A DNA stretch of 64,000 bases from Planctomycetota bacterium. GTDB lineage: Bacteria > Planctomycetota > Planctomycetia > Planctomycetales > Planctomycetaceae. Made by a program: the position numbers and the translations under genes. Shown here in pieces: positions 1 to 64,000 of this stretch. The DNA lies in NCBI GenBank assembly GCA_016872645.1, contig VGZH01000023.1, positions 1-64,000 of the forward strand. The letters are read 5' to 3'. Each line of letters starts with the position of its first letter. Position 1 is the stretch's first letter. The notes below the pieces were generated by a model. It worked only from the letters and a program-made list of their open reading frames with translations. It had not been told where the DNA came from and did not search any database.

Positions 1-221
1 CTCTGATGTTTCTAGCAGCGATCGCCCATGTCCGATTCTGGCATCCAACTCGGTTGACGTGGTTAGACGAAGTTGATTCATCCGCTGCTGCGCCCGTTCA
101 ATAGAGACAGTGACCTCCTGAAAGACGTCTTGACGGACTTCGCGGAATTTCAATATCCAACCACGCGACGTTCTGCAATTTCGGCCGGTGCTTGATACAT
201 GACATTTCAAGGAGGAATTCG

Positions 222-485
222 ATGGATCAGAATCTTGTCATCATAGGCTATCTCGATGCCGGAACCGGAAGTCTGATATTTCAGATTCTGGCTGCCAGCC
301 TCGTGAGCGCTGGGGTCGTTTTTGGCGGCGTGGTGACACAATTGCGCAGCTTCTTCTCACGCGTAGTACTTCGACGTCGACCGGAACAGCCCGTGGGCGA
401 GTCTCCGGTGTCGTCCGACAAAACAGTCATTGCTTTACACGGCGAGAAGACGCAGGAGTCGGTGACGCACCGCAAGGCGGCTTGA
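222..485 (+). CDS. Small membrane protein of a polysaccharide cluster (LDAGTGS motif)
   Basis: An 87-residue protein of unknown function. The ATG at 222 is preceded by a near-perfect ribosome binding site (AAGGAGG, 209-215), so I prefer it to the in-frame TTG at 192. Residues about 10-16 read LDAGTGS and run straight into one hydrophobic helix (about 17-36). A basic segment and a polar, probably cytoplasmic tail follow. I recall small proteins with a similar Asp-x-Gly-Thr-Gly-Ser N-terminus beside sulfatase-like and glycosyltransferase genes in bacterial surface-polysaccharide clusters, which fits the neighbours here. It is the first gene of a plus-strand run that continues with a methyltransferase and a membrane sulfatase-like protein. 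A scaffold or assembly role would be inference only. Confidence 0.75.
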   Translation: MDQNLVIIGYLDAGTGSLIFQILAASLVSAGVVFGGVVTQLRSFFSRVVLRRRPEQPVGESPVSSDKTVIALHGEKTQESVTHRKAA

Positions 486-594
486 TCGCGTGGAGTATTC
501 TGAAATCAGGCCGGGCAGGCATGAAGCAAACCCGACGATCGGTCACTTTCCCGCGCATGCGGGAATTCGTATTGAGTTCTACAAGGATGTGTCC

Positions 595-1992
595 ATGGCA
601 TTCGCGGCACGTGTGCCCGGTTCATTTCGAGATCCCAGTGGCTTCGTCTTTTCGCGACAAGGCATCGTTCATCGGCAGATCGCGCCATCCTATGCCCCGC
701 AATACGAGCGACTGATTTCGAGTGGGCTGTACGACGAGCTTGTAAGTGACGAGTTGCTGCTTCCGCACCAAGAGCTCGATGTCCGACTGGCCTTTTCGGA
801 GGAAGCCTACAAAGTTCTCCGACCTGCTCAGCTTCCATTTATTTCTTATCCGTTCGAGTGGAGCTTCAGTCAACTCAAGGATGCCGCACTGACCACGCTG
901 CGAATCCAGCGTGCGGCTTTGAAGCGTGGGATGACACTCAAAGACGCGAGTGCCTACAACATCCAGTTGTTCGATGCGCGGCCGGCACTGATCGACACGC
1001 TCTCGTTTGAGTTTTATGAGGCTGGCAGTCCGTGGGTTGCCTACCGGCAGTTTTGTCAGCACTTCCTGGCTCCGCTGGCTCTGATGAGCCGAACCGATGT
1101 CCGTCTGGGCCAGCTTTTTCGCACCTATATTGATGGCGTGCCGCTCGATCTCGCTTCGCGACTGCTCCCGTATCGGACACGCTTCGGGCTTGGTCTGGGG
1201 TTGCATGTGCATGCTCATGCCAAGGCCCAACAAGTGTACTCCAATCATTCGTCGTCGGACAAAGCGCGTCCCTCACGAGGCATGTCGTTCAAAGCGCTTC
1301 AGTCGCTGGTGACGCATCTCGAACAAACGATTTTGGGATTGAATGCGCCCACTCAGCAGACGGAATGGGCGGACTATTACGACGCCAACAACAATTACGG
1401 CAAGGACGGGCTCGATGCCAAAGAACGAGTGGTCCAGAGCATTCTGGCGGATCGTCCCCCCAACACCGTTTGGGATCTGGGAGCGAATGACGGCCGTTTC
1501 AGTCGATTGGCTCGCGGGGCGGGTGCCAGTTCGGTGGTCGCCTGGGACATCGATCCGAACTGCGTGGATGCGAGCTATCGCCAAGTCATCGCTCATCGTG
1601 AGCAGGGCCACTTTCCGCTCCTTTTAGATTTGACGAATCCCAGCCCCGCGATGGGTTGGGCACATCGAGAGCGACTGTCTTTGGCCGAACGAGGGCCGGT
1701 CGATGTTGTCTTGGCTCTCGGGTTGATTCATCACCTGGCCATCTCGAACAACGTGCCGCTGTCCCAGGTGGCCGCCTATTTTCGAACGCTGACTCGGCGA
1801 CTCGTCATCGAGTGGGTTCCCAAGGAGGACTCTCAAGTCCGGAAACTCCTGGCGACACGGCCAGACATTTTTCCGGACTACGTTCAGTCGAAGTTCGAGG
1901 CTGACTTTGCCAACCAGTTTCACATTCTGCAAAAGGTCTCCGTGGAGGGAACATGCCGCACACTGTATCTGATGGAATCCCAGCCAAGCTGA
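595..1992 (+). CDS. NoeA-like SAM-dependent methyltransferase
   Basis: About 465 residues. The N-terminal 250 residues (GSFRDPSGFVF near residue 8) resemble the NoeA/nodulation-type methyltransferases of polysaccharide clusters. The C-terminal half carries a class I SAM-binding motif near residue 291 (WDLGANDGRFS) followed by an acidic strand end (AWDID). It probably methylates a sugar or glycan precursor in the cytoplasm; the substrate cannot be read from the sequence. An upstream in-frame GTG at 490 would add 35 residues of unlikely composition. I chose the ATG at 595 because AAGGA lies about 7 bases before it and the family-like sequence begins there. Its TGA overlaps the ATG of the next gene (TGATG), implying translational coupling. 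Confidence 0.8.
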   Translation: MAFAARVPGSFRDPSGFVFSRQGIVHRQIAPSYAPQYERLISSGLYDELVSDELLLPHQELDVRLAFSEEAYKVLRPAQLPFISYPFEWSFSQLKDAALTTLRIQRAALKRGMTLKDASAYNIQLFDARPALIDTLSFEFYEAGSPWVAYRQFCQHFLAPLALMSRTDVRLGQLFRTYIDGVPLDLASRLLPYRTRFGLGLGLHVHAHAKAQQVYSNHSSSDKARPSRGMSFKALQSLVTHLEQTILGLNAPTQQTEWADYYDANNNYGKDGLDAKERVVQSILADRPPNTVWDLGANDGRFSRLARGAGASSVVAWDIDPNCVDASYRQVIAHREQGHFPLLLDLTNPSPAMGWAHRERLSLAERGPVDVVLALGLIHHLAISNNVPLSQVAAYFRTLTRRLVIEWVPKEDSQVRKLLATRPDIFPDYVQSKFEADFANQFHILQKVSVEGTCRTLYLMESQPS

Positions 1993-3554
1993 TGCCGAAA
2001 TGGGAAGACGCACATCCGTGGCTGCTTCCAGCGTTGGTGGTCATGTCATTGGGCTCGAGGAACGTCAATTATTTTACGCTGGCCGACGTGCTCGCCATGC
2101 TCGGACTCACATTGTTGCCAATCACGGTCGGCTTTCTGGTGTTGGTGTTCATCCGGCGCAGCGCGCGCCATGCAGCATTGCTGACTTCGTGGATCAGCCT
2201 TCTGGTCTTCTACTACGGCTCGCTGTGTGATGGCCTTGCGACCATTCCCAACGGGGGCGGTGCCGCACTTCACCATGGCGTACTGATTTCGATTGGCGTA
2301 GGAGTGACGGCGGTCATCTGGAATCTTGCCGGAGAATTGAAATCGCTCTCGAAATTCGTATCGCTGACGATGTTGATCCCGCTGCTGTGCTTCAGCGCAA
2401 AACTTGGAATGATTTTGGTGCGGGAACCGCGATTACCGCAGATCGACTTTGCAAAGACTTCTACGGCTTTGTCTGAAGTCGCCTCTGCGGAAGATGGCCG
2501 CCCCGACATTTACTACATCGTTCTTGACAGCTACAGCCGCGGTGATGTCCTTCAGAAGTCCTACGACTTCGACAATTCCGAGTTCTTAGACGGACTCCGT
2601 CAACGCGGATTTTATGTGGCCGAAAAGAGCAGCACGAACTACACCATGACGGCTTTTTCGCTGTCATCAACTCTCAACATGCGCTATCACGAATCGTTCA
2701 ATCCTCAATGGGGATTCAAGTCACTCGCCCAAATGCTGCGGGTCCATGAGGTTGGACAAAATCTGCGCGACTGCGGATATCAACTGATTCACTTCAATAC
2801 TTACTTTATGCCGACAGCCTGCTCCGAAATTTCTCATCTGTCGCTTGGTGAGCCAACAACGTGGCTTCCCGTCGGAACTCGCACGTTGGCGATTCAAATG
2901 ATTAGTCACAGCGCTTTTAACTTTTGCTATGGAGGAGAGAAAGGGATCATCGCCGCAGAGCATCGTCGCGCTTTCAGGCAACTCGCGGAGATACCGAAGT
3001 TACGGGGGCCGAAGTTTACTTTCTGCCATCTGATCACTCCGCACAAGCCGTATGTCTTTACCCGCGATGGCCAGACCGATTGGAATCTCGACCAAACCAG
3101 TCCAAAAGTCTACGTCGATCAAGTCGTCTACTTGAATCGGGAAGTGATGCGCACGATCGACGCCATCCGCTCGAAGAGCAAGACTCCACCCATCATCATT
3201 GTCCAATCGGATCACGGTCCGGGCCGCAACTTGGTGAAGGGCAGTTTGGATCATGTGCAGGGGCGAATTCCGATTCTCAACGCGTATCTTGTTCCCGAGT
3301 CGATGCGGAGCGAACTGTATCCGACGATCACTCCGGTCAACACTTTTCGGCTGCTGTTCTCAAAATGCTTTGGGTTTGACTATGCGCCGCTGCCCGATCG
3401 GAATTTCCTCATTCACGAAACGATCTGGTCGAGCATCATGGAAGTTTCCGACAAGGTCCACGACGGGACACCGGAGCCAGGGCTGCTGAGCCCGGCGGCT
3501 CTCTCCAAGGTGAATTCAATTGCCAAAGGAGAAGCCACGACTCAAATGGACTGA
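1992..3554 (+). CDS. Membrane-anchored sulfatase-like hydrolase/transferase
   Basis: A 520-residue protein with about four hydrophobic segments in the first 150 residues, followed by an alkaline-phosphatase/sulfatase-fold domain on the periplasmic side. Supporting motifs are DIYYIVLDSYSR near residue 172 (first metal-binding strand), STNYTMTAFSL near 222 (nucleophile region, probably Thr or Ser), HLITPHKPY near 350 and SDHGPG near 406. Proteins of this build transfer or remove phospho-substituents or sulfate on surface glycans; the substrate is unknown. The start at 1992 overlaps the preceding stop codon. A longer start at 1953 is possible but would overlap the previous gene by 40 bases. Confidence 0.8.
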   Translation: MPKWEDAHPWLLPALVVMSLGSRNVNYFTLADVLAMLGLTLLPITVGFLVLVFIRRSARHAALLTSWISLLVFYYGSLCDGLATIPNGGGAALHHGVLISIGVGVTAVIWNLAGELKSLSKFVSLTMLIPLLCFSAKLGMILVREPRLPQIDFAKTSTALSEVASAEDGRPDIYYIVLDSYSRGDVLQKSYDFDNSEFLDGLRQRGFYVAEKSSTNYTMTAFSLSSTLNMRYHESFNPQWGFKSLAQMLRVHEVGQNLRDCGYQLIHFNTYFMPTACSEISHLSLGEPTTWLPVGTRTLAIQMISHSAFNFCYGGEKGIIAAEHRRAFRQLAEIPKLRGPKFTFCHLITPHKPYVFTRDGQTDWNLDQTSPKVYVDQVVYLNREVMRTIDAIRSKSKTPPIIIVQSDHGPGRNLVKGSLDHVQGRIPILNAYLVPESMRSELYPTITPVNTFRLLFSKCFGFDYAPLPDRNFLIHETIWSSIMEVSDKVHDGTPEPGLLSPAALSKVNSIAKGEATTQMD

Positions 3555-3747
3555 TCGTCGTCTCAAAAGTTGCCAAATCGCGGTGATTCCGCAATCAAAA
3601 ATGTCGTTGCTGAATATTTTCATCGACCAGATTATGGCGTTGGCTAAGGATAGCCAGATATGTTCATCCGACCCAAAGCGAACGCACGGCCGTACCCTTC
3701 GTGATGTATGGCCCCCAGGCTGCGGACTCAGAATTGAAAGGTCTGCC

Positions 3748-4470
3748 ATGTGGTTTCCAACTTTGAAATGGATTTATCGCGCGTGGCGCTATCGCCTCGC
3801 GACTGAACGAGACGAGATCGCGTTTGTCCGCAGCCATCTTGGTCCAGGGGATGTCGCGATCGATATCGGTGCCCATAAGGGAGCTTTCTCCTATTGGATG
3901 GCGCGGCAGGTTGGGCCTCGCGGTCACGTTTTCTCTTTTGAACCACAGCCCGTTTTGGCCAACCGTTTAGTGCAGTTGGTTCGAGGCCAGAATTGGTCTC
4001 AGGTGACAGTGGAAAATCGCGCGCTTTCGTCTCAAGAGGGAGTTGCGACTCTCTCGGTCCCGGGAGGTAAGCCATCGCCCGGTGCCACGCTTGAGCCACG
4101 TGACGTGAACCTCTGCGAACAGATCACTGTGCCGGTCTCGACGCTCGACAGCTATTTTGCCGATCGCCAAGTCTCGGCCATCAAACTGGTGAAGTGCGAC
4201 GTGGAGGGGCATGAGCTAGAGGTATTTCGAGGTGCCGCTCAGTTGTTGCGACAACACAAGCCGCTACTGCTCTTCGAGTGTGAAACTCGACACCGCCAGG
4301 ACGGTCGCTTGGACGACGTCTTCCGATTTTTGATCGATCTGGGTTACCGGGGCGAGTTCTTTCGACAGGGCAAGCTCACGAGCCTCCAACAGTTTGACCC
4401 GGTGATCCATCAAGCTGACCCGGAAAACGCTGCGTACGCCAACAATTTCGTATTCACCGCGACGGCATAG
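3748..4470 (+). CDS. FkbM family methyltransferase (first copy)
   Basis: About 240 residues. The SAM-binding motif I is VAIDIGAHKGAFSY near residue 37, followed by FSFEPQP (motif II region). Near residue 150 is KLVKCDVEGHELEVFRGA, the conserved Asp-Val-Glu-Gly block of FkbM O-methyltransferases. Such enzymes methylate sugar hydroxyls in surface or secondary-metabolite glycans. The frame is open back to 3520, but residues upstream of 3748 look non-coding, and GAAAGG lies about 6 bases before the ATG at 3748. An alternative ATG is at 3601. A second FkbM gene follows 23 bases downstream. Confidence 0.8.
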   Translation: MWFPTLKWIYRAWRYRLATERDEIAFVRSHLGPGDVAIDIGAHKGAFSYWMARQVGPRGHVFSFEPQPVLANRLVQLVRGQNWSQVTVENRALSSQEGVATLSVPGGKPSPGATLEPRDVNLCEQITVPVSTLDSYFADRQVSAIKLVKCDVEGHELEVFRGAAQLLRQHKPLLLFECETRHRQDGRLDDVFRFLIDLGYRGEFFRQGKLTSLQQFDPVIHQADPENAAYANNFVFTATA

Positions 4471-4493
4471 TTTCTTCGCCGCAAAGGATTGCC

Positions 4494-5195
4494 ATGCGAT
4501 TCAAATACCTGATGAAAACCCTGCTGAGCCCCTTCACCGTTCGGATTCGAGCGGGAGCGCTACAAGGTCGGCGATGGGTCATAGCCAGCGGCAGCCGCTT
4601 CGTGAAGGGCACCTATGAGCCGATTCAGTCGGAGGCGTTTCACCGGCTGATCCATCCCGGCAGTGTGGTCTTCGATGTCGGCGCGCACGTCGGCTACTAC
4701 ACCGTGCTGTCGTCGGTCTTGGCCGGCCCGAGTGGCCAAGTTATTGCCTTCGAGCCGCTACCAGCCAATCTCAAATATCTCCGCCGGCACTTGCAATTGA
4801 ATGCCTGCGGCAACGTGCGAGTTCTGACGAACTGCGTCGGCGAGGGTTCGTCAACAGCAAGGTTCGATGATTCACACGGCACCGGCGTTGGCCATCTGGC
4901 GACCGCAGGCAGGCTCGAAGTCCAAGTCCGTTCGTTGGACGAGATGGTCGAATCCGGAGAACTCCCGATTCCGCAGTTCATCAAGATCGACGTCGAAGGT
5001 GCCGAGTTGCTGGTGCTCCGCGGAGCGGAACAATTGCTGCGACGACATCACCCGACGCTGGTCCTTTCGACTCACAGCGACGACTTAGATCGAGCTTGTT
5101 TGCAGCGGCTGTCCGAGTTCGGCTACGAGGTCGAGCATCTCGAAGCGGACGTGCTTGTTGCGCGAGTCAAGCTCGCCACAGCAATTGCCGCTTGA
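4494..5195 (+). CDS. FkbM family methyltransferase (second copy)
   Basis: A 233-residue protein of the same family as its upstream neighbour but clearly diverged. Motif I is VVFDVGAHVGYYTV near residue 60, then IAFEPLPANL, and FIKIDVEGAELLVLRGAEQLL near residue 160. It is a predicted cytoplasmic O-methyltransferase acting on a glycan or lipid-linked sugar. The two FkbM genes suggest two methylation positions on the same polymer (inference). The start ATG at 4494 leaves a 23-base spacer from the previous stop. 116 bases separate it from the heptosyltransferase. Confidence 0.83.
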   Translation: MRFKYLMKTLLSPFTVRIRAGALQGRRWVIASGSRFVKGTYEPIQSEAFHRLIHPGSVVFDVGAHVGYYTVLSSVLAGPSGQVIAFEPLPANLKYLRRHLQLNACGNVRVLTNCVGEGSSTARFDDSHGTGVGHLATAGRLEVQVRSLDEMVESGELPIPQFIKIDVEGAELLVLRGAEQLLRRHHPTLVLSTHSDDLDRACLQRLSEFGYEVEHLEADVLVARVKLATAIAA

Positions 5196-5311
5196 GAACA
5201 AATTGATCTCGAACAGTTGGATCGTCCGTGGCGGTACGAGCGATTCAGTCGGATGGATTTCCGATTCTCGGTGAACCCTTCGGTGCATAGCCCACCGCTG
5301 ACGACCCAATC

Positions 5312-6361
5312 ATGAAACTCGCCGTCTGGCTGCCCAATTGGATCGGTGACGTCGCGATGGCGACGCCAGCATTGCGTGCGCTGCGGGATCATTTCGTCGG
5401 CGCGGAGATCGTGGGCATCTTGCGTCCGTATGTGGCCGACGTGCTGGCCGGGACGACGCTGCTTGATCGCCTGTGGATTCACAAACTCAAGCAATCTCGT
5501 GCGGACGCTTGGAGGTTTCTACGAGCACTCCGTCGGGAACGCTTCGATCAGGCGGTCGTGTTGCCGAACTCCTTGCGTTCCGCCGCGTGGGCGTGGGCAT
5601 CTGGAGCGAAACGGTCGCTTGGCTACGCACGCAATGGACGCAGCGTTCTGCTGACCGATCCGATTCCTGCACCGTCTTTGTCAGTGCCACATCCGGTGCT
5701 AGATGAGATGTTGCAGTTGGTCGCGCAGCTTGGCTGTCAAACGCTGTCACGGCAGTTGGAACTCGCGACGTTACCGCGCGATACGGAACAGCTGACGGCA
5801 TTTTGGAAACGTCATCCGGCTGCGGACTCCTCGAATTGTGTCTGCCTCAATTCCGGTGGGACTTCAGGTGCTTCCTCGGCGAAAGATTGGCCGACAGAAT
5901 CCTTCGCGGAATTGGCGCGTCGCCTCGCCGTCGAACTTGGCCAAACGGTCTTGGTTGTTTGCGGTCCCAACGAACGCGCGACGGCCCAACGTATTGTCGC
6001 CGAAGTCGCACATCCGCAGGTCGTGAGCTTGGCCGGAGAAACTGTGAGCATCGGACTGACAAAGGCCGCGATACGCGACTCGCGATTACTGGTCACAACG
6101 GATTCCGGACCTCGGCACTTTGCCGCTGCGTTCCGGGTTCCATGCCTGACACTCTTCGGGCCGACGCACATCAGATGGAGCGAGACGTTTCATCCGCTGG
6201 CTGTTCATCTGCAACACCGGTTGGATTGTGGTCCGTGCCAACAACGAGCCTGCCCACTCAAACATCATCGCTGTATGCGCGAGCTGACCGTCGACCACGT
6301 CTTCAGCGAGATCGTCCGGCGCTGGCCAAGTTCCTCCGCTCAAGTTTCCAAGGTCGCATGA
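5312..6361 (+). CDS. waaF: ADP-heptose--LPS heptosyltransferase (GT9 family)
   Basis: A 349-residue glycosyltransferase family 9 protein. The N-terminus is typical (KLAVWLPNWIGDVAMATPALRAL), with the glycine-rich acceptor-side loop. The donor-binding half contains LVVCGPNE near residue 212 and TDSGPRHFAAAF plus LFGPTH near 260-290. A cysteine-rich C-terminal motif (CGPCQQRACPLKHHRCM) is common in WaaF-like proteins. The enzyme transfers heptose to lipid A/inner core in the cytoplasm. The last 111 bases of this gene are duplicated, with divergence, at 8884-8994. The exact acceptor (WaaC, WaaF or WaaQ type) cannot be assigned, so the symbol is tentative. Confidence 0.85.
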   Translation: MKLAVWLPNWIGDVAMATPALRALRDHFVGAEIVGILRPYVADVLAGTTLLDRLWIHKLKQSRADAWRFLRALRRERFDQAVVLPNSLRSAAWAWASGAKRSLGYARNGRSVLLTDPIPAPSLSVPHPVLDEMLQLVAQLGCQTLSRQLELATLPRDTEQLTAFWKRHPAADSSNCVCLNSGGTSGASSAKDWPTESFAELARRLAVELGQTVLVVCGPNERATAQRIVAEVAHPQVVSLAGETVSIGLTKAAIRDSRLLVTTDSGPRHFAAAFRVPCLTLFGPTHIRWSETFHPLAVHLQHRLDCGPCQQRACPLKHHRCMRELTVDHVFSEIVRRWPSSSAQVSKVA

Positions 6362-6486
6362 GGCTCTTAGCGGAGTGGTTTGGTGATAGGTAGGTCATGG
6401 AAGAACACACATTGACGATCCGGTCAATTGGCCACATGATCCGACTTTATTTTGTTACTTGGCTTCGCAAGGGATGGCGATGAGTC

Positions 6487-7416
6487 ATGGTGTCGATTCG
6501 CTCCGAACAGGATTTCCAAGAACACTCGTTTTCGCAGGAGGTTTCCGTCTGCGGACTGCACGAGGAGCAGCAGACTGAGCCTCAGTCGATCGCGGCATGG
6601 CCACTGATCTTGGAACGACGCTCTGCGGACTTGGCGATCAGGCAGTCGCTGGTTCGTCGAATGATTTACGACTGTCGGCTTTCGAGGCCGCTTGTCGATC
6701 GGCTCTGGAATGACCTCGACTCGTTCGCTCAACGGGGGCGAGTCTTATCTGATCGAGCACGCGCTCAAGTGACGGCAATCCGTCTGGATGACGGGGAAAT
6801 CCAACACTCCTCGCACCTGCCACCGGGGCCACATGCTCGAAGACTGTCGCAACCTGCGATCGATGAAGGGGTTCTCAAGCGATTCCGTCTTTGCGGTTGG
6901 TGGCATACGTCGGGGCACATGTTTTTGCCAACGCGTGCGCAAAATTGCTGGGGTTATGGGCGTAAACTTTTGAAGGTCGGTCTCTTAACTCCCCGGCCAT
7001 TGGCGATGATTGAAGAGCGTGCAGGTCCGTTGCGATTTTGCTCGTCTGTGCTGACGGAATTTGTTCCAGGAATCAATTTGGATCGCTTTGTCCAACAGAC
7101 GGAACCTTCGACTCAAGAACTGAGTCGGTTGGCCGAAGACTTTGCAGAGATGTGGTTCAAATTTGGCCAATTGCGGTTGTCGCATGGCGACTTTTATCCT
7201 GGCAATCTGCTCGTCACACCAGATGGTCGGCTTCAATTGATCGATCTCGACCGCATGAACCAACACTGGTTCCGTCACCGCCATTTGCGGCAGCGCGAGA
7301 AAGACTGGAAGTGCTTTCAAGAACGGTCGCAACAAGTGCCAGCCCTTTGGGCGGCATTCCATGCGGCTGTCTTGCGACGTGAATCCCAAGCGGTTGGCAA
7401 CGAACAAGGAGTGTAA
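6487..7416 (+). CDS. LPS core kinase-like protein (WaaP/Kdo kinase family)
   Basis: A 309-residue protein with the protein-kinase-like fold of lipopolysaccharide kinases. The catalytic loop is RLSHGDFYPGNLLV near residue 235, followed by LQLIDLDRMN as the metal-binding Asp segment. The N-terminal 100 residues are poorly conserved, and the region around GYGRKLLKVGLLTPRPLA looks like the beta-strand/helix-C part. It is expected to phosphorylate a heptose or Kdo sugar of the LPS core using ATP. It lies 125 bases after the heptosyltransferase and 3 bases before the next gene, so those two are probably co-translated. This gene and the next are bracketed by the two copies of the heptosyltransferase tail. 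Confidence 0.75.
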   Translation: MVSIRSEQDFQEHSFSQEVSVCGLHEEQQTEPQSIAAWPLILERRSADLAIRQSLVRRMIYDCRLSRPLVDRLWNDLDSFAQRGRVLSDRARAQVTAIRLDDGEIQHSSHLPPGPHARRLSQPAIDEGVLKRFRLCGWWHTSGHMFLPTRAQNCWGYGRKLLKVGLLTPRPLAMIEERAGPLRFCSSVLTEFVPGINLDRFVQQTEPSTQELSRLAEDFAEMWFKFGQLRLSHGDFYPGNLLVTPDGRLQLIDLDRMNQHWFRHRHLRQREKDWKCFQERSQQVPALWAAFHAAVLRRESQAVGNEQGV

Positions 7417-7419
7417 TTC

Positions 7420-8811
7420 ATGAGCCAAGTCGAACATGATCAGGCCCGCGGGAAACCGGGCAAAGCAGTGCCGATTACTCTTTCGTTCGACAAGTTATAT
7501 CAGCAGGACTCAATTGCTGTGCGAGGCCTATTGCAATGTCTGCGCGAGATCTCCAGTGAAGGTCCAACATTTGTCTTATTGCTGGAGTCCTCACTGGATG
7601 AACGTTGCGTCAATGACAGAGACATTGACCTTCTGGGGACGACTACTGCTGTCGAATCGCTGTTGGCAGCCTGCTTCTCCTGGGCACAGTCAGGACGTTG
7701 CCACTTTCGTGTGACGCGGAAAAGAGAGGGCAATGTCGGCTTGGCTCTCTTCTCTCGATGTGGCAAGTTCCGCATTCAATTCGATCTTTTCACCGAATTG
7801 TGGCAACTGAATGGCGGGCGCTGCGGGTTACGTTTTGAGGATGTCGCCCACCTGTTGCCCCCTGGGCAGCCGGGTTTCGTGCGATTGCCTGTGCCCGTTG
7901 AGGCCGCAATTTACTTGCACAAGTACGTTGTGAAGAGAAGGTCGATTGAATCGAACAGGATCCGCCAACGATTGAATGGCTATTCGTCTGCCTGCCGACA
8001 AGCAGGGGCAATGGAGTCCGCCGACGATCTCGATGCCGTGTTGCAATATGGGCGTGTCGAGCCTGCGGCGCTGATTCGCGCCATACAGTTGCTTCGGTCG
8101 TACAACGTCGTTCCTTCGCTGACGAATTCTTGGCAATCAATGCGACGGCACTGGATCGCTCGCTGGCGACGATGGTGGTTCGGAGTAACTCGCCATCCGG
8201 CAGTGATTTCGTTCATGGGGTGCGATGGCGCGGGAAAGACGTCGCTCTCCGAGGGTCTGTCAAAGGAATCAAGCCTACCGGTCATCCTAAAGCCATTCGT
8301 TGGACGAAACCTGTATCGCAAATCGCTGATTTATCGCTTATTCGGAAGCTTTGTCCGACGAAGCCTGTCGATCAATCGGGACCGCTTTGACGAGAAGTGT
8401 TGTCTTCCGTTGTACCTTCAAGCAGCGGGGCATCTCCGGCGAAAAGTTTATTGGCGTCAACTTTTGGGTAGCCAGAAGCTGCTCGTGATGGATCGCACAT
8501 TGGTGGACCTGCTTTACACACAGCGTCTTTCGGACGAGGCAAAATTTGGACGCTGGGTTCGCCTTGCGGACTACTTCGGAATCCGACTACCGACCGTTCA
8601 CTTCGTCGTGGACTTCGAACGACTCCACGCTCGCAAAGCGGAATGTTCGGAGATCGCTCACCGACAATACGACGAGGACATGTTTTGGTTTCATGTTCGG
8701 CGCGTTCCGACGGATTACACCGTCTTCAGCAATTGCGGGACGTTCGATGACTCCAAGACAGCGCTGACTCACGTCATTCAAGCGAATTGGCCTCGACGGC
8801 GCGCGGCGTGA
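7420..8811 (+). CDS. Nucleotidyltransferase-like / P-loop (thymidylate-kinase-like) fusion
   Basis: A 463-residue protein with two parts. The first 180 residues resemble a nucleotidyltransferase fold, with LLESSLDERCVNDRDIDLLG near residue 48 offering the Asp-x-Asp pair. The C-terminal part from about residue 260 is a P-loop kinase: SFMGCDGAGKTSLSEGL is Walker A, and LLVMDRTLVDLLYTQ near 352 matches the DR(Y/S)-type segment of thymidylate-kinase-like enzymes. It is therefore probably a kinase acting on a small molecule or glycan of this cluster rather than housekeeping Tmk. It starts 3 bases after the LPS-kinase-like gene. The substrate is unknown. Confidence 0.65.
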   Translation: MSQVEHDQARGKPGKAVPITLSFDKLYQQDSIAVRGLLQCLREISSEGPTFVLLLESSLDERCVNDRDIDLLGTTTAVESLLAACFSWAQSGRCHFRVTRKREGNVGLALFSRCGKFRIQFDLFTELWQLNGGRCGLRFEDVAHLLPPGQPGFVRLPVPVEAAIYLHKYVVKRRSIESNRIRQRLNGYSSACRQAGAMESADDLDAVLQYGRVEPAALIRAIQLLRSYNVVPSLTNSWQSMRRHWIARWRRWWFGVTRHPAVISFMGCDGAGKTSLSEGLSKESSLPVILKPFVGRNLYRKSLIYRLFGSFVRRSLSINRDRFDEKCCLPLYLQAAGHLRRKVYWRQLLGSQKLLVMDRTLVDLLYTQRLSDEAKFGRWVRLADYFGIRLPTVHFVVDFERLHARKAECSEIAHRQYDEDMFWFHVRRVPTDYTVFSNCGTFDDSKTALTHVIQANWPRRRAA

Positions 8812-8883
8812 TACTCAACGGCGTTTGATTCCTTGGACTCATGGAAGTTTGACTGACCTCTTCGGCTTTTTTTCGGATGGATC

Positions 8884-8994
8884 TGCCCACTCAAACATCA
8901 TCGCTGTATGCGCGAGCTGACTGTCGATGACGCCTTCAGCGGGATCGTCCGACGTTGGCCAATTTTCTCTAATCAAGTTGCTAAAGTCGCGTGA
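8884..8994 (+). pseudogene. Relic copy of the heptosyltransferase 3' end
   Basis: These 111 bases align without gaps to 6251-6361, the last 111 bases of the heptosyltransferase gene including its stop. The first 38 bases are identical and about 16 bases differ overall (hand count). The frame is intact and would encode CPLKHHRCMRELTVDDAFSG and then the same style of C-terminus, but there is no body of the gene upstream. It is a leftover of a tandem or recombined paralogue. Confidence 0.8.
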
Positions 8995-9006
8995 ATGCTG
9001 TGTGAA

Positions 9007-11253
9007 TCATTGCTCGTGCAGTTTGATCGTTGGCGTGGTTGATGTGACCACAATGCCGATGACATTGGCAAGCGGGAGGCCGCGCTGATGGAGTTCACTC
9101 AAGACACTGGCGGCATCCTTTTGCGGCACACCGGCCAACAGCCCTCCTGATGTTTGTGGGTCGAAGAACCACGGAGGGAGTGAGTCGGCGCTCTGAATGC
9201 GATGAGATTGTCGAGCGTTGTCGGGGTGCAGAGTGCTGAGGAGTCCGTTTTCGGCAGCCGTGACGAAGCCTCTGAAAATCGAAACCGCCGATGCATTCAA
9301 ATGGGCTGAGACGCGGCTCGCGTCGAGCATTTCCAGCAGATGACCGGCGAGGCCGAAGCCGGTGATGTCCGTGCAGGCACGAACGCCGAACTTCGCGAAG
9401 ACTTCGGCCGCCGACTTGTTCGCGATCAGCATTTGTTCGATGGCCTCGTCGAAGTGCGCGGCCGAGCATTCGCCGCGCATCCAGGCGGCCATGACGGCTC
9501 CCGTACCGATCGGTTTTGTCAGGATCAGTACATCGCCCGGGGCGAGATTGCCTTTGCGAAAGAGCTGATCCTCATCCGCGTAGCCCGTCACCGAAAAGCC
9601 GAGTGACAGATCGTGTCCCTCGGACGTGTGTCCGCCGGTCAGTACGACACCGAGTTCCTCGAACGTGCGGGTTGCTCCCGCCAGCACTTCGCGCAGTTGA
9701 GCGGCTTGAATTGGCCCGCGGGCGTAAGGCAGCGTCGCAATCGCCAGCGCGGAAAACGGCCGAGCATTCATCGCGTACAAATCGCTGACCGAATGCAGTG
9801 CGGCGATCCGGCCGAAGAGATACGGATCGTCGAGGAACGCTCGGAAGTAATCGACGGTCTGCACTTCGACGAGCTTGTCGGCGGCGATGCCGAAGGAGTC
9901 GGCTCGCACGCGATGCACGGCCGCGTCTTCGCCCGCCAGCGTCCCCAGCAGCACTCTCGGATCGTCGGGGATCTTCAAATCGCAAAGGACCGACGAGAGC
10001 ACGTCGCCACTGACCTTCGCTCCGCATCCGCCGCAACGCATCAGATGCGCGGCGGTCATGCCAGCCCGATGCACGAGCGAGGGGTTGTCCGATCCCGACC
10101 CCTCGCTGTCGCTTCGAGCTGGTTTCAAACCGAAGGTTTCCAGCCACGCGCGATCGATGCGTTCCTTCCAGCGACGCACGAGACGTCCCTTTGTCGCAAA
10201 CGATCCGTAGCTCAGGATCGCTTCGCCGTCCGACGTATTCATCAAGCACAAACAATTCCGCTGCGGACGAAACGGTGTGAGAGGTCGTTCATGCAGAAAC
10301 TCGCGTACGTTTTCGAAGAGGACTCGCCCTTGCCGTACGGCGTGAACTCCGTTCCGCGGCAGTTGAGGTTGCGGCAGAAAGCTCACGCAGTCTCCGGTGC
10401 CAAACACGGCGGCATGGCTGTGTGACTGCAAAGTATCCCGAACCAGCAAGAAACCAGAGTCATCGATGCTCAACGCACTCGTTCGGAGGAACTCTGGTGG
10501 TGCAGCCGGAGTCGCCCACAACACACCGTCGCACGCGAGTTCTTGTCCTGACGCCAACCGCAGTCGTCCGGAATTGCCGCCGAGCACGCATGCATCGAGT
10601 TGGACGTTGATGCCGGCGGCGCGCAGGCGTGTCTCCATCATGCGAGCCGCGCGATTCGGAAAGCTGGGGAGCAATCGGTGATTCGCTTGCAACAACGATA
10701 GCCGGAAGCCGGCCGACTTCGACAGTCGCCTCTGAATCGCCAATGCCAGCTCACAACCGCTCGCTCCACCACCGACCACGGCGAGATGAAACGGCCGCGG
10801 TGATTGCGTGAGCGATGTTTCGAGTTGCTCGAGCTGCCGAGTGAATTGGCCAAGCGGTCGCATCGAGAACGACCACTCACCTTTGCCCCAACCTGTTGGA
10901 GCGGCGGGAAGTGAACCCAGCCCCAACGAGAGGACATCAAACGTCATCTCCGGACGATCCGCGAATTCGATTCGTGAGTTCGCCGCATCCACTCCCGTGA
11001 CTCGCGTCGCGACGAACCGCGCATTGGCAGAACGGCAGAGCCGCACCAGATCGAGCGAGATCTCATCCCAGCGATAGTCTCCCGCGATGTACCCCGGAAC
11101 CATCGCCGAGTACGGAATCTCGGCGGCCTCAGACACGAGCGTCACGGCGACTCCCGGCCACGGCGACATTCGCCAGCGCTTCAGGAACACCAGATGCGCG
11201 TTCCCCGCGCCGACGAGCACGACATGCTTTTCGATCGGGACCGAGTTGTTCAT
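9007..11253 (-). CDS. selD: NADH-dehydrogenase-like oxidoreductase fused to selenide, water dikinase
   Basis: A 748-residue fusion. Residues 1-375 form an FAD/NAD(P)-dependent oxidoreductase: VGAGNAH at 14-20, a second dinucleotide fold GGGASG at 161-166, and an FGTGD FAD motif near 284. Residues about 400-748 are SelD, which makes selenophosphate from selenide and ATP for selenocysteine or selenouridine. The SelD active site RCGGCGAK keeps the catalytic Cys (410) and Lys (413); Cys is used, not selenocysteine. Further SelD signatures are AGEDAAV, DYFRAF and GGHTSEGHD. This fusion type is known in several bacteria, where the first half may supply reduced selenium (inference). The linker (376-396) carries a short inserted palindromic element. 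No other selenium gene is in the window. Confidence 0.93.
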   Translation of the reverse strand: MNNSVPIEKHVVLVGAGNAHLVFLKRWRMSPWPGVAVTLVSEAAEIPYSAMVPGYIAGDYRWDEISLDLVRLCRSANARFVATRVTGVDAANSRIEFADRPEMTFDVLSLGLGSLPAAPTGWGKGEWSFSMRPLGQFTRQLEQLETSLTQSPRPFHLAVVGGGASGCELALAIQRRLSKSAGFRLSLLQANHRLLPSFPNRAARMMETRLRAAGINVQLDACVLGGNSGRLRLASGQELACDGVLWATPAAPPEFLRTSALSIDDSGFLLVRDTLQSHSHAAVFGTGDCVSFLPQPQLPRNGVHAVRQGRVLFENVREFLHERPLTPFRPQRNCLCLMNTSDGEAILSYGSFATKGRLVRRWKERIDRAWLETFGLKPARSDSEGSGSDNPSLVHRAGMTAAHLMRCGGCGAKVSGDVLSSVLCDLKIPDDPRVLLGTLAGEDAAVHRVRADSFGIAADKLVEVQTVDYFRAFLDDPYLFGRIAALHSVSDLYAMNARPFSALAIATLPYARGPIQAAQLREVLAGATRTFEELGVVLTGGHTSEGHDLSLGFSVTGYADEDQLFRKGNLAPGDVLILTKPIGTGAVMAAWMRGECSAAHFDEAIEQMLIANKSAAEVFAKFGVRACTDITGFGLAGHLLEMLDASRVSAHLNASAVSIFRGFVTAAENGLLSTLHPDNARQSHRIQSADSLPPWFFDPQTSGGLLAGVPQKDAASVLSELHQRGLPLANVIGIVVTSTTPTIKLHEQ
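10063..10123. repeat. Palindromic element inside the SelD fusion gene (copy 1)
   Basis: It contains an inverted repeat (AGCGAGGGG ... CCCCTCGCT, 10077-10106) flanked by CCCGATGCACG and TTCGAGCTGGT. It matches, in the same order, a segment at 12396-12468 inside the neighbouring hydrolase gene. It falls in the linker between the two domains and stays in frame. Confidence 0.6.
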
Positions 11254-11268
11254 GAAGTCTCCGACCGT

Positions 11269-13347
11269 TTAATCAAACAGCGGTCGCCAGCGGTCGGCGA
11301 GTTTCATCAGCTCGGCGACATCTTCCGCTAACAACGTTCGCTGCTCGACGCCGCGATCAACGGCGGCTCGGTAATGCGTGCGAAAGTCCTCGAAGTCGCG
11401 ATACCGTTCGAGCAACGCCGGGCGAGGATCGCCGAGCTTCTCGCGTTCGGCCTTCGTCTTCACGAACGAGATGTAGCCTCCTTGCAGGCCGAGCATCTCA
11501 CCTTCCGCCCCGACGCTGCGGTTCCGCGTGTTCCAACTGGTGTAGGTCGCGATCGGCACGGCGATCGCCGGCAACAGCAGCGTGCCGAGTTCGTTGTTGT
11601 CGGTCCCGCACTTCGGAATGCGGACGACGTAGCTGCCGCGACTGATCGGCGGCTCAATCGTTGAACGCCGGAAGCGATAGAACTCCGGGCCGCGATCGAG
11701 ATGCTCCGGCTGTTGAATGACTTCCGGATAACGCACGCCGGGGATTCCTTGCCAACCGCTTTCGGATTCGCGCCAACCGACCAGCGTTCCATCCGCGATG
11801 CGCGGATGAGTACTCGGCGGCGGTTCCTTACCGGTGCGAACCCACTCGTCGAGTGCGGTCAGCAGCGCTCGCAACAGCGGACGATAGTCTGCCGGGTTCG
11901 TGAGGAGCTGTCCGTTTCCCGGAGCCGTACCCGCGATGCCGCTGCCGGCTCCGTGCTGCGTACCACCGAAGCAGTAGACGCGAACTTCGGGAGGCAACTT
12001 GGCGTCACGCTCGCCGCGCGGGTCTGTGTGAACCAGCGAGCCGGCGCGATGCCAATACTCGCTGCTGCTCTGAGTGTGCATGACTTTCGGCACGGTGCCG
12101 CGCGCGCGATCGCGATGCAGGATACCGTCTTCACGTCCAGTGAAGGGATCGGTCTCATCGCCGTAGGTGAACGGGAATTGGTCCGCCGGAAAAAGGTGGT
12201 TGTCGTGCTGTCCGTTGTGCCGAGTCGGCGATGCGAAGCGATGATTGAAAAAACCGAGTCCTCCCCCCGCGACGTGCGGGATCACCCCGTCGAAGACTTG
12301 TCGGTTCGACTCATCGGCGTTGAATCCGTCGTACAAAAACTGTCGCAGGCAACGCCCAGACTGCGAGACGCCAAAACCGTACGCCCGCCACAAGCTATCC
12401 CGACGCACGGGCGAGGGATTGCCTTTGTCTTCGACACGTTCAACCCTTCGCTGGCTCGTCGAGCTAGTCTCTGCAAGCCGCAGCGGATTCTTCTCGGACT
12501 TTTCGTGTTTAAAAAACGCCAGCAGATCGCGAATGCCCGCCAGGCCGAGTCCCTGCACGATCGGACCTTGGGCTTCGTAAACCACTTCGTAGATGTACCC
12601 CGGCTGCACTCCTCCGGCGACGACAAGATCGATCACGGGTAATTGCCCGCGCTCACCGTTGTCCTCGACCCAGCGTTTTTCGAATCGCCACTGTTTGCGC
12701 GGGATGGCGACTCGTGCATCCTTCTCGCGAGCACGCCACGTCAGGACCGCCTCTCGTTCACCCCGTTCGGTTGGTTCGTAGCAGCCTTGATTGGCCCACA
12801 TCGCCAGTGTGTGCCGTTCGGCCGCCGCCTCAATCACGAATTCAGCGCGGACTGTTCCGATGATGGGCTGACCGTTTTCCATTGCAACCGGAGCGTTCAG
12901 TCGCAGCCGTCCGCTTCCTGGCTGAGTCTCCGCAATCCAACCGCTCCACAAGACGACGTAGCCCTTCCGCATCAAAAATTCTTCGGCTCCCGTGTTGAAC
13001 ATCCCCAGTGCCAGCTTGTTCCCGCGATTGTTAACGTCGTACAGGATCGCTCCGTTCGCTTTACTCAAGTCCTTCGGAGCGAGCCATTCAACATCGGTTG
13101 AGAACTCAACGAGTCCGGCGTCGTTTCTCGGGGCCAACTCCAAGTCGATCACTGTTTGGTTGGCGACGTGCTTGGGATCAACCGCAAAGAAAGCCTTGCC
13201 GCGCAGCCGTTCGTATGCGCCGACTCCGTCAAAGGCTCGCCCTTCGAGATACGACTCGCGCGTTTTAATTTCAACCCGCGTGACCGCGGCATTCAAACAA
13301 GCTGGGATGAGAATGAAGACGAACACTCCACAAATTCGTCGATTCAT
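11269..13347 (-). CDS. Secreted alpha/beta hydrolase (Abhydrolase_10-like)
   Basis: A 692-residue protein that begins with a signal peptide (RRICGVFVFILIPACLNA). I chose the ATG at 13347 because GAGAGGAG lies about 9 bases upstream; the frame is open further back without a good site. The body matches the large alpha/beta hydrolase-domain family seen in planctomycetes and sphingomonads. VKIKT-type N-terminal beta segments are followed by YGFGVSQSGRCLRQFLYDGF near residue 320, where G-x-S-x-S-G holds the likely nucleophile. A hydrophilic stretch of about 35 residues (281-315) just before that motif is encoded by an inserted repeat. It ends 15 bases before the SelD fusion start, so the two are probably co-transcribed. 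The substrate is unknown. Confidence 0.75.
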   Translation of the reverse strand: MNRRICGVFVFILIPACLNAAVTRVEIKTRESYLEGRAFDGVGAYERLRGKAFFAVDPKHVANQTVIDLELAPRNDAGLVEFSTDVEWLAPKDLSKANGAILYDVNNRGNKLALGMFNTGAEEFLMRKGYVVLWSGWIAETQPGSGRLRLNAPVAMENGQPIIGTVRAEFVIEAAAERHTLAMWANQGCYEPTERGEREAVLTWRAREKDARVAIPRKQWRFEKRWVEDNGERGQLPVIDLVVAGGVQPGYIYEVVYEAQGPIVQGLGLAGIRDLLAFFKHEKSEKNPLRLAETSSTSQRRVERVEDKGNPSPVRRDSLWRAYGFGVSQSGRCLRQFLYDGFNADESNRQVFDGVIPHVAGGGLGFFNHRFASPTRHNGQHDNHLFPADQFPFTYGDETDPFTGREDGILHRDRARGTVPKVMHTQSSSEYWHRAGSLVHTDPRGERDAKLPPEVRVYCFGGTQHGAGSGIAGTAPGNGQLLTNPADYRPLLRALLTALDEWVRTGKEPPPSTHPRIADGTLVGWRESESGWQGIPGVRYPEVIQQPEHLDRGPEFYRFRRSTIEPPISRGSYVVRIPKCGTDNNELGTLLLPAIAVPIATYTSWNTRNRSVGAEGEMLGLQGGYISFVKTKAEREKLGDPRPALLERYRDFEDFRTHYRAAVDRGVEQRTLLAEDVAELMKLADRWRPLFD
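12396..12468. repeat. Palindromic element inside the hydrolase gene (copy 2)
   Basis: It shares CCCGAYGCACGRGCGAGGG and, further on, CAACCC(T)TCGCT and TCGAGCTRGT with the element at 10063-10123, in the same order and orientation. It also contains an inverted pair (GCGAGGGATT with AACCCTTCGC). It encodes part of a 35-residue hydrophilic insertion in the hydrolase. Confidence 0.55.
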
Positions 13348-13511
13348 GGCATCGGCTCCTCTCTTTGATCCATCATTGTCTCGCTTCGTTTCTTTGTTGC
13401 CTTCCGTTGAGAATCTTTTGAACAGAAGGCAACACAGAGAACGTCGGCGTTCGCGGAGTTGCGTTCGTTGATCTGCACGCAGACTCTTCAAAACGAGATT
13501 GCTGCGATGAC

Positions 13512-14456
13512 TCACCCGGCTTTACGTTTCGTCAGTTCACCGTAGACGTGTTCGATATTCTCAACTCGAGTCTTCGCATCGACTCCAGTCCAATCTTTGT
13601 AAAACGGGACATCGAGTACCTTTTTGATGTCATCGAGTGATTTGCCTTTGTCGATGGCCATCTGAACCGCCTCACGCAGTTCGACGAACCAGCGTTTTTG
13701 AGTCGCCAGCAGGTCTTTCCCCGTCATCTCGCCGTGGCCAGGGCAGACGACCTTGATCGGGAGTTCTTGGAGCTTTGTCAGCACGCCGATCCAGCTTTCG
13801 GTATTCGAGTCGCCAGCGTAGTTGAACGCTCCGTTCACACAGGCGTCGCCGGTGAAGACGATGCCATGCTTCGGCAGCCAGGCGACCGCATCACCGGCCG
13901 TGTGGGCATGGCCGAAATGCAGCAACTCGACGCGCTGTGTGCCGTCGTCGATCACCAGTTTCGTTGGGAAGTACAACGAGGCGGGAGCGTACTTGAGCCC
14001 CTCATGCCCGAACTCTTTGGGGTTATCCTTCTGTGACTGTTCGAAGCCGGCACGGCCTTTGGTCTCGAACAGGAGTTTGCTGTTTTCGGAGGCAACCGGG
14101 GAAGCTCCGATGTTGACGAAGATTGGATTACCGTCGGCGTGATCGCCGTGGTAATGCGTGTCGAAGACGTAGCGAATCGGCTTGTCGGTCGTCTTGCGAA
14201 TTTCCTTGATGACCGCCTCGGCCTGAGTCGGGAAACTGGCTTCGATGACCAGCACGAAGTCCTTGAAGATGATCCAGCCTTGATTGCTGCCGAGGAACTT
14301 CGGTTCGGTCTCCATCTTGCGGAAAAAGACTCCTGGAGCGATTTCGGATACCACGGTTTCCGTGGCCTTAAACCATCCGGAGGCCCAGCCAGAAAGACCG
14401 ATCAAAACGAAGGCGGAAAGTAGAGTCAGGCCGGCACGTCGATGTCGCTGCTGCAT
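13512..14456 (-). CDS. Secreted metallo-beta-lactamase-fold hydrolase
   Basis: A 314-residue protein. A signal peptide or N-terminal anchor covers residues about 8-27 (LTLLSAFVLIGLSGWASG). The zinc-binding motif HYHGDHADG has His101, His103, Asp105 and His106; GHAHTAGD near 196 gives a further metal His; FTGDACVNG near 215 gives the bridging Asp; and PGHGEM near 246 supplies the last His. It resembles the MBL-fold proteins annotated as quinoprotein-relay or SoxH-like hydrolases rather than true beta-lactamases. A clear ribosome binding site (AAGGAG) precedes the ATG at 14456. The next minus-strand gene is 164 bases downstream. The substrate cannot be assigned. Confidence 0.8.
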   Translation of the reverse strand: MQQRHRRAGLTLLSAFVLIGLSGWASGWFKATETVVSEIAPGVFFRKMETEPKFLGSNQGWIIFKDFVLVIEASFPTQAEAVIKEIRKTTDKPIRYVFDTHYHGDHADGNPIFVNIGASPVASENSKLLFETKGRAGFEQSQKDNPKEFGHEGLKYAPASLYFPTKLVIDDGTQRVELLHFGHAHTAGDAVAWLPKHGIVFTGDACVNGAFNYAGDSNTESWIGVLTKLQELPIKVVCPGHGEMTGKDLLATQKRWFVELREAVQMAIDKGKSLDDIKKVLDVPFYKDWTGVDAKTRVENIEHVYGELTKRKAG

Positions 14457-14649
14457 GATTTCTCCTTGATGAAAATCGCGTCACTCATGGAACCGACCTT
14501 CTAACAAAGTCTCAGTCGAACGTCGAACTCGGCACCACTTCTTGTTTGTCAGCGGTCGAAACGGTCGATTACAACTCGCTCTGTGATTGTGCCGCGACTC
14601 AGGCGGCAGTCGATTTTTCTGCGCCACATCCTTTTGCGAGGTTTTCGCG

Positions 14650-15825
14650 ATGTCTGCTCGTCCCGCTCCTGCCGGTGCTGCTCCGCCGCCACCCAATCTT
14701 AAACGCGACTCGTTTGGCGATCATCGCGAACTGGAGGTCAATAAGATCTTCCGCGCCATGGTCAAGCACAAAGCGTCTGACCTGCATATGCAGGTGGGCA
14801 AGCCGCCGACCTTCCGAATCCGTGGCTCGCTGGTGCCGCTCGACATGGAGCCGATCTCCAAAGAAAAAATGGCCGACTTGCTCATGCCCATGATGGACGA
14901 GCGGTTGACCTCCATCTACTGGAGCGAAGGTGGCTCCGACTTCTCGCACGTGGTCGAAGTGGATGGAGACAAATGGCGGTTCCGCGTGAACTTGTTCGTG
15001 CAGTTGGGACTGCCCGGCATGGTCAGCCGAAAAGTCGAACGCAACATTCCCAACTTCGAAGGCCTGTACCTGCCGCCGATCATCGAGCAACTCACGACCT
15101 ACGACCAAGGCATGGTGTTGCTCGCCGGTGTGACCGGGTCGGGCAAGTCGACGACCATCGCCTCGATGCTGGACTTGATCAACCATCGCAAGAACGTCCA
15201 CATCTTGACGATTGAAGACCCGATCGAATTCGTCTACACGCCCGACAAGGCTCTGATCAACCAGCGTGAGATCGGCATGGACGTGAAAGACTTTCACATC
15301 GCCATGAAGCACGCCGTGCGACAAGACCCGGACATCATGCTGGTGGGTGAAATGCGCGATCAAGAGTCCTTCGGCACGGCGATCCACGCCGCCGAAACCG
15401 GGCACTTGGTTTATGGCACGATCCATGCCTCCAACGCGCCCTCCACGATTGGCCGTATTCTGGATCTGTTCCCGCAAGACATGCACAAAGCTCTGCGGAG
15501 TGCGATGGCCTTCAACATGAAGGGCATTGTCGCCCAGAAACTGATCCGCACTGTCGTCGATAAGCCGGCGCGCGTGCCGATCATCGAGTTGATGCTCTTC
15601 AACGGCACCGTCCGCAAGCTGGTCTTGGAGGAGCAGGACGGCAAGCTGGCCGCCGCTATCCGCATCTGTCGAGAAGAAGGCATGCAACTGTTTAACGACT
15701 CGCTAAAGAGCTTCATCGATCGCGATTTGATCAGCCGCGCCGACGCTTTCGAAATTTCGCCCAATGTCGAAGAATTGAAGATGGCTCTCAAAGGCATCGA
15801 CGTCAAAAGCGCGGCGATTCTGTAA
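14650..15825 (+). CDS. pilT: Type IV pilus retraction ATPase PilT
   Basis: A 391-residue secretion-superfamily ATPase of the PilT subfamily. A proline-rich N-terminus (1-17) precedes KASDLHMQVGKPP (41-53), the PilT/PilU-type N-terminal domain. Walker A is GVTGSGKST (160-168), the Asp box is LTIEDPIEF (187-195), Walker B is DIMLVGEMRD (228-237), and the His box is HAAETGHLVYGTIHA (246-260). The protein powers pilus disassembly and twitching from the cytoplasmic side of the inner membrane. The start at 14650 is the first Met of the family-like sequence; an upstream in-frame start at 14587 would add 21 doubtful residues. No other pilus assembly gene is adjacent; a Flp pilin lies 36 kb away. Confidence 0.93.
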   Translation: MSARPAPAGAAPPPPNLKRDSFGDHRELEVNKIFRAMVKHKASDLHMQVGKPPTFRIRGSLVPLDMEPISKEKMADLLMPMMDERLTSIYWSEGGSDFSHVVEVDGDKWRFRVNLFVQLGLPGMVSRKVERNIPNFEGLYLPPIIEQLTTYDQGMVLLAGVTGSGKSTTIASMLDLINHRKNVHILTIEDPIEFVYTPDKALINQREIGMDVKDFHIAMKHAVRQDPDIMLVGEMRDQESFGTAIHAAETGHLVYGTIHASNAPSTIGRILDLFPQDMHKALRSAMAFNMKGIVAQKLIRTVVDKPARVPIIELMLFNGTVRKLVLEEQDGKLAAAIRICREEGMQLFNDSLKSFIDRDLISRADAFEISPNVEELKMALKGIDVKSAAIL

Positions 15826-15830
15826 GTTCA

Positions 15831-15887
15831 TAGCCCCGCCTTCAGGCGGCAGCAGGAGTCGAAACGCGCCGCTTGAAGGCAGAACTA
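15831..15887. repeat. Palindromic intergenic element after pilT
   Basis: Arms 15831-15851 and 15867-15887 are near-perfect inverted repeats built on GCCTTCAGGCGGC / GCCGCTTGAAGGC, able to form a long hairpin with a 15-base loop. It lies between the pilT stop and the next start codon at 15894. There is no T-run, so it is not a standard terminator. Confidence 0.75.
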
Positions 15888-15893
15888 CGAACC

Positions 15894-16856
15894 ATGAACA
15901 AACTCCATCGAGTTTCCATCATCGGCTTGGGCACGATGGGTCACGGTATCGCTCAGACATTTGCGATGGCGGGCTGCGACGTCACGGGTTTTGACGAAGT
16001 CCGAGCCACAGGAGAATCGTTGCACGATCGCATCCGTCAGAACCTCCAGGACTTCGTCGAAGCAGAACTGTTTCCAGTGAATCAGATCGATGCGACTCTC
16101 CGACGGATTCGAGTCTGCGAAGCACAAGCCGAGGCCGTGCGTGACGCACAATTCGTGACTGAGGCAATGCGTGAGGATTTGCCCGCCAAACAGGACCTGT
16201 TCGAGCGACTCGAATCACTTGTTGCGGATGACACAATTTTGGCGAGCAACTCTTCGACGTTCCCAATCTCGCAGTCCGGCGCACGACTGAAGCGGGCCGA
16301 ACGAGCCGTCGTCACGCATTGGTTCAATCCGCCGCACATTGTCCCGACGGTCGAAGTCGTCGGCAGTCCAAAGACGAATGAAGCGACGATTCAGGCGACT
16401 CTCGAATTGCTGCAGCGTTCCGGAAAATTGGCGATCCGCATCAATCAAGAGCTGCCGGGTTTCCTCGTCAATCGAGTGCAGATTGCCGTGATGCGCGAAG
16501 TGTGGGACTTGCTCGATCGAGGCGTCGCCTCGGTCGAGGACATTGACGCGGCGATTCAAGGGAGCATGGGCTTTCGGCTCGCGGCACTTGGCCCACTGCG
16601 GATTCACGACTTCGGCGGGCTCGATGTCCAGACGGCCGTGTATCGCAATCTCACGCCAGAGATCGCTGCTGGAACGACGGTCCCGGCAACCGTGCAACGG
16701 ATTGTCGATGGGGGAAATCACGGGTTCAAGACAGGACGCGGCTTCTACGAATATCCGCCTGCAGTCGCCGACCAGGTTCGCTCGGATCGGGATCGACGAT
16801 ATCTTTCGCTGCTCAAAATGTTTCACCAACGGAACTCTGCAAAGGACGAATCATGA
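15894..16856 (+). CDS. 3-hydroxyacyl-CoA dehydrogenase
   Basis: A 320-residue enzyme. The N-terminal Rossmann fold is IIGLGTMGHGIAQTFAMAG (residues 9-27), the NAD-binding G-x-G-x-x-G. The catalytic region contains ASNSSTFPIS near 117 and the His of VVTHWFNPPH near 140, with VEVVGSPKT after it. The C-terminal helical domain has GFLVNRVQIAVMRE near 188 and GFKTGRGFYEYP near the end. It oxidises L-3-hydroxyacyl-CoA to 3-ketoacyl-CoA in beta-oxidation or butanoate-type pathways; an L-gulonate-dehydrogenase-like role is a less likely alternative. Its TGA overlaps the next ATG (ATGA at 16853), so the downstream oxidoreductase is coupled to it. Confidence 0.85.
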   Translation: MNKLHRVSIIGLGTMGHGIAQTFAMAGCDVTGFDEVRATGESLHDRIRQNLQDFVEAELFPVNQIDATLRRIRVCEAQAEAVRDAQFVTEAMREDLPAKQDLFERLESLVADDTILASNSSTFPISQSGARLKRAERAVVTHWFNPPHIVPTVEVVGSPKTNEATIQATLELLQRSGKLAIRINQELPGFLVNRVQIAVMREVWDLLDRGVASVEDIDAAIQGSMGFRLAALGPLRIHDFGGLDVQTAVYRNLTPEIAAGTTVPATVQRIVDGGNHGFKTGRGFYEYPPAVADQVRSDRDRRYLSLLKMFHQRNSAKDES

Positions 16857-18178
16857 CGCACACGACTCGCCGAGACTTTCTGCAACTGACCACTTTGGCC
16901 GCGGCCAGCAGTCTGATGCCGACTTGGAGCGGACTGACACGCACGATGGCTCAGGACGCCAAGTCACCGAACGAACGTCCGAAGGTCGGCTGCATCGGCA
17001 ACGGCGGCATGGGGACTGGCGATGCTGGTGCGATCAAGAACTACGGCGACATCGTCGCCCTGTGCGATGTGGACACGAATCGGTCTGCTAATCTCAACGA
17101 AAAGATGCTTGGCGGCAAAGCGGAAGTGTTCGGCGACTACCGCAAGCTCCTCGACCGGAAAGACATCGACTGCGTCACGATTAGCACTCCGGACCATTGG
17201 CACACGCGGATCGCTCTGGCCGCACTCCGAGCCGGGAAGGACATCTACTGCCAGAAGCCGCTGACGCTGACGATCAACGAAGGCAAACTGCTGTGCAAGG
17301 TCGTCAAGGAGACCAAGCGAGTCATGCAGGTCGGCACTCAGCAACGCAGCGACGACCGATTCCAGAAGGCGGTCGCACTGGCTCGCGAGGGACGTATCGG
17401 CAAGATTCAAAAAGTGCACATCGCCATCGGCGGCGGCGACAAAGGGCCGACGTTCAAGAAAACGCAGCCGCCGGCTCATCTCAATTGGGACATGTGGCTG
17501 GGGCAAGCTCCGCTGGTCGACTACATCGAGCAGCGTTGTCACAACAATTTCCGGTGGTGGTACGAATACTCCGGCGGCAAGATGACTGACTGGGGTGCTC
17601 ACCACGTCGACATCGGCCAGTGGGGCATTCGCATGGAAGGTTCCGGCCCGGTCAGCATCGAGGTTCTCGAATGCACGCATCCGGTCCCGTTCGAGAAGGG
17701 CTATCCGACGATCGACGACACCTACAACACGGCGACTGCTTTCAAAGTGAAGGCCCTCTTCGCCAACGGCGTCGAGATGTTCATTCGCGACAACTGCAAC
17801 GACCTGGGTTTCGATAACGGCGTGATGTTCGAGGGGGAGTCCGGTCGCTTCTTCGTCAATCGCGGCAAGCTGACCGGCGCTCCGGTCGAGGATCTCGAAA
17901 AGAACCCGCTGCCGGAAGACGTCTTCAAGGCTCTGCGAAAGGGAAAGAACCGAGACAACCACATGGCCAACTTCATCGCCTGCGTGAAGGATCGCGGCGA
18001 AACCCAGAGCGACGTCTTCAGCCACCACCGCAATCTGACGACGTGCCACCTGTCGAACATCGCTATGCGGCTCGGCCGGACCCTGAAGTGGAACCCCGAA
18101 ACCGAGCAAATCCTCGGCGACGATGAAGCCAACGCCTGGCAGGGCCGCGAACAACGCAAAGGCTACGAGGTCGCATGA
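16853..18178 (+). CDS. Tat-exported Gfo/Idh/MocA family oxidoreductase
   Basis: A 441-residue protein. The twin-arginine signal TTRRDFLQL (4-12) precedes a hydrophobic stretch, so it is expected outside the cytoplasmic membrane. The NAD(P)-binding fold starts with VGCIGNGGMG near residue 44. The family signature YCQKPLTLT near 140 holds the catalytic Lys of the E-K-P-type motif (here QKP). The C-terminal domain includes KMTDWGAHHVDIGQWG near 243. Planctomycetes encode many such exported sugar-dehydrogenase-like proteins, most without assigned substrates. It overlaps the upstream dehydrogenase by 4 bases. Confidence 0.88.
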   Translation: MTHTTRRDFLQLTTLAAASSLMPTWSGLTRTMAQDAKSPNERPKVGCIGNGGMGTGDAGAIKNYGDIVALCDVDTNRSANLNEKMLGGKAEVFGDYRKLLDRKDIDCVTISTPDHWHTRIALAALRAGKDIYCQKPLTLTINEGKLLCKVVKETKRVMQVGTQQRSDDRFQKAVALAREGRIGKIQKVHIAIGGGDKGPTFKKTQPPAHLNWDMWLGQAPLVDYIEQRCHNNFRWWYEYSGGKMTDWGAHHVDIGQWGIRMEGSGPVSIEVLECTHPVPFEKGYPTIDDTYNTATAFKVKALFANGVEMFIRDNCNDLGFDNGVMFEGESGRFFVNRGKLTGAPVEDLEKNPLPEDVFKALRKGKNRDNHMANFIACVKDRGETQSDVFSHHRNLTTCHLSNIAMRLGRTLKWNPETEQILGDDEANAWQGREQRKGYEVA

Positions 18179-18195
18179 GCGGCGCTTTGTAAATC

Positions 18196-18259
18196 AGCAC
18201 GATGCGCCAGCGATTGGCCCTGCATTTGAAGTCCCAATCACTCGCTTGCGCGTCGTGCT
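18196..18259. repeat. Palindromic element between convergent genes (family shared with 57098-57152)
   Basis: The left arm AGCACGATGCGCCAGCGATTGG (positions 18196-18217, given here only as a locator) pairs with 18234-18259 in reverse complement, apart from four extra bases. The same arm sequence, with small changes, forms the element at 57098-57152. It sits between the stops of two convergent genes and may serve as a bidirectional terminator or be a mobile palindrome. Confidence 0.7.
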
Positions 18260-18270
18260 AGCGACTGCCG

Positions 18271-19686
18271 TTACGCCAGCAGTCCGTTGACCACTTCGCC
18301 ATGCACGTCGGTCAGACGGAAATCGCGGCCGGCATAGCGGTAGGTCAGCTTGGTGTGATCAAAGCCGAGCAGGTGCAGCATCGTGGCGTGTAGATCGTGC
18401 AGGTGGACTTTGTCTTTGACGGAGTAGTAGCCGTAGTCATCGGTCTCGCCGTAGCGGATGCCGGGCTTCACGCCGCCGCCGGCCAGCCACATGGTGTAGC
18501 CTTGCGGGTTGTGGTCTCGGCCGTCGTCTCCTTGAGCGACCGGCGTGCGGCCGAACTCGCCGCCCCAGAGGATCAGCGTGTCGTCGAGCAAGCCGCGCGA
18601 TTTCAGATCGGTCAGCAGCGCGGCGATCGGTTGATCGACTTCCTCGGCGTTGCGAGCGTGATCGACTTTCAGATTGCCGTGCTGGTCCCACTTGTAACTG
18701 TGAGTGCATTGAATGAACCGCACGCCTCGCTCGGCAAAGCGGCGAGCCATCAGGCATTGTCGTCCGAAGTTCGCGGTGCGCGGGTTGTCGAGGCCGTACA
18801 GCTTCTGCGTCGCCTCGGATTCGCTGTTGAGGTTTTGCAGTTCCGGCGCGGCGGTCTGCATGCGGAAAGCCAGCTCAAACGAATTGATGCGGCCTTCGAG
18901 CGCGGCGTCGGGACCGGACGCGGCGAGGTGCTCTTCATTCATCTGCCGCAAGAGGCCGACTTCCAGCGACTGCAACGAGCGCGGCAGCTTGTCGGCGTTT
19001 TCGATGAACGGAATCTTCGCCTGATCCGATGAGATGCCTGCGTTGCCCAGCGGCGTGCCGTGATAAACCGCCGGCATGAACGCCGAGCTGTAGGCGTTGA
19101 CTCCGCCGTGCGTCAGCGTCGGGCAGATGGTGATGTAGCCCGGCAGGTCTTGGTTCTCGGTGCCGAGCCCGTAGGTGATCCACGACCCCATGCTCGGCCG
19201 GACGAACGTGTCGCTGCCCGTGTGCAGTTCGAGCAACGCTCCGCCATGCCGCGAGTTCGACCCCCACATCGAATTGATCATGCACAAGTCATCGACGTGC
19301 TTCGCGACATGCGGAAACAAATCGCTGACCCACGCCCCGCTCTCGCCGTACTGCCGAAACTTCCAGGGCGACTTGAGCAGATTGCCTGTCTGAGCCGAAA
19401 AGACGCGCGGCTTGGAAAACGGCAAAGGCTTCCCATGATCCCGTTCGAGCAGCGGCTTGTAATCGAACGTATCGACCTGCGAAGGCCCGCCGTGCATAAA
19501 CAGAAAAATGACCCGCCGCGCCTTCGCCTCCAACGGCGGAACCTTCGGAGCCAACGGATTCGCCGAACGAGCCGTGTCCGCTTTCAAGAGGTCTGCCAGT
19601 GCGAACGATCCAAACCCACACGCCGACGCACGCAGCATGTCGCGTCGCGAGAGAACCGGTTCAAAGTTGTGGCAGGAGCGTCTCAT
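18271..19686 (-). CDS. Tat-exported DUF1501 protein
   Basis: A 471-residue DUF1501 protein, a planctomycete-expanded family with an alkaline-phosphatase/sulfatase-like fold. It carries the twin-arginine signal SRRDMLRAS (13-21). Further landmarks are IFLFMHGGPSQVDTFD near residue 60 (metal-binding strand of the superfamily), GGEFGRTP near 375 and DHNPQGY near 392. The C-terminus YRYAGRDFRLTDVHGEVVN is almost the same as that of the DUF1501 protein at 34059-35465, so the two are close paralogues. In this phylum DUF1501 genes are often paired with DUF1549/DUF1553 cytochrome genes; none is adjacent here. The function is unproven; hydrolysis of a phospho- or sulfo-ester is inference from the fold. 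Confidence 0.88.
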   Translation of the reverse strand: MRRSCHNFEPVLSRRDMLRASACGFGSFALADLLKADTARSANPLAPKVPPLEAKARRVIFLFMHGGPSQVDTFDYKPLLERDHGKPLPFSKPRVFSAQTGNLLKSPWKFRQYGESGAWVSDLFPHVAKHVDDLCMINSMWGSNSRHGGALLELHTGSDTFVRPSMGSWITYGLGTENQDLPGYITICPTLTHGGVNAYSSAFMPAVYHGTPLGNAGISSDQAKIPFIENADKLPRSLQSLEVGLLRQMNEEHLAASGPDAALEGRINSFELAFRMQTAAPELQNLNSESEATQKLYGLDNPRTANFGRQCLMARRFAERGVRFIQCTHSYKWDQHGNLKVDHARNAEEVDQPIAALLTDLKSRGLLDDTLILWGGEFGRTPVAQGDDGRDHNPQGYTMWLAGGGVKPGIRYGETDDYGYYSVKDKVHLHDLHATMLHLLGFDHTKLTYRYAGRDFRLTDVHGEVVNGLLA

Positions 19687-19687
19687 T

Positions 19688-19817
19688 ATTTGGAGTGCAG
19701 TGTGTCAGTGCCGCTTTAGATCGCGGCACAGCCGCTTTCTTTGGGGCGATCATCAATCAAAATCCAAAGGGCCTGCACCGCAAACCAAGGCGGTGCTGAC
19801 ACACCGCACTCCCAAGG
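19688..19817. repeat. Foldback element between two DUF1501 genes
   Basis: The left end (from 19690: TTGGAGTGCAGTGTGTCAGT) and the reverse complement of the right end (to 19817: TTGGGAGTGCGGTGTGTCAG) match over roughly 40-55 bases per arm, with about 80 percent identity by eye. The two arms meet near 19752. It fills almost the whole 133-base gap between two same-strand DUF1501 genes. No coding capacity was seen. Confidence 0.75.
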
Positions 19818-19819
19818 GG

Positions 19820-21118
19820 CTAAAGCTCGGCGATGAGCTTGCGTTCGTCCACGAGATATTGCGGACGGCCGTTGGGGTCGATGAGCGTGGTCGTGTCGGG
19901 GTCGATGCCGAGTTGCTTGTAAACGGTGGCGAAGATGCTTTGCAGGTGGATCGGCCGAGTCGCGGGGACTTCGCCCAGGCGGTTGGTTGAGCCGATCGCT
20001 TGGCCATGACGGAAGCCGCCACCAGCGACGAAGAAGAAGCCGGCGCGTGCCCAGTGGTCGCGGCCCGCTCCGCCGTTGATTCGCGGGGTGCGGCCGAACT
20101 CGCCTGACATCAGGATGATCGTGTCGTTCAGCAGCCCGTGGGCGTCGAGGTCTTGAATCAACGTGCTCAGCCCGTTGTCGAGGTTCGGCAACTGGCGCCG
20201 CATGTTGTTGAAGTTGTCGCCGTGCGTATCCCAGCCGCCCCACGAGAACGAGACGCAGCGCGTTCCGGCCTGAATCAAACGCCGAGCCAGAATCATGCGT
20301 TGGTTCTGCTGATCCTTTTCGACCCCATAGCGTTCGAGCAGTCGCGGGTCTTCGCGTCGCAAGTCGAGCGCCTTCGCGACTTCGCCGGAGGTGATGAGAT
20401 TAACCGCTCGTTCGGTGAAGCTGTCGAGCGCGGTCATCATGCCGCGCGAATCAACTCCCTGCCGAGCGGTGTTGAGTCCCGCCAGTAACGCCTTGCGATC
20501 ATCCAGACGGTTGAGCGTCACTTGTTGATTGAGCGAGAGGTTCTGTCGGCCAACTCCGTCCGGCACGAACGGACCGTGAACTTGGCCGAGGAATCCGGGC
20601 TTCGAAGTTTGCGTCAGGTCCACGAACGTCGGAGCAGATCCCTGCGCCGTGAGCTGAGCCGGTCCCCACATCTTGGACATGACCGACCCGATGCTCGGAT
20701 GCCCGCCGATCGACCGCAGTGTGTTCTCTGGCCAGCCGGTATCCGATTGGACGTTCGTGTGTTCTTCACTGATCCCGGTCAGCGAGCGGATGACCGAGAA
20801 CTTGTCGGCCACTTGCGCCAGCTTCGGAAAGTGCTCCGAGATGTCGAAGCCCGCGCAATTGGTCGCGATCGGCTTGAACTCGCCGCGGATTTCGGACGGC
20901 GCTTCCGGCTTCAAATCGAAAGTGTCGAGATGCGTCGGCCCGCCGCTCAAAAAGATGTTGATGACCGATTTCTTCGAGCGGCCCGTCGCGGCTTGGCTTT
21001 CGAGTCGCAGCAGATCTGCCAGTGTCAGGCCGCCAACACCAGCTGCTCCGATTTGCAGGAATGAGCGTCGAGACGTCGAATCGCACAACCGGTTTCGTTT
21101 GCCGAAGAAAGTCAGCAT
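19820..21118 (-). CDS. Tat-exported DUF1501 protein
   Basis: A 432-residue member of the same family as its downstream neighbour but from a different subgroup. The twin-arginine signal is TSRRSFLQIG (16-25). Landmarks are INIFLSGGPTHLDTFDLKP near residue 54, CVSFSWGGWDTHGDN near 290, MSGEFGRTPRING near 340 and DHWARAG near 358. It is expected to be exported folded through Tat. It transcribes towards the second DUF1501 gene across the foldback element. Its catalytic role is unknown. Confidence 0.88.
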   Translation of the reverse strand: MLTFFGKRNRLCDSTSRRSFLQIGAAGVGGLTLADLLRLESQAATGRSKKSVINIFLSGGPTHLDTFDLKPEAPSEIRGEFKPIATNCAGFDISEHFPKLAQVADKFSVIRSLTGISEEHTNVQSDTGWPENTLRSIGGHPSIGSVMSKMWGPAQLTAQGSAPTFVDLTQTSKPGFLGQVHGPFVPDGVGRQNLSLNQQVTLNRLDDRKALLAGLNTARQGVDSRGMMTALDSFTERAVNLITSGEVAKALDLRREDPRLLERYGVEKDQQNQRMILARRLIQAGTRCVSFSWGGWDTHGDNFNNMRRQLPNLDNGLSTLIQDLDAHGLLNDTIILMSGEFGRTPRINGGAGRDHWARAGFFFVAGGGFRHGQAIGSTNRLGEVPATRPIHLQSIFATVYKQLGIDPDTTTLIDPNGRPQYLVDERKLIAEL

Positions 21119-21358
21119 CGCGAGACTCCTCTTGAGTCGGTGGGTGAAGGTGGCGGTTACAGGTTTTGGATTTGTCGGGAGCGGCCAGTTATTGTGGTCG
21201 CCGCCGCGGGTGTGTCCGGGGGCATTGTCACTGAGATCGGCAGAATCAACAAGTTCTGATGCGTGAAAATTCGGTCCGTAGCGATATCATCCCGCCCCGG
21301 CCGGTCGTCTCGGTTACGATCGGCCCTTGGACGTAGGGACAACTCAGGGAGACTCATC

Positions 21359-22210
21359 ATGCAGAAATGGGCGATAGGCGTGTTCGCGTCGGTGGACGCA
21401 GGTTTGGGTGTGCATCTGGATGTCGCGAAAGAACTCGGCATCCACACCGTTCAGGTTCACACGCCGCACAAAGAGTCTCGCAACGAGGCCGCCGCGAAGG
21501 CCTTTCTGCAACGCTGCAAGGATGCCGACATCACGATCACCTGCCTGTTCGGAGGCTTCGAAGGGGAGAGCTACGCCGACATCGCCACGACCGCTCGGAC
21601 GGTTGGCCTCGTTCCGGAAGCGACGCGGGCCTCTCGCGCAGCCGAGATGAAGGAGATTTCCGACTTCGCGAAGCTGCTGGGCTGCAACACGATTGGCATG
21701 CACATCGGCTTTGTGCCGGAGAAGGGGAGTGCCAGTTACAACTCGTTGATCGCAGTCACGCGCGATCTGCTGGATCATGTCAAAAACAACGGCCAGAACA
21801 TGCACCTCGAGACCGGTCAGGAGACGGCCGACCATCTGCTGGAATTCATGCACGACGTTGGCCGTGACAACCTTTTCATCAACTTCGATCCGGCGAACAT
21901 GATTCTGTACGGCACGGGCGACCCGATCGAGGCGTTGAAGAAGGTCGGCCACCTGGTTCGCAGCATCCATTGCAAGGATGCCAAGTGGGCTGCTCCCGAT
22001 CAGCGAGGCAAAGGCTGGGGAACTGAGGTCGCGCTTGGCGATGGCGATGTCGGCATGGAAAACTACCTGCGGACGTTGCAGTCCGTCGGTTACACCGGAC
22101 CGCTGACGATTGAGCGTGAGATTGCTCACGACCGTGAACGACAGAAAGCGGACATCGGACAAGCGGTGCGGTTGCTGGAATCGTTGCGGGCGAAATTGCT
22201 CAGGACGTAG
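21359..22210 (+). CDS. Xylose-isomerase-like TIM-barrel sugar epimerase/isomerase
   Basis: About 283 residues. This is the AP-endonuclease-2/xylose-isomerase-like TIM barrel. Strand ends supply probable metal ligands: CNTIGMHIGF near residue 115, NMHLETGQE near 150, INFDPANMILYG near 180 and IHCKDAKW near 207, ending with GPLTIERE near 248. Such proteins isomerise or epimerise sugars or inositols with Mn or another divalent metal in the cytoplasm. The ATG at 21359 is preceded by GGGAGA and begins the conserved sequence; the frame is open back to 21263. No neighbour points to one sugar. Confidence 0.85.
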   Translation: MQKWAIGVFASVDAGLGVHLDVAKELGIHTVQVHTPHKESRNEAAAKAFLQRCKDADITITCLFGGFEGESYADIATTARTVGLVPEATRASRAAEMKEISDFAKLLGCNTIGMHIGFVPEKGSASYNSLIAVTRDLLDHVKNNGQNMHLETGQETADHLLEFMHDVGRDNLFINFDPANMILYGTGDPIEALKKVGHLVRSIHCKDAKWAAPDQRGKGWGTEVALGDGDVGMENYLRTLQSVGYTGPLTIEREIAHDRERQKADIGQAVRLLESLRAKLLRT

Positions 22211-22262
22211 GACGCATTGACAGGCACGACTGGACTCTGGTATCGGAGGTGGTACGTTTAGC

Positions 22263-22718
22263 GTGTTTGTGACTTGGATGTCGTTGAGGTTTCCATTGGT
22301 GGCCATTCATCAACAACCGTTTCAACTGCTCATCGCGGATGACGATGCTCAATTCCGCGAAGTTCTGCGGGCGTTGCTGGAGCCGTTCTTCACTTTGTTG
22401 GAAGCGTCGTCGGGTGAAGAAGCGATCGAAATTGTGGTGGGGGAGAAGGTTGACCTGTTGTTGCTGGACATGCACATGGATCGACTGACCGGTATCGAAA
22501 CGATCCAAATGGTGAAGATCATCGTGCCAGCCGCTCCCTGCATCTTGATCACTGCCGACGCGACCGAAGAGCTCGTTCGCAAAGCGACCGACGCCGAGGC
22601 GTATTCCGTCCTGAAGAAACCGGTTCGCAAGGCGGATCTGTTGCGAGTCGTGAATTCCGCCATGGTTTCGGCGTATCAAAGCTCACCGTTTCCAGGGGCC
22701 GGGCCAAATGCCGTCTGA
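22263..22718 (+). CDS. Response regulator receiver-domain protein
   Basis: About 151 residues, consisting of a single CheY-like receiver. LLIADDDAQ near residue 22 gives the acidic pocket. LLLLDMHMDRLTG near 66 carries the phosphoacceptor Asp. LITADA near 95 supplies the Thr/Ser position, and VLKKPV near 114 the conserved Lys. There is no output domain, so it probably works through protein-protein contact. The GTG start at 22263 has GGAGGTGG about 12 bases upstream; the ATG at 22278 is an alternative. No histidine kinase is adjacent, and the gene is followed by an FHA protein, suggesting a signalling context. Confidence 0.85.
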   Translation: MFVTWMSLRFPLVAIHQQPFQLLIADDDAQFREVLRALLEPFFTLLEASSGEEAIEIVVGEKVDLLLLDMHMDRLTGIETIQMVKIIVPAAPCILITADATEELVRKATDAEAYSVLKKPVRKADLLRVVNSAMVSAYQSSPFPGAGPNAV

Positions 22719-22819
22719 CCTTCGGCCTATCTGGTTGACGTTCATCGGTTCAGGCCGATAGAAGAAAATTCTGGAAAACCCGACATTCGACGAGTAGTCC
22801 GGGTTGGGGAAGGCGCGAC

Positions 22820-23533
22820 ATGGCAGAGGTGACCTTTCAGATCCTCGAAGGCATGGAGCGAGGCCGCGTGTTCGCGGAGTTGGAAACGCCGTTCACCATC
22901 GGCCGTGAAGAAGATAACGGTGTGCAGCTCAACGACGAGCGGGTCAGCCGTTTCCATCTGAAAGTTCAAGAGGACGCCGGAAAGGTGATCCTGACCGATC
23001 TGGAAAGCACCAACGGCACGCGAATCAACGGTGTCCCCACGACGATGCGTGTCTTGCAAGTCGGCGATCTCGTGTCGATTGGCAGGTGTTTGCTGGTCTT
23101 TGGAAGTCCCAAAGAAATTGGTGAGCGATACCGAGCGTCGGGTTCGGTGCCGCTTCAGAAATTAAAGGACGTGATCGATGGCTCGCACCCCGGCGCGGAG
23201 GACGAGGTGGTGGAAACCAATCGAACCGTGGATCCCGGTTCGGGTCATCCTACGAACTGGAGCGACGTATTGGACTCCGCCAGCCAGGAACTTGCAGTCG
23301 CCATGCCACCAATCCCCGACACTTTTCGGTTGGCTCAGCGGGCGCAACTTGCCGATTTGATCGCCTTCGTCCACCAACAGATTGTCGTGTTTCTTCAAAA
23401 TGGCCGTGAGCGATCCGTAGATGATGGTTCGGGACAAAGACTGGTTGACGGAACTTCGTGGCAGCAAATAATTGCGTTGGAAGTACGCCTCGCGCAGTTG
23501 ATCCGGATAGTCACCGATCCTGACCACGCGTGA
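22820..23533 (+). CDS. FHA-domain protein
   Basis: A 237-residue protein. Residues 1-100 form a forkhead-associated domain: FTIGREEDNGVQLND (the G-R strand), VSRFHLKVQ (the S-R-x-H phosphothreonine-binding signature) and DLESTNGTRING (the N-G loop). The C-terminal 130 residues are a less ordered linker and an unassigned helical region. It is probably a phosphothreonine reader connected to Ser/Thr kinase signalling such as the kinase at 43820-45451. The ATG at 22820 follows a short spacer after the receiver gene. It ends 1 base from the end of the convergent trpS gene. Confidence 0.85.
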   Translation: MAEVTFQILEGMERGRVFAELETPFTIGREEDNGVQLNDERVSRFHLKVQEDAGKVILTDLESTNGTRINGVPTTMRVLQVGDLVSIGRCLLVFGSPKEIGERYRASGSVPLQKLKDVIDGSHPGAEDEVVETNRTVDPGSGHPTNWSDVLDSASQELAVAMPPIPDTFRLAQRAQLADLIAFVHQQIVVFLQNGRERSVDDGSGQRLVDGTSWQQIIALEVRLAQLIRIVTDPDHA

Positions 23534-23534
23534 T

Positions 23535-24512
23535 TCAGACGCCACGCTTTTTCAATCCGCAGGCTTCGCGAGCGCGATCCAAGACCACTTGCGCTTTCGC
23601 ACGTGCTCGCCGCGCGCCGGCCTGCAACACGTCTTCGACGTAGCTGGCGTTCGCGGCCAACTTTTCACGCCGTTCGCGAGCGGGGGCGATAAACTGATCG
23701 GCTGCCTCAAACAGGGCTTGCTTGGCCTCGCCGTAGCCCATACCTCCAGCGCGGTACCGCTCGGCCAAGGCCACTTGCTGAGACTCGGATGCGAACAACT
23801 TGTAGAGCGTGAAGACCGCGCAAGTCTCCGGATTCTTCGGGGCTTCGACAGGAGTCGAATCGGTTTTCACCGACATGATTTTTTTGCGGAGCTTTTTGGC
23901 GTCTTCGAACAACTCGATCGTGTTGCCGTAACTCTTGGACATCTTTTCGCCGTCGGTCCCCACGACCTTGGCGGTCTCGGTCATCACGCGAGCCTCCGGC
24001 AGTACGAAGATTTCGCGCTGAAACGTCAGATTGAACTTCATGGCGATGTCGCGAGTCACCTCAATGTGCTGCACCTGATCGACGCCGACCGGCACGAGGT
24101 CGCTGTCGTACAACAGAATGTCCGCAGCCATCAGGACTGGGTAGGAAAATAACCCCGCATCAGCCGGCAACCCCTTCGCGAGTTTGTCTTTATAGGCGTG
24201 ACACTTTTCGAGCAGGCTCATCGGAGTCAGCGTTGTCAGTAACCACATCAGCTCGGTCACTTCCGGAATGTCTGATTGTCGAAACAGCGTGGCTTTTGCC
24301 GGATCGAGTCCCAGTGCCAACAGATCCATGGCCGCATCGCGAGTGAAACCGCGCAAGACAGCGGCATCGCGGATGGTGGTCAGAGCGTGCAGGTCGGCGA
24401 TGAAATAGAAGGCCTGCTGGTTGTCCTGCAAGGTGATGTACTGCCGGATCGCCCCGAAGTAGTTGCCCCAGTGAAACCGGCCCGTCGGCTGAATTCCGGA
24501 AAGAACTCGCAT
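23535..24512 (-). CDS. trpS: Tryptophanyl-tRNA synthetase
   Basis: A 325-residue class I aminoacyl-tRNA synthetase of normal bacterial length. It charges tRNA-Trp in the cytoplasm. The HIGH-equivalent motif is [12 protein letters not shown] (9-20) and the KMSKS loop is at 190-194 with YGN after it. Other family blocks are [18 protein letters not shown] (138-155) and [12 protein letters not shown] (128-139). It converges with the FHA gene with 1 base between the two stops. The pyrD gene lies 51 bases upstream in the same direction. Confidence 0.96.
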
Positions 24513-24563
24513 GAATCGTCCTCACGTTTTGCGATGGTTTTCGCGGGATTCCAGCAGCCACGC

Positions 24564-25496
24564 CTATTTCTGGCAACCGCTGCGATTCGGTAATTGCAGA
24601 GAGCCGATCAGTTCCGTGACGCGTTGGCAGCCTTGCGACTTCACGACATCCGTGAGTTGACCGACCAATCGGCTGGCCAGAGTCGGGTTATAAAAGTTTG
24701 CGGTTCCAATCTGCACTGCCGTTGCACCGGTCACTAGAAACTCCATCACATCGTCGATCGACTGAATGCCCCCTACGCCTATGATCGGCACCTTCACCGC
24801 CTGTGCCACTTGATGCACGATTCGCAACGCCAGTGGCTTGATAGCTGGTCCGCTCAGTCCGCCAAGCACGTTGCCGAGGATCGGCTTTCGCTGTTTCCAA
24901 TCGACAGCCATGCCTTGAAACGTGTTGACCAAGGTGACGGCGTCGGCTCCCGCCTCGGCGGCTGCAGCGGCGATGTCGACGACACGAGTCACATTCGGAG
25001 TCAACTTGGCGATCACTGGGAGATCGCAAACGGCCCGCACTTCCGCGACGACTTGCGAGGTCAGCTTCGGGTCTGTGGCGAAGTCGACTCCGCCGCTGAC
25101 GTTTGGGCACGAGATATTGAGTTCGACGGCGGCAATCTTTTTGAACGAATTGAGTCGCTTGGCCATTTGCCCGAACTCGGCGATGTTGTGCCCAGCGATG
25201 TTTACGATGATCGGCGTTCCCAGACCGAGCAGATAACTCAAATGCTTTTCAAGAAAGGCCTCGATGCCATCGTTGTCCAAGCCAATTGAGTTCAACAGGC
25301 CAGCCGAGGTTTCGGCCGTTCGTGGTGGCGAGTTTCCTATGCGGGGAAGCGGCGTCACGGTTTTAGGAATGATCGCACCGAGTTGAGCAAACTCCGCGAA
25401 CGACTGCATTTCCCGCGCGTACCCGAACGTTCCCGACGCGACCAGGATCGGGTTCGGCAAGCGGAGTCGATTAAGCGTGACTTCAAGAGGGTTCAC
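24564..25496 (-). CDS. pyrD: Dihydroorotate dehydrogenase (class 1, probably 1B)
   Basis: A 310-residue FMN enzyme of pyrimidine biosynthesis that oxidises dihydroorotate to orotate. [17 protein letters not shown] (11-27) and [11 protein letters not shown] (45-55) are FMN/orotate contacts. [12 protein letters not shown] near residue 126 has the catalytic Cys typical of class 1 enzymes. [14 protein letters not shown] and IIGVGGIQS near 220-245 bind the FMN phosphate. Class 1B enzymes use a PyrK electron-transfer subunit; pyrK is not adjacent, so the subclass is inferred from similarity only. The downstream same-strand gene is trpS. Confidence 0.93.
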
Positions 25497-25567
25497 GCCA
25501 ATAAATTTAGTGGGCAGTCAGTTTCACGGCCAGCAAACGACGAAACGTGACTTTGACCGAGACGCGA

Positions 25568-25786
25568 TCAGATCATTCCGCCATGTGTGCGGTATGGCGT
25601 TGCGGTGTCGGGCATGTCGACGAACCAAATCCGTTCCCAGATGTCGTTGATCATCCGCAAGTTTTCGGAATTGTAGATCAACTGACGAGCGCGTATGGCG
25701 GGCTCAGCCGAGTACATCGGAACGACGCATCCAACATGCAGGGCGGTAGTTGCCAGCAATAGGCCGGTGCAGATGAGCTTTCGCAT
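25568..25786 (-). CDS. Small exported protein of unknown function
   Basis: A 72-residue protein. The start at 25786 has GGAGG about 6 bases upstream. An N-terminal signal sequence (RKLICTGLLLATTALHVGC) ends at a Cys, but the lipobox is imperfect because -3 is His, so lipid attachment is uncertain. The mature part is short and polar, with IWERIWFVDMPD. I do not recognise a family. It lies between pyrD and HU on the same strand. Confidence 0.6.
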   Translation of the reverse strand: MRKLICTGLLLATTALHVGCVVPMYSAEPAIRARQLIYNSENLRMINDIWERIWFVDMPDTATPYRTHGGMI

Positions 25787-25860
25787 GATGTCCTCCCTGA
25801 CATCGATTTTGACAATGGATCCGGTGGGCGAGACGTGTTTAGCGGGCAATCGGACTGGAT

Positions 25861-26196
25861 TTAGTTGGTGGGACTTGTCGTGGGAACTTCACCGCGAGCC
25901 TTCGCGGCTTCGGCGAGTTCCAACATGCGGACTTTTTCTTCCATCTCCTTGCCGGGCTTGAACGTGACGACGTATTTCTCCGCCACATCTACCCGTTCCC
26001 CCGTGCGTGGATTGCGAGCCTTGCGGGCCGCTCGCTTCTTGACTTCAAAGACTCCAAAGTTCCGAAGTTCAATCCGGCGTTCTTCGACTAGTGTGTCCAC
26101 AATCGCGTCGAAGGTTTGCTGAACGATTTCCTTCGTCTTCAACTGCGTGAGGCCAATTTTATCCGAGATGGTTTTGACGATCTCTTTCTTGGTCAC
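25861..26196 (-). CDS. HU-family DNA-binding protein
   Basis: A 111-residue histone-like protein that bends DNA as a dimer. The N-terminal helices ([17 protein letters not shown]) are followed by [20 protein letters not shown] (41-60) and [12 protein letters not shown] (60-71), the beta-arm with the intercalating Pro, then [14 protein letters not shown] 20-residue extension ([17 protein letters not shown]) after the HU core is longer than E. coli HU or IHF. The upstream 256-base gap (26197-26452) contains its probable promoter; nothing else was recognised there. Confidence 0.94.
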
Positions 26197-26452
26197 GACG
26201 GAAGTCTCCTGCCAAAAGTCACCGATCCGCAGCGGGTGTTACAACCCACGAATGGGACGCAACGGTATTCACAAACTCGATTTAGTGTCAAGTCGCGGAA
26301 CGGAACCTTGGGTCGAACACCTCCAGTCCACGGCTCGAACAAGTCGAGCAGACAGACTCATCATCCTTTTTCGGCTCAATCGAACCCTCAACTTCAGTCC
26401 AATCGACAAAATCAGAAAAAGCGGGCAGCTTTTCCGCATCTATCCAGAGTCC

Positions 26453-26866
26453 CTAAACGTCCAATTGAGAGGCCTGGGCTTCAATGACTTCGAGCGGAAC
26501 CAGCGGTCCTTGGCCGGCTCCCGGACAGGACTGCCGCATTCGATCCCAAGCTTCTTGGCTCCGTAAGTTCCTGCGCCAGAACGGCCAAGTGCGACATTGG
26601 GACGGCCGAGCCTCATAAATCGTGCAGCGCCGGGACGCTGGATCAAAAAACGTGCAGTCGCCGTTGGCAAACTCGGTCAGCGAGAGTTCTGCCCCGACCA
26701 GCCGAGTGTGGAAAATTTTGATCTCGCCGATCGACTGCTTCCTAAACTCGGCGATCTGAGCGATCTCCGACTCGGAGACCCAAACATATCCGGCTGGTCC
26801 CGTGCAGCAGTTTCCGCAGCCCGTGCAGCTAAACTGCAATCCGTCTTTGTACCAAGGTTCGTCCAT
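26453..26866 (-). CDS. YkgJ-family cysteine-cluster protein
   Basis: A 137-residue protein with CTGCGNCCTG near residue 14, then CTFFDPASRRCTIYEARPSQCRTWP near 71 (split here: CTF, CTIY, CRTWP). This is the Cys pattern of the YkgJ/Fe-S-oxidoreductase-like zinc- or iron-binding family (UPF0153). The start at 26866 is the Met directly before the family-like sequence. The start codons of this gene and the divergent mobA gene are only 15 bases apart, so each promoter must lie within or beyond the other gene. The biochemical role is unknown. Confidence 0.85.
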   Translation of the reverse strand: MDEPWYKDGLQFSCTGCGNCCTGPAGYVWVSESEIAQIAEFRKQSIGEIKIFHTRLVGAELSLTEFANGDCTFFDPASRRCTIYEARPSQCRTWPFWRRNLRSQEAWDRMRQSCPGAGQGPLVPLEVIEAQASQLDV

Positions 26867-26881
26867 TGTGCGAGAAAGTCT

Positions 26882-27508
26882 ATGAAACCCGCATCCGCGC
26901 CTCAAACTGTCGGAGGCATTGTGCTTTGCGGGGGCCGAAGCTCTCGCATGGGGCAACCGAAGTTGGCGCTTCCCTTTGGGGGCGAACCGATGCTTGTCCG
27001 AGTCGTGCAAATTCTTTCCACGATAGTCAACCCGGTTGTTGTCGTAGCGGCTCCCGGCCAGGAGGTTCCGTCGCTTCCCCGCGATGTTCGAATTCTGCGT
27101 GACGAGCAAGAGCATCTCGGCCCGTTGGCGGGCATGTCTGTTGGCCTGCAAGCCCTTGCCGACGAGGTCGACGCAGCGTTCGTGTCTTCCTGCGATGTGC
27201 CCCTTCTCGCGCCTGCGTTCGTTGCCGAGATGATCCGTCGGCTGAACGGTCACGAGTTGGCGGTGCCGAAAGAAGGAGACTTTCATCATCCGTTGGCAGC
27301 CGTCTATCGGACGTTATTGGCAGAACGAACGCGCCTGCTGATCCGCGCTCAACGACTGCGGCCGTTGTTCCTCATCCAGGAATCTGACTCCGTCGAGGTT
27401 TCGGTTGAGGAATTGAGAGTGGTTGATCCACAGCTACAATCGCTCCGCAATCTGAATCGCCCGGAAGATTACGAGGCAGCACTGCGGCTGGCGGGATTGG
27501 TTGAATAG
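26882..27508 (+). CDS. mobA: Molybdenum cofactor guanylyltransferase (MobA-like)
   Basis: A 208-residue nucleotidyltransferase that joins GMP (or CMP) to molybdopterin. IVLCGGRSSRMGQPKLALPFGG (split: IVLCGGRSSRMG and KLALPFGG, residues 13-34) is the G-G-x-S-x-R-M-G-x-x-K signature. FVSSCDVPLLAP near 102 holds the metal-binding Asp, and GPLAGMSVGL is near 80. The ATG at 26882 begins the conserved region. It is the first of three cofactor genes on this strand and ends 6 bases before moeA. MocA-type cytidylyl specificity cannot be excluded. Confidence 0.88.
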   Translation: MKPASAPQTVGGIVLCGGRSSRMGQPKLALPFGGEPMLVRVVQILSTIVNPVVVVAAPGQEVPSLPRDVRILRDEQEHLGPLAGMSVGLQALADEVDAAFVSSCDVPLLAPAFVAEMIRRLNGHELAVPKEGDFHHPLAAVYRTLLAERTRLLIRAQRLRPLFLIQESDSVEVSVEELRVVDPQLQSLRNLNRPEDYEAALRLAGLVE

Positions 27509-27514
27509 GTTCCC

Positions 27515-28780
27515 ATGCAACGAACACCAGACGACGGCTGTGGCCGCTTTGATGATGTGCGAATGCGCGGCTTTCGCGAGCGAGCCACCGTTGGGCAAGT
27601 TTGCGAGTGGCTCGACGCGAGATGCCGCGCGCTCAACTCGGAAGAGGTCTCGCCGGCGAACGCGTTTGGCCGAGTGCTCGCGTCTCCGGTCATCGCCGCT
27701 TTGGATGTCCCGCCGTTTGATCGTTCGGCGATGGACGGATTTGCGCTGCGAGGAACGGAAACGAACGGAGCGGGAGACTACAACCCGCTCACACTGCGGC
27801 TGGTCGGACAATCGTTGCCGGGTCTCCCGTTTGACGGCGAGGTAATTGCCGGAACGGCCATCCGCATCATGACCGGTGCTCCGATGCCGAACGGAGCCGA
27901 CGCAGTGTTGCCGGCCGAGTTCGCGCGCGAGGTTGGAGAACGAGTCGAATTCACCGCTGCGATTGCTCCGGGGCGAAACGTCGGGCGACGCGGTGAAGAC
28001 GTGGCTGCCGGTCAGACGGTGCTCGAGTCGGGGCGGCGTTTGCGTCCGCAAGACGTCGGCTTGCTTGCGTCGACAGGCATTCAAACCGTATTCGTTGTGA
28101 AGCGCCCGCGTGTGCGAGTCCTTGTGACCGGCAACGAGTTGGCGGCCCCAGGCGATGCTCACCAACCGTTTCAGATTTTCGATTCCAACTCACCGACGCT
28201 GCGAGCGCTGATTGAACGAGACGGGGGAGTTCTGGAATCATCACGACTGTTGATCGACGATCGCGCCCTCATCGCGGCGGCGCTGACCGAGCCGGGGGCG
28301 GACGTCATTTTAGTCTCTGGCGGATCGAGTGTCGGTGCCGAGGATCACGCTCCATCGGTGCTGTCGGAAGTCGGAGCATTGCCGATTCACGGCGTCGCGA
28401 TGCGACCGTCGAGTCCGACCGGCATTGGACACATCGGCGACGTGCTGGTCTTCTTGCTCCCCGGAAATCCGGTCTCCTGCTTGTGTGCCTACGATTTCTT
28501 CGCTGGCCGAGCGATCCGAAAACTCGGCGGTCGGTCGAGTGATTGGCCGTACGTCCGGCAGCGAGCGACCGTCGGCAGCAAGATCGTCTCCGCTGTAGGT
28601 CGAGTCGACTACTGCCGAGTCCGCTTAGAGTCGAATCGCATCGAGCCGATCTCAACCAGCGGAGCGTCGATCCTGTCGAGCACCACGCGAGCCGCCGGCT
28701 TCGTCATCGTCCCCGGCGACTTGGAAGGCTACGCTCCCGGCACCGAAGTCGATGTCTTTTTGTACGACCCGCTCTCGTAG
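27515..28780 (+). CDS. moeA: Molybdopterin molybdenumtransferase MoeA
   Basis: A 421-residue MoeA of standard length, which inserts molybdate (or tungstate) into adenylated molybdopterin. FDRSAMDGFALRG near residue 69 is the N-terminal signature. TGAPMPNGADAVLPAE is near 122, FDSNSPTLRALIE near 221, VSGGSSVGAEDH near 266 and FLLPGNPVSCLCAYD near 311. It starts 6 bases after mobA and ends 9 bases before a second, longer moeA gene. Active-site spacing looks complete, so both MoeA copies could be functional. Confidence 0.93.
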   Translation: MQRTPDDGCGRFDDVRMRGFRERATVGQVCEWLDARCRALNSEEVSPANAFGRVLASPVIAALDVPPFDRSAMDGFALRGTETNGAGDYNPLTLRLVGQSLPGLPFDGEVIAGTAIRIMTGAPMPNGADAVLPAEFAREVGERVEFTAAIAPGRNVGRRGEDVAAGQTVLESGRRLRPQDVGLLASTGIQTVFVVKRPRVRVLVTGNELAAPGDAHQPFQIFDSNSPTLRALIERDGGVLESSRLLIDDRALIAAALTEPGADVILVSGGSSVGAEDHAPSVLSEVGALPIHGVAMRPSSPTGIGHIGDVLVFLLPGNPVSCLCAYDFFAGRAIRKLGGRSSDWPYVRQRATVGSKIVSAVGRVDYCRVRLESNRIEPISTSGASILSSTTRAAGFVIVPGDLEGYAPGTEVDVFLYDPLS

Positions 28781-28789
28781 CACGCTCTG

Positions 28790-30805
28790 ATGAATCAGCC
28801 CGCCAACGAACTCGAACTGCTGCGAGCCGCCGCTCAGGACCAATTCCTGGAGGTGATCGACCGCGACACCGCGATGCAGCGGTTCCTTTCGCCGCTGCGG
28901 ATGCAACCGCTCGGCGAGGAGATCGTCCCGCTCGCCGACGCACTCGGACGCATCCTCGCCGAAGACGTGCGAGCTGATGTCGATGTTCCGGCCTTTGACC
29001 GATCCAACGTCGATGGTTTCGCTGTTCGAGCCGCTGATACGATCGGTTCTGCCGACGAGACGCCGAGACGACTGCGACTCAACGGCGAAGTCCTCTCGCC
29101 GGGAATCGTGGCCCAGCGAAACGTCGAGCCAGGAACCGCCACCATCATCGCTACCGGTGGCATGGTCCCGCGCGGAGCAGACGCCGTCGTGATGGTCGAG
29201 CAGACGGAAGTCGAAAGTCGAGAGTCGAGAGTCGAGCCACTCGCCGACTCAAGCCTTGATCCCCAATCGTCAATCCTGCACCTGCGCGTTCTCCGTTCGG
29301 TGACCGCCGGGCAGAACATCACGTTCGCCGGGACCGACATCGCTCGCGGCGAGACCGTACTCCGTGCCGGAGTTCGGCTGACTTCCCGCGAAATCGGTGT
29401 GCTGGCTGCGATCGGGCGAGCGAAGGTCGAGGTCTTCCGCAAACCGCGCGTCGCGATCTTGTCGACTGGCGATGAAATCATCGCTCCCGGTTCAGTGCCG
29501 CGCCCCGGTTCGGTCTTCGACAGCAACGCGCCGACATTGGCTGCCGCTGTCGCCGAACTCGGCTGCGAGCCGATCTGTCTCGGCATCGTGCCTGACGATC
29601 TCTCGCAAGTGGACGCCGCGCTGCAATCCGCGTTGCAACACGACGCGGTCCTGCTGTCAGGAGGTACGTCGAAGGGAGCGGGCGACCTGTCGTATCGAGT
29701 CGTCGGCAAACTTCGTGATCCCGGCATCGTCGCACACGGCGTCGCGCTCAAGCCGGGCAAGCCGATTTGTCTCGCCGTGGCGAACGGCAAGCCGATCGTA
29801 ATTCTTCCCGGCTTTCCGACCTCGGCCCTGTTCACGTTTCATGAGTTCGTCGCTCCGGTGCTGCGAGCGTTCGCCGGCTGCGCGCCCGAACAGCGCGAGA
29901 CGGTTCGAGCAACGCTGCCGCTGCGAATCAACTCCGAACGCGGCCGCACCGAGTTCTTGCTGGTTAGTCTCGTCCATTCGGAGACCGGCCTCGCTGCGTA
30001 TCCGATGGGCAAAGGTTCTGGCAGCGTGACCACCTTCAGCCAGGCCGACGGCTTCATCACGATCGGCCAACTGACGGAACAAATCGAATCCGGCTGCGAG
30101 GTCGATGTCACGCTGCTCGCCCACGAACTCGCCCCCGCTGATCTCGTCGTGATCGGCAGCCACTGTGTCGGACTCGACCTCCTGCTCAGCGAGTTGCAAC
30201 ATCGCGGCGTCCGCACGAAATCGCTGTACGTCGGCAGCACCGGCGGCCTCACCGCCGCCAAACGGGCCGAATGCGACATCGCCGGCATGCACCTGCTCGA
30301 CGCCGAGACGGGCGAATACAACAGCCCTTTTCTTAACGAGAACCTACGACTGCTGATTGGTTATCGCCGCCAACAAGGGATCGTTTTCCGTCCCGGCGAC
30401 ATTCGCTTCACCGGTCGCGACGCTGCCGACGCGATCCTCTTCGCGCTGAACGACCCGCATTGCACGATGGTCAACCGCAACGCGGGCAGCGGCACGCGCA
30501 TCCTCATCGACCAACAACTCGCCGAGTTCATGAAGAGTGGCCAGCAACCGCCGGGCTATGCCGTACATGCGAAGTCGCACAACGCCGTCGCTGCCGCCGT
30601 TGCACAAGGTCGAGCCGATTGGGGAGTCGCCATCGACACCGTCGCTATGATGTACGGCCTCGCCTTCATCCCTCTGCAAGCCGAGCATTACGACTTCGCC
30701 ATCCCCGCCGCTCGCTGGGATCGCCCCGCCGTGAAACAATTTCGCGACCTGTTGGACGACGCCACAATTCGAACCCGACTTCAACAACTTGGCTTTCGCC
30801 TGTAG
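28790..30805 (+). CDS. moeA: MoeA fused to a periplasmic-binding-like domain
   Basis: A 671-residue fusion. Residues about 20-430 are a second MoeA (FDRSNVDGFAVRA near 66, ATGGMVPRGADAVVMVEQTE near 121, FDSNAPTLAAAV near 244, LSGGTSKGAGD near 289, ILPGFPTSALFTF near 338). Residues about 440-671 form a PBP-like/PF12727-type domain (VVIGSHCVGLDLLL, NAGSGTRILIDQQL, GRADWGVAIDT), expected to bind an oxyanion or cofactor. The same fusion is known in archaea and bacteria. Between residues about 141 and 166 there is a polar insertion encoded by a repetitive DNA segment (29209-29285) absent from normal MoeA. It ends about 75 bases before tRNA-Leu. Confidence 0.92.
   Translation: MNQPANELELLRAAAQDQFLEVIDRDTAMQRFLSPLRMQPLGEEIVPLADALGRILAEDVRADVDVPAFDRSNVDGFAVRAADTIGSADETPRRLRLNGEVLSPGIVAQRNVEPGTATIIATGGMVPRGADAVVMVEQTEVESRESRVEPLADSSLDPQSSILHLRVLRSVTAGQNITFAGTDIARGETVLRAGVRLTSREIGVLAAIGRAKVEVFRKPRVAILSTGDEIIAPGSVPRPGSVFDSNAPTLAAAVAELGCEPICLGIVPDDLSQVDAALQSALQHDAVLLSGGTSKGAGDLSYRVVGKLRDPGIVAHGVALKPGKPICLAVANGKPIVILPGFPTSALFTFHEFVAPVLRAFAGCAPEQRETVRATLPLRINSERGRTEFLLVSLVHSETGLAAYPMGKGSGSVTTFSQADGFITIGQLTEQIESGCEVDVTLLAHELAPADLVVIGSHCVGLDLLLSELQHRGVRTKSLYVGSTGGLTAAKRAECDIAGMHLLDAETGEYNSPFLNENLRLLIGYRRQQGIVFRPGDIRFTGRDAADAILFALNDPHCTMVNRNAGSGTRILIDQQLAEFMKSGQQPPGYAVHAKSHNAVAAAVAQGRADWGVAIDTVAMMYGLAFIPLQAEHYDFAIPAARWDRPAVKQFRDLLDDATIRTRLQQLGFRL
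29209..29285. repeat. Repetitive insertion inside moeA
   Basis: A GTCGAGA-type direct repeat (GTCGAAAGTCGAGAGTCGAG from 29210) is followed by a segment ending CCCCAATCGTCAATCC. It encodes a polar loop of about 25 residues just after the VEQTE block, where MoeA proteins normally continue directly. The reading frame is preserved. Confidence 0.55.
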
Positions 30806-30880
30806 CCCGAAGTCCGAACCCTGTCGCGCGGCTTCCTTGCATCGCAATTCGTCATCCCTAAGATGTCGCCCCTTCATCGA

Positions 30881-30965
30881 GCCGAAGTGGCGGAATGGCA
30901 GACGCGCGGGATTCAAAATCCCGTATCCTTCACTGGGTGTGTGGGTTCGACTCCCACCTTCGGCA
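30881..30965 (+). tRNA. tRNA-Leu (anticodon CAA)
   Basis: An 85-nt type II tRNA. The acceptor stem GCCGAAG pairs with CTTCGGC, followed by discriminator A. The D-arm region is TGGCGGAATGGCAGACGC. The anticodon stem-loop CGGGATTCAAAATCCCG gives anticodon CAA, a long variable arm follows, and the T-arm GTGGGTTCGACTCCCAC contains the TTCGA loop. The 3' CCA is not encoded. Confidence 0.96.
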
Positions 30966-31057
30966 CTCTTCGCAGGATTTCTCAGCACCCCGGTTTGGCT
31001 GGGGTGGGGCAGACGAGTTGGGGCGCAACGGCCAATGCGCGACCACCCTTATGCCGA

Positions 31058-32134
31058 TCAGAATTTGCCAGTCAATGATTCGCTCGCAGCGCGTGTGCCG
31101 AGTGCTCGCCAGACGCCGACGTCGATATCCTGATTGATCGACCGAGCGGCACCGTCCATGAGCAGCGAATGCACAATGCCCGTGTGATAGCTCCGCGAGG
31201 TGATCGCCGCATACGTTCGGGCCGTCAAACTGGAGCCTTCTTGACGCGAGTTGTAATCCACGTCGTAGGTTCGGCCGTCGGTGTGCAAGTAGCTGACGAC
31301 CGTATTCGGACGAAACACAGTTGTGAAGCCTTCGTGATGGATACGGCCATCGCACCATTCCGTGTGGCCGGTGTTGGCGTTGCTGTTCGGGCCGAGCTTG
31401 AAGTTTGAGGCAGTCACTCCTGGGGTGAGCGAGGCGATTGCAGCAGTGGAGGTGGGCGGCGTCGCTCCGGGATCATTCGAATTTCGAAAGTACGACGTGA
31501 AGGCTTTGACTTCCGACGCCGCCAGTGTGCTGCTCAATCCGTCGCGGATGTTGGCCGGGGTTGTGCTGCTGTTCATCCAGAAGATTCCGTCGCCCCCTTG
31601 CCCGGTGGCTGGATCCCAGCTCAGCCAGGATCCCATGTTGAATCCATATGTCTGGGGCCGAGAGAACGCGTTGCCCGAATCATCCAACCGGACGGTATCG
31701 TTCGCTTCCGAAGGGCAAACATAGGTTCCAATCTTGAGCAACGGTACGCCGGTCGCCAATTGCTGATTCCAAGCGATCGTCAAGCTGACCTTTTTGAAGG
31801 TGTTGCCAGCTTCCAATTGTGGCAGGATGCGGCCATGAATCGACCACGAGCCATTGTTTCCCGAAAACGTGGTGCCGGCTCGAATCGTACCGCTCGGCGG
31901 AAAGACCTTGGACGTGTCCAAATAATTATGCAGCGCCAGACCAATCTGCCTGAGATTGTTTTTGCACTGCGACCGCCGAGCCGCCTCGCGAGCTTGTTGC
32001 ACGGCGGGCAGCAGGAGTGCGATCAAAATGGCCATGATCGCGATCACGACGAGCAGTTCTAGCAACGTGAATCCCGACCGATTTTCAGTCAAAGTGGGAC
32101 AAATCGGTTTCGCGGAACTTTTGGGCACAGGCAA
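31058..32134 (-). CDS. DUF1559 pseudopilin-like protein
   Basis: A 358-residue protein of the planctomycete-expanded DUF1559 family. The prepilin-type motif [20 protein letters not shown] (residues 21-40, Gly at the cleavage site, Glu at mature position 5) is followed by [22 protein letters not shown] (split: [21 protein letters not shown]), typical of the family. The C-terminus has the H-X9-DG motif ([12 protein letters not shown] near 325). It would be processed by a prepilin peptidase and assembled or anchored at the membrane; its role is unknown. The 264 bases upstream (32135-32398) hold only its presumptive promoter. Confidence 0.9.
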
Positions 32135-32398
32135 TCTCCGTGTTGTTGTCGGCCGCGCAATAGGACAAATCTCATGCCAAGCATTTGAAGCTTGAGTCTG
32201 CGGCGTCGGCCCCTACCGGGACACGTAACAGTTGCCGAGAATCGCAGCTGGTGGAGGATCGACGTCAGTCAACTGCCAAAATCATCGCTGTTAACGGTCG
32301 GCGAATCTTTCATCGCGCGCGGCGAGAAGATCGACACTCTGCGAAGCCGAAGTTGTCGCTCGGTATTGCGATGTCAGATGGCCGGAAAAACCAGCGGA

Positions 32399-33901
32399 TC
32401 AAGCGAGCATTTCGCGGATCACTTTGCCGTCGTGGCACAATGGAACTGGCCGATTGAGGCGGTCGTCGAGCGTTGAGCTGGGGTTGATTCCGATCAGGTG
32501 ATAGATCGTTGCGAGGGTGTCCTTGGCGGTGAGCGGTCGATCGGCGACCGTCGCCCCGATGGCGTCGGTGCGGCCGATGATGTTGCCGCGCTTCAGTCCC
32601 GCGCCAGCGAAAAAGTTCGTGTAGGCTCGGCCCCAATGGCCGCGGCCTTCTCCCTCGAAGCGCGGCGTGCGGCCCATTTCGTTCATCACCAGCACCAGCG
32701 TATCGTCGAGCAGGCCGCGGGATTCTAGATCGCGAATCAGTGCGGAAAACGCGAGGTCCAGCCCCGGCAGAAGTTCGCCGGTCAGCCGGTTGTAGTGATC
32801 GACATGCGTGTCCCAGCCAGCGTTAAGTTGACCGAACTCGTCCCAGACGACAGTCACGAATCGGCAACCCGCCTCGACCAAGCGACGAGCTTGCAGCGTC
32901 GACTGGCCGAACAGTGTCATGCCGTACTCGTCGCGCAACTTTGCGGGTTCTTTTTCAAGATCGAACGCCGCTCGAATCGCTCGCGAGTCGAGCAGTGAGA
33001 ATGCCAACTCTCGCTTTTGATCCAGTACTGATCGACCTGCCTGCTGATCGAGATTTCGCCGCAACGTCTCCAACTGGTCGAGCAGCGTGCGGCGTCGGTT
33101 GAGCCGGTCCAATGAAAAATCGTTCGGCAAGTCGGCTTCGGCTGCGATTAAGAAGCGGCAGTCGCGCTGCACGCCGAGATACGGATCGCGAAACTCCGTG
33201 GCCGGTCCGTGTGACCGCCGTATCGCGCTGCGAGTCGCCTCGCCACGGAACTCGGTCCAGATTGGATCGAAGCGACTGCCGAGATACATCGCCGACGGCG
33301 GCGTGTATCTCGCGGCCGAGCGGCGACTGCTAAGCAGAAACGGCAGCATCAGGTTGTCGGGAATCGCACCGTGCGGCTTCGGCCCGCGCCGCTGTTGATC
33401 GAAGTAGTTCACGACCGATCCCAGGAACGGCTGATGCTGCGGATGTCCCAGCGTCTCTTCCAGTGGAATGCTTCCTTCGGGCGAACCGGTCGTCGCGTAT
33501 TGCATTCCGTGAAAATTCCACGGATGAGTCAGTGAGCGAACTACGGTGACGCGATCCATGACCTGGGCCATGTTCGGCAAGTGCTCACACAGATGCAGCC
33601 CCGGTAGCGTCGAGTCAATTGACTGGAGCTTGCCGCGAATCTCGATCGGAGCTTGCGGCTTCATGTCCAGCGTTTCGAGATGACTCGGTCCGCCGAACAG
33701 GTACAGCAGAATGACATTCTTCGCGCGGCCGAATCCTGGCAGTACCGTTTCGGGAAGTTTCTCCGTCGGCTCCGCGCCCGCCAGTGACGGCAACAGAGCG
33801 GGTCCTCCGACACCGCAGAGGCTTAATCCGCCGACCGACAGTAGATCGCGACGAGTCACGCCGTTGCACAGCCGCTTCGGTCCACCCAAAACTTGGAACA
33901 T
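32399..33901 (-). CDS. Tat-exported DUF1501 protein
   Basis: A 500-residue DUF1501 protein. The ATG at 33901 has GGGAGG about 6 bases upstream; in-frame starts at 33940 and 33967 lack one. The twin-arginine signal is VTRRDLLSVG near residue 15. Landmarks are LLYLFGGPSHLETLD near 67, AGWDTHVDHYNR near 371, VMNEMGRTPRFEG near 410 and GRGHWGRAYT near 424. It differs from the other three DUF1501 proteins of the window by a longer middle region (HPWNFHGMQYATTGSPEG and a basic segment). It is divergent from the next DUF1501 gene with 157 bases between the starts. Confidence 0.88.
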   Translation of the reverse strand: MFQVLGGPKRLCNGVTRRDLLSVGGLSLCGVGGPALLPSLAGAEPTEKLPETVLPGFGRAKNVILLYLFGGPSHLETLDMKPQAPIEIRGKLQSIDSTLPGLHLCEHLPNMAQVMDRVTVVRSLTHPWNFHGMQYATTGSPEGSIPLEETLGHPQHQPFLGSVVNYFDQQRRGPKPHGAIPDNLMLPFLLSSRRSAARYTPPSAMYLGSRFDPIWTEFRGEATRSAIRRSHGPATEFRDPYLGVQRDCRFLIAAEADLPNDFSLDRLNRRRTLLDQLETLRRNLDQQAGRSVLDQKRELAFSLLDSRAIRAAFDLEKEPAKLRDEYGMTLFGQSTLQARRLVEAGCRFVTVVWDEFGQLNAGWDTHVDHYNRLTGELLPGLDLAFSALIRDLESRGLLDDTLVLVMNEMGRTPRFEGEGRGHWGRAYTNFFAGAGLKRGNIIGRTDAIGATVADRPLTAKDTLATIYHLIGINPSSTLDDRLNRPVPLCHDGKVIREMLA

Positions 33902-34058
33902 TGCCGCCTCCCGGAGTCGCCGCTGAAACGGCCTGAGCATATCTGTCGGCGAACGTCTCGCCAACACTTTGGTGATTGGCAGACATCACCGCTTGCATCG
34001 CGGGGTGAAATGCGTCAATTGTGGTGGGTCGATGTGACGCGAATCACGGGAGTCTCTC

Positions 34059-35465
34059 ATGTCCGAGCAATGCCCATTCTCACGACGGCAGTTATTGCGA
34101 CGCTGCGGAACCGGCTTCGGGACGCTCGGACTCGGAGCCTTGCTCAGCGAGCAGGATCGATTTGTCGCGGACGAAGCAGTCGCGCCGCTCGCCCCAAAGC
34201 GACCGCATTTCGAGGCGCGAGCCAAACATGTCGTGCATCTTTTCATGAACGGCGGGCCGTCGCATGTCGACACGTTCGATCCGAAGCCAAAGCTCTCTGA
34301 GTGGCATGGCAAGTCGCTGCTGACGGGAAATCTGCGAACCGAACGGAAAACCGGCGCGGCGATGCGGTCGCCGTTTGAGTTTCGACGCTACGGCCAATCG
34401 GGGATCGAAGTCAGCGATCTGTTCTGGCAGACGGCGCTCAACCACGTCGACGACATCGCCGTCATTCGCTCGATGCAGGCGGAGGTTCCCAATCACGAGT
34501 CGTCGCTGATGCTGATGAACTGCGGCGATGGCCGGTTGCCTCGACCCAGTTTCGGCTCGTGGTTGACCTACGGGCTGGGCTCTGACAATCAAAGCCTGCC
34601 GGGCTTCATCGTCATGTGTCCTGGCGGCTATCCGATTGTCTCGACACAGAACTGGAGATCGGCGTTCTTGCCGGGAGCATTTCAAGGAACGTACCTCGAC
34701 ACGCAGCACACCGAGGTCACCAAGCTGCTGGCCAACATTCGCAACTCGAAGCTGTCGCTCCACGAGCAACGGCGGCAGCTCGACTTCGTGCGGAAGCTCA
34801 ACGAGCAGCACAAATCGCAAAGGCCGGAAGAGGCGGCGTTGGAGGCACGCATCCAATCATTTGAGCTCGCGTTTCGGATGCAGACCGAGGCGGCCGACGT
34901 GTTCGACATCTCGAAAGAACCCGAATCGGTTCGGCTGATGTACGGGTCGGGGACTCACGGCCGGCAGTTGCTGATCACTCGCCGCTTGATCGAGCGTGGC
35001 GTGCGATTCGTCCAAGTGTGGAGCGGGGCAGGGCAGCCGTGGGACAACCACGATAACCTTGAAGCCCAGCACAAGAAGCTCTCGGCCGATTGGGACGGCC
35101 CGATCTCGGCATTCATGAGCGACCTCAAGCAGCGTGGTTTGTTCGACGAGACGCTGATCCAATGGGGCGGCGAGTTCGGAAGGACGCCGGTGGCCGAGTT
35201 ACCCGCGCTCAACGGCCGCGATCACAACCACTACGGATTCACCTGCTGGCTGGCCGGCGGCGGCGTGCGTGGTGGGCAAGTGTACGGAGCGACCGATGAG
35301 TTCGGTTTCCAAGCGGTCGAGAATCCCGTCTCGGTTCACGACCTGCATGCGACGATGCTGCGTCTGCTCGGATTCGACCACGAACGCCTGACGTACCGCT
35401 ACGCCGGCCGCGATTTTCGCTTGACCGACGTGCATGGGCGAGTGGTCAACGAGCTGATCGCGTGA
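34059..35465 (+). CDS. Tat-exported DUF1501 protein
   Basis: A 468-residue protein. The Tat signal SRRQLLRRC is at residues 8-16. HLFMNGGPSHVDTFDPKP is near 60 and QWGGEFGRTPVAE near 368. The C-terminus YRYAGRDFRLTDVHGRVVNELIA (split: YRYAGRDFRL, TDVHGRVVN) is nearly identical to the DUF1501 protein at 18271-19686. Overall alignment of length and motifs marks it as the closest paralogue in the window. A possible RBS GAGAGTCTC-like region precedes the ATG. The gene is followed by a GACGAA-rich repeat. The catalytic role is unproven. Confidence 0.88.
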   Translation: MSEQCPFSRRQLLRRCGTGFGTLGLGALLSEQDRFVADEAVAPLAPKRPHFEARAKHVVHLFMNGGPSHVDTFDPKPKLSEWHGKSLLTGNLRTERKTGAAMRSPFEFRRYGQSGIEVSDLFWQTALNHVDDIAVIRSMQAEVPNHESSLMLMNCGDGRLPRPSFGSWLTYGLGSDNQSLPGFIVMCPGGYPIVSTQNWRSAFLPGAFQGTYLDTQHTEVTKLLANIRNSKLSLHEQRRQLDFVRKLNEQHKSQRPEEAALEARIQSFELAFRMQTEAADVFDISKEPESVRLMYGSGTHGRQLLITRRLIERGVRFVQVWSGAGQPWDNHDNLEAQHKKLSADWDGPISAFMSDLKQRGLFDETLIQWGGEFGRTPVAELPALNGRDHNHYGFTCWLAGGGVRGGQVYGATDEFGFQAVENPVSVHDLHATMLRLLGFDHERLTYRYAGRDFRLTDVHGRVVNELIA

Positions 35466-35571
35466 GGAAAATGACGAATCAGAAAGTATCGAATGACGAA
35501 GGAAGCTTAAACGACGAATAGCCAAGTGCCATCGCAACTGCAGAGCGAATTCGTCATTCGTGCTTCGTCAG
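35466..35571. repeat. GACGAA-rich repeat between convergent genes
   Basis: It contains ATGACGAATC, GAATGACGAAGG and ACGACGAATA on one side, and the reverse complement (ATTCGTCATTCGTGCTTCGTC) on the other, giving an overall inverted arrangement. The same units recur at 39690-39812. It fills the gap between the stops of two convergent genes. Confidence 0.65.
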
Positions 35572-37758
35572 TCACTTCAGCGAATCGCGAATCGCTTCGA
35601 CTCGCGGCAAATTGATGTTGGGGGGCTGGAACTTGACCAGCCAGTCGGCATCGGCGCGGGCCTGGTCGAGCCGTTTGGTGAAGGCTCCGATTTCGAGCCG
35701 CATCGCCCGGTAGTCACCGTCTTCAGGGTTCAGCGTCAGGATCGTGTCGACGTAGCGGTACATCGACTCGGCGTCCTTTTCGTCCTGAGCGCGTCGCAGC
35801 AGGTTGCTCAGCATCCGGATCAGGATGTCACGGGGCTTGGCGGTTGCGAAGTGTTCTTCGCGAGCGGGGCGGCCGCTGTTTTTAAAAACCCGCTCTTCGG
35901 CTTCTTTTCGAGTCAGCGCGATTCCCCCGTCGAAGACGTCGATGATTTGTGATTCTCCCTCTTTGGGTTCGTACCGAGCGACAAACTGACCCGGTAGGCC
36001 GACTCCGACAAGGTTCAAGCCGACTCGGCGACCGAGTTCGATGTACAAGACCGAGAGAGTGATCGGCATCCCCTCCCGATCGTCGATGACCTCGTTGAGA
36101 TGGTTGTTCGAGCGGGCGTAGTAGTTCAGTCGGCCGCCATGAAAGCCGAGTTCCTCGAAAAAGAATTTCTTGAGTGCGGCGAGCTTCGCGGCGTCATCGG
36201 CATCGGCCGTGAACATTTTCTTCAGGTCCAACGCAAGGTCGTCGATCGCGTGACAGTAGTCCGCGACGACGAGTTCCTCGTTGTCGAGCGCAGCGATCCA
36301 GAGTGCGGCGGCCAGCAGGTCGATCTTGGCGTCCTCTTTGCCTTCGACGAGCGAACGCAACTCGGCCTGCACCTTTTTGACGTGCACGTCGCCAGCGAGC
36401 TGCCGCAGCCGCTCGGCCTGTTGTTCAAGTTCTTTGGCCTTCTCACGCAACACAGTGCTGGCGACTGCGCCATCGGGAGTGAGTTGCTTGAGCACCTCCT
36501 CGGCCGCTGCCTGCTTCGGCGAAATGTCCTTGACGAGATCACCGATTCGCCTGGTCGTCTCTGAGGTAACCTTCTGCGAGTCGAGTTCGGTCGAGATGCG
36601 GAAGCTGCGGAACTCGGCTTCGGTGTGCCGAAACTTTGCGAGGCCGACTTGTCCGCCAGACAGCACGTCATCCGTCGATTCGATGACCTGCGTACCGTTG
36701 ACGAAGCAGATCATCCGGTCCTTCTCCACGCGGACCTTGATCTCGTTCCATTCGTTGGGCCGATACTCGTCGGTGCGGATCTCTTTGAGAACCTGCCAAT
36801 CGGTCACCACCGGGCCGTCGAAGCGGCTGAGCCGGAATCCGCCGCTGCTCGGATAAAATCCGTAGTGTTTGTCATTGCCGTCGGCATGAAACACGAGGCC
36901 CGCCGCTCCGTCTTCGGGCGAGAACTTCACGTTGACCGAAACCTCGAACGGCTTTTCCGGCACCGCTTGCTTCGACAGGCACAATGATCGTCCGCCGAAG
37001 CCTTGCCCCAGGCCTTCGACCGCGATGCGGCCGGCTCGCTGACGCCAGCGTGCTCCGAACAGCGGCGTCCAATCGCGCGGATTGAGTTGCCCGATCGTCA
37101 GCCAGCGCGACATCAGTACCGGATTCGGTTTCTCCAGCAGTGGCTTCAGCGAGTTCACGGAGATCGCGAAGCCCAGGTTGTCGGTCACGAGCGACTTGAG
37201 CGTAATGATGCCGAGCACTTTCCCGTTGCGATCGACGAGTGGCCCGCCGCTGTTTCCCTGCTCGATTGGCATCGCCAGTTGCAGCATGGACCGGCCGTCG
37301 ATCTCCCGTTGGCCACTGACGATCCCCTCGACCACGCTGTGCTTCAAGCCGCGCGGGTTGCCCATCGCCACGACCGGCTGTCCGTCCTTCGCCTTCGTCG
37401 CGTCACCCAGTTCAAGCGGCTTAAGCCCCTTCTGATCGATCTTCACGACGGCCAAATCCAGTTGTCGATCCGATGCTCGAATCTCGATGACGTCACGCTT
37501 GGTCCCATCCGCGAACTGCACCGAGATCGGCCGTCCTTCACCGATGACGTGAAAGTTCGTCGCGATCAATCCGTCCTCGCTGACAACGAATCCGGTGCCG
37601 AGTCCCTCTTGCTTGCCATCTCGGCCGGTGAACGTGATGACCACGATTGACGGCTTGAGTTCAGCGACAAGATCGGCAGTTGTGCGGTCTTCTGCAAAGC
37701 CACTCCATGGAACAAAGGCGAAAACGAATGCCAGCATCAGCAGATCACGTGAGAACAT
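35572..37758 (-). CDS. HtrA-like serine protease / LamG-like / SirB1-type fusion
   Basis: A 728-residue exported protein with a signal peptide at 1-22. Residues about 28-210 form a trypsin-like domain with a complete triad: ATNFHVIG (His), RQLDLAVVKID (Asp) and EQGNSGGPLV (Ser). Residues about 230-400 look like a beta-sandwich 3-keto-disaccharide-hydrolase/LamG-type domain (GAAGLVFHADGNDKHYGFYP). From about 480 there is a SirB1/transglutaminase-like region (NNHLNEVIDDREGMPITLSV and GLPGQFVARYEP) with TPR-like helices at the end (RYVDTILTLNPEDGDY). No PDZ domain was seen, unlike HtrA/DegP. It probably acts in the periplasm. The three parts occur separately in other bacteria; this combination is unusual to me. 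Confidence 0.8.
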   Translation of the reverse strand: MFSRDLLMLAFVFAFVPWSGFAEDRTTADLVAELKPSIVVITFTGRDGKQEGLGTGFVVSEDGLIATNFHVIGEGRPISVQFADGTKRDVIEIRASDRQLDLAVVKIDQKGLKPLELGDATKAKDGQPVVAMGNPRGLKHSVVEGIVSGQREIDGRSMLQLAMPIEQGNSGGPLVDRNGKVLGIITLKSLVTDNLGFAISVNSLKPLLEKPNPVLMSRWLTIGQLNPRDWTPLFGARWRQRAGRIAVEGLGQGFGGRSLCLSKQAVPEKPFEVSVNVKFSPEDGAAGLVFHADGNDKHYGFYPSSGGFRLSRFDGPVVTDWQVLKEIRTDEYRPNEWNEIKVRVEKDRMICFVNGTQVIESTDDVLSGGQVGLAKFRHTEAEFRSFRISTELDSQKVTSETTRRIGDLVKDISPKQAAAEEVLKQLTPDGAVASTVLREKAKELEQQAERLRQLAGDVHVKKVQAELRSLVEGKEDAKIDLLAAALWIAALDNEELVVADYCHAIDDLALDLKKMFTADADDAAKLAALKKFFFEELGFHGGRLNYYARSNNHLNEVIDDREGMPITLSVLYIELGRRVGLNLVGVGLPGQFVARYEPKEGESQIIDVFDGGIALTRKEAEERVFKNSGRPAREEHFATAKPRDILIRMLSNLLRRAQDEKDAESMYRYVDTILTLNPEDGDYRAMRLEIGAFTKRLDQARADADWLVKFQPPNINLPRVEAIRDSLK

Positions 37759-37810
37759 CAGTTCGCCTTTCTGGTGCCCAGTAATAGGATCATGGCTTTC
37801 AGGCCACGGC

Positions 37811-38833
37811 TCACTTAGCCGCCACTTTGTAAATCCGCACGGCGTTGTCGTGGAACAGTTTCTTTTGCCAATCGAGCGGTTTGTCTTTCACGATTTCCTT
37901 GAGCGCAGCAATCCAATCGGCCAGCGGAGCGGTCAGTGTGCAGACAGGCCAGTCGCCGCCAAAGAAGCAACGATCGATGCCGAAGGTGTCGATACAAAGG
38001 AAAATGACTTCGGCCAGATCGGAGGGCTTCCAGGCGTTCGGCTTGGCAGTCGCGACGATCCCGGAGATCTTGCAGTAGGTGTTCTCGCGGGCGGCTGCGG
38101 CTTTCATCCCCTTCAGCCATGCTTCGCGGAGAGCCTTGTCATCGGACTGAGCCGGCATATTGCCGCAGTGATCGACGACCAGTGTTGTCTTGGGGCATAG
38201 CTCGCCCAGCTTGGCTCCGTCACCGATCTCAGCGGGTCGCATGCAGAGATCGAAACTCTTGCCCATGTCACCGAGCCGTTTGACGTTGTCGACGAACGTC
38301 TTTTCAAGGCACATCCCTTGCGGCCGATCCGGATCGTGCAGCACGGTACGGACGCCGTTGATCCGATTGTTAGTTGCGAACGGCTGCATGTACTTCGCAA
38401 ACTCGGCCGACTGCGGCGAGCCTCCGATGATCGCACCGCACATCGGGTTGTCCTTCTTGCCGCAGAGGTCGAGGACGTATTCCGCCTCGGCGGTCTGCTG
38501 CGACGGATCGACGTTGACCTCCATGTAGACCGTCTTCGTGACTTTGTGCGGGCCGAGCAGTTTTAAGTAGTCGGACATCAGGAAGCTGTGTCTGAGCGAA
38601 TCGACGCCGTCTCCTTTCAGCCACGGCAATTTGAACTTGGTCAAATCCCACAGATGTTGATGCGTGTCGCAGATCGCCAAGTCATTCTGATTCACGGTAC
38701 CCTCTTTCTTCGGAGCCGCCCGTAAGAGTTGCTGTTGTTTGGCTTTCTCCTGAGCCACCAGTGACGTGGCTGAACCGGCGACGGCGACACTTGCGGCGGC
38801 GGACAGAAAATTTCGTCGAGTCAATTCGGACAT
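37811..38833 (-). CDS. Tat-exported amidohydrolase (fuconolactonase-like)
   Basis: A 340-residue amidohydrolase-2 family protein. The Tat signal LTRRNFLSAAA is at 4-14. ICDTHQHLWDL near residue 54 gives the metal-binding H-x-H. The catalytic region continues with LVVDHCGNMP near 220 and RCFFGGDWPVC near 285, where the Asp completes the site. It is probably a lactonase or decarboxylase-like hydrolase of sugar-derived compounds. Being exported, it may act on environmental substrates. It is followed on the same strand by the HtrA-like fusion, 52 bases away. Confidence 0.82.
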   Translation of the reverse strand: MSELTRRNFLSAAASVAVAGSATSLVAQEKAKQQQLLRAAPKKEGTVNQNDLAICDTHQHLWDLTKFKLPWLKGDGVDSLRHSFLMSDYLKLLGPHKVTKTVYMEVNVDPSQQTAEAEYVLDLCGKKDNPMCGAIIGGSPQSAEFAKYMQPFATNNRINGVRTVLHDPDRPQGMCLEKTFVDNVKRLGDMGKSFDLCMRPAEIGDGAKLGELCPKTTLVVDHCGNMPAQSDDKALREAWLKGMKAAAARENTYCKISGIVATAKPNAWKPSDLAEVIFLCIDTFGIDRCFFGGDWPVCTLTAPLADWIAALKEIVKDKPLDWQKKLFHDNAVRIYKVAAK

Positions 38834-38897
38834 GGCAATCTCCAGCAGTGAGTGGTTCGTGGACGGAGGAAATATCGTAACGGCGACGTCCGTGCGC

Positions 38898-39134
38898 TCA
38901 ATCCTGGCCCGGCGAAGCCAGTTCGCGTTCGACGCGAGCGAAGACCTCGTTGAGCCTGTTCGTGGCGTCGAGCAGCATCTTGACCAGCGGGTCGAGCGGC
39001 GCGAGGTGGTTGTCCTCGAAGTTCTGAGCGTTGTCGTCTTTCCAATGCTCTTTGGTCAGCTCCCACGCCTGAATTAATTCGACGTGAGCTTTGTAGAGCT
39101 TGGTGCTATCAACGGAGAGATCGGCGACTCGCAT
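38898..39134 (-). CDS. Small helical protein, possibly WXG100-like
   Basis: A 78-residue, fully alpha-helical, acidic protein. I do not recognise a family with confidence. A Trp-rich mid-section (AWELTKEHWKDDNAQNFEDN) followed by HLAPLDPLVKMLLDATNRL and a second amphipathic helix is reminiscent of the helix-turn-helix hairpins of WXG100/ESX-type proteins, although a strict W-x-G is absent. It starts 21 bases after the stop of the 39156-39677 gene and is almost certainly in the same operon. The function is unknown. Confidence 0.65.
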   Translation of the reverse strand: MRVADLSVDSTKLYKAHVELIQAWELTKEHWKDDNAQNFEDNHLAPLDPLVKMLLDATNRLNEVFARVERELASPGQD

Positions 39135-39140
39135 GGCTTC

Positions 39141-39179
39141 GAGAGGGGTGAGGGGTTAGGGATTAGTGACTGGGGGCGG
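39141..39179. repeat. GGGGTTAGGGATTAG-type repeat at a gene 3' end
   Basis: GGGGTGAGGGGTTAGGGATT on the plus strand overlaps the stop codon of the coiled-coil gene. The reverse complement (AATCCCTAACCCCTCACCCC) resembles the segment at 46279-46315. Confidence 0.5.
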
Positions 39180-39677
39180 AACTGGCTCTTCGGCGGCAGA
39201 TTCAATTTCGGCGTAGGCCTCGATGGCCAGGATCATTCGTTCGAGCGTGGCGATCGTCTTGGCGAAATCCGCTTCGATGTAGCGCTGTAAGCCGCCGCGA
39301 CGGCCGTCGAACTCGTCGATTTCGTGCCGCACCAACGAGCACCAGCGAGCACAAGCCTCGACCTTCTCTTGGGCCGTCTCCAGACGCTTTTTGGCGGCTT
39401 CCAATGCCAGCTTTTCTTCGTAGCAAGTGGGTCGATGGTCGCCGACCGTGCGCATCTTGCACTTTTCCAAATCGGCGCGTGCTTGCGCGATGACGTCAAA
39501 ACTGCGGAGCATGTACTGCTTCCAAAAGTTTGGCCGGTCGTGCTCGACCCAATCGAGAAATCCGATCGTCTGCTGCTGCAATGACGCTGTGACATCCATC
39601 GCGACTCCCGCGAACTCCAGCAGTTTCACTCGAAAGGCTCGCATGGCATCGAGTGAACGGACATTGGCTTGCGACAT
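39156..39677 (-). CDS. Coiled-coil protein of unknown function
   Basis: About 173 residues, helical throughout. The ATG at 39677 starts at MSQANVRSL; the frame extends back to 39755 but over repeat DNA. A long charged coiled-coil region (CYEEKLALEAAKKRLETAQE near 88-107) follows a Trp-containing segment (FLDWVEHDRPNFWKQY near 41). The final residues PPVTNP are encoded by the ATTAGTGACTGGG repeat at 39141-39179, so the natural C-terminus may have been replaced. It is coupled to the 78-residue protein downstream. No enzymatic motif was seen. Confidence 0.65.
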   Translation of the reverse strand: MSQANVRSLDAMRAFRVKLLEFAGVAMDVTASLQQQTIGFLDWVEHDRPNFWKQYMLRSFDVIAQARADLEKCKMRTVGDHRPTCYEEKLALEAAKKRLETAQEKVEACARWCSLVRHEIDEFDGRRGGLQRYIEADFAKTIATLERMILAIEAYAEIESAAEEPVPPPVTNP

Positions 39678-39689
39678 GAAGCACCGCAG

Positions 39690-39812
39690 AAAGGACGAAG
39701 GACCAAAGACCCAATGACGAAAGAATAACAAGTGTCGAAGCTCAAGTGACGGCATTCGTCATTCGAAAGTCGTCATTCCTTCGTCATCAGATGCTTCGTC
39801 ATCTGTCATTCG
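39690..39812. repeat. GACGAA-rich repeat overlapping the helicase 3' end
   Basis: Units AAGGACGAAGGACC, AATGACGAAAG, then inverted ATTCGTCATTCG, TCGTCATTCCTTCGTCATC and CTTCGTCATCTGTCATTCG. It is the same unit family as 35466-35571. The part 39759-39812 is read as the last 17 codons of the DinG-like helicase gene. Confidence 0.7.
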
Positions 39813-41879
39813 CAACGACACCGGATCGATGAGTACCTGGCACTCCGGCAGGCTGTCGAGGAACAGTTGGCCGTAGCGTTTTGTGCGAATGCGGGGGTCG
39901 AGGATGACCACTTGGCCCGTGTCGCTGCTGCGGCGGATCAGGCGGCCGAAGCCTTGCTTGAGTTTGATGATCGCTTCGGGAAGCGAGTACTCGAAGAACG
40001 GTTTGCCGCCGCGAGCTTCGATCGCTTCCATCCGAGCTTCTTGCAGCGGATGGTCGGGGACGGCGAACGGCAGCTTGGTGATGATCACGTTTTGCAGAGC
40101 GTCGCCGGGGACGTCGACTCCCTGCCAGAAACTGTCGGCCCCGAACAGAACCGCTCGCGGGTCGTTGCGAAACTTGTCGAGCAGCATCGTTCTTTGCAGC
40201 CCGGCACCTTGGCAGAGCAGCGTGTAGTTGTGCTCGGCGAACCATGGTGTCAGCCGGTTCGCGCAGGATTGCAACAGCTTGTAGCTGGTGAAGAGCACAA
40301 AGGCTCGGCCGGAGGTTGCATCGACGTGTTGTTTGATCTTCTCGCAGAGTTCGGTTTCGAACTCAGCAGGCAGGTCATTTGGATCGGGCATGCGGCCGTG
40401 CAGGATCAATTTGGCTTGTCGCCGGAAGTCGAAGGGGCTGCCGAGCTTTTTCTCCAGCGACTTCGTCAGGCCGATCCGGGCCTTCGCGTAATCGAAGTTT
40501 TCGCGGCCGGTCGAGAGGGTCGCGCTGGTCAGGATCACGGTCGGGATCTTCGCGAACAGTTCGTCGCGGAGGACGGGGCCGACATCGATTGGACAGCTGA
40601 TTAACTTCGTGTTCTTGAATTTTCCGGTGTTCCTTTCGGTCCAGTAGACCGAGCCTTCGACTTCTTGCCGTACCCAGCTTTGCAGGCTGATGCCAAGCTG
40701 CGTGCATCGAGTCGCGGCGGCGGTGTATTCGAGCTTGTCACCCTCCTTCGACAGAGTGGCACCGTAATTGTTGAGTTGCTTGGCCAATTCGAACAGTTTT
40801 GGCGAGACGTTGTTCTCGAAGGTTGGCGGTGTGCGGAGCCGGCCGTTGCTGCCGCTGAATTTCGATTGGAAGAACTCCAACTCCGAAAAAAATTCGGTGA
40901 CCTTGTGCCGTGTTTCGTGGACCGCCAATTGGGATTTCAGCAACGCGCGCGGGGCGAACAGCCCCTTCATCTGGCGATCGTTCCAGAGTTTGTTGAGTTG
41001 GTAGTTGATCTGTCCGCTGCTGATCGAGAGTCCCAGATGATCGCCGGCAACCGCTTCGACCGTGTGGGCCTCGTCGAGCACCGCAATGTCGTAATCTGGC
41101 AGGATGTTCCCTCCCTCGCGGCGCACGGCGAGGTCCGAGAAGAACAACGCGTGATTGACGACGAGGATGTCAGCGTTCCAGACTCGGCTGCGAGCCTTGA
41201 AGTAGTGGCAGTCTTTGAAGGTCGGACATTTCTTGCCCAGGCAGTTGTCGCCATCACTGACGACTTCGTCCCACACGGGGCCGAGCGGTTTGAATGCCAA
41301 ATCCTGCAAGCTTCCTTCGGTCGTCTTCGGTGCCCACTCGCCAAGTTGGCGCAGTTGCTCGGACTCTTGCGGATCACCGAACAGGATCGGTCCCCGCTCG
41401 AGGGCCAGTTTCATACGTCGCAGGCTAATGTAATTCGACCGGCCTTTGACCAGTACCGTCGAGAACTCCACGGGCAGTACGGCTTTCAAGAACGGGATGT
41501 CGCGCGTAAAGATCTGCTCTTGCAGCGCGATCGTGTGCGTCGAGATAACGACTCGACGCCGCTTGTCTTTTTTCGCGGCGGCACTGAACGGGACCGAGTT
41601 CGGTCCCCCATCATCATCGTCATCGACATCTCGGCGAGCCGCCGGCGATTCCTTGGCAGTTTTTGATTGCGCTTCGGCGAGCGCCAGGATGGCTGGAACG
41701 AGGTAAGCGAAGCTTTTGCCAACGCCTGTACCGGCTTCGACGATCAAGTGTGACTGTGTGCGGATGGCTCGCTCGACCGACTGTGCCATCTCCAACTGCT
41801 GTGGGCGAGACTCATAAGTCGGCAGCCGCCGCGCGATGTGTCCCTCATCGCCGAGGATCGAACTTACGTCAAGGCTCAC
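39759..41879 (-). CDS. dinG: DinG/XPD-type ATP-dependent DNA helicase
   Basis: About 706 residues. Walker A is EAGTGVGKS (residues 48-56). A four-Cys Fe-S-like region lies at about 220-235 (DNCLGKKCPTFKDCHYF). The DEAH box is VLDEAH near 270, and the C-terminal motifs include FTSYKLLQS and GADSFWQGVDVPG, with FGRLIRR as motif VI. It unwinds DNA 5'-3' and belongs to the DinG/YoaA group. The GTG at 41879 overlaps the TGA of the phosphatase gene upstream (GTGA), so the two are coupled; the earlier TTG at 41906 lies inside that gene. The acidic tail RMTDDEASDDEGMTTFE is repeat-encoded. Confidence 0.88.
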   Translation of the reverse strand: MSLDVSSILGDEGHIARRLPTYESRPQQLEMAQSVERAIRTQSHLIVEAGTGVGKSFAYLVPAILALAEAQSKTAKESPAARRDVDDDDDGGPNSVPFSAAAKKDKRRRVVISTHTIALQEQIFTRDIPFLKAVLPVEFSTVLVKGRSNYISLRRMKLALERGPILFGDPQESEQLRQLGEWAPKTTEGSLQDLAFKPLGPVWDEVVSDGDNCLGKKCPTFKDCHYFKARSRVWNADILVVNHALFFSDLAVRREGGNILPDYDIAVLDEAHTVEAVAGDHLGLSISSGQINYQLNKLWNDRQMKGLFAPRALLKSQLAVHETRHKVTEFFSELEFFQSKFSGSNGRLRTPPTFENNVSPKLFELAKQLNNYGATLSKEGDKLEYTAAATRCTQLGISLQSWVRQEVEGSVYWTERNTGKFKNTKLISCPIDVGPVLRDELFAKIPTVILTSATLSTGRENFDYAKARIGLTKSLEKKLGSPFDFRRQAKLILHGRMPDPNDLPAEFETELCEKIKQHVDATSGRAFVLFTSYKLLQSCANRLTPWFAEHNYTLLCQGAGLQRTMLLDKFRNDPRAVLFGADSFWQGVDVPGDALQNVIITKLPFAVPDHPLQEARMEAIEARGGKPFFEYSLPEAIIKLKQGFGRLIRRSSDTGQVVILDPRIRTKRYGQLFLDSLPECQVLIDPVSLRMTDDEASDDEGMTTFE

Positions 41880-43639
41880 GGCAGCCTCTGGAAACCGACA
41901 ATACAAATATCGTCGCTCTGTGGGCGGCCCTCGACGAACGCTTCGACATCGTCAACCACGACTTTGACGGTCTCGTTGATATTTTGCGGAGCTTTGGCGA
42001 ACACGCCGCTCAGACGCTGGTTGCCGTAGATCTCTTTCTGTGTCCGAATCGCCTCGGTCACGCCATCAGTGAAAACCAGCCAGGATTCACCGGGACTCAG
42101 GTCAAACGTCGAAACTTGAAACTTCTGATCAGCCAAAATTCCCAGTGGCATTCCCGATTCGGCCTGTCCGATTGATTCGACCTTTCCGGTAGCGCCATCG
42201 CGACGCAACGGTGCTAGGTGTCCGGCGTTGATCAACGTCAGTCGATGATTCTTCGGATCGATGACCATGATCAAGCAGGTGATGAATCGGTGCCCCAATC
42301 CACTGACGGAGATTTCCGCATTCAAGCCGGTCATCGCGGTCGCCAAGTCGGGTTGGCTAATCAAGTGATAGCGGACCGACGAATACAGTCGAGCCATCAG
42401 CAATGCGGCGGGAACCCCTTTTCCAGCAACGTCCGCCAAGGACAGCGCAACGCAGCCGCTCGGCAGTTCGATGTAGTCGAAGTAGTCGCCGCCAACGCGC
42501 TGCGCGGGTTCGTAATAATCGGAGAACTCATATCCCGGCAGTTTGGGCCGCGCGTGAGGCAAGAAACCGAGTTGCACCTGTGTGGCGAACTCCAGATCGC
42601 GTTCCATGTCGCGCTTTTTGACCGCTTGGTGGTACAGATGCGCGTTTTCGACGGACAAGGCGACTTGCATAGCCACGCTGATGAGCAGGTCCAAGTCTTC
42701 GTCGCGGAATTGTGCGCCAACGTCGTTGGTGGTGATTTGAATGACTCCCAACGGTCCCAACTCTCGGGAAACCAAGGGAGCGCAGATCATCGAACGAATT
42801 CGCAACGACGAGAGACTCTCGCTCGCTCGAAAGCGGCTGTCCTCGAGAGCGTTCTCGCTCAGAATGCCTTCGCTGGTTTCCAAGGCCTTACGAACGATGG
42901 TCATGCTGACGTGGACTTGATCGTCCGCTTCGGTCTTGCGCCGCGTCTTGGTGGCTTTGACGACCAGCTTCTTCTTCTCCTCTTCGCGGAGCATGATGAA
43001 GCCTTCGTCCGCCTGTTGGAAAATTCGGAACAAGGTTTCGAGCGTCTTGTCCAAAACTTGATCGAGTCCCAGCGAGCCCGCGAGGACTTTGGTGATTTCC
43101 AAAATCGCCTTGAGCTTCATCTCCGGCTTTACGCTCAGTCGCAAGTCGGACGACGAACTGCCGGCGTCGAGCGTGCTGATGATTGACGAGTGATCTTCCT
43201 CATCAAACTCGTCATCCGTGTTCACTACTCGGGTATCGGTTTGCGGCACGCCCTGATCATGGATTTCTTCGAGCGGTGATCGGGGCCCGACCTTGATCCC
43301 TTCGTCTCCGACGATCGCGCCCGGTTTCAGCAGATTGCTGTCGGTCGGAGCCACCAGCAAAAAACGAAATGCAAAATCACAAACGCGGATGATGTCCTTG
43401 TCTTTGAGTTGACGCCGACCCTCCACGACGGATTTGTTCACATGTGTCCCGTTACGGCTGCGAAGATCTTCCACGAAGTATTCGCCTTGGACGTCGACGA
43501 TCTGGGAGTGATAGCGACTCACTGCGGCGTTATCTAACACCACTTGGCAATGCGGATGTCGGCCAAACACGGTCCGTTCGGCTTGCACTTCGATCAATTG
43601 ACCGGGGTTTTTCCCCTTGAGCACTTCCAAGACAGCCAC
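41876..43639 (-). CDS. FHA-GAF-PP2C (SpoIIE-type) protein phosphatase
   Basis: A 587-residue signalling protein. FHA domain at 1-95 (FGRHPHCQVVLDN, VSRYHSQI, RSRNGTHVN). GAF domain at about 180-335 (LIRSMICAPL-like block near 285). SpoIIE/PP2C serine phosphatase domain at about 360-585: GGDYFDYIEL near 390 and ALSLADVAGKGVPAALLMA near 409 supply the metal-binding Asp residues, and WLVFTDGVTEA near 540 the third. It probably dephosphorylates Ser/Thr targets and is steered by phosphothreonine binding and a ligand or redox cue at the GAF domain. It lies 180 bases downstream of a Ser/Thr kinase and overlaps the helicase start. Confidence 0.9.
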   Translation of the reverse strand: MAVLEVLKGKNPGQLIEVQAERTVFGRHPHCQVVLDNAAVSRYHSQIVDVQGEYFVEDLRSRNGTHVNKSVVEGRRQLKDKDIIRVCDFAFRFLLVAPTDSNLLKPGAIVGDEGIKVGPRSPLEEIHDQGVPQTDTRVVNTDDEFDEEDHSSIISTLDAGSSSSDLRLSVKPEMKLKAILEITKVLAGSLGLDQVLDKTLETLFRIFQQADEGFIMLREEEKKKLVVKATKTRRKTEADDQVHVSMTIVRKALETSEGILSENALEDSRFRASESLSSLRIRSMICAPLVSRELGPLGVIQITTNDVGAQFRDEDLDLLISVAMQVALSVENAHLYHQAVKKRDMERDLEFATQVQLGFLPHARPKLPGYEFSDYYEPAQRVGGDYFDYIELPSGCVALSLADVAGKGVPAALLMARLYSSVRYHLISQPDLATAMTGLNAEISVSGLGHRFITCLIMVIDPKNHRLTLINAGHLAPLRRDGATGKVESIGQAESGMPLGILADQKFQVSTFDLSPGESWLVFTDGVTEAIRTQKEIYGNQRLSGVFAKAPQNINETVKVVVDDVEAFVEGRPQSDDICIVGFQRLP

Positions 43640-43819
43640 GATGAGGTCAACTCCTCGATGAGCGGGACTCTGAGAGCACGCGACTTTCCTGTTGATCGGT
43701 CGTCAAGCAACCTCAGCGTCGTTGCCGCTTGAGCTGCATTTTCCTGCGTGAAGGGAAACAGATTCTAGCCACCAGTTCGCCGCGCCGAAAGAACTCGCCG
43801 GAATCGACGTGCCCCGAAA

Positions 43820-45451
43820 CTAAGAACGCGACCTCGGTCCGGGGGACGCATCAGTTCTGCGGCCAGTACTTCGGTCCGCGCGGGGGCGTGACTCCTCCCG
43901 CGGGTCGCCGCCGGGGAGAGGGGATCGGCGGCGCAGCGCTTCATTCAGCCAGTCACGGAGCGGTCGCTCGACAAGCGCTCCTCGATTTCGCAGGTATTGC
44001 CGGTCGACTTGCTCGGCATCGGCGAGATGGCCGGACAATGCGAGCTCCAAGGCTTTTCCCGCCCAAGCTGTGGCGATCGCGGATTCCGGCGCGGTCTTCG
44101 ACGCGAGCACCTCCTCGCACAGCCGTTTCGCTTCAGTGAATCGTTGTTGATGGATGAGTCGTGTAATCAATTCTTGATACGCGATGTAATTTTCGCGATG
44201 ACTGCCCGGAAAGTACGACAGCACCGCCCACCAGGCGTCATCCGTGTCAGTGCGGCGAGCCACTTCGAATTGTCGCCCGAGTGTTGGCTCCCGTTCGACG
44301 TGCGTCCACGCTTCACCTGCAGGGATCGATGTCGCTGGAGCGTGCCGAGCGGACTGTGTTCCCACAGCGGCTGCCACTGTCGCCAGAAGCACGCTCCACA
44401 CGGCAAACGCGGCCCACGGATGTTCCGACGGACGCAGCCACGTCGTCCACCTTGGCCCGTGCGACTCGGACAAACCCACGTCGCTGGCGATTGTTGGAGA
44501 GTCGACGGGTATCGTGAATTCACCATGTGTTCCGATTCGCTTTTCGAGTTCTCGCAAATCGCGTAGCAACGATTCCGCTGAGGGGAATCGCTCGTCCGGT
44601 TGCTTCGCCAGCATTCGTTGAATCAGTTGGCAGACAGGCGGCGAGAGATCGGGACGCAACTCGGCTAACTTCGGAGGAGGCGTATGAACTTGATGGTAGG
44701 CGACCACCAGCGCGGTCTCGCCTCGGAACGGAGGTCGCCCCGCCAGCAAGTGGTAGAACGTCGCGCCCAGTGAATACAGGTCGCTGCGATGATCGACCTT
44801 CGAGCCTTGAACTTGCTCCGGGCTCATATACAGCGGCGTTCCCATCGTCATGCCGGCCTGAGTCAGCCGCAGGTCGCCTCCTTGAGTGAGCTGCGCTAAT
44901 CCGAAGTCGACGACTTTGGCGACTCCTTTACGCGTCAACAGGATGTTCTCGGGCTTGATGTCGCGATGGACGATTCCTTTGTCGGCCGCCGCTTGCAGTG
45001 CCGCCGCCACTTGTTTCAACAAGTGCACCGCGATGTGCGCGGGGGGCGGACCTTTCTTGAGGATGTAGTCCCGCATGTTCATCCCGGCAACATATTCCTG
45101 AGCGATGAACCGCACGCCGTTTGACTCACCAACCGCGTAGACCTGGACGATGTTGGGATGATTCAGTCCGGCCGTTGCGAACGCCTCTTGTTCGAAGCGC
45201 CGGCGGCAGGTCTCGTCCGCCTGGATATCAGGTCGCATGACCTTGATTGCGACTTGTCGCTGCAGCGACGTCTGCTCGGCCAGCCAGACTTCGGCCATCC
45301 CGCCACCGCCGAGTCTTCGCAAAAGCCGGAATTCGCCGAGCATCTGGTTCTTCAGATCGGCAACTCGCAGGAGTCCGCTGACCGGGGCGCGGCCAAGGAT
45401 TTGGCTCTGCGAAACCGCCTGCGTCAAACTGGCATCACCCGCGTCCGACAT
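43820..45451 (-). CDS. Membrane-anchored Ser/Thr protein kinase (Hanks type)
   Basis: A 543-residue kinase. Glycine loop GGGGMAEV (48-55), Lys70 in [13 protein letters not shown] (162-169) with catalytic Asp164, DFG (182-184), and [10 protein letters not shown] (204-213). A transmembrane segment follows near residue 355 ([17 protein letters not shown]). About 150 extracytoplasmic residues with TPR-like helices ([26 protein letters not shown]) and a basic tail come after it. The ATG at 45451 has AAGGTG about 7 bases upstream. It starts 10 bases after proC, so transcription from proC probably reads into the kinase. It is likely the partner of the FHA-PP2C phosphatase. Confidence 0.92.
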
Positions 45452-45461
45452 TCCAATCACC

Positions 45462-46271
45462 TTACGACTGTCCGAGTTCCTTCGATCGATTCGTCGCGGC
45501 TTCGACGGCGTTCATCAACGCCGCTCGCAGTCCGCCGCGCTCCAGCGCGTGCAGTCCGGCGATCGTCGTCCCGCCGGGCGAGGTCACAGCGTCCTTGAGC
45601 GTCCCCGGATGCTTGCCCGTCTCGATCACCATCTTGGCCGCGCCGAGCAGCGTTTGAGCGGCGAGCTTCGTCGCGACATCGCGCGGCAAGCCGACACGCA
45701 CGCCGCCGTCGCTCAGCGCTTCGATGATTTGATAGACGTAGGCCGGCCCGCTGCCCGACAGTCCCGTCACGGCATCCAGTAACTTTTCATCGACCGAAAC
45801 CGCCACACCGACCGACGACAACAGTTGCTCGACCAGCGCCGCGTCCTCTTTGGTCGCCGCGCCGCCAATCGCGAAGCCGCTGGCGGAAGCCCCGACCAGG
45901 CAGGGTGTGTTCGGCATCACACGCACCAGCCGCGTAGTTTCGCTCAATCCTGCGGCCAACGTCTTCAACGGCACTCCCGCCGCGATCGAGATGACCAAGT
46001 GCTGAGCCGTGACCTTCCCCTTGAGTTCCGCCAGCACCCCGCTCATCTGCTGCGGCTTGACCGCCAAGATGACGATCTGCGAAGCAGAGACGACCTCCGC
46101 GTTCGTTTCGACAGCGCGCGACTTCGTTTCAGAAGCGAATTGTTGGCGAGCCGCCGGGTACACATCGCTCGCCACAATTCGATCAGCCGACGTGAATCCC
46201 GCCGCGACCAACCCGCGAGCCAACGCCGTTGCCATCTTCCCCGCGCCAATGAAACCCACTCGCTGAGTCAT
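45462..46271 (-). CDS. proC: Pyrroline-5-carboxylate reductase
   Basis: A 269-residue enzyme, the family's usual length. It makes proline from pyrroline-5-carboxylate with NAD(P)H. The Rossmann motif [15 protein letters not shown] is at residues 7-21. AVKPQQM near 72, [11 protein letters not shown] near 119 and [17 protein letters not shown] near 169 (split: [10 protein letters not shown]) are family blocks, with [15 protein letters not shown] near 222. It precedes the Ser/Thr kinase gene by 10 bases. Upstream lies a short repeat (46279-46315). Confidence 0.95.
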
Positions 46272-46278
46272 GCTGTTT

Positions 46279-46315
46279 CCCCAACCGCTAACCCCTGATC
46301 CCCAACCCCTTGCTC
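46279..46315. repeat. CTAACCCCTGATCCCCAACC-type repeat
   Basis: CCCCAACCGCTAACCCCTGA from 46279, continuing TCCCCAACCCCTTGC, lies between proC and the RraA-like gene. It resembles the reverse complement of 39141-39179. It is made of imperfect copies of an (A)ACCCCT unit. Confidence 0.5.
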
Positions 46316-46982
46316 AGAGCACACCGTACGTCCGATACGCCTCGCCAGCCAGCATCCCTCCGCGAATCGCGTCGCGGGTGATGTTCTCGGCGTGGACTTT
46401 CTCCCAAGCTCGACGAATCGCTTCAGTCTCCAGTTCACGAGGCACGACGACCACGCCATCGACGTCTGCAATAACCAAGTCCCCCGAACGAAATTCGATC
46501 CCGCCAATCTCGACCGGCACATCGATGTCGATCACACGTTGCCGATTCAGGCTGTCCAGCAGATTTGTGCCGAGTGCCCAAACTGCGAAGCCCATTGCTG
46601 TCATCTGCCGAACATCCCGGACCATGCCATCCACGATCGCTCCGACACAGCCTCGATTGCGAGCGGCCGTGCTGAGCAACTCGCCCCAAATCCCCGATCG
46701 GTTCGAGCCATTCGCGGCACAGACCAAGATGTCATCCGGCTGACACGCATCGACGGCTTGTAGCTCCAGTTCGTAGGGTTTCGGATCGGGGTGTGCCATA
46801 TCCGCCCACAAAGTCGTGCGGCACCGGCCGACGAGCACTCGATCTTGCACGGTCGTCGGCCGCAAGGAAATTAGCGGCGAATGCCGGCGATGCCCCAAGC
46901 TATCCAGTGCGTCCGAGACTACGGCCGCAGTCAACGATTGTCGCATCATTTCGATCGTGATGACCGTTGGTGCTGCACTCAC
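46314..46982 (-). CDS. RraA/4-hydroxy-4-methyl-2-oxoglutarate aldolase family protein
   Basis: About 222 residues. The RraA-like fold is shown by ALDSLGHRRH near residue 24, GSNRSGIWGELLSTAARNRG (split: GSNRSGIWGE, LLSTAARNRG) near 90, and GAIVDGMVRDVRQM near 112, where Gly-x-x-x-Asp-Gly and Arg-Asp bind the metal. These proteins either inhibit RNase E (RraA) or act as aldolases; this length favours the aldolase-like group. The GTG start at 46982 has GGGAGA upstream; an earlier GTG at 47012 is possible. It diverges from the DEAD-box gene with 169 bases between the starts. Confidence 0.8.
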   Translation of the reverse strand: MSAAPTVITIEMMRQSLTAAVVSDALDSLGHRRHSPLISLRPTTVQDRVLVGRCRTTLWADMAHPDPKPYELELQAVDACQPDDILVCAANGSNRSGIWGELLSTAARNRGCVGAIVDGMVRDVRQMTAMGFAVWALGTNLLDSLNRQRVIDIDVPVEIGGIEFRSGDLVIADVDGVVVVPRELETEAIRRAWEKVHAENITRDAIRGGMLAGEAYRTYGVL

Positions 46983-47151
46983 GAGAAGTCTCCCATTCCG
47001 AGGAACTAGCACGGAATTGATATCCGAATCCGCAGCGGGAATCCAATCGCCTTCGCGGTGTCGTTGCGATCCGCAAATTGACGGTCTCGATGGCCACGGC
47101 TATCTTCGCCTCACAAAATACAAACAGAGTGACCTTTTCAGGAGTTTGAGT

Positions 47152-48363
47152 TTGACGACTTCCGCCCCCGGCGCTTCGGTTACGTTCGCCGATCTCGGCT
47201 TGAGCCAACCGACGCTGAACGCTCTCCAGAACGTTCAATTTGAAAAGCCCAGTCCCATCCAGGCCGCGTTCATTCCGCTGGCCATGACCGGCATCGACTG
47301 CATCGGGCAAGCTCATACCGGCACCGGCAAGACGGCAGCGTTCGTGTTGCCGCTGCTCGAACGACTCAACTTCGATAACCGAGTTGTGCAAGCCCTCGTC
47401 CTCGCGCCGACTCGCGAACTCAGCGAGCAGATCGCCAACGAATGCAAGCGGTTGAGCTACTCGTCGATGTGCCGCAGCGTCTGCATCGTCGGTGGCCGCC
47501 CGATCCGCTCGCAGATCAACGAACTGGAAAAGGGAGTCCACATCGCCATCGGCACGCCCGGCCGAGTCATCGACTTGATCGAGCGCGGCATCTTGAACTT
47601 GCAGCATCTCACGGTTGCGATTCTCGACGAGGCGGATCGGATGCTCGACATCGGCTTTCGTCCCGACATCGAAAAAATTCTGCGACGCTGTCCGGCCGAG
47701 CGGCAAACCTTGATGCTTACCGCGACGATGCCACCGCTCGTCGAGCGACTCGCCAACCGCTACATGAAGTCGCCGGAGAAGGTCGATTGCTCCACAAACG
47801 GCATCGCCGTCAAAACGGTCGATCAGTTTTATCTGACGGTCGATGAAGATCGAAAAATGGAAACGCTCCGCAGGTTGCTGCTCGATCAGCGACCGCAGCA
47901 AGTGCTCGTCTTCCTGCGGACGAAACGGGGAGCCGATCGGTTACACGCCAAATTTTCTCGGAAGCTGCCCGACGTTGCGATCCTGCACGGCGACCTGCCG
48001 CAAACGCACCGCGACCGAGTGATGAAAGCCTTCCGCGCCGGCGAGGTCCGTATGTTGATCGCCACCGACGTCGTTGGCCGAGGGATCGACATCAGCGGAA
48101 TCTCGCACATCATCAACTTCGACATTCCGGAGTACTGCGACGACTACGTCCACCGCGTCGGCCGCACCGGCCGTCTTTCGTCGGATGAAAAGGGTTACGC
48201 CTTTACGTTCGTGACCCGCGATCAAGGCGAGCAACTGACGAACATCGAACTCCGCATCAACACGATGCTGCCGGAGTACAAGATTCCCGGCTTCGAAGCC
48301 GCGCGTCCCAAAGAGCGTCGCGCCGAATGGACCGGCGGCTTCTCCAACAGCCCAGTCTCGTAA
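47152..48363 (+). CDS. DEAD-box RNA helicase with a TTG start
   Basis: A 403-residue DEAD-box helicase. The Q motif (FADLGLSQPTLNALQNVQF near residue 12, split: FADLGLSQPT), motif I AHTGTGKT (54-61), Ia APTRELSEQI near 86, DEAD in LDEADRML near 163, SAT-type TATMPP near 194, HRVGRTGR near 339. It remodels RNA in the cytoplasm. The ATG-type start is missing: CAGGAG (47139-47144) stands 7 bases before the TTG at 47152, and the conserved protein begins right there. A second TTG lies at 47146. The frame is open to 46816 but the upstream part overlaps the divergent gene. Confidence 0.88.
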   Translation: MTTSAPGASVTFADLGLSQPTLNALQNVQFEKPSPIQAAFIPLAMTGIDCIGQAHTGTGKTAAFVLPLLERLNFDNRVVQALVLAPTRELSEQIANECKRLSYSSMCRSVCIVGGRPIRSQINELEKGVHIAIGTPGRVIDLIERGILNLQHLTVAILDEADRMLDIGFRPDIEKILRRCPAERQTLMLTATMPPLVERLANRYMKSPEKVDCSTNGIAVKTVDQFYLTVDEDRKMETLRRLLLDQRPQQVLVFLRTKRGADRLHAKFSRKLPDVAILHGDLPQTHRDRVMKAFRAGEVRMLIATDVVGRGIDISGISHIINFDIPEYCDDYVHRVGRTGRLSSDEKGYAFTFVTRDQGEQLTNIELRINTMLPEYKIPGFEAARPKERRAEWTGGFSNSPVS

Positions 48364-48518
48364 TCGGCCGGCTTTTCGAAAAGCGTGAATCATGCGATCG
48401 CGCGATTCAGGACATGAAACGATTCTCCCCGCGGACAAACTCGTTTGCGTCTCGGCATGATCGGCGGAGCCTGGCGACGTCGTTTCTCTAACCAGGCCTG
48501 CTCCCTTTACTTCGACGT

Positions 48519-49916
48519 TCAAACCGTGAACGACTGCTTGAACTGCGGGATAATCGGGTCTTCATTGCATTGATCGTGTAGCAGTTCGGCGACCGCTTGA
48601 GCGGACGTCGATTCGCCATGGACAATGAAACCTTTGCCGATGCCACCATGTTTGGCGAGATGGCCGAACCACCATTTGAAGTCTTCTGCGTCGGCGTGCG
48701 CGGACAGTCCATTGAGGACTTCGACTTTGGCTCGCAGTTCAATCTCGCGGTCGAAAATGCGGACTCGCGGCTGCCGCTCGACCAGGCGTCGGCCGAGTGT
48801 GTATTCGGCCTGGTAGCCAAGCATCACGATGGTATTTCGCTCGTTGCCGACCGCGTGTCGCAAATGATGGACGACTCTGCCGCTTTCGCACATGCCGCTG
48901 GCAGCGATGACCAAGAACGGCCCCTTGCGATCGTTCAGCGCACGGCTTTCCTGCGGACTCGCGACGTATGTCAGCCCGCGAAAGCCGAAGAGGTCATTGT
49001 CGGAGCCAAGTTGTTTCTGAGCTTCCGGATCCAGAGTACGTTGATGTGTGCGATGCACTTGCGTCAGCTTGCGCGAGAGCGGACTGTCGACAAACATCGG
49101 GATCTGCGGCAGAAGACCCTCATTAAATAGCTCGTTGAGGAAGTACACCAAGACCTGTGTGCGGCCGAGACTGAAGGCGGGGATGACCACTCTTCCCTGG
49201 ATCGCGATCGCTTCCTTCAGTATGCGCAGCAGTTCCGTTTTCAGATTTTCGGCCGGCAGATGCACCTTGTTGCCGTAGGTCGATTCGGTGATCAGAACAT
49301 CGCAGCCATTGTCGATCAACACCGGATCGCCGAGCAGCGGCAAGCTGCGGCGACCCAGGTCGCCAGTAAAGATGACTCGTTTCATTTCACCGCCGTCGAG
49401 GATTTCCAACTCGGTGATGGCCGAGCCGAGGATGTGCCCCGCCTCGTGAAAACGCAGTCGCACATCCTTCGCGAGTTCGTGCCACTCCCCGTAGGGGATG
49501 GTCTCGAATCGTTTGCACAACTCATGGACGTCGCGTTCTTCGTACAAGGGCTCGATGGGGGGGTGCCCCTTTCGCAAACGGCCGCGCAGATATTTGGCGT
49601 CTTCGGAGGCGATGTGCGCACTGTCGAGCAGCATGATCTCGGCGATGTCCGCCGTCGCGGGAGTGCAAAAGACCGGGCCGCGAAAGCCCGCCTTGAACAG
49701 TCCCGGCAAGTTGCCGCAATGATCGATGTGCGCATGCGAGAGAATGACCGCATCGAGTTTCTTCGGTTCGCAGTGAAACCGTTCATTTTTTGTGCGTGCT
49801 TCGGCCCGGTGACCTTGGAAGAGGCCGCAGTCGAACAGGATGCGACGCTCAGCGGTTTCGAGCAGGTGCTGACTGCCGGTGACTTCACCAGCGGCTCCGA
49901 AAAACGTCAGTTGCAT
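48519..49916 (-). CDS. Beta-CASP metallo-beta-lactamase RNase-like protein
   Basis: A 465-residue protein of the MBL/beta-CASP group (RNase J or CPSF73-like, YsH1-type). The zinc motif HAHIDHCG has His61, His63, Asp65 and His66; VIFTGDLGRR near 162 gives the bridging Asp. The beta-CASP domain contains VIPAFSLGRTQVLVYFLNEL (split: VIPAFSLGRTQ) near 240 and MCESGRVVHHLRH near 348, and ends with FIVHGES near 442. It is expected to cleave RNA in the cytoplasm. It is oriented against the DEAD-box gene (48363), 155 bases away, where GCTTTTCGAAAAGC (48371-48384) is a weak palindrome. Confidence 0.88.
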   Translation of the reverse strand: MQLTFFGAAGEVTGSQHLLETAERRILFDCGLFQGHRAEARTKNERFHCEPKKLDAVILSHAHIDHCGNLPGLFKAGFRGPVFCTPATADIAEIMLLDSAHIASEDAKYLRGRLRKGHPPIEPLYEERDVHELCKRFETIPYGEWHELAKDVRLRFHEAGHILGSAITELEILDGGEMKRVIFTGDLGRRSLPLLGDPVLIDNGCDVLITESTYGNKVHLPAENLKTELLRILKEAIAIQGRVVIPAFSLGRTQVLVYFLNELFNEGLLPQIPMFVDSPLSRKLTQVHRTHQRTLDPEAQKQLGSDNDLFGFRGLTYVASPQESRALNDRKGPFLVIAASGMCESGRVVHHLRHAVGNERNTIVMLGYQAEYTLGRRLVERQPRVRIFDREIELRAKVEVLNGLSAHADAEDFKWWFGHLAKHGGIGKGFIVHGESTSAQAVAELLHDQCNEDPIIPQFKQSFTV

Positions 49917-50011
49917 GGCTTCGCTCCGAGATCGAACGTTCCGAGGCTACGGCCACAGCGCACCGAAGCTGGTGCGGGTCGAAGGATTCTCAAGCTCCCG
50001 ATCGGCTGCGA

Positions 50012-51331
50012 CTATTCTTGTTCTTTCGGCTTGATAAACAGCCAGAGGGTCACGGTTTCGCCTTCGGCCAGCTTCGCTCGTGCCACCGGTTCTTGACGTT
50101 CGACGCGGAAGTTTTGCTCCTTCCGATTCGACAGCGAACCCCGTTGCAACGAGACCTTGTAGCCCAAAGTTTCGAGGATCTCTCTGGCCTTGTCGTGATC
50201 CATCCCGATGAGCGAGGGGACCGTGTTCGGCGGCAGCGTCGAGATTTTACTCTTCGCGCCATTCGTGGGTGTCGAATTGGCAGAGCTTTCAGCGGCGGGC
50301 TTCGACGGTGGTCGAACTCCATTGGCTGGGACGACCTTTCCGCCCAGACCGTCGAATTGCTCAGCACGCTCTTCATCGGCAGTCTTCGTGACGATCTTGT
50401 AATTGCGGTCCTCGAATTTGAACGGGCTCTTGCCGAGCCAGTCCGTCAGAATGTTTTTGGAGTTCTTCTCGATCTTGCCAAACACAAACACTGTTTCCTT
50501 GGTGCCGGCAGGATCGATCAGCCGCACGGCATTCGGCAGAAAAGCCTTGGTGTCGAGAATGATCTCGGCGAGCTGGTAGTTGGCCGCGTCTGAAGGCCAC
50601 AGCGGTGTGGCTCGGATGGTCGCAATTCCGTCGGCCGTGTTGTGGTTCTTCAGGTCCAGATCGTAGCGCTGGACAGCTTTATCGGCCGGCATTCCGAACA
50701 GAAATGGCAGCGGGCCGTCGATGATATTCACTCCCTGATTCTGCTTCGGCAGCAGCATGCGTGTGGCTTGTTTCTGTTGCACGTCAACTTGAGTGACCAG
50801 TTGACCATCGCAGTACCAACGCTCGGCGGGACCGGCAATGCCTGTGAATTTCACAAGTTGTCCGGTCTCCCAATGCTTGCGGTTTTCGCTGGCTCCGATT
50901 TTTTTTCTGTCGGTTTCGGGAGTCAGATCGATCCGGCCTTTGTCGGGGGACTCGTAATAGAACTTCCCGGTGTTGTGTTTCACCACGTTAAAGACGTAGT
51001 CGTATTCCCAGCGGCGATGTTCCCCTTCGAGCTTTTTGATTTTGGCTGACGAGACCTCCCAGTCCTCCAGCAGCTTTCTCAACTGCGGCGAGACGTTCTT
51101 GACCCGCATCGGTTGACCGGCCGGGCGCGCCAGCTTGTTGCCTGCGGCCGGATCTTCGGCTCCGACGGGCAGAATGGTTTTCTTTGCAGGCGACGTCTTC
51201 GCCGACGGCGGACGAGACCCGGAATTTCGATCTTGGGCAGTGGCATTGACCAGGCCAGTCAGTCCCACAGGCAGTACGGCTAACCACACGAGCCCGCGCA
51301 TCGGCATCCTTCCGAACCTGGTTCGTGGCAT
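50012..51331 (-). CDS. TIGR03009-type exported protein with C-terminal PASTA domain
   Basis: About 439 residues. The start at 51331 has AGGA about 6 bases upstream; the frame is open to 51436. A signal or membrane segment (GLVWLAVLPVGLTGLVNA) lies near residue 15. The middle (LEGEHRRWEYDYVF near 104, then WYCDGQLV and LLPKQNQG) matches the planctomycete TIGR03009 domain, related to lipoprotein-sorting LolA-like folds. The C-terminus (VPSLIGMDHDKAREILETLG, about residues 370-390) is a PASTA domain, usual in Ser/Thr kinases and penicillin-binding proteins. The two domains together suggest an envelope sensor or carrier role (inference). Confidence 0.75.
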   Translation of the reverse strand: MPRTRFGRMPMRGLVWLAVLPVGLTGLVNATAQDRNSGSRPPSAKTSPAKKTILPVGAEDPAAGNKLARPAGQPMRVKNVSPQLRKLLEDWEVSSAKIKKLEGEHRRWEYDYVFNVVKHNTGKFYYESPDKGRIDLTPETDRKKIGASENRKHWETGQLVKFTGIAGPAERWYCDGQLVTQVDVQQKQATRMLLPKQNQGVNIIDGPLPFLFGMPADKAVQRYDLDLKNHNTADGIATIRATPLWPSDAANYQLAEIILDTKAFLPNAVRLIDPAGTKETVFVFGKIEKNSKNILTDWLGKSPFKFEDRNYKIVTKTADEERAEQFDGLGGKVVPANGVRPPSKPAAESSANSTPTNGAKSKISTLPPNTVPSLIGMDHDKAREILETLGYKVSLQRGSLSNRKEQNFRVERQEPVARAKLAEGETVTLWLFIKPKEQE

Positions 51332-51645
51332 GATTTTCCTGTGTCGAGGAGACATCCTTGTCAGCTCACCGGCAACTCGGCCAATCCGTTTAGCCATTTT
51401 GCGGGGCATCCGGGCGGAGATATTAGGTTTCCTCACGAAACGCCTCTACCCCGGTTTTTGGGCGGCTCAACAGAGGCGATCCGTTTGCGATTTGCTGGTG
51501 TCATCCGCACAGAGCCGCAATTTGAGATTGTGCGAATCATGTCGTTTGGCTCCCCTCGAAATTGGCACATGCTCGAAACAGGGATTGTCTGTTCGAGACA
51601 AAACTTCCTTCGATGGGCGGATCGATCGATTGCAAAGAGTTCCAC

Positions 51646-51813
51646 ATGCGACGTTGGAAAAAGTTGCCGGAAGATGATAGTGGTGTGTCAACGGTCGAGT
51701 ACGCTCTGCTGCTGGCAATGATCATTTTGATTTCCGTGAGCACTTTGGGCGGCCTCGGCGTGGAAGTGAACAACATCTATCTCGTCATCGATCCATCATT
51801 TCCGGATCGTTAG
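51646..51813 (+). CDS. Flp-family type IVb pilin
   Basis: A 55-residue prepilin. A short charged leader (RRWKKLPEDDSG) ends at Gly13, and the mature protein begins VSTVEYALLLAMIILISVST with Glu at position 5, the pattern of Flp/Tad pilins. It would be cleaved by a TadV-type peptidase and polymerise into a thin adhesive pilus. The ATG at 51646 is the only Met that gives this leader. No Tad secretion genes are adjacent; pilT at 14650 belongs to a different pilus type. Confidence 0.82.
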   Translation: MRRWKKLPEDDSGVSTVEYALLLAMIILISVSTLGGLGVEVNNIYLVIDPSFPDR

Positions 51814-51942
51814 ACGATCGCTGCTTTTTTCTCCGCCTCTGTTTGGTCATCACAACGGCGCGGCGCTGATTGCAGGCAATTTGAGGATCGTTGATACTCG
51901 CTGCGTCCGAATGCCGAGAACGACTCTTCAGGTTGAGCTGCC

Positions 51943-52779
51943 ATGAACGCCACGACTAATTTCAAGATCCTGCCTGACTCCAGCGAACTCGAGCAGATGC
52001 AGCGTGACCTGCGGTTCCATCCCAGCCAAGTGACGGATCCACGTGTGCTCAGCCGCGAGCAAATCGTTCAGTTCAATCGTGACGGTTATGTGCGCGGACT
52101 GCAGATCTTCGACTCTGCCGGCACTGACCGAAATCGGCAGTACTTCGATGCCTTGTTGGCAAAGGTTCTGGCTGCCGGCGGAGACAGTTATTCGATCAGC
52201 ACGGCTCACCTGAAATACGGTTACGTTTACGATTTGATCACGAACGCACGCATCGTCGATTGCGTCGCGGACATTCTTGGCCCCAATGTCATTGGCTGGG
52301 GTTCGCATTTCTTCTGCAAGATGCCCCAAGACGGCAAAGCCGTGGCCTGGCATCAGGACGCCAGCTATTGGCCGCTGACACCTTCGAAAACCGTCACCGT
52401 CTGGTTGGCGATTGACGATGCCGACCGCGGCAACGCCTGCATGAAGTTCATTGCCGGTTCGCAGAACTTCGGGCATCTGACGTACCGTCCCAGCAGCGAG
52501 GCGGATCACAATGTCCTCAATCAGTCGATTGATGACGCTGAGCAATACGGCTCAGTCGTGTACGACGAACTTCAAGCGGGCGAGATTTCGATTCACGCCG
52601 ATCTGTTGCTGCATGGCTCTGAGGCCAATGCTTCTGATCGTCGGCGCTGTGGTCTGACATTGCGTTATTGCACCCCCGATGTTCGCGCCGGCTCTGAATG
52701 GAATAAAAAGGGAGTCGTCGTCCGTGGCGTCGATCCGACGGGACACTGGGCGAATCCGTCGCGGCCGGATGTCGAGTAA
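51943..52779 (+). CDS. Phytanoyl-CoA dioxygenase (PhyH) family protein
   Basis: A 278-residue Fe(II)/2-oxoglutarate oxygenase. KAVAWHQDASYWPL near residue 131 supplies the first His and Asp ligands (H-x-D), HADLLLHGSEAN near 215 the second His, and RRCGLTLRY after it the 2-oxoglutarate-binding Arg. Family members hydroxylate lipids, halogenated or natural-product substrates; this one cannot be placed more precisely. It stands alone, 129 bases after the Flp gene, with its own presumed promoter. Confidence 0.87.
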   Translation: MNATTNFKILPDSSELEQMQRDLRFHPSQVTDPRVLSREQIVQFNRDGYVRGLQIFDSAGTDRNRQYFDALLAKVLAAGGDSYSISTAHLKYGYVYDLITNARIVDCVADILGPNVIGWGSHFFCKMPQDGKAVAWHQDASYWPLTPSKTVTVWLAIDDADRGNACMKFIAGSQNFGHLTYRPSSEADHNVLNQSIDDAEQYGSVVYDELQAGEISIHADLLLHGSEANASDRRRCGLTLRYCTPDVRAGSEWNKKGVVVRGVDPTGHWANPSRPDVE

Positions 52780-52974
52780 CCCTGCTTGGAAAGTGGCCTC
52801 AATTCTCTCCTTGGATCGGATTTCCTGACGCTCCGTAAACTGGACAGACGTCTCTGTGGAGGACTCTCGCGAGCCTGTCAACTTGGTTGCGGGCGCAGGA
52901 CGAGGCCGCTATCTTGCCGCCCCCTCTTTGAGGTCTGAAGAACTGTTTGCACCATCGTTTAAGGTGATTGAGAC

Positions 52975-53622
52975 ATGGAAACGAAGCTGGTCGCTCAACG
53001 GCGAACCAAGTTGGGAACGTCGGCCAATCGTCGTCTGCGGGCGAGCGGATTGGTGCCGGGAAACATTTACGGACACAAACAAGATGCCATCTCGGTGACT
53101 TTCCCGGCGAAGGAAACGTCCGCACTCGTCCGGTCCACGCATCGGGTCGTAGAACTGGAACTGGACGGTAAGACCGAAACCGCGATTCTTCGCGAAACAC
53201 AGTGGGATCACTTTCATACCGAACTGCGGCATGTGGATTTCATGCGCGTGGATGCCAATGAACGAGTCAAGGTTGACGTCGATGTTGTCTTGAGAGGCAC
53301 TGCCGCAGGCGCTTTGGCGGGTGGCGTGTTGGAACACTCGCTGCACATGCTGCATGTTGACTGCTTGGCCATCAATATTCCCGAGGCGATCTTGGTCAAA
53401 GTCCAGGGTTTGCAAATCGGCCAGGCGATTCACGTCAAGGAATTGGATATCCCGACAGGGGTCAAAGTGCTGAACAACCCAGACGCGATCGTCGTCCGAG
53501 TTGTCCAGCCGATCATTGTCGAAACCGCTCCCGCCGCCGAAGCTGTCGCGGTTGAACCGGAAGTCATCAAGAAGGAAAAGAAGACCGCCGAGGAAGGAGA
53601 AGAGAAGCCGGCCAAGAAATAG
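52975..53622 (+). CDS. rplY: 50S ribosomal protein L25 (CTC form)
   Basis: A 215-residue long-form L25/TL5. The N-terminal 5S-rRNA-binding beta-barrel (KLGTSANRRLRASGLVPGNI from 12, split: RRLRASGLVPGNIYG) is followed by the C-terminal CTC domain (HVDCLAINIPEAI and LQIGQAIHVKELDIP). A Lys/Glu-rich tail follows (KKEKKTAEEGEEKPAKK). It stabilises the 50S central protuberance. pth, the usual partner, is not next to it. A clear intrinsic terminator follows at 53655-53685. Confidence 0.94.
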   Translation: METKLVAQRRTKLGTSANRRLRASGLVPGNIYGHKQDAISVTFPAKETSALVRSTHRVVELELDGKTETAILRETQWDHFHTELRHVDFMRVDANERVKVDVDVVLRGTAAGALAGGVLEHSLHMLHVDCLAINIPEAILVKVQGLQIGQAIHVKELDIPTGVKVLNNPDAIVVRVVQPIIVETAPAAEAVAVEPEVIKKEKKTAEEGEEKPAKK

Positions 53623-53654
53623 CCTGGCGACTTTTCATCAGCAATCGATTCACG

Positions 53655-53685
53655 ACACGGGCGGATTTTCCGCCCGTGTTTTTTT
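53655..53685 (+). terminator. Intrinsic terminator after rplY
   Basis: Hairpin ACACGGGCGG (53655-53664), a short loop, CCGCCCGTGT (53670-53679), then a run of T (53680-53685). It is a textbook Rho-independent structure 33 bases after the rplY stop. It could also end the convergent transcript from the gene at 53703-54860 only in the weaker sense. Confidence 0.92.
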
Positions 53686-53702
53686 GTCCCGGAGGGGTGT
53701 GG

Positions 53703-54860
53703 TCACTTCGAATTCTGTTTTCGCAATTCCGTGGATGAGATGTCGCGACGGAACTCTCTTTCAGAGATTTCCTCAAACAGGTCTCGCGCCGACGAGGGCA
53801 GATTCAGTTGGGACAATGTTCGAAAAGAATCCCCTTCGCTCCGGCCGGCCACTAGGAACCGGCAACCGTGTGTGCGAATCTCGGCCAACGCGGCCAGCAT
53901 CGCGGATTCGCTGCCGTAGTATCTGGGCTGCACGATTCGCTCAGCAGTGTCGACGCCCACCACAAACGTGGTGTTGGGAAAGAGTCGCGACTTGAGCACA
54001 AACGTCGGCTCGCGAGTCAGAACGACTGGTCGATCCGCGAATTGTCGGCATCGTGCCTCGATCGTCAGAAAATCTAACGGTGGTTTGTCGACGTTGACCC
54101 ACGCCAACTCAAACGCCAAGGGCCCGCCCACCCGCTGCTCAGCGACTCGCGCGAGTTCGCGATGTCCGTCGTGCAATGGATTGAACGCTCCGGACAGAAG
54201 GCCCACAGATTTGAGCGGCGGATCGACCTGCCACGCAGATCGCATCGACCAGACCGTCGGGCGACGGCCGGCGACCAGGTCCACGAGCATTGGAGGTGCA
54301 ATGCAGACATCGCTCGTCAGCGAATCGCCGGCAACGAGTCCGATCGGCGGCAGGGGGGGGATCCCGCAGGTCTCACCCAGCAGACGCAAAAAGACGTCTG
54401 CCACCAAGCGTTCCTCCTGGACACGTTCTCGCAGTCCTTTCGCCAGCGTCAACCCGACCAAGCGTGTCGCATTGGCCGTGTGAGTCGCGATCCACGCGCG
54501 ATGTTCGCCTCGTTTCGGACGATGACTGGTCAACGCGGCGGAGCAGCCGACGCCGACGGTTTCGGCGGTTCGTGTCGATAACTTGTTCGCTCGCTGCCAT
54601 CCGACGACGGCCATCGCCAGCGCGGTTTCGCGGCTGCAAAACTGTTCCGGTTCGCGACCCAGCCATTCGGTGAGCGCCGCCGGAGTGTACGGCACGCGAG
54701 CTTCCAGCAGGAAAGCTGATGCTCCCGGCACGCTCAACAAGTCCGAGATCGCCAGACTACCGCCGCCGGTAACTGCGATCACTGCCTGCCATCCGCTCGC
54801 GTGCAGAGCCGATACGAACGGCGGGCGATCCAATTCAGTTGACGTGATGCTCGTGGGCAT
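53703..54860 (-). CDS. CinA/PncC-like domain fused to a NadD/NadM-type nucleotidylyltransferase
   Basis: A 385-residue fusion. Residues about 5-165 resemble the CinA C-terminal/PncC amidase fold (AVTGGGSLAISDLLSVPGAS, 29-48; VGVGCSAALTS near 103). Residues about 216-385 are a cytidylyltransferase-like domain with the H-x-G-H motif HDGH (230-233, GAFNPLHDGHREL) and SSTELR near the C-terminus. PncC deamidates NMN to NaMN and NadD/NadM adenylylates NaMN or NMN, so the pair could couple two steps of NAD recycling (inference). The PncC Ser of the E-S-C-T-G-G motif appears replaced (I-A-V-T-G-G), so amidase activity is doubtful. The ATG at 54860 was chosen; the frame continues upstream. Confidence 0.7.
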   Translation of the reverse strand: MPTSITSTELDRPPFVSALHASGWQAVIAVTGGGSLAISDLLSVPGASAFLLEARVPYTPAALTEWLGREPEQFCSRETALAMAVVGWQRANKLSTRTAETVGVGCSAALTSHRPKRGEHRAWIATHTANATRLVGLTLAKGLRERVQEERLVADVFLRLLGETCGIPPLPPIGLVAGDSLTSDVCIAPPMLVDLVAGRRPTVWSMRSAWQVDPPLKSVGLLSGAFNPLHDGHRELARVAEQRVGGPLAFELAWVNVDKPPLDFLTIEARCRQFADRPVVLTREPTFVLKSRLFPNTTFVVGVDTAERIVQPRYYGSESAMLAALAEIRTHGCRFLVAGRSEGDSFRTLSQLNLPSSARDLFEEISEREFRRDISSTELRKQNSK

Positions 54861-54972
54861 GAGCGCGGGTGTAGTCGCGGTTGCACAGATTGGCAAGCAG
54901 ACTCGCCTGCCCCGATCCGCCTGCCTATCCTTCCGTCGTATTGCCCCTTCGAAGATCACCCCGGAGGTTCCC

Positions 54973-57099
54973 ATGCTTTTCACTCGCACAACCATTTTTT
55001 GCGTCCTCACGCTGATCGCAGCGTTTGGGCTCGCGATCGCAGGAGACACTCGGATGAAGTATCCGGAAACGAAGAAAGTCGACCACGTCGATGACCATCA
55101 CGGCACGAAGGTGCCCGACCCGTATCGCTGGCTTGAAGACGATGTGCGGCAATCAAAACAAGTCGCCGCCTGGGTTGAGGCTCAGAACAAGCTCACGTTT
55201 TCGTTTCTGGAGTCGATTCCACAGCGGGAGGCGATCAAGAAGCGCCTGACGGAACTGTGGAACTACGAGAAATACGGCGTGCCATTCAAGGTGGCTGGCC
55301 GGTACTACTACTTCAAGAACGACGGGCTGCAAAATCAGTCGGTGATGTACACGCTGGAGACGCTGGCTTCCGAGCCGCGCGTGCTGATCGATCCGAATAC
55401 CTGGTCGAAGGATGGGACGGTCGCACTGGCGTCAACATCATTCAGCGAGGACGGCAAGTACCTAGCCTACAGCGTGGCTGAAGCGGGTTCAGATTGGAAC
55501 ATCTGGCGCGTCATGGAAGCGGAGACGGGTCGGTTGCTGACCGACGAACTGAAGTGGGTCAAATTCAGTGGAGTATCTTGGACAAAGGACTCACGCGGGT
55601 TTTTCTACAGCCGGTACGACGAGCCGAAAGAAGGGGCGGCATTCCAAAGCCTGAACAAGAATCAGCAGGTGTTTTATCACCGAGTCGGTTCGCCGCAGTC
55701 GGACGATGTGTTGGTTTACAAGCGTCCCGATCAGCCCGATTGGGGATTCCAAACGACCGTCAGCGAGGACGGTCGGTATCTCATCATCACGACTTGGAAG
55801 GGAACCGACGATAAATACCGCGTCGTCTATAAAGACCTGCTCGAACCTTACGGCATGCCGATCGACCTGATCGACAACTTCGATCACGAGTACACGTTCA
55901 TCGGTAACGAAGGTCCTGTTTTTTTCTTTCAGACGGAACTCGAAGCACCGCGCAAGCGAGTCATCGCCATCGATATCCGCAAGCCGCATTTGCTGAAAGA
56001 GCTGATCCCGGAAGCGAAGGAAACACTGGTTGGAGTCAACATCCTCGCCAATCAATTCGTGGCGACATACCTCAAGGACGCCAAGACGCAAGTGAAGCTG
56101 TTCTCCCTCGACGGCCGCTTTGTGCGTGAAGTCGAGTTCCCCGGCATCGGCAGCGCAGGCGGATTCGGAGGCAAGCGGGAAGACACTGAGACATTTTATT
56201 CCTTCAGCAGCTTCAACATGCCGACGAGCCTGTTTCGCTACGACTTGCTCACCGGCAAGAGCGAACTCTTCCGGCAGGCAAAAGTGAAATTCAGCCCCGA
56301 TGACTACGAGGTCTCGCAGGTCTTCTACAAAAGCAAAGATGGCACACGCGTCCCGATGTTTCTCTCCCACAAGAAAGGGCTGAAGAGGGATGGCTCGAAC
56401 CCGACGCTGCTGTACGGCTACGGCGGCTTTGCGATCTCGCAGACACCGAGCTTTTCGGTCTCGCGTCTGGCCTGGATGGAGATGGGGGGAGTCCTCGCCG
56501 TTGCGAACCTGCGCGGCGGCGGCGAGTACGGCGAAGAATGGCATCAGGGCGGCACGAAGCTCAACAAGCAAAACGTGTTCGATGATTTCATCGCCGCCGC
56601 CGAATGGCTGATCGAAAACAAGTATACGTCGTCTCCGAAGTTGGCGATTCAAGGAGGCAGCAATGGCGGCCTGCTCGTCGGAGCCTGTATGGCTCAGCGT
56701 CCGGAATTGTTCGGTGCGTGCCTGCCGGCAGTCGGCGTGATGGACATGCTGCGCTTTCACAAGTTCACCGCGGGCCGGTTCTGGGTGGATGACTACGGCA
56801 GCGCGGACGACGCCGAACAATTCAAGGCGATCTTCGCGTACTCACCGTATCAAAATCTCAAACCCGGCAAGAAGTACCCGGCCACGCTGGTCACGACCGC
56901 AGACACCGATGACCGAGTCGTTCCTGGTCACAGTTTCAAGTTCGCCGCAGCTCTGCAAGCCGCTCAAACCGGTGACTCTCCGACGCTGATACGCATCGAA
57001 ACCCGCGCGGGGCACGGAGCCGGAAAGCCGACCTCCAAGATCATCGAAGAGGTCAGCGATCAGTGGGCGTTTCTGGTCAAAACACTCGGCATGAAATAG
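54973..57099 (+). CDS. Prolyl oligopeptidase (S9A) with signal peptide
   Basis: A 708-residue protease. The ATG at 54973 has GGAGG about 6 bases upstream. A signal peptide covers residues about 7-24 (TIFCVLTLIAAFGLAIAG). The N-terminal propeller (DPYRWLEDDVRQSKQVAAWV, split: DPYRWLED) is followed by the alpha/beta hydrolase with Ser563 in GGSNGG, Asp near 648 (TDDRVV) and His681 in AGHGAG. It cleaves after proline in short peptides, here probably in the periplasm. It diverges from the nucleotidylyltransferase fusion with 112 bases between the starts. An imperfect palindrome overlaps its stop codon. Confidence 0.93.
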   Translation: MLFTRTTIFCVLTLIAAFGLAIAGDTRMKYPETKKVDHVDDHHGTKVPDPYRWLEDDVRQSKQVAAWVEAQNKLTFSFLESIPQREAIKKRLTELWNYEKYGVPFKVAGRYYYFKNDGLQNQSVMYTLETLASEPRVLIDPNTWSKDGTVALASTSFSEDGKYLAYSVAEAGSDWNIWRVMEAETGRLLTDELKWVKFSGVSWTKDSRGFFYSRYDEPKEGAAFQSLNKNQQVFYHRVGSPQSDDVLVYKRPDQPDWGFQTTVSEDGRYLIITTWKGTDDKYRVVYKDLLEPYGMPIDLIDNFDHEYTFIGNEGPVFFFQTELEAPRKRVIAIDIRKPHLLKELIPEAKETLVGVNILANQFVATYLKDAKTQVKLFSLDGRFVREVEFPGIGSAGGFGGKREDTETFYSFSSFNMPTSLFRYDLLTGKSELFRQAKVKFSPDDYEVSQVFYKSKDGTRVPMFLSHKKGLKRDGSNPTLLYGYGGFAISQTPSFSVSRLAWMEMGGVLAVANLRGGGEYGEEWHQGGTKLNKQNVFDDFIAAAEWLIENKYTSSPKLAIQGGSNGGLLVGACMAQRPELFGACLPAVGVMDMLRFHKFTAGRFWVDDYGSADDAEQFKAIFAYSPYQNLKPGKKYPATLVTTADTDDRVVPGHSFKFAAALQAAQTGDSPTLIRIETRAGHGAGKPTSKIIEEVSDQWAFLVKTLGMK

Positions 57100-57152
57100 C
57101 ACGACGCACCAGGCAGCGGTTTCAGGTTCACCACTCGCTGGCGCGTCGTACT
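57098..57152. repeat. Palindromic element at the 3' end of the prolyl oligopeptidase gene
   Basis: AGCACGACGCACCAG from 57098 and CTCGCTGGCGCGTCGTACT up to 57152 are imperfect inverted arms. The arm sequence (AG-YACGAYGC-RCCAGCG) is the same family as the element at 18196-18259. It begins within the stop codon and lies between convergent genes. Confidence 0.65.
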
Positions 57153-57175
57153 AGTCAAAGGTCGAACTTACTCGC

Positions 57176-57442
57176 TTACGAGTTGGTGTCGCTCGGCTCG
57201 AATTTTGGCGGCTCAAACTTCGGAGCCGTGGTTTCGACCGGCCGATCTTCAGCGGCTGGGCGGCTGACAGGGCGCGATGAGGAGCTGGACGTTTCCACTT
57301 CGTCCTCGATTCCGCGGACGCCTTTCTTGAACTCGGTGATCCCCTTGCCCAGGCTGCGAGCAACCTCTGGCAAACGCTTGCCGAACAACAGCAACGCGAC
57401 GACACCGACGATGATGAGCTCCATCGGATGTGAACCGAACAT
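57176..57442 (-). CDS. tatA: Twin-arginine translocase subunit TatA/E (long copy)
   Basis: An 88-residue protein. The N-terminal transmembrane helix (MELIIVGVVALLLFGKRLPE, residues 7-26) is followed by the F-G-x-x-x-L-P amphipathic helix and SLGKGITEFKKG. A disordered tail with repeated KFEPP units ends the protein. It forms the Tat pore that exports folded proteins with twin-arginine signals, several of which are encoded in this window. It lies 53 bases downstream of a second tatA gene on the same strand. TatB/TatC are not here. Confidence 0.94.
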   Translation of the reverse strand: MFGSHPMELIIVGVVALLLFGKRLPEVARSLGKGITEFKKGVRGIEDEVETSSSSSRPVSRPAAEDRPVETTAPKFEPPKFEPSDTNS

Positions 57443-57495
57443 GATTGGCTCCCACTGTGAAAATCAGATTGAAATTGAAACTGTGAAACAGCGAA

Positions 57496-57669
57496 TCACG
57501 ACTTCGACGAACTGTCCTCGTCCGAGTTATCGTTGATCCCCTTTTTGAATTCGGTCACGCTCTTCCCCAAGCCTCTCATGACTTCCGGCAGCCGCTTGCC
57601 GAACATCAGTAACGCCACCAACCCCACGATCAGCAACCCCATCGGAGTCATTCCAATTCCAAGCAACAT
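57496..57669 (-). CDS. tatA: Twin-arginine translocase subunit TatA/E (short copy)
   Basis: A 57-residue protein. The transmembrane segment PMGLLIVGLVALLMFGKRLP (9-28) is followed by EVMRGLGKSVTEFKKGIND and a short Ser/Asp-rich tail. GGGAGA lies before the ATG at 57669. It is a true tandem paralogue of the next gene, with matching helices but a much shorter tail, so the two may specialise as TatA and TatE/TatB-like subunits (inference). Confidence 0.92.
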   Translation of the reverse strand: MLLGIGMTPMGLLIVGLVALLMFGKRLPEVMRGLGKSVTEFKKGINDNSDEDSSSKS

Positions 57670-57962
57670 GATGGTCTCCCGACAATGGCTCACAAATCCA
57701 TGAACACAGAAGCTCGGACAAGAGTCATCCTCGACCGGCAATCGCGTCGCGGGTGGGAATCGCAGAAGAGTGGCTTCAGGCAAACTTCGGTGCGAACATC
57801 CCCAACAGCCGTGGCGGGAACTGTCGTGTCTCGTGGATGTCCACTCGGTTCGCCCGCTGGAAGAGCAGGTGGGGTGAGCGGTTAATGAGGATTCTAACCC
57901 TGCCCCCCGGAGTGTCAACTTTCTCTAGTGCCGGCCTGCCGTTCCCGGACAAATGCCGCCGA

Positions 57963-58898
57963 TTAGCCTCGCAGATGTCTTGCAAACCATTCTTTCGTTC
58001 GCAGCCACATCGCCTCCGAGAGGATGTGCCCGACCCCGTCTTCGATGAAAGCCACAAAGTTCTTCTCCGCGTGCATCGAGGCATAGGCGTTGGCGATCGT
58101 CTTGATCCCCTCACGTACGAAATCAATCGGACTGCCGCCATCTTTCTCGCCGAAGTTCAACAGCAACGGCCTTGGAGCGATCAGCGCTGCGATGTCCGGT
58201 GTATCACCGTGAGCAAAGAGACCGGGGACAAAATTCGGAAAACAATGCAACATATGCTCGTGATGGATTGCCGCGTAAGTCGGCAGACAGCAGTTGCCGA
58301 CGAGGCATTTCAATCGTGGCTCCCACGGTCCGACCAGCCAGGTATGCGTTGATCCCATCGAGTGCCCGTAACAGCCAATTCGATCGGCTTTTACTTCCGG
58401 ACGGCTCACAAGAAAGTCGATTGCGCGCCGCATGTCCAGAATATTTTTCCAAGCCATGCACTTGCCAGCCACGACGTATCGGAGGAATTCGAACCGTTCG
58501 AAGTTGCCGTCTTTCAGTTTGCCGGTCGGGTCGCGGCGTTCTTCAAAACACAATGCGTCGGGACAAAGGACAACGTACCCTTCACGGGCCAGAGCGGCAC
58601 CGGTGTGGTGCATCGGGTCCGCCATGAGTCCGGCAGGCTCGGATTTCCCCTTGCTCCAATTCCCCGCGTGCTGATGCCAAACCGCGACTGCCGGAGCCGG
58701 CTTGTCGGAAGTGACTCCATCCGGAATCAACAGGAACGCCGGGATCGGATCGTTGGGCTCGGCGTCGTAATAGAGCGACTCAATGCGATAGCCGTCCTTT
58801 TGCATCGTCTCGCGACGCCGCACGTTGAGCGGCCCCGGTTTCGGCCAGCCACCTCCAATGCAGGCCAGAAGCTTCTCGCGGAAGTCAGGCGCAGGCAT
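57963..58898 (-). CDS. Alpha/beta hydrolase (esterase/dienelactone-hydrolase-like)
   Basis: A 311-residue protein without a signal peptide. GCYGHSMGSTHTW near residue 178 is the nucleophile elbow (G-H-S-M-G). The catalytic Asp is likely in NFGEKDGGSPIDF near 250, and the His in DGVGHILSEAMW near 288. The N-terminal region (VWHQHAGNWSKGKSEPAG) resembles acetyl-xylan-esterase-like planctomycete hydrolases. The substrate is unknown. A strong minus-strand terminator-like hairpin (58925-58959) lies immediately upstream of its start. Confidence 0.8.
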   Translation of the reverse strand: MPAPDFREKLLACIGGGWPKPGPLNVRRRETMQKDGYRIESLYYDAEPNDPIPAFLLIPDGVTSDKPAPAVAVWHQHAGNWSKGKSEPAGLMADPMHHTGAALAREGYVVLCPDALCFEERRDPTGKLKDGNFERFEFLRYVVAGKCMAWKNILDMRRAIDFLVSRPEVKADRIGCYGHSMGSTHTWLVGPWEPRLKCLVGNCCLPTYAAIHHEHMLHCFPNFVPGLFAHGDTPDIAALIAPRPLLLNFGEKDGGSPIDFVREGIKTIANAYASMHAEKNFVAFIEDGVGHILSEAMWLRTKEWFARHLRG

Positions 58899-58924
58899 CT
58901 CGAGGTTCCTCTTGAGTGCTGAAC

Positions 58925-58959
58925 GAAAAAAGCCGATCTCCCGAGACGGGAAACCGGCT
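58925..58959 (-). terminator. Terminator-like hairpin just upstream of the hydrolase gene
   Basis: On the minus strand AGCCGG...TCCCG and CGGGA...CGGCT pair across 58931-58959 and are followed by a run of six or seven T (58931-58925). It could stop leftward transcription entering the hydrolase gene, or act as an attenuator in its leader. Confidence 0.65.
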
Positions 58960-59039
58960 GATTGTTAACCGATTCGGCAACGAATCGCCAATTCGGTATA
59001 AAAGCTCCCCGAGCCGGTCTCAGCCCGAACCGGGGATTC

Positions 59040-59315
59040 ATGGAGCTAGACGCCTTTTCTATCAACAGGGTACGTCGAGTGCCGATCATCATGTTTTACG
59101 CTTGGCACGCCCCGCAGCCAGTTTATGCAATCCAAATTGGGACGAAAAAGACGGCTTCCGATCCTCTCCGACTTGCTCGTTATTACCAGTCACTGCTCAA
59201 CTCCGGCAAATTCGAAAGTCGGGCGGCACTCGCCCGTTATCTCGGCGTGAGCCGGGCACGGGTGACGCAGGTTTTGAATCAGCTACGGGAAGAGAAGGGC
59301 ACGAAAGTCGGATGA
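59040..59315 (+). CDS. Small helix-turn-helix protein
   Basis: About 91 residues; the start is uncertain (58962, 59040 or 59091). The C-terminal half has a clear DNA-binding helix-turn-helix: ESRAALARYLGVSRARVTQV with LNQLREEKG after it (roughly residues 60-85 from 59040), preceded by a helix (RLARYYQSLLNSGKF). This arrangement resembles the ParB/recombinase-associated HTH. The N-terminus is not conserved to my eye. It is isolated, divergent from the hydrolase gene, and has a poor RBS. It may be a fragment of a larger recombinase-type protein. Confidence 0.6.
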   Translation: MELDAFSINRVRRVPIIMFYAWHAPQPVYAIQIGTKKTASDPLRLARYYQSLLNSGKFESRAALARYLGVSRARVTQVLNQLREEKGTKVG

Positions 59316-59489
59316 CTGTTTATTGAGTGCGGAATTGGGGATGTTGCCATGTCACTCGTCCACAGCCGGACTTCCATTGAATCACTGCGACGACGTAAGC
59401 GGCAGATTTCGTGAATCTTGTTCCTTACTGCACCGTTAAGTGTGAGCGCAATGAGTGATCGTTTCCGATCCAAGACCGTGAGGACGCTG

Positions 59490-60962
59490 TTATCGAGAGG
59501 GAATTTCATTCACCGTGTAGAAGGCATTGCGGTGCAGGAGTTCGTCCATGTTTCGCGAACGCAATTGCACGAGGTCAAGTTCGTAGACGAATCCCTGCCG
59601 CAGCTTGTCGAGAATGATTCGTGCCGAGAGGCCATCTTCGGAGAGTGAAACCGATTTGACGTCTGGCTTGTGCTGTTCGATCTCTGGTCCGCCGTAACCA
59701 GCATGATAAGGATGCGTGAAGGCAGAGATTGCATACGATGTCGGCGACCGGCCCGTCGTTGGTTCGACCGGTTTCGTAAAGGTGACCGTGAAGCCATCCG
59801 GTTCGATCGTGATGCGATTGATCTCGAACGGCATCTTGCCGCTCCATTCGAGTCGCTCAAGAGCGAATGGCTTGATGCCGCGCACCGGCCAGCCTCGGTT
59901 CGTGCCGCCGCAGAGCAGATTGCCGTTGGGCGTGAATTCCACATTGAGGATCCCGGTCGAAAGGCCCTCTCGGAAAGGGTAGCAGGCTCCTTGCCAGACA
60001 CCGTTCACCTTCTCGGTCGTCGCTCGCATCAGGATCGACTGGGTGTAGTCGCCGAGGAACAACTGATTCTCGAATGGTCCGAACTTGCCCTGCGTGCGAT
60101 CCACATTGAATCCGGTAATCGACCGGCCCATTCGGATGTAGGGAAAAATCACCGCGTACGGCGTCAGTTGTTTGACGCGATTCTTCTCGGTCGCGATGCG
60201 ATTGCCAGAGTTCGGCATCTCGGGCACTACTCCCAGCTCGGGCGAATACTGATACCAATGAAAGCTCGCCGGGTGCCCGTGAAAGCTCTGCGGCGACACG
60301 GCCTTCAAGCTGCAAGAGCAGTTCCACGGTCCCTGACTTTCGATGTAGAAGAGCGAGCCATGCTCATCGAATCCGATGCCGCCGGGGCTACGCAGGCCAC
60401 TCGCGAAGGCGGTCGTCTTTCCATCCGGCGCAACCTTCATGACGAAGCCGCGATTCAACGCATGTGAGTAGTATGACGCCGAGAGACCGAGCGCGATGAA
60501 CTGATTGCCGTTCGTATCGAGCTTCGAACCGAACGCGTACTCGTGGTAGTTCGCGTAGCCCCACGCATCGGAAATGGTCTCAAACCGATCCGCGACGCCA
60601 TCGCCGTTCGAGTCGTTAACTCGCGTCAGTTCGCAACTTTGTGTTACTCGAAACGCATCGTCCTTCCAGGCAAGTCCGAAGATTTCATCGAGGCCCGACG
60701 CAAAGCGATGAAACGTCGGAGTCGGCTTCGGGGCGTCAACGCCGTCGATCAAAAAGATCTCGCCGTGCCGCGTCCCGACGGCCACTCGCCTATCCGGCAG
60801 GACCGTAAACGCTCCGGCTTCGATGACGGTGTCCTTAGGCAACGAGATGTTGACGATCGGATAAAACTCCCGTTCGCGTTCCTCTGTGCCCCAACGTTCG
60901 CCGACTTCTTCGGCGTGCAGCGAATTGACCGCGAAGAGCGTGATGAGGATGAGCAAGCACAT
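59490..60962 (-). CDS. Exported beta-propeller protein (PQQ-dehydrogenase-like)
   Basis: A 490-residue protein with a signal peptide (CLLILITLFAVNSLHAEEVG). Propeller blades of the soluble glucose/sorbosone dehydrogenase-like family are indicated by FTVLPDRRVAVGTRHGEIFL near residue 50 (split: FTVLPDRRVAVG), GLRSPGGIGFDEHGSLFY near 188 and NVEFTPNGNLLCGGTNRGW near 340 (split: NVEFTPNGNLLCGG). There is no CxxCH. The start at 60962 has GGAG upstream; the ATG at 61040 would overlap the previous gene. It follows a multi-haem cytochrome gene on the same strand, as in planctomycete membrane-associated dehydrogenase operons. Confidence 0.8.
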   Translation of the reverse strand: MCLLILITLFAVNSLHAEEVGERWGTEEREREFYPIVNISLPKDTVIEAGAFTVLPDRRVAVGTRHGEIFLIDGVDAPKPTPTFHRFASGLDEIFGLAWKDDAFRVTQSCELTRVNDSNGDGVADRFETISDAWGYANYHEYAFGSKLDTNGNQFIALGLSASYYSHALNRGFVMKVAPDGKTTAFASGLRSPGGIGFDEHGSLFYIESQGPWNCSCSLKAVSPQSFHGHPASFHWYQYSPELGVVPEMPNSGNRIATEKNRVKQLTPYAVIFPYIRMGRSITGFNVDRTQGKFGPFENQLFLGDYTQSILMRATTEKVNGVWQGACYPFREGLSTGILNVEFTPNGNLLCGGTNRGWPVRGIKPFALERLEWSGKMPFEINRITIEPDGFTVTFTKPVEPTTGRSPTSYAISAFTHPYHAGYGGPEIEQHKPDVKSVSLSEDGLSARIILDKLRQGFVYELDLVQLRSRNMDELLHRNAFYTVNEIPSR

Positions 60963-61020
60963 GGGCGATTTGCTCCGCAACTCGCCGTCTGGTCGCGGAG
61001 CGACACGGCCGCTATGATCG

Positions 61021-63408
61021 CTACTTCTTGAGCGGTTCATACACGAACTCCAACGTTGTTTTTCCTTGAGGTAGTTGCAGCCGCAGCAGCAGCTCGGTTT
61101 GCTTGGGGTCGCCAGACAGCGACCGCTGTTTAGTTTCGGTGGCGGGGATCGTCAGACGCAGGCGACCGTTGCGGAAGACCCGCTCGGATTCGCCTTTGAT
61201 GTCGCCAACGAGTGCTCGGAACCAAACGGTCTGCTGAGTTGGCGAGTCGAATTGCAGGACTCGCTTGAGTTGTCGTTGGTCATCTTGGCCGCTAGCGACC
61301 GACCGATCTTCAATCTCGATCGTGCCGCTGCGGTACTGGAACGTCGGTATAGATGAGTTGTCGAGAAAATAGCCGTTAAATTGATAGCCGACATTCTTCG
61401 GGTAGAGCGGATTGGGATTCGCGGGAGCCTCTTTGGTCATCACTGGCAGCAGCGGCCACGGGGCATTTTCATCCTCCAGCGCGACGAAAGAAACATCTTG
61501 AGCCAACGTGGTCGGCTCGCTGGCCGGGTTGAAATCGCCGGAACCCTGACCGCTCCAATTCACGCTGATGAAGTCACCCTGCCAGATGGCGGATAGCGTG
61601 CCGGTCTCGGCGTTGAAGGCGTAGCTGAGCTTCTCCGGCAGGCCGACCGCGATGCCGCGATAGCCTGCGACTCGACTGCGACCGCGATGAATGTTGGCTT
61701 GATCCCCAACTTCCAGTTTCGTGCTAACGGCTCGAATGCCGGACGGATCGGCGGCAGATGTGCCGAGCGAGAGGTAGTACCAGATCGCTTCGATTTGCTG
61801 ATCGGTGTCGCCATCGAGAATCGTCCTGAAGACAGCACGGCCATCAGGCCACGCCGTCGGCATGACGGTTCGAGGACGAAACGCTCCCGGATTTCGCAAA
61901 TAATTGTTGAACCAGATGGGCTGAAGTCGTTCGTAGCTCGTCAGCAGGTCGATGCCCTGATTCGTATGCGCCGCCTTGCCATTGAAGTTGTGACAAGCGA
62001 CGCAATTCACGCCCTTGTCGCCAAGCAGCTCGCGCCCCGCCGCTCGCAGGAGTTTTTCACGATCGCGCTCTCGTTCGTTGCGATTTTCGGGATTCGGGAT
62101 CTTCATCTCCTTTCCTTCCAAAACATCGACCCGAGCGAAGAGCGTGGGGAGATGTTGCAGGTTGGCCGTGCCATGCTGAGGCATCCTCGTCATCATGTAA
62201 TGTCGAACGCTTTCGCCATCGAAGAGCACCTTCTTCATCCAAGCGGGTTGCAGCTTGGCTCCGACCAACGTGAGCGGGGGCGGGATGCGACCGTCGTCGC
62301 CGAGCTTTAACTCGCTGCCCGCGAAGAAGGGGTTATGAGCGTCATGCACCCCGCCGAATTCGTCTCGAACATGACACGCGACGCAGCGATAGGCCGTCAT
62401 CGTCTTTGCAACGGCGAGCTTGTCCGAGTCTTTGTCGTTTTCCGCCCGCGGCGTTTCTTGAAGCGTGGCAACGATCGCTTGAGCCTGATTGTCGTCGAGA
62501 TCAAAACGCGGACTGCGATCACTCGTCTTCGACAAGCATCCGCGATTGATCTCTGCAGCCTTCAACGAGCTAGCCAACGGAGCCGCTTTCATCTCGAGCA
62601 GCGCGTGACAAGCCGCACAGTTGAGCGACTGAAAATGCTGCTTGCCTCGCTCGACCATCGCGGCATCTGGAATGAGAGCCTTCGCCGGCTGAGCTTGCTC
62701 GCCGACGAGATAACCAGCGATCGCGAGCGACTCAGTGGGAGTCAGTTTCATGTCGGGCATGCGTCCAGAACTGCGGACTTTTAGCGGCTGAAACAGGAAC
62801 TCGCTGAGTGAATTCATGCTGTACTTTGCCGCGACATGCCCAAGTGGTACAGCGATGGGTTTGACTTTGTTCCTTGCGGCGAGCACCGGATCTTCCTCGT
62901 CGTCCTCTTCGTCGTTGCGTTTGGGTTTCGACGGCACGTCGAGTGCTTCCTTCGGGCCGTGACATGCGACACAGCCGATTGAATGAAATAACTCCTTGCC
63001 GAGTTGACGATCGATTGGCTCCGCTGTCTCTGGTTGAAATGCACTCTTCGACTGCGCGATCAAAAAGTGAGTGAGCGATTCCGCGACCGACCGTCGTTCG
63101 ACCTCCGGTCGCGCTGCCAACAGATCTGGCATCGTCGTTCCCGGATGAGCCGCAGTTGGAGACGTGATGAAACGTTGCAAGTAATCCGGCGAGATCCGCG
63201 ACCCGACATCCGCCAAATCGGGAGCTGCTTTCTCAGGAACGGGCCCGCGTTCCAGGCCGGCATGACACGCAGCGCATCGCAACTCCGAGATCAACACGCT
63301 TCCGGCTTGTGCCTTCGTCAGCGGATGATGCCCCGGCAGAGCCGGATCGCCTGCAGCAGCCATTGAGTTGGCAGTCACAATCCCGATCAAAAGACAGATT
63401 TTCTTCAT
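61021..63408 (-). CDS. Exported multi-haem c-type cytochrome
   Basis: About 795 residues. A signal peptide starts MKKICLLIGIVTANSMAAAG. Five c-type haem sites were counted by eye: CAACH near residue 45, CVACH near 145, CAACH near 263, CVACH near 345 and CVACH near 472. The C-terminal 250 residues are a beta-rich region without haem motifs. Start codon choice: ATG at 63408; a GTG at 63432 is possible. It probably carries electrons between the propeller protein encoded next (59490-60962) and the membrane or oxidises a substrate with it. It ends 58 bases from the start of that gene. The upstream ThuA-like gene is on the same strand. Confidence 0.87.
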   Translation of the reverse strand: MKKICLLIGIVTANSMAAAGDPALPGHHPLTKAQAGSVLISELRCAACHAGLERGPVPEKAAPDLADVGSRISPDYLQRFITSPTAAHPGTTMPDLLAARPEVERRSVAESLTHFLIAQSKSAFQPETAEPIDRQLGKELFHSIGCVACHGPKEALDVPSKPKRNDEEDDEEDPVLAARNKVKPIAVPLGHVAAKYSMNSLSEFLFQPLKVRSSGRMPDMKLTPTESLAIAGYLVGEQAQPAKALIPDAAMVERGKQHFQSLNCAACHALLEMKAAPLASSLKAAEINRGCLSKTSDRSPRFDLDDNQAQAIVATLQETPRAENDKDSDKLAVAKTMTAYRCVACHVRDEFGGVHDAHNPFFAGSELKLGDDGRIPPPLTLVGAKLQPAWMKKVLFDGESVRHYMMTRMPQHGTANLQHLPTLFARVDVLEGKEMKIPNPENRNERERDREKLLRAAGRELLGDKGVNCVACHNFNGKAAHTNQGIDLLTSYERLQPIWFNNYLRNPGAFRPRTVMPTAWPDGRAVFRTILDGDTDQQIEAIWYYLSLGTSAADPSGIRAVSTKLEVGDQANIHRGRSRVAGYRGIAVGLPEKLSYAFNAETGTLSAIWQGDFISVNWSGQGSGDFNPASEPTTLAQDVSFVALEDENAPWPLLPVMTKEAPANPNPLYPKNVGYQFNGYFLDNSSIPTFQYRSGTIEIEDRSVASGQDDQRQLKRVLQFDSPTQQTVWFRALVGDIKGESERVFRNGRLRLTIPATETKQRSLSGDPKQTELLLRLQLPQGKTTLEFVYEPLKK

Positions 63409-63462
63409 CGTCGTTTCAATTGTGAATGACACTTCGTCTTTTGTTTTCGTAAAAAATATGGT

Positions 63463-64000
63463 TTAGCGGTAGAAGGATACCGGGCGCGGTTTGAGGCCAA
63501 GTTGGTCGTAGTTGAATCCGCTTTCGAGGGGCTGGTAGCTGCCAACGATCTCCACGCTGCTGGTGGCAGAGATGGAGGACTCCATCCCGATTCCCCAATA
63601 GACGGCGTTGATCACGAGGCGGCGCAGGCCAGGATTCTTCAAGTCGGTGCCACTGCCCATTGTGGAGTGGAAAACCCGCGCAGTTTTGCCACTGCTGGTC
63701 TGCCACGGCTTCACCCAGGCGACCGGGAGCGGCTCGAGCTTTTCATTCGGCGGGTCATCGGGCTTGCGGCCCATCAGCGGCTGACCCCAGACGAGCGGGG
63801 TGCAACCTGGCGGCAAGCTCGTGCCCTCTTTGTAGGTGCGATAGACGTCGGAGTCACCCCAAATATCCGTGACTCCCGTAAGGATCGGGTGCTGCGTTTG
63901 ATCTTTGTCGAAAAAGCCGCGCGTCGAGTCGGCGTGCCAGCGTCCGTGGTGATTGAGGAAGGTGCCGCCGAGGATGTCTTCGCCCCAGCGCACTTGTTTG
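63463..64000 (-). CDS. ThuA-like protein (5' end beyond the window)
   Basis: A partial gene: the frame stays open to the right edge, so the N-terminus is missing. The visible C-terminal 178 residues match the ThuA/trehalose-utilisation type amidotransferase-like fold: GGTFLNHHGRWH near the edge, PILTGVTDIWGDSDVYRTY, PLVWGQPLMGRKPDDPPNE, and VFHSTMGSGTDLKNPGLRRL (split: VFHSTMGSGTDL) followed by INAVYWGIG. In planctomycetes ThuA genes commonly travel with propeller and cytochrome genes, as here. The molecular role is unresolved. Confidence 0.8.
   Translation of the reverse strand, partial: KQVRWGEDILGGTFLNHHGRWHADSTRGFFDKDQTQHPILTGVTDIWGDSDVYRTYKEGTSLPPGCTPLVWGQPLMGRKPDDPPNEKLEPLPVAWVKPWQTSSGKTARVFHSTMGSGTDLKNPGLRRLVINAVYWGIGMESSISATSSVEIVGSYQPLESGFNYDQLGLKPRPVSFYR

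Follow-up and report, generated by a model that had tools for sequence, protein, structure and literature searches.

O-antigen and LPS gene clusters are mosaics that are exchanged between conserved flanks and carry gene remnants at their edges. In 3'-end displacement, described for Rhs loci and for type VI secretion system (T6SS) effector–immunity arrays (PMC5361080), a gene receives a new 3' part from an incoming module that also carries downstream genes, and an orphan 3' end lies downstream. Homology-facilitated illegitimate recombination (PMC3240628; papers cited in PMC5361080) combines one homologous junction with one microhomology junction, and has also been reported in E. coli conjugation, with low efficiency (PMC3240628). 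In transformation-induced merodiploidy (PMC3784515), partial gene copies border a stretch of DNA after the uptake of homologous DNA, and the duplications are tandem copies of resident DNA of about 100–900 kb. A search of the literature on LPS heptosyltransferases of Planctomycetes found nothing useful.

Here, we analyse a heptosyltransferase locus in a 64,000-nucleotide stretch of planctomycete DNA, hereafter the window. At the level of sequence comparison, divergence, a break-point and synteny show that the locus, on the edge of a surface-polysaccharide (LPS-type) gene cluster, is a mosaic made by recombination; transfer may have run in either direction, and 'imported' would be shorthand. The closest known process appears, by analogy, to be the 3'-end displacement of Rhs and type VI effector loci.

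A repeated heptosyltransferase tail and the genes around it

The features of the locus are given below. They are compared with those of G009 (L035, L036) and G005 (L037), species of the same genus as the window, of G004 (L079) and of the more distant L106; all sequences are draft MAGs.

4494..5195, + strand: gene for an FkbM methyltransferase, preceding the heptosyltransferase; locus-type, 83% identical to G004 at the DNA level
5312..6137, + strand: body of heptosyltransferase II; allele about 29% different from G009
6138..6361, + strand: 3' part of the heptosyltransferase, G009/G005 type; 6% different from G009; the shared segment starts here
6250..6361, + strand: repeat copy 1, working 3' end of the heptosyltransferase
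6487..7416, + strand: Kdo/WaaP-family LPS kinase (PF06293, 48.3 bits against a cut-off of 21.3)
7420..8811, + strand: two-domain 'NTkinase', with a nucleotidyltransferase-like N-terminal part and a P-loop kinase-like C-terminal part
8812..8883, + strand: NTkinase trailer, common to G009 up to GG[A/C]TC, after which G009 and L106 enter an FkbM gene
8883..8994, + strand: repeat copy 2, apparently an orphan, decaying heptosyltransferase 3' end, without a start codon
9007..11253, - strand: oxidoreductase–SelD fusion gene, convergent; core flank

The initial annotation had reported that the last 111 bases of the heptosyltransferase (6251–6361) recur at 8884–8994 with about 86% identity. This was borne out with one base more: a repeat search gave 6250–6361 against 8883–8994, 112 nt without gaps, with 96 of 112 positions identical (86%) and 2633 nt from start to start. 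In an ungapped scan of the 112-mer along the whole 64 kb window, 8883 scored 96/112, and the runners-up reached 49 (+ strand) and 51 (- strand); since the next best placement is only 51/112, the repeat is far beyond chance. The left limit of similarity, which the same annotation had proposed to locate, is sharp at 8882/8883; the preceding DNA is the NTkinase trailer common to G009, and no further heptosyltransferase sequence precedes 8883. Copy 2 had also been described as still in frame with a stop, and its translation in the heptosyltransferase frame agrees, reading CPLKHHRCMRELTVDDAFSGIVRRWPIFSNQVAKVA* with frame and stop kept. There is no ATG, GTG or TTG upstream of copy 2 before the frame hits TGA at 8854. 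The copies agree at each of bases 1–39, and their 16 differences are confined to the other 73 (6289 onwards), an uneven spread with a Fisher P of about 0.001 for a boundary picked after the fact.

The gene at 5312–6361 encodes LPS heptosyltransferase II (TIGR02195 of NCBIfam, 136.2 bits against a cut-off of 134.6) and falls in GT9 (PF01075, 109.1 bits against 22). The LPS-kinase-like and nucleotidyltransferase/kinase genes that had been placed between the copies are indeed there, at 6487–7416 and 7420–8811; together they fill 6487–8811, and no recombinase or transposase, as would mark an integrase island or a transposon, lies between the copies. The WaaP and KdkA families phosphorylate a sugar of the LPS inner core. 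By family, the kinase at 6487–7416 would do the same; the motifs SHGDFYPGN and LIDLD are read from its translation. It falls short of the KdkA equivalog PRK01723 (33.9 bits against 142), so it is taken as a family member without an assigned acceptor sugar. In NTkinase, the C-terminal Walker A, FMGCDGAGKTS, was seen by eye, and a motif likewise seen by eye suggests that the N-terminal part is nucleotidyltransferase-like. No family scored above its cut-off for 7420–8811 (thymidylate kinase PF02223, 11.5 bits against 27), a sequence search against solved structures brought up no more than a marginal hit to a deoxynucleoside kinase (E=0.05) and a structure prediction from four sequences had a mean pLDDT of 36.9. 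From its neighbourhood, NTkinase presumably works in the same pathway as the kinase. Upstream lie genes for methyltransferases and for a sulfatase-like protein, such as surface-polysaccharide clusters contain; in G004, the counterpart of the FkbM gene is directly followed by a convergent methyltransferase and selD.

Mosaic structure of the locus

Compared with G009 in 60-base blocks, the window is mostly 58–87% identical in the heptosyltransferase body and about 93% identical from ~6137 onwards, a level that holds across tail, spacer, gene pair and trailer and stops exactly at 8883. A maximum chi-square scan against G009 places a break-point at 6137 (permutation P<0.001), with 29.2% difference to its left and 6.3% to its right; the same scan against G010 and against contig C113 of the window's assembly gave much lower peaks, at other places. 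Divergence from G009 at four-fold sites is 13.8% in the kinase and 12.4% in NTkinase, 58.7% in the heptosyltransferase body, and 36.9% and 38.4% in the flanking core genes selD and the neighbouring MBL gene, respectively, while G009 and G005 are about 93% identical in the cluster and about 86% in the core flank. Because divergence is lower in 6138–8883 than in the core flanks, we infer that this segment moved between species after the species split. The same contrast, together with the break at 6137, points to a chimeric heptosyltransferase, the gene pair having come with the new 3' end by homologous recombination.

Within the genus, NTkinase occurs in only three of 12 genomes (the window's own, G005 and G009); elsewhere in the family it is found at 26–37% identity in a few other genera. 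Ten such matches were checked, and a kinase homologue was absent from about 1.5 kb around each. G009 (L035) and G005 (L037) carry heptosyltransferase, kinase and NTkinase in the same order as the window, and the second tail copy is absent from both. NTkinase is followed by an FkbM gene in G009 and by a different gene in G005; next, convergent, come a selD fragment in the former and selD in the latter. Between YfhO and selD of G004 (L079), heptosyltransferase, kinase and NTkinase are all missing. A full second heptosyltransferase, which the initial annotation had envisaged in relatives, was not found at this exact place, and G009 and G005 are without one there.

On contig C113 (L034:1-17009), the genes between YfhO and a selD end make up another cluster, which includes a second full heptosyltransferase (75% at the amino-acid level); the contig represents either a co-binned strain or a second locus. 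In G005, an extra stretch of about 130 nt (L037:8594-8670), missing in the window and G009, lies between heptosyltransferase and kinase; a 65-nt part of it matches contig C170 of G009 (L077:1972-2037) in both orientations, in the manner of an inverted-repeat element. G009 has an edge scar at L035:7367-7981, where an RlmM-like gene comes after a 618-base piece of the selD 3' end, which matches this genome's full selD, on C170, at 92.7%, and another at L036:6086-6430, where a heptosyltransferase tail fragment (ORF of 114 aa) is convergent with YfhO.

At the right-hand edge of the shared segment, the trailer common to G009 and L106 reads GGATGGCTCGACT(C/G)AAGTCCGAG and then enters the FkbM gene; at the same point, the window reads GGATGGATC, followed by TGCCCACTC of the heptosyltransferase. 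The joint at 8882–8883 has a 2-base match, TC, common to both sources, and would look the same whether made by illegitimate joining or by a later deletion. G009 shares the order NTkinase–FkbM with the outgroup L106; a heptosyltransferase comes after FkbM on C113 and, as remnants, in L106. Because both orders occur in relatives, FkbM seems to be missing secondarily at the window's junction, and the orders on C113 and L106 suggest that a heptosyltransferase once lay after FkbM there.

In L106, a contig filed as a Phycisphaerae MAG, the kinase (50%) and NTkinase (70%) adjoin hldE; beyond the pair come a broken FkbM gene and then the start of a heptosyltransferase, roughly 100 bases long. At the two ends of this stretch (135–3165) lie the copies of a 165-base repeat (135–299 and 3001–3165), 97% identical to each other, around the start of hldE, and the left hldE copy is a remnant in three pieces. 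The pair thus appears to have been kept intact amid decaying neighbours, in both cases next to partial copies of a heptose gene; two cases are too few to establish a mobile module. It is highly unlikely, in our estimate, that the pair roams as an LPS-modification module, landing in heptose genes (here hepT; in L106, hldE) and ending up between partial copies of the gene it entered, and that RecA can then delete the pair and make that gene whole again, so that LPS phosphorylation would change reversibly.

Origin and fate of the second copy

The number of differences between copy 2 and other tails over the 112 bases is 13 for G009, 17 for G005, 16 for copy 1 and at least 33 for every other heptosyltransferase tail; by these counts, copy 2 is of the same allele type as copy 1. 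As the resident's old tail it would be expected to show at least 31 differences rather than 13 (binomial P about 3e-5, assuming about 28% divergence), and this origin is disfavoured. Also disfavoured is copy 2 as a late duplicate of copy 1, whose private changes (6295, 6319 and 6358) it does not share; for that reason, copy 2 would have split off before or at the exchange. That it lies within a longer surviving, decayed second heptosyltransferase was ruled out, as the upstream DNA is the NTkinase trailer common to G009. The 12 private changes of copy 2 are spread 3:5:4 over the codon positions, as in non-coding DNA, whereas those of functional tails are mostly at third positions; this contrast is not significant (P=0.20) and is only suggestive as a sign of decay. 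Judged from its sequence, copy 2 is a decaying orphan tail and not a gene, and the repeat most likely does nothing now.

The explanation that we regard as probable is a homologous exchange at ~6137, with copy 2 as an orphan cut from its body and left to decay. DNA related to G009/G005 would have undergone homologous recombination within the heptosyltransferase at about 6137, which joined the G009-type 3' end and the kinase and NTkinase genes to a different gene body. The simplest earlier order would be heptosyltransferase–kinase–NTkinase–FkbM–heptosyltransferase, from which FkbM and the second heptosyltransferase body would have been lost by deletion in the window's lineage, with the joint at TC; we favour this version over illegitimate end-joining at TC during the exchange, which may have made the same joint. 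Afterwards, copy 2 would decay as non-coding DNA, copy 1 being the working 3' end. The identical first 39 bases, set against 16 differences in the other 73, argue against uniform decay, and because such decay cannot explain the identical stretch, conversion between the repeats must be added. The initial annotation had offered ancient duplication with decay or cassette insertion by recombination between paralogous tails; both elements are supported, but the anatomy differs, in that the exchanged piece starts at ~6137 inside the heptosyltransferase and takes in copy 1, which makes copy 1 the tail of the newcomer, and only copy 2 is the decaying orphan.

The intact five-gene order that the deletion version needs is in no genome found, which keeps one-step, homology-facilitated illegitimate recombination in consideration as a tentative alternative. 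Linear DNA would pair at the heptosyltransferase and its other end would be joined illegitimately in the same gene, displacing the resident tail downstream, as has been proposed for Rhs and T6SS loci. The process is documented (PMC3240628; PMC5361080) and would account for ends of two kinds, homology at about 6137 and microhomology (TC) at 8882–8883, which lie within about 113 bp of each other in heptosyltransferase coordinates; copy 2 should then lie about 28% (at least 31 differences) from G009, and not 13 differences, unless the resident tail was already of this type. It is unlikely that a circle with tail, kinase and NTkinase was inserted into the heptosyltransferase tail in the Campbell manner, leaving direct repeats between whose 39-base stretches RecA excision may restore the heptosyltransferase. 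The direct repeats do share their frame, excision as computed leaves an uninterrupted, complete 349-aa frame that ends in copy 2, and the identical stretch sits where the crossover would be. Against this, the exchanged type already begins before the repeat and takes in 6138–6250, so that the crossover was not in the repeat alone, and neither a circle nor a recombinase gene was seen between the copies. In principle only, recombination between the copies could remove the pair and leave the heptosyltransferase complete.

Local duplication of copy 1 in the window's lineage after the exchange, followed by decay, would give two copies of the same allele type, as observed, yet the copy 1 private changes at 6295, 6319 and 6358 are missing from copy 2, and we consider this origin very unlikely. 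Least credible of all is a metagenome assembly artefact at the 39-base identical stretch: the MAG has 213 contigs, a second locus of the same type lies on C113 in the bin, and C113 matches the start of the window's contig at 94%, so that strain mixture is possible, but the trailer–tail junction at 8883 is at the edge of the identical stretch and not inside it, and the second half of copy 2 is unlike every other tail found.

Comparison with known systems

The locus is a clear but ordinary trace of gene-cluster swapping. It offers a base-resolution record of an LPS-decorating gene pair moving between planctomycete species via recombination inside a heptosyltransferase gene, and such exchanges leave orphan gene ends. 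For annotation, it warns that the 349-aa heptosyltransferase is a hybrid and that 8883–8994 is no gene. More widely, the YfhO–selD cluster may behave like an exchangeable surface-antigen locus.

As in the 3'-end displacement of Rhs and T6SS loci, there is a chimeric gene with an internal break-point (6137, P<0.001), a module with a new 3' part and downstream genes, and a downstream orphan 3' end without a start codon. Here, however, the gene is a sugar transferase and not a toxin, and the orphan is only 112 bp long, most likely has no function of its own and is of the same allele type as the newcomer; because it is not the resident allele's old tail, the exact displacement mechanism is not claimed. 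Homology-facilitated illegitimate recombination may share with this locus its pairing of a homologous and a microhomology junction, although here it would be deduced by comparison only and a later deletion also explains the second junction. The partial gene copies that border the stretch recall transformation-induced merodiploidy, whereas the DNA concerned is 2.6 kb of exchanged rather than resident sequence. With the mosaicism of O-antigen and LPS clusters, the locus has in common a swapped cluster with remnants at its edge, in this case in a planctomycete genus and between YfhO and selD as flanks.

Follow-up and report, generated by a model that had tools for sequence, protein, structure and literature searches.

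Two adjacent small genes, P1 and P2, lie within the window (the whole stretch of planctomycete DNA that was analysed, 64,000 nucleotides). Their sequences, their predicted folds and analogy with known systems make it probable that they encode two of the four components of a type-VII-like (HP0062/EccC-like) Planctomycetota export system. By sequence comparison, this four-gene system is real, widespread, conserved and distantly related to Gram-positive type VII secretion. In particular, sequence comparison and predicted folds establish the gene order, the co-occurrence across genomes, the purifying selection, the W-x-D motif, the hairpins and an ATPase related to EccC/YukB, while complex formation and export would follow by analogy with the LXG-Lap1-Lap2 and PE/PPE proteins. 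The preliminary description had treated the pair as a two-gene module; the pair is instead the central part of a cluster of four genes, of which the other two are located elsewhere in its own genome, and the earlier hunch named the right kind of system but underestimated its extent.

The P1 and P2 genes and their predicted folds

The layout given in the preliminary description, with open reading frames of 173 and 78 residues, 21 bases apart on one strand and flanked by amidohydrolase and helicase genes, was confirmed (Table 1). The longest P1 reading frame encodes 199 aa from an upstream start at 39755; the alignments of its relatives begin at the ATG at 39677, and the P1 start was placed there for that reason. 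Compared to 9 congeneric genomes, substitutions in both genes fall mostly at third codon positions. P1 differs from its counterpart in genome G011 at 12, 4 and 59 first, second and third positions (dN 0.054, dS 0.75), and P2 from its counterpart in genome G005 at 4, 0 and 11. This bias indicates that P1 and P2 are real genes, coding rather than chance reading frames, and by these comparisons they are under purifying selection. No Pfam, NCBIfam or PADLOC model matched P1 or P2 above its cut-off, and no named family was found for either.

Table 1. Positions in the window of the P1-P2 pair, its sequence features and its neighbours.
Feature	Position	Strand	Remarks
P1: 173-aa helical-hairpin protein, proposed carrier/substrate subunit	39156..39677	-	stop included
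P2: 78-aa short WXG100-like hairpin, proposed partner/targeting subunit	38898..39134	-	stop included
Spacer of 21 bases from P1 stop to P2 start	39135..39155	-	
P1 turn between both long helices, residues 76-85, around conserved RPxC	39423..39452	-	predicted structure and conservation
P2 W31-K-D33 motif at the helix-turn-helix bend	39036..39044	-	alignments and predicted structure
Amidohydro_2 protein, neighbour of the pair	37811-38833	same strand as pair	
DEAD/Helicase_C_2 helicase, neighbour of the pair	39759-41906	same strand as pair	

Synteny of the flanks was dropped as a line of evidence: the amidohydrolase is found in 3/9 and the helicase in 2/9 of the congeneric loci, which are 9 of the 13 loci searched and only 2.5-3.5 kb long. 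Elsewhere in the window, a single protein (35572-37758, minus strand) carries Trypsin_2, 3-keto-disaccharide hydrolase and Transglut_core2 domains, an unusual-looking fusion. Two genes upstream of the pair and on the same strand, an FHA-GAF-SpoIIE protein is encoded (41876-43639, minus strand); excerpts of PMC11217815 describe FHA and phosphatase genes as frequent companions of T7SS variants. Short intergenic repeats, ATGACGAA and TTCGTCAT, occur in several copies each at the helicase/P1 junction (39714-39805) and near 35.5 kb (35471-35553).

P1 is predicted to fold into two helices, spanning residues 9-75 and 86-162 (pLDDT 92.8, pTM 0.70), which form a hairpin of 67 and 77 residues with its turn around RPxC and no W-x-G. 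Past the conserved Tyr155, the tail is 8 to 95 residues long across 58 aligned sequences; in Planctomycetia, it is usually a short variable tail only. No toxin domain stands out in 49 aligned P1 proteins, judged by the first 25 of 40 Pfam families listed. An Imm33-like C-terminal domain, above the Pfam cut-off, occurs on three planctomycete P1 proteins (L198, L200 and L201), which places an immunity-type fold on a putative carrier.

Searches for solved relatives of P1 returned apparent chance matches when its profile was compared with PDB sequences (best E 0.0014, to a chimera, and many MHC chains), and no solved relative was found. The fold searches returned generic coiled coils (Smc arms, Vipp1 and YscO; Z 9-11) and no specific structural relative; because these matches are generic, no function is claimed from the fold. 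LXG, PE, PPE and EspG are absent among the P1 fold-search matches listed, which excludes nothing, and the LXG, Lap, PE and PPE families are absent among the matches listed for P1 and P2 (for the alignments, the first 25 families). Classification of P1 as a WXG100 protein was rejected; its N-terminus is only weakly aligned to the WXG100 profile (hhalign 20%), and its hairpin is far longer.

By sequence and predicted fold, P2 is a short WXG100-like hairpin with an invariant W-x-D. The hairpin (pLDDT 88.8) comprises helices at residues 6-28 and 34-44/47-73 with W31-x-D33 between them, and W31 and D33 are invariant (44/44 and 38/38 aligned sequences). Its four best rows in structural alignment are WXG100 chains (Z 7.6-7.9, rmsd 1.9-2.5 over 77 residues), with generic hairpins tied at Z 7.4, and its best Foldseek E-value is 1.5. 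Profile-profile comparison with the WXG100 set gave 72%, and the Pfam WXG100 model matched 10/44 P2 relatives at E<=0.1 (best 9e-5), with no match to the window's own P2. At E<=10, the WXG100 profile matched 54/88 P1 and 58/84 P2 segments, counts that include one gene repeated in overlapping loci, compared with 5 hits elsewhere among 13,391 segments. A WXG100 profile built by iteration took in both the P1 and P2 families and was discarded as drift-prone. The earlier likening of P2 to WXG100 proteins is supported by motif, and profile and predicted fold point the same way; calling it Trp-rich was overstated, as it has 2 Trp in 78 residues, though both are nearly or fully invariant.

A four-gene cluster in Planctomycetota

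Neighbour analysis of planctomycete homologues, proposed in the preliminary description, found the pair conserved and linked in relatives, where the order WXG100 (90 residues), P1, P2 and an FtsK/HerA ATPase of ~1330 residues is conserved across Planctomycetota. In a class-level sample of 38 regions, up to 20 kb long and picked for holding P1 or P2, all four genes lie in this order on one strand in 20/38. The other 18/38 are subsets of that order (P1-P2-ATPase 4, WXG-P1 4, P2 alone 3, P1 alone 2, WXG-P1-P2 2, P2-ATPase 2 and P1-P2 1), and none has mixed strands. Further, among 80 named loci found via the WXG100 protein, 34 have all four genes, 4 have WXG-P1-P2, 19 have WXG-P1 and 23 have WXG alone; for the 53 loci with >=6.5 kb downstream, the corresponding counts are 29, 1, 12 and 11. 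At the level of the phylum, 20 loci were chosen from the 60/392 genomes with P1, and they show all four genes in order in 16 cases, WXG-P1-P2 in 2, P1-P2-WXG in 1 and P1-P2 in 1.

Several loci depart from this arrangement. In locus L204 (7328-8545), the order P1-P2-WXG100 replaces WXG100-P1-P2, and there is no ATPase match in the 17-kb region. Four loci of one genus (L082, L083, L086 and L095) are second copies of the system with the order P1-P2-ATPase and no WXG100 gene within 20 kb at E<=1e-8, with one WXG100 match per genome. Three MAG records titled 'Candidatus Kuenenia stuttgartiensis' (L119, L120 and L121) carry a WXG100 gene that shares 98% identity with the one in the window's own genome, and their titles look wrong. 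The cluster has split in the window's genus; in the own genome it is dispersed, with the P1-P2 pair on contig C23, the WXG100 gene on C36 and the ATPase gene on C5.

Across 99 genomes (own included), P1 is present in 68, the specific WXG100 protein of 90 residues in 70, and the specific ~1330-residue ATPase in 72 (E<=1e-60). P2 was found in 57 by single-sequence search, a lower bound because its profile finds P2 beside P1 in genomes missed by that search (for example, at L087, L089, L090, L092, L111 and L113). All four genes occur in 55/99 genomes and none in 26/99. The ATPase accompanies P1 in 68/68 genomes, and P1 is absent from 27/27 genomes that lack the ATPase, so that the table of both, P1 only, ATPase only and neither reads 68, 0, 4 and 27 (Fisher 2e-20). 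Kinship among genomes inflates the Fisher values, and the argument therefore relies less on p-values than on how few exceptions there are. The four genomes with the ATPase and without P1 are G006, G009, G047 and G065. Two of these, G006 and G009, are congeneric and keep the ATPase and the WXG100 gene with P1 and P2 absent, which may reflect draft gaps or dispensability. Within the genus, both pair genes are present in 10/12 genomes (own included) and two lack both, and each part of the cluster occurs in between 10 and 12 of the 12 genomes. Most of the genomes searched have one copy each of P1 and P2. The preliminary description had held that a lack of conserved co-occurrence, or assignment of either protein to an unrelated family, would speak against it; the examination found co-occurrence conserved and no such assignment.

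The WXG100 gene of the window's own genome (G000:C36:3369-3638) scores 36.4 bits against a Pfam cut-off of 27.3, and 32/32 members of its family match Pfam WXG100 at E<=0.1. The protein has a W-R-D motif, and its profile finds HP0062 (3e-9) and then EsxB/EsxA as its best PDB relatives. A search of the genome for ESX/T7-like ATPase genes, also proposed beforehand, identified the FtsK/HerA ATPase, whose best solved relatives are EccC/YukB (3e-30 to 1e-21), with FtsK far behind (about 3e-7). Its Pfam domain is FtsK/SpoIIIE, and it falls under the NCBIfam cut-offs for both EccCa (104 bits vs 509) and EssC (84 vs 778); the PADLOC HerA and SspH models match part of it. In 27/27 relatives, a Walker A motif is present in the middle domain only (at the position of residue 804) and in neither of the other two domains. 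Most relatives have hydrophobic segments near residues 200-360, with peaks in the own protein starting at ~241 and ~277. A separate and much stronger FtsK/SpoIIIE domain hit lies on contig C19 of the same genome.

Searches of the own genome for accessory parts returned no YukC/EssB or YukD at E<=1, and EccB only far below its cut-off, where the EccB control is weak (over cut-off in 0/14 control genomes). The Y/F-xxx-D/E export arm was found in 0/38 WXG100 proteins, as YxxxD/E in 1/55 P2 proteins, and at the best aligned column in 15/58 P1 proteins.

Known systems and plasmid relatives

Among solved structures, the planctomycete WXG100 profile finds its best match in Helicobacter pylori HP0062 (PDB 3FX7, 2GTS), which has the same W-R-D bend; an excerpt of PMC3397514 describes it as a W-R-D WXG100 protein of a Gram-negative bacterium, clustered with an FtsK/SpoIIIE protein. 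Footnote 6 to Table 1 of a 2012 paper (PMC3482391) records a planctomycete 'solo WXG' with a distinct YueA-like ATPase that has 3 HerA/FtsK domains, only the middle one active, and calls these systems 'mobile versions of T7SS'. The ATPase studied here is alike in having Walker A solely in its middle domain (27/27), and, unlike the present analysis, the footnote as excerpted mentions neither P1 nor P2 and gives no gene order. In the open-licence literature searched, P1, P2, the gene order and the proposed carrier role were not found in print. These sources suggest that the planctomycete solo WXG and such an ATPase were prior knowledge, and that P1, P2, the gene order and the proposed carrier role are apparently new. 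In the earlier proposal of a candidate for an undescribed protein-interaction or secretion-linked unit, the link to a secretion-type ATPase proved strong, and the WXG100-ATPase part turned out to be already noted in planctomycetes by that footnote.

According to excerpts of PMC11217815, T7SSa/T7SSb and T7SSc-T7SSj are described in Actinomycetota and Bacillota; a WXG100 protein and an EccC/EssC-related ATPase are common to those systems and the planctomycete cluster. Unlike T7SSa-j, the cluster has a single-Walker-A ATPase, no export arm motif, and no YukD, YukC or EccB found. The LXG, Lap1/Lap2 and PE/PPE proteins covered by an excerpt of PMC9600955 resemble P1 and P2 in that an elongated helical domain of ~170-200 aa is encoded with small WXG100-like hairpins, and, in the LXG-Lap1-Lap2 complex and PE/PPE pairs, the bundling of the long domain with the hairpins is the export signal for an EccC/EssC-family ATPase. 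P1 differs from the LXG/PPE systems by its one 67+77-residue hairpin and by the absence of LXG, Lap, PE and PPE among the matches listed.

When 72,556 plasmids were searched by tblastn with the ATPase as query, 5 records matched, and all 5 were examined; the profile finds a WXG100 neighbour in 3/5 of these ATPase loci, and the Deinococcus plasmid is a fourth. A feline Helicobacter plasmid encodes a WXG100 protein, a coiled-coil protein with a WHH/colicin-DNase domain, a SUKH immunity protein, a 77-aa protein and the ATPase. The place that P1 takes in the planctomycete cluster is thus occupied here by genes for a nuclease and an immunity protein; the nuclease and adjacent SUKH gene are the sole plasmid cargo/immunity pair confirmed by Pfam, and the P1 profile does not match the nuclease protein. 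A Caballeronia plasmid encodes VWA, WXG100, a 436-residue coiled-coil protein, two small proteins and the ATPase; reading of its letters suggests a nuclease-like (ExK) C-terminus for the 436-residue protein, with no Pfam match. On the same plasmid (L194, 5513-15496), VWA, WXG100, coiled-coil protein, FtsK ATPase, CARF, VWA, PP2C and Ser/Thr kinase genes form one run.

On the Rhodococcus AH-ZY2 plasmid, the ATPase is found with a 314-residue protein, a 73-residue protein and WXG100. The 314-residue protein has weak P1 similarity (15 bits, the best among plasmids, against 12.6 for the best segment outside these families), and its letters, with no Pfam match, suggest a ParB-like C-terminus. The Deinococcus plasmid encodes the ATPase, a W-x-D WXG100-like protein, a second WXG100-like protein, a 326-residue coiled coil in the P1 slot with no toxin domain known to Pfam, and a 144-residue protein with P2-profile similarity. 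The Rhodococcus pseudokoreensis plasmid has no clear WXG100, P1 or P2, which counts against generality. A search of phages with the ATPase matched 30 records.

Carrier, adaptor or other roles

Long-helical proteins fill the P1 position in the plasmid relatives of other phyla, and one of them ends in a nuclease domain and has an immunity gene next to it; P1 is therefore most likely the carrier or substrate, with P2 and the WXG100 protein as its partners. In the proposed mechanism, P1, similar in size to the helical domain of an LXG or PPE protein, would form an elongated bundle of helices together with the WXG100 protein and P2; this bundle would dock on the membrane ATPase, and the ATPase would move P1, with or without its partners, and any C-terminal domain of P1 across the inner membrane. 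As the P1 tail is usually short and variable in Planctomycetia, the exported species there would be a toxin-less helical protein; the P1 position of the plasmid relatives can bear a nuclease. Counting against export are the missing accessory T7SS parts, the lack of an export arm, the lack of a solved P1 relative, the weak similarity of P1 to the plasmid proteins, the missing P1 and P2 of G006 and G009, and the absence of Walker A from two ATPase domains; moreover, the single-copy, toxin-less P1 of the own genome is unlike an effector arsenal.

Some of these observations would also suit P1 and P2 acting as non-exported adaptors or chaperones that feed unlinked substrates to the ATPase, like Lap- or EspG-type targeting factors, a tentative and rather doubtful proposal. 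Both are single-copy in most genomes, the P1 family is mostly without recognisable effector domains, and Lap1/Lap2, the WXG100-like partners of LXG, were not detected as secreted in the work excerpted from PMC9600955. However, the P1 slot bears C-terminal domains (the WHH nuclease of the Helicobacter plasmid and the Imm33-like domain of three planctomycetes), and P1 tails of 8 to 95 residues fit a carrier better than a pure chaperone. The copies found on plasmids, one of which includes a nuclease and an immunity gene, together with the footnote's 'mobile versions of T7SS' (PMC3482391), point toward an interbacterial or mobile conflict module that delivers polymorphic toxins; this is unlikely for the Planctomycetia cluster, which is single-copy in most genomes, occurs in 10 to 12 of 12 congeneric genomes, and has P1 proteins in which no toxin domain stands out among the families listed.

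It is quite improbable that the ATPase acts on DNA or the cell envelope in the manner of FtsK/HerA, with WXG100, P1 and P2 as structural or regulatory parts rather than parts of a secretion system. The FtsK/SpoIIIE domain, the partial HerA and SspH matches, and the failure to find EccB, YukC and YukD in the own genome agree with such a role, but T7SS ATPases are by far the closest relatives among solved structures, a separate and much stronger FtsK/SpoIIIE domain hit lies elsewhere in the genome, and a WXG100 protein belongs to the cluster. Finally, almost no credence can be given to an unrelated two-gene helical module that lies beside ATPase genes by chance in some relatives; the own-genome pair is on a contig other than those of the WXG100 and ATPase genes, yet phylum-wide co-occurrence and gene order contradict chance.

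For the four-component export system, the comparisons leave an even chance that it constitutes a distinct type-VII-like class beyond the classical systems of Gram-positive bacteria, with P1 as a general modular cargo-carrier domain; in Planctomycetota the class would be chromosomal, without toxins and mostly present in one copy, and on plasmids (of Pseudomonadota, Campylobacterota, Deinococcota and Actinomycetota) it would be mobile and sometimes nuclease-bearing. Type VII secretion has mostly been described from Gram-positive bacteria and mycobacteria, and a compact relative of four genes, carried by many planctomycetes, would be a testable secretion-like system in diderms of unusual cell biology. 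The system would define two unnamed protein families, and a minimal set of components with which to ask which type VII parts are essential.
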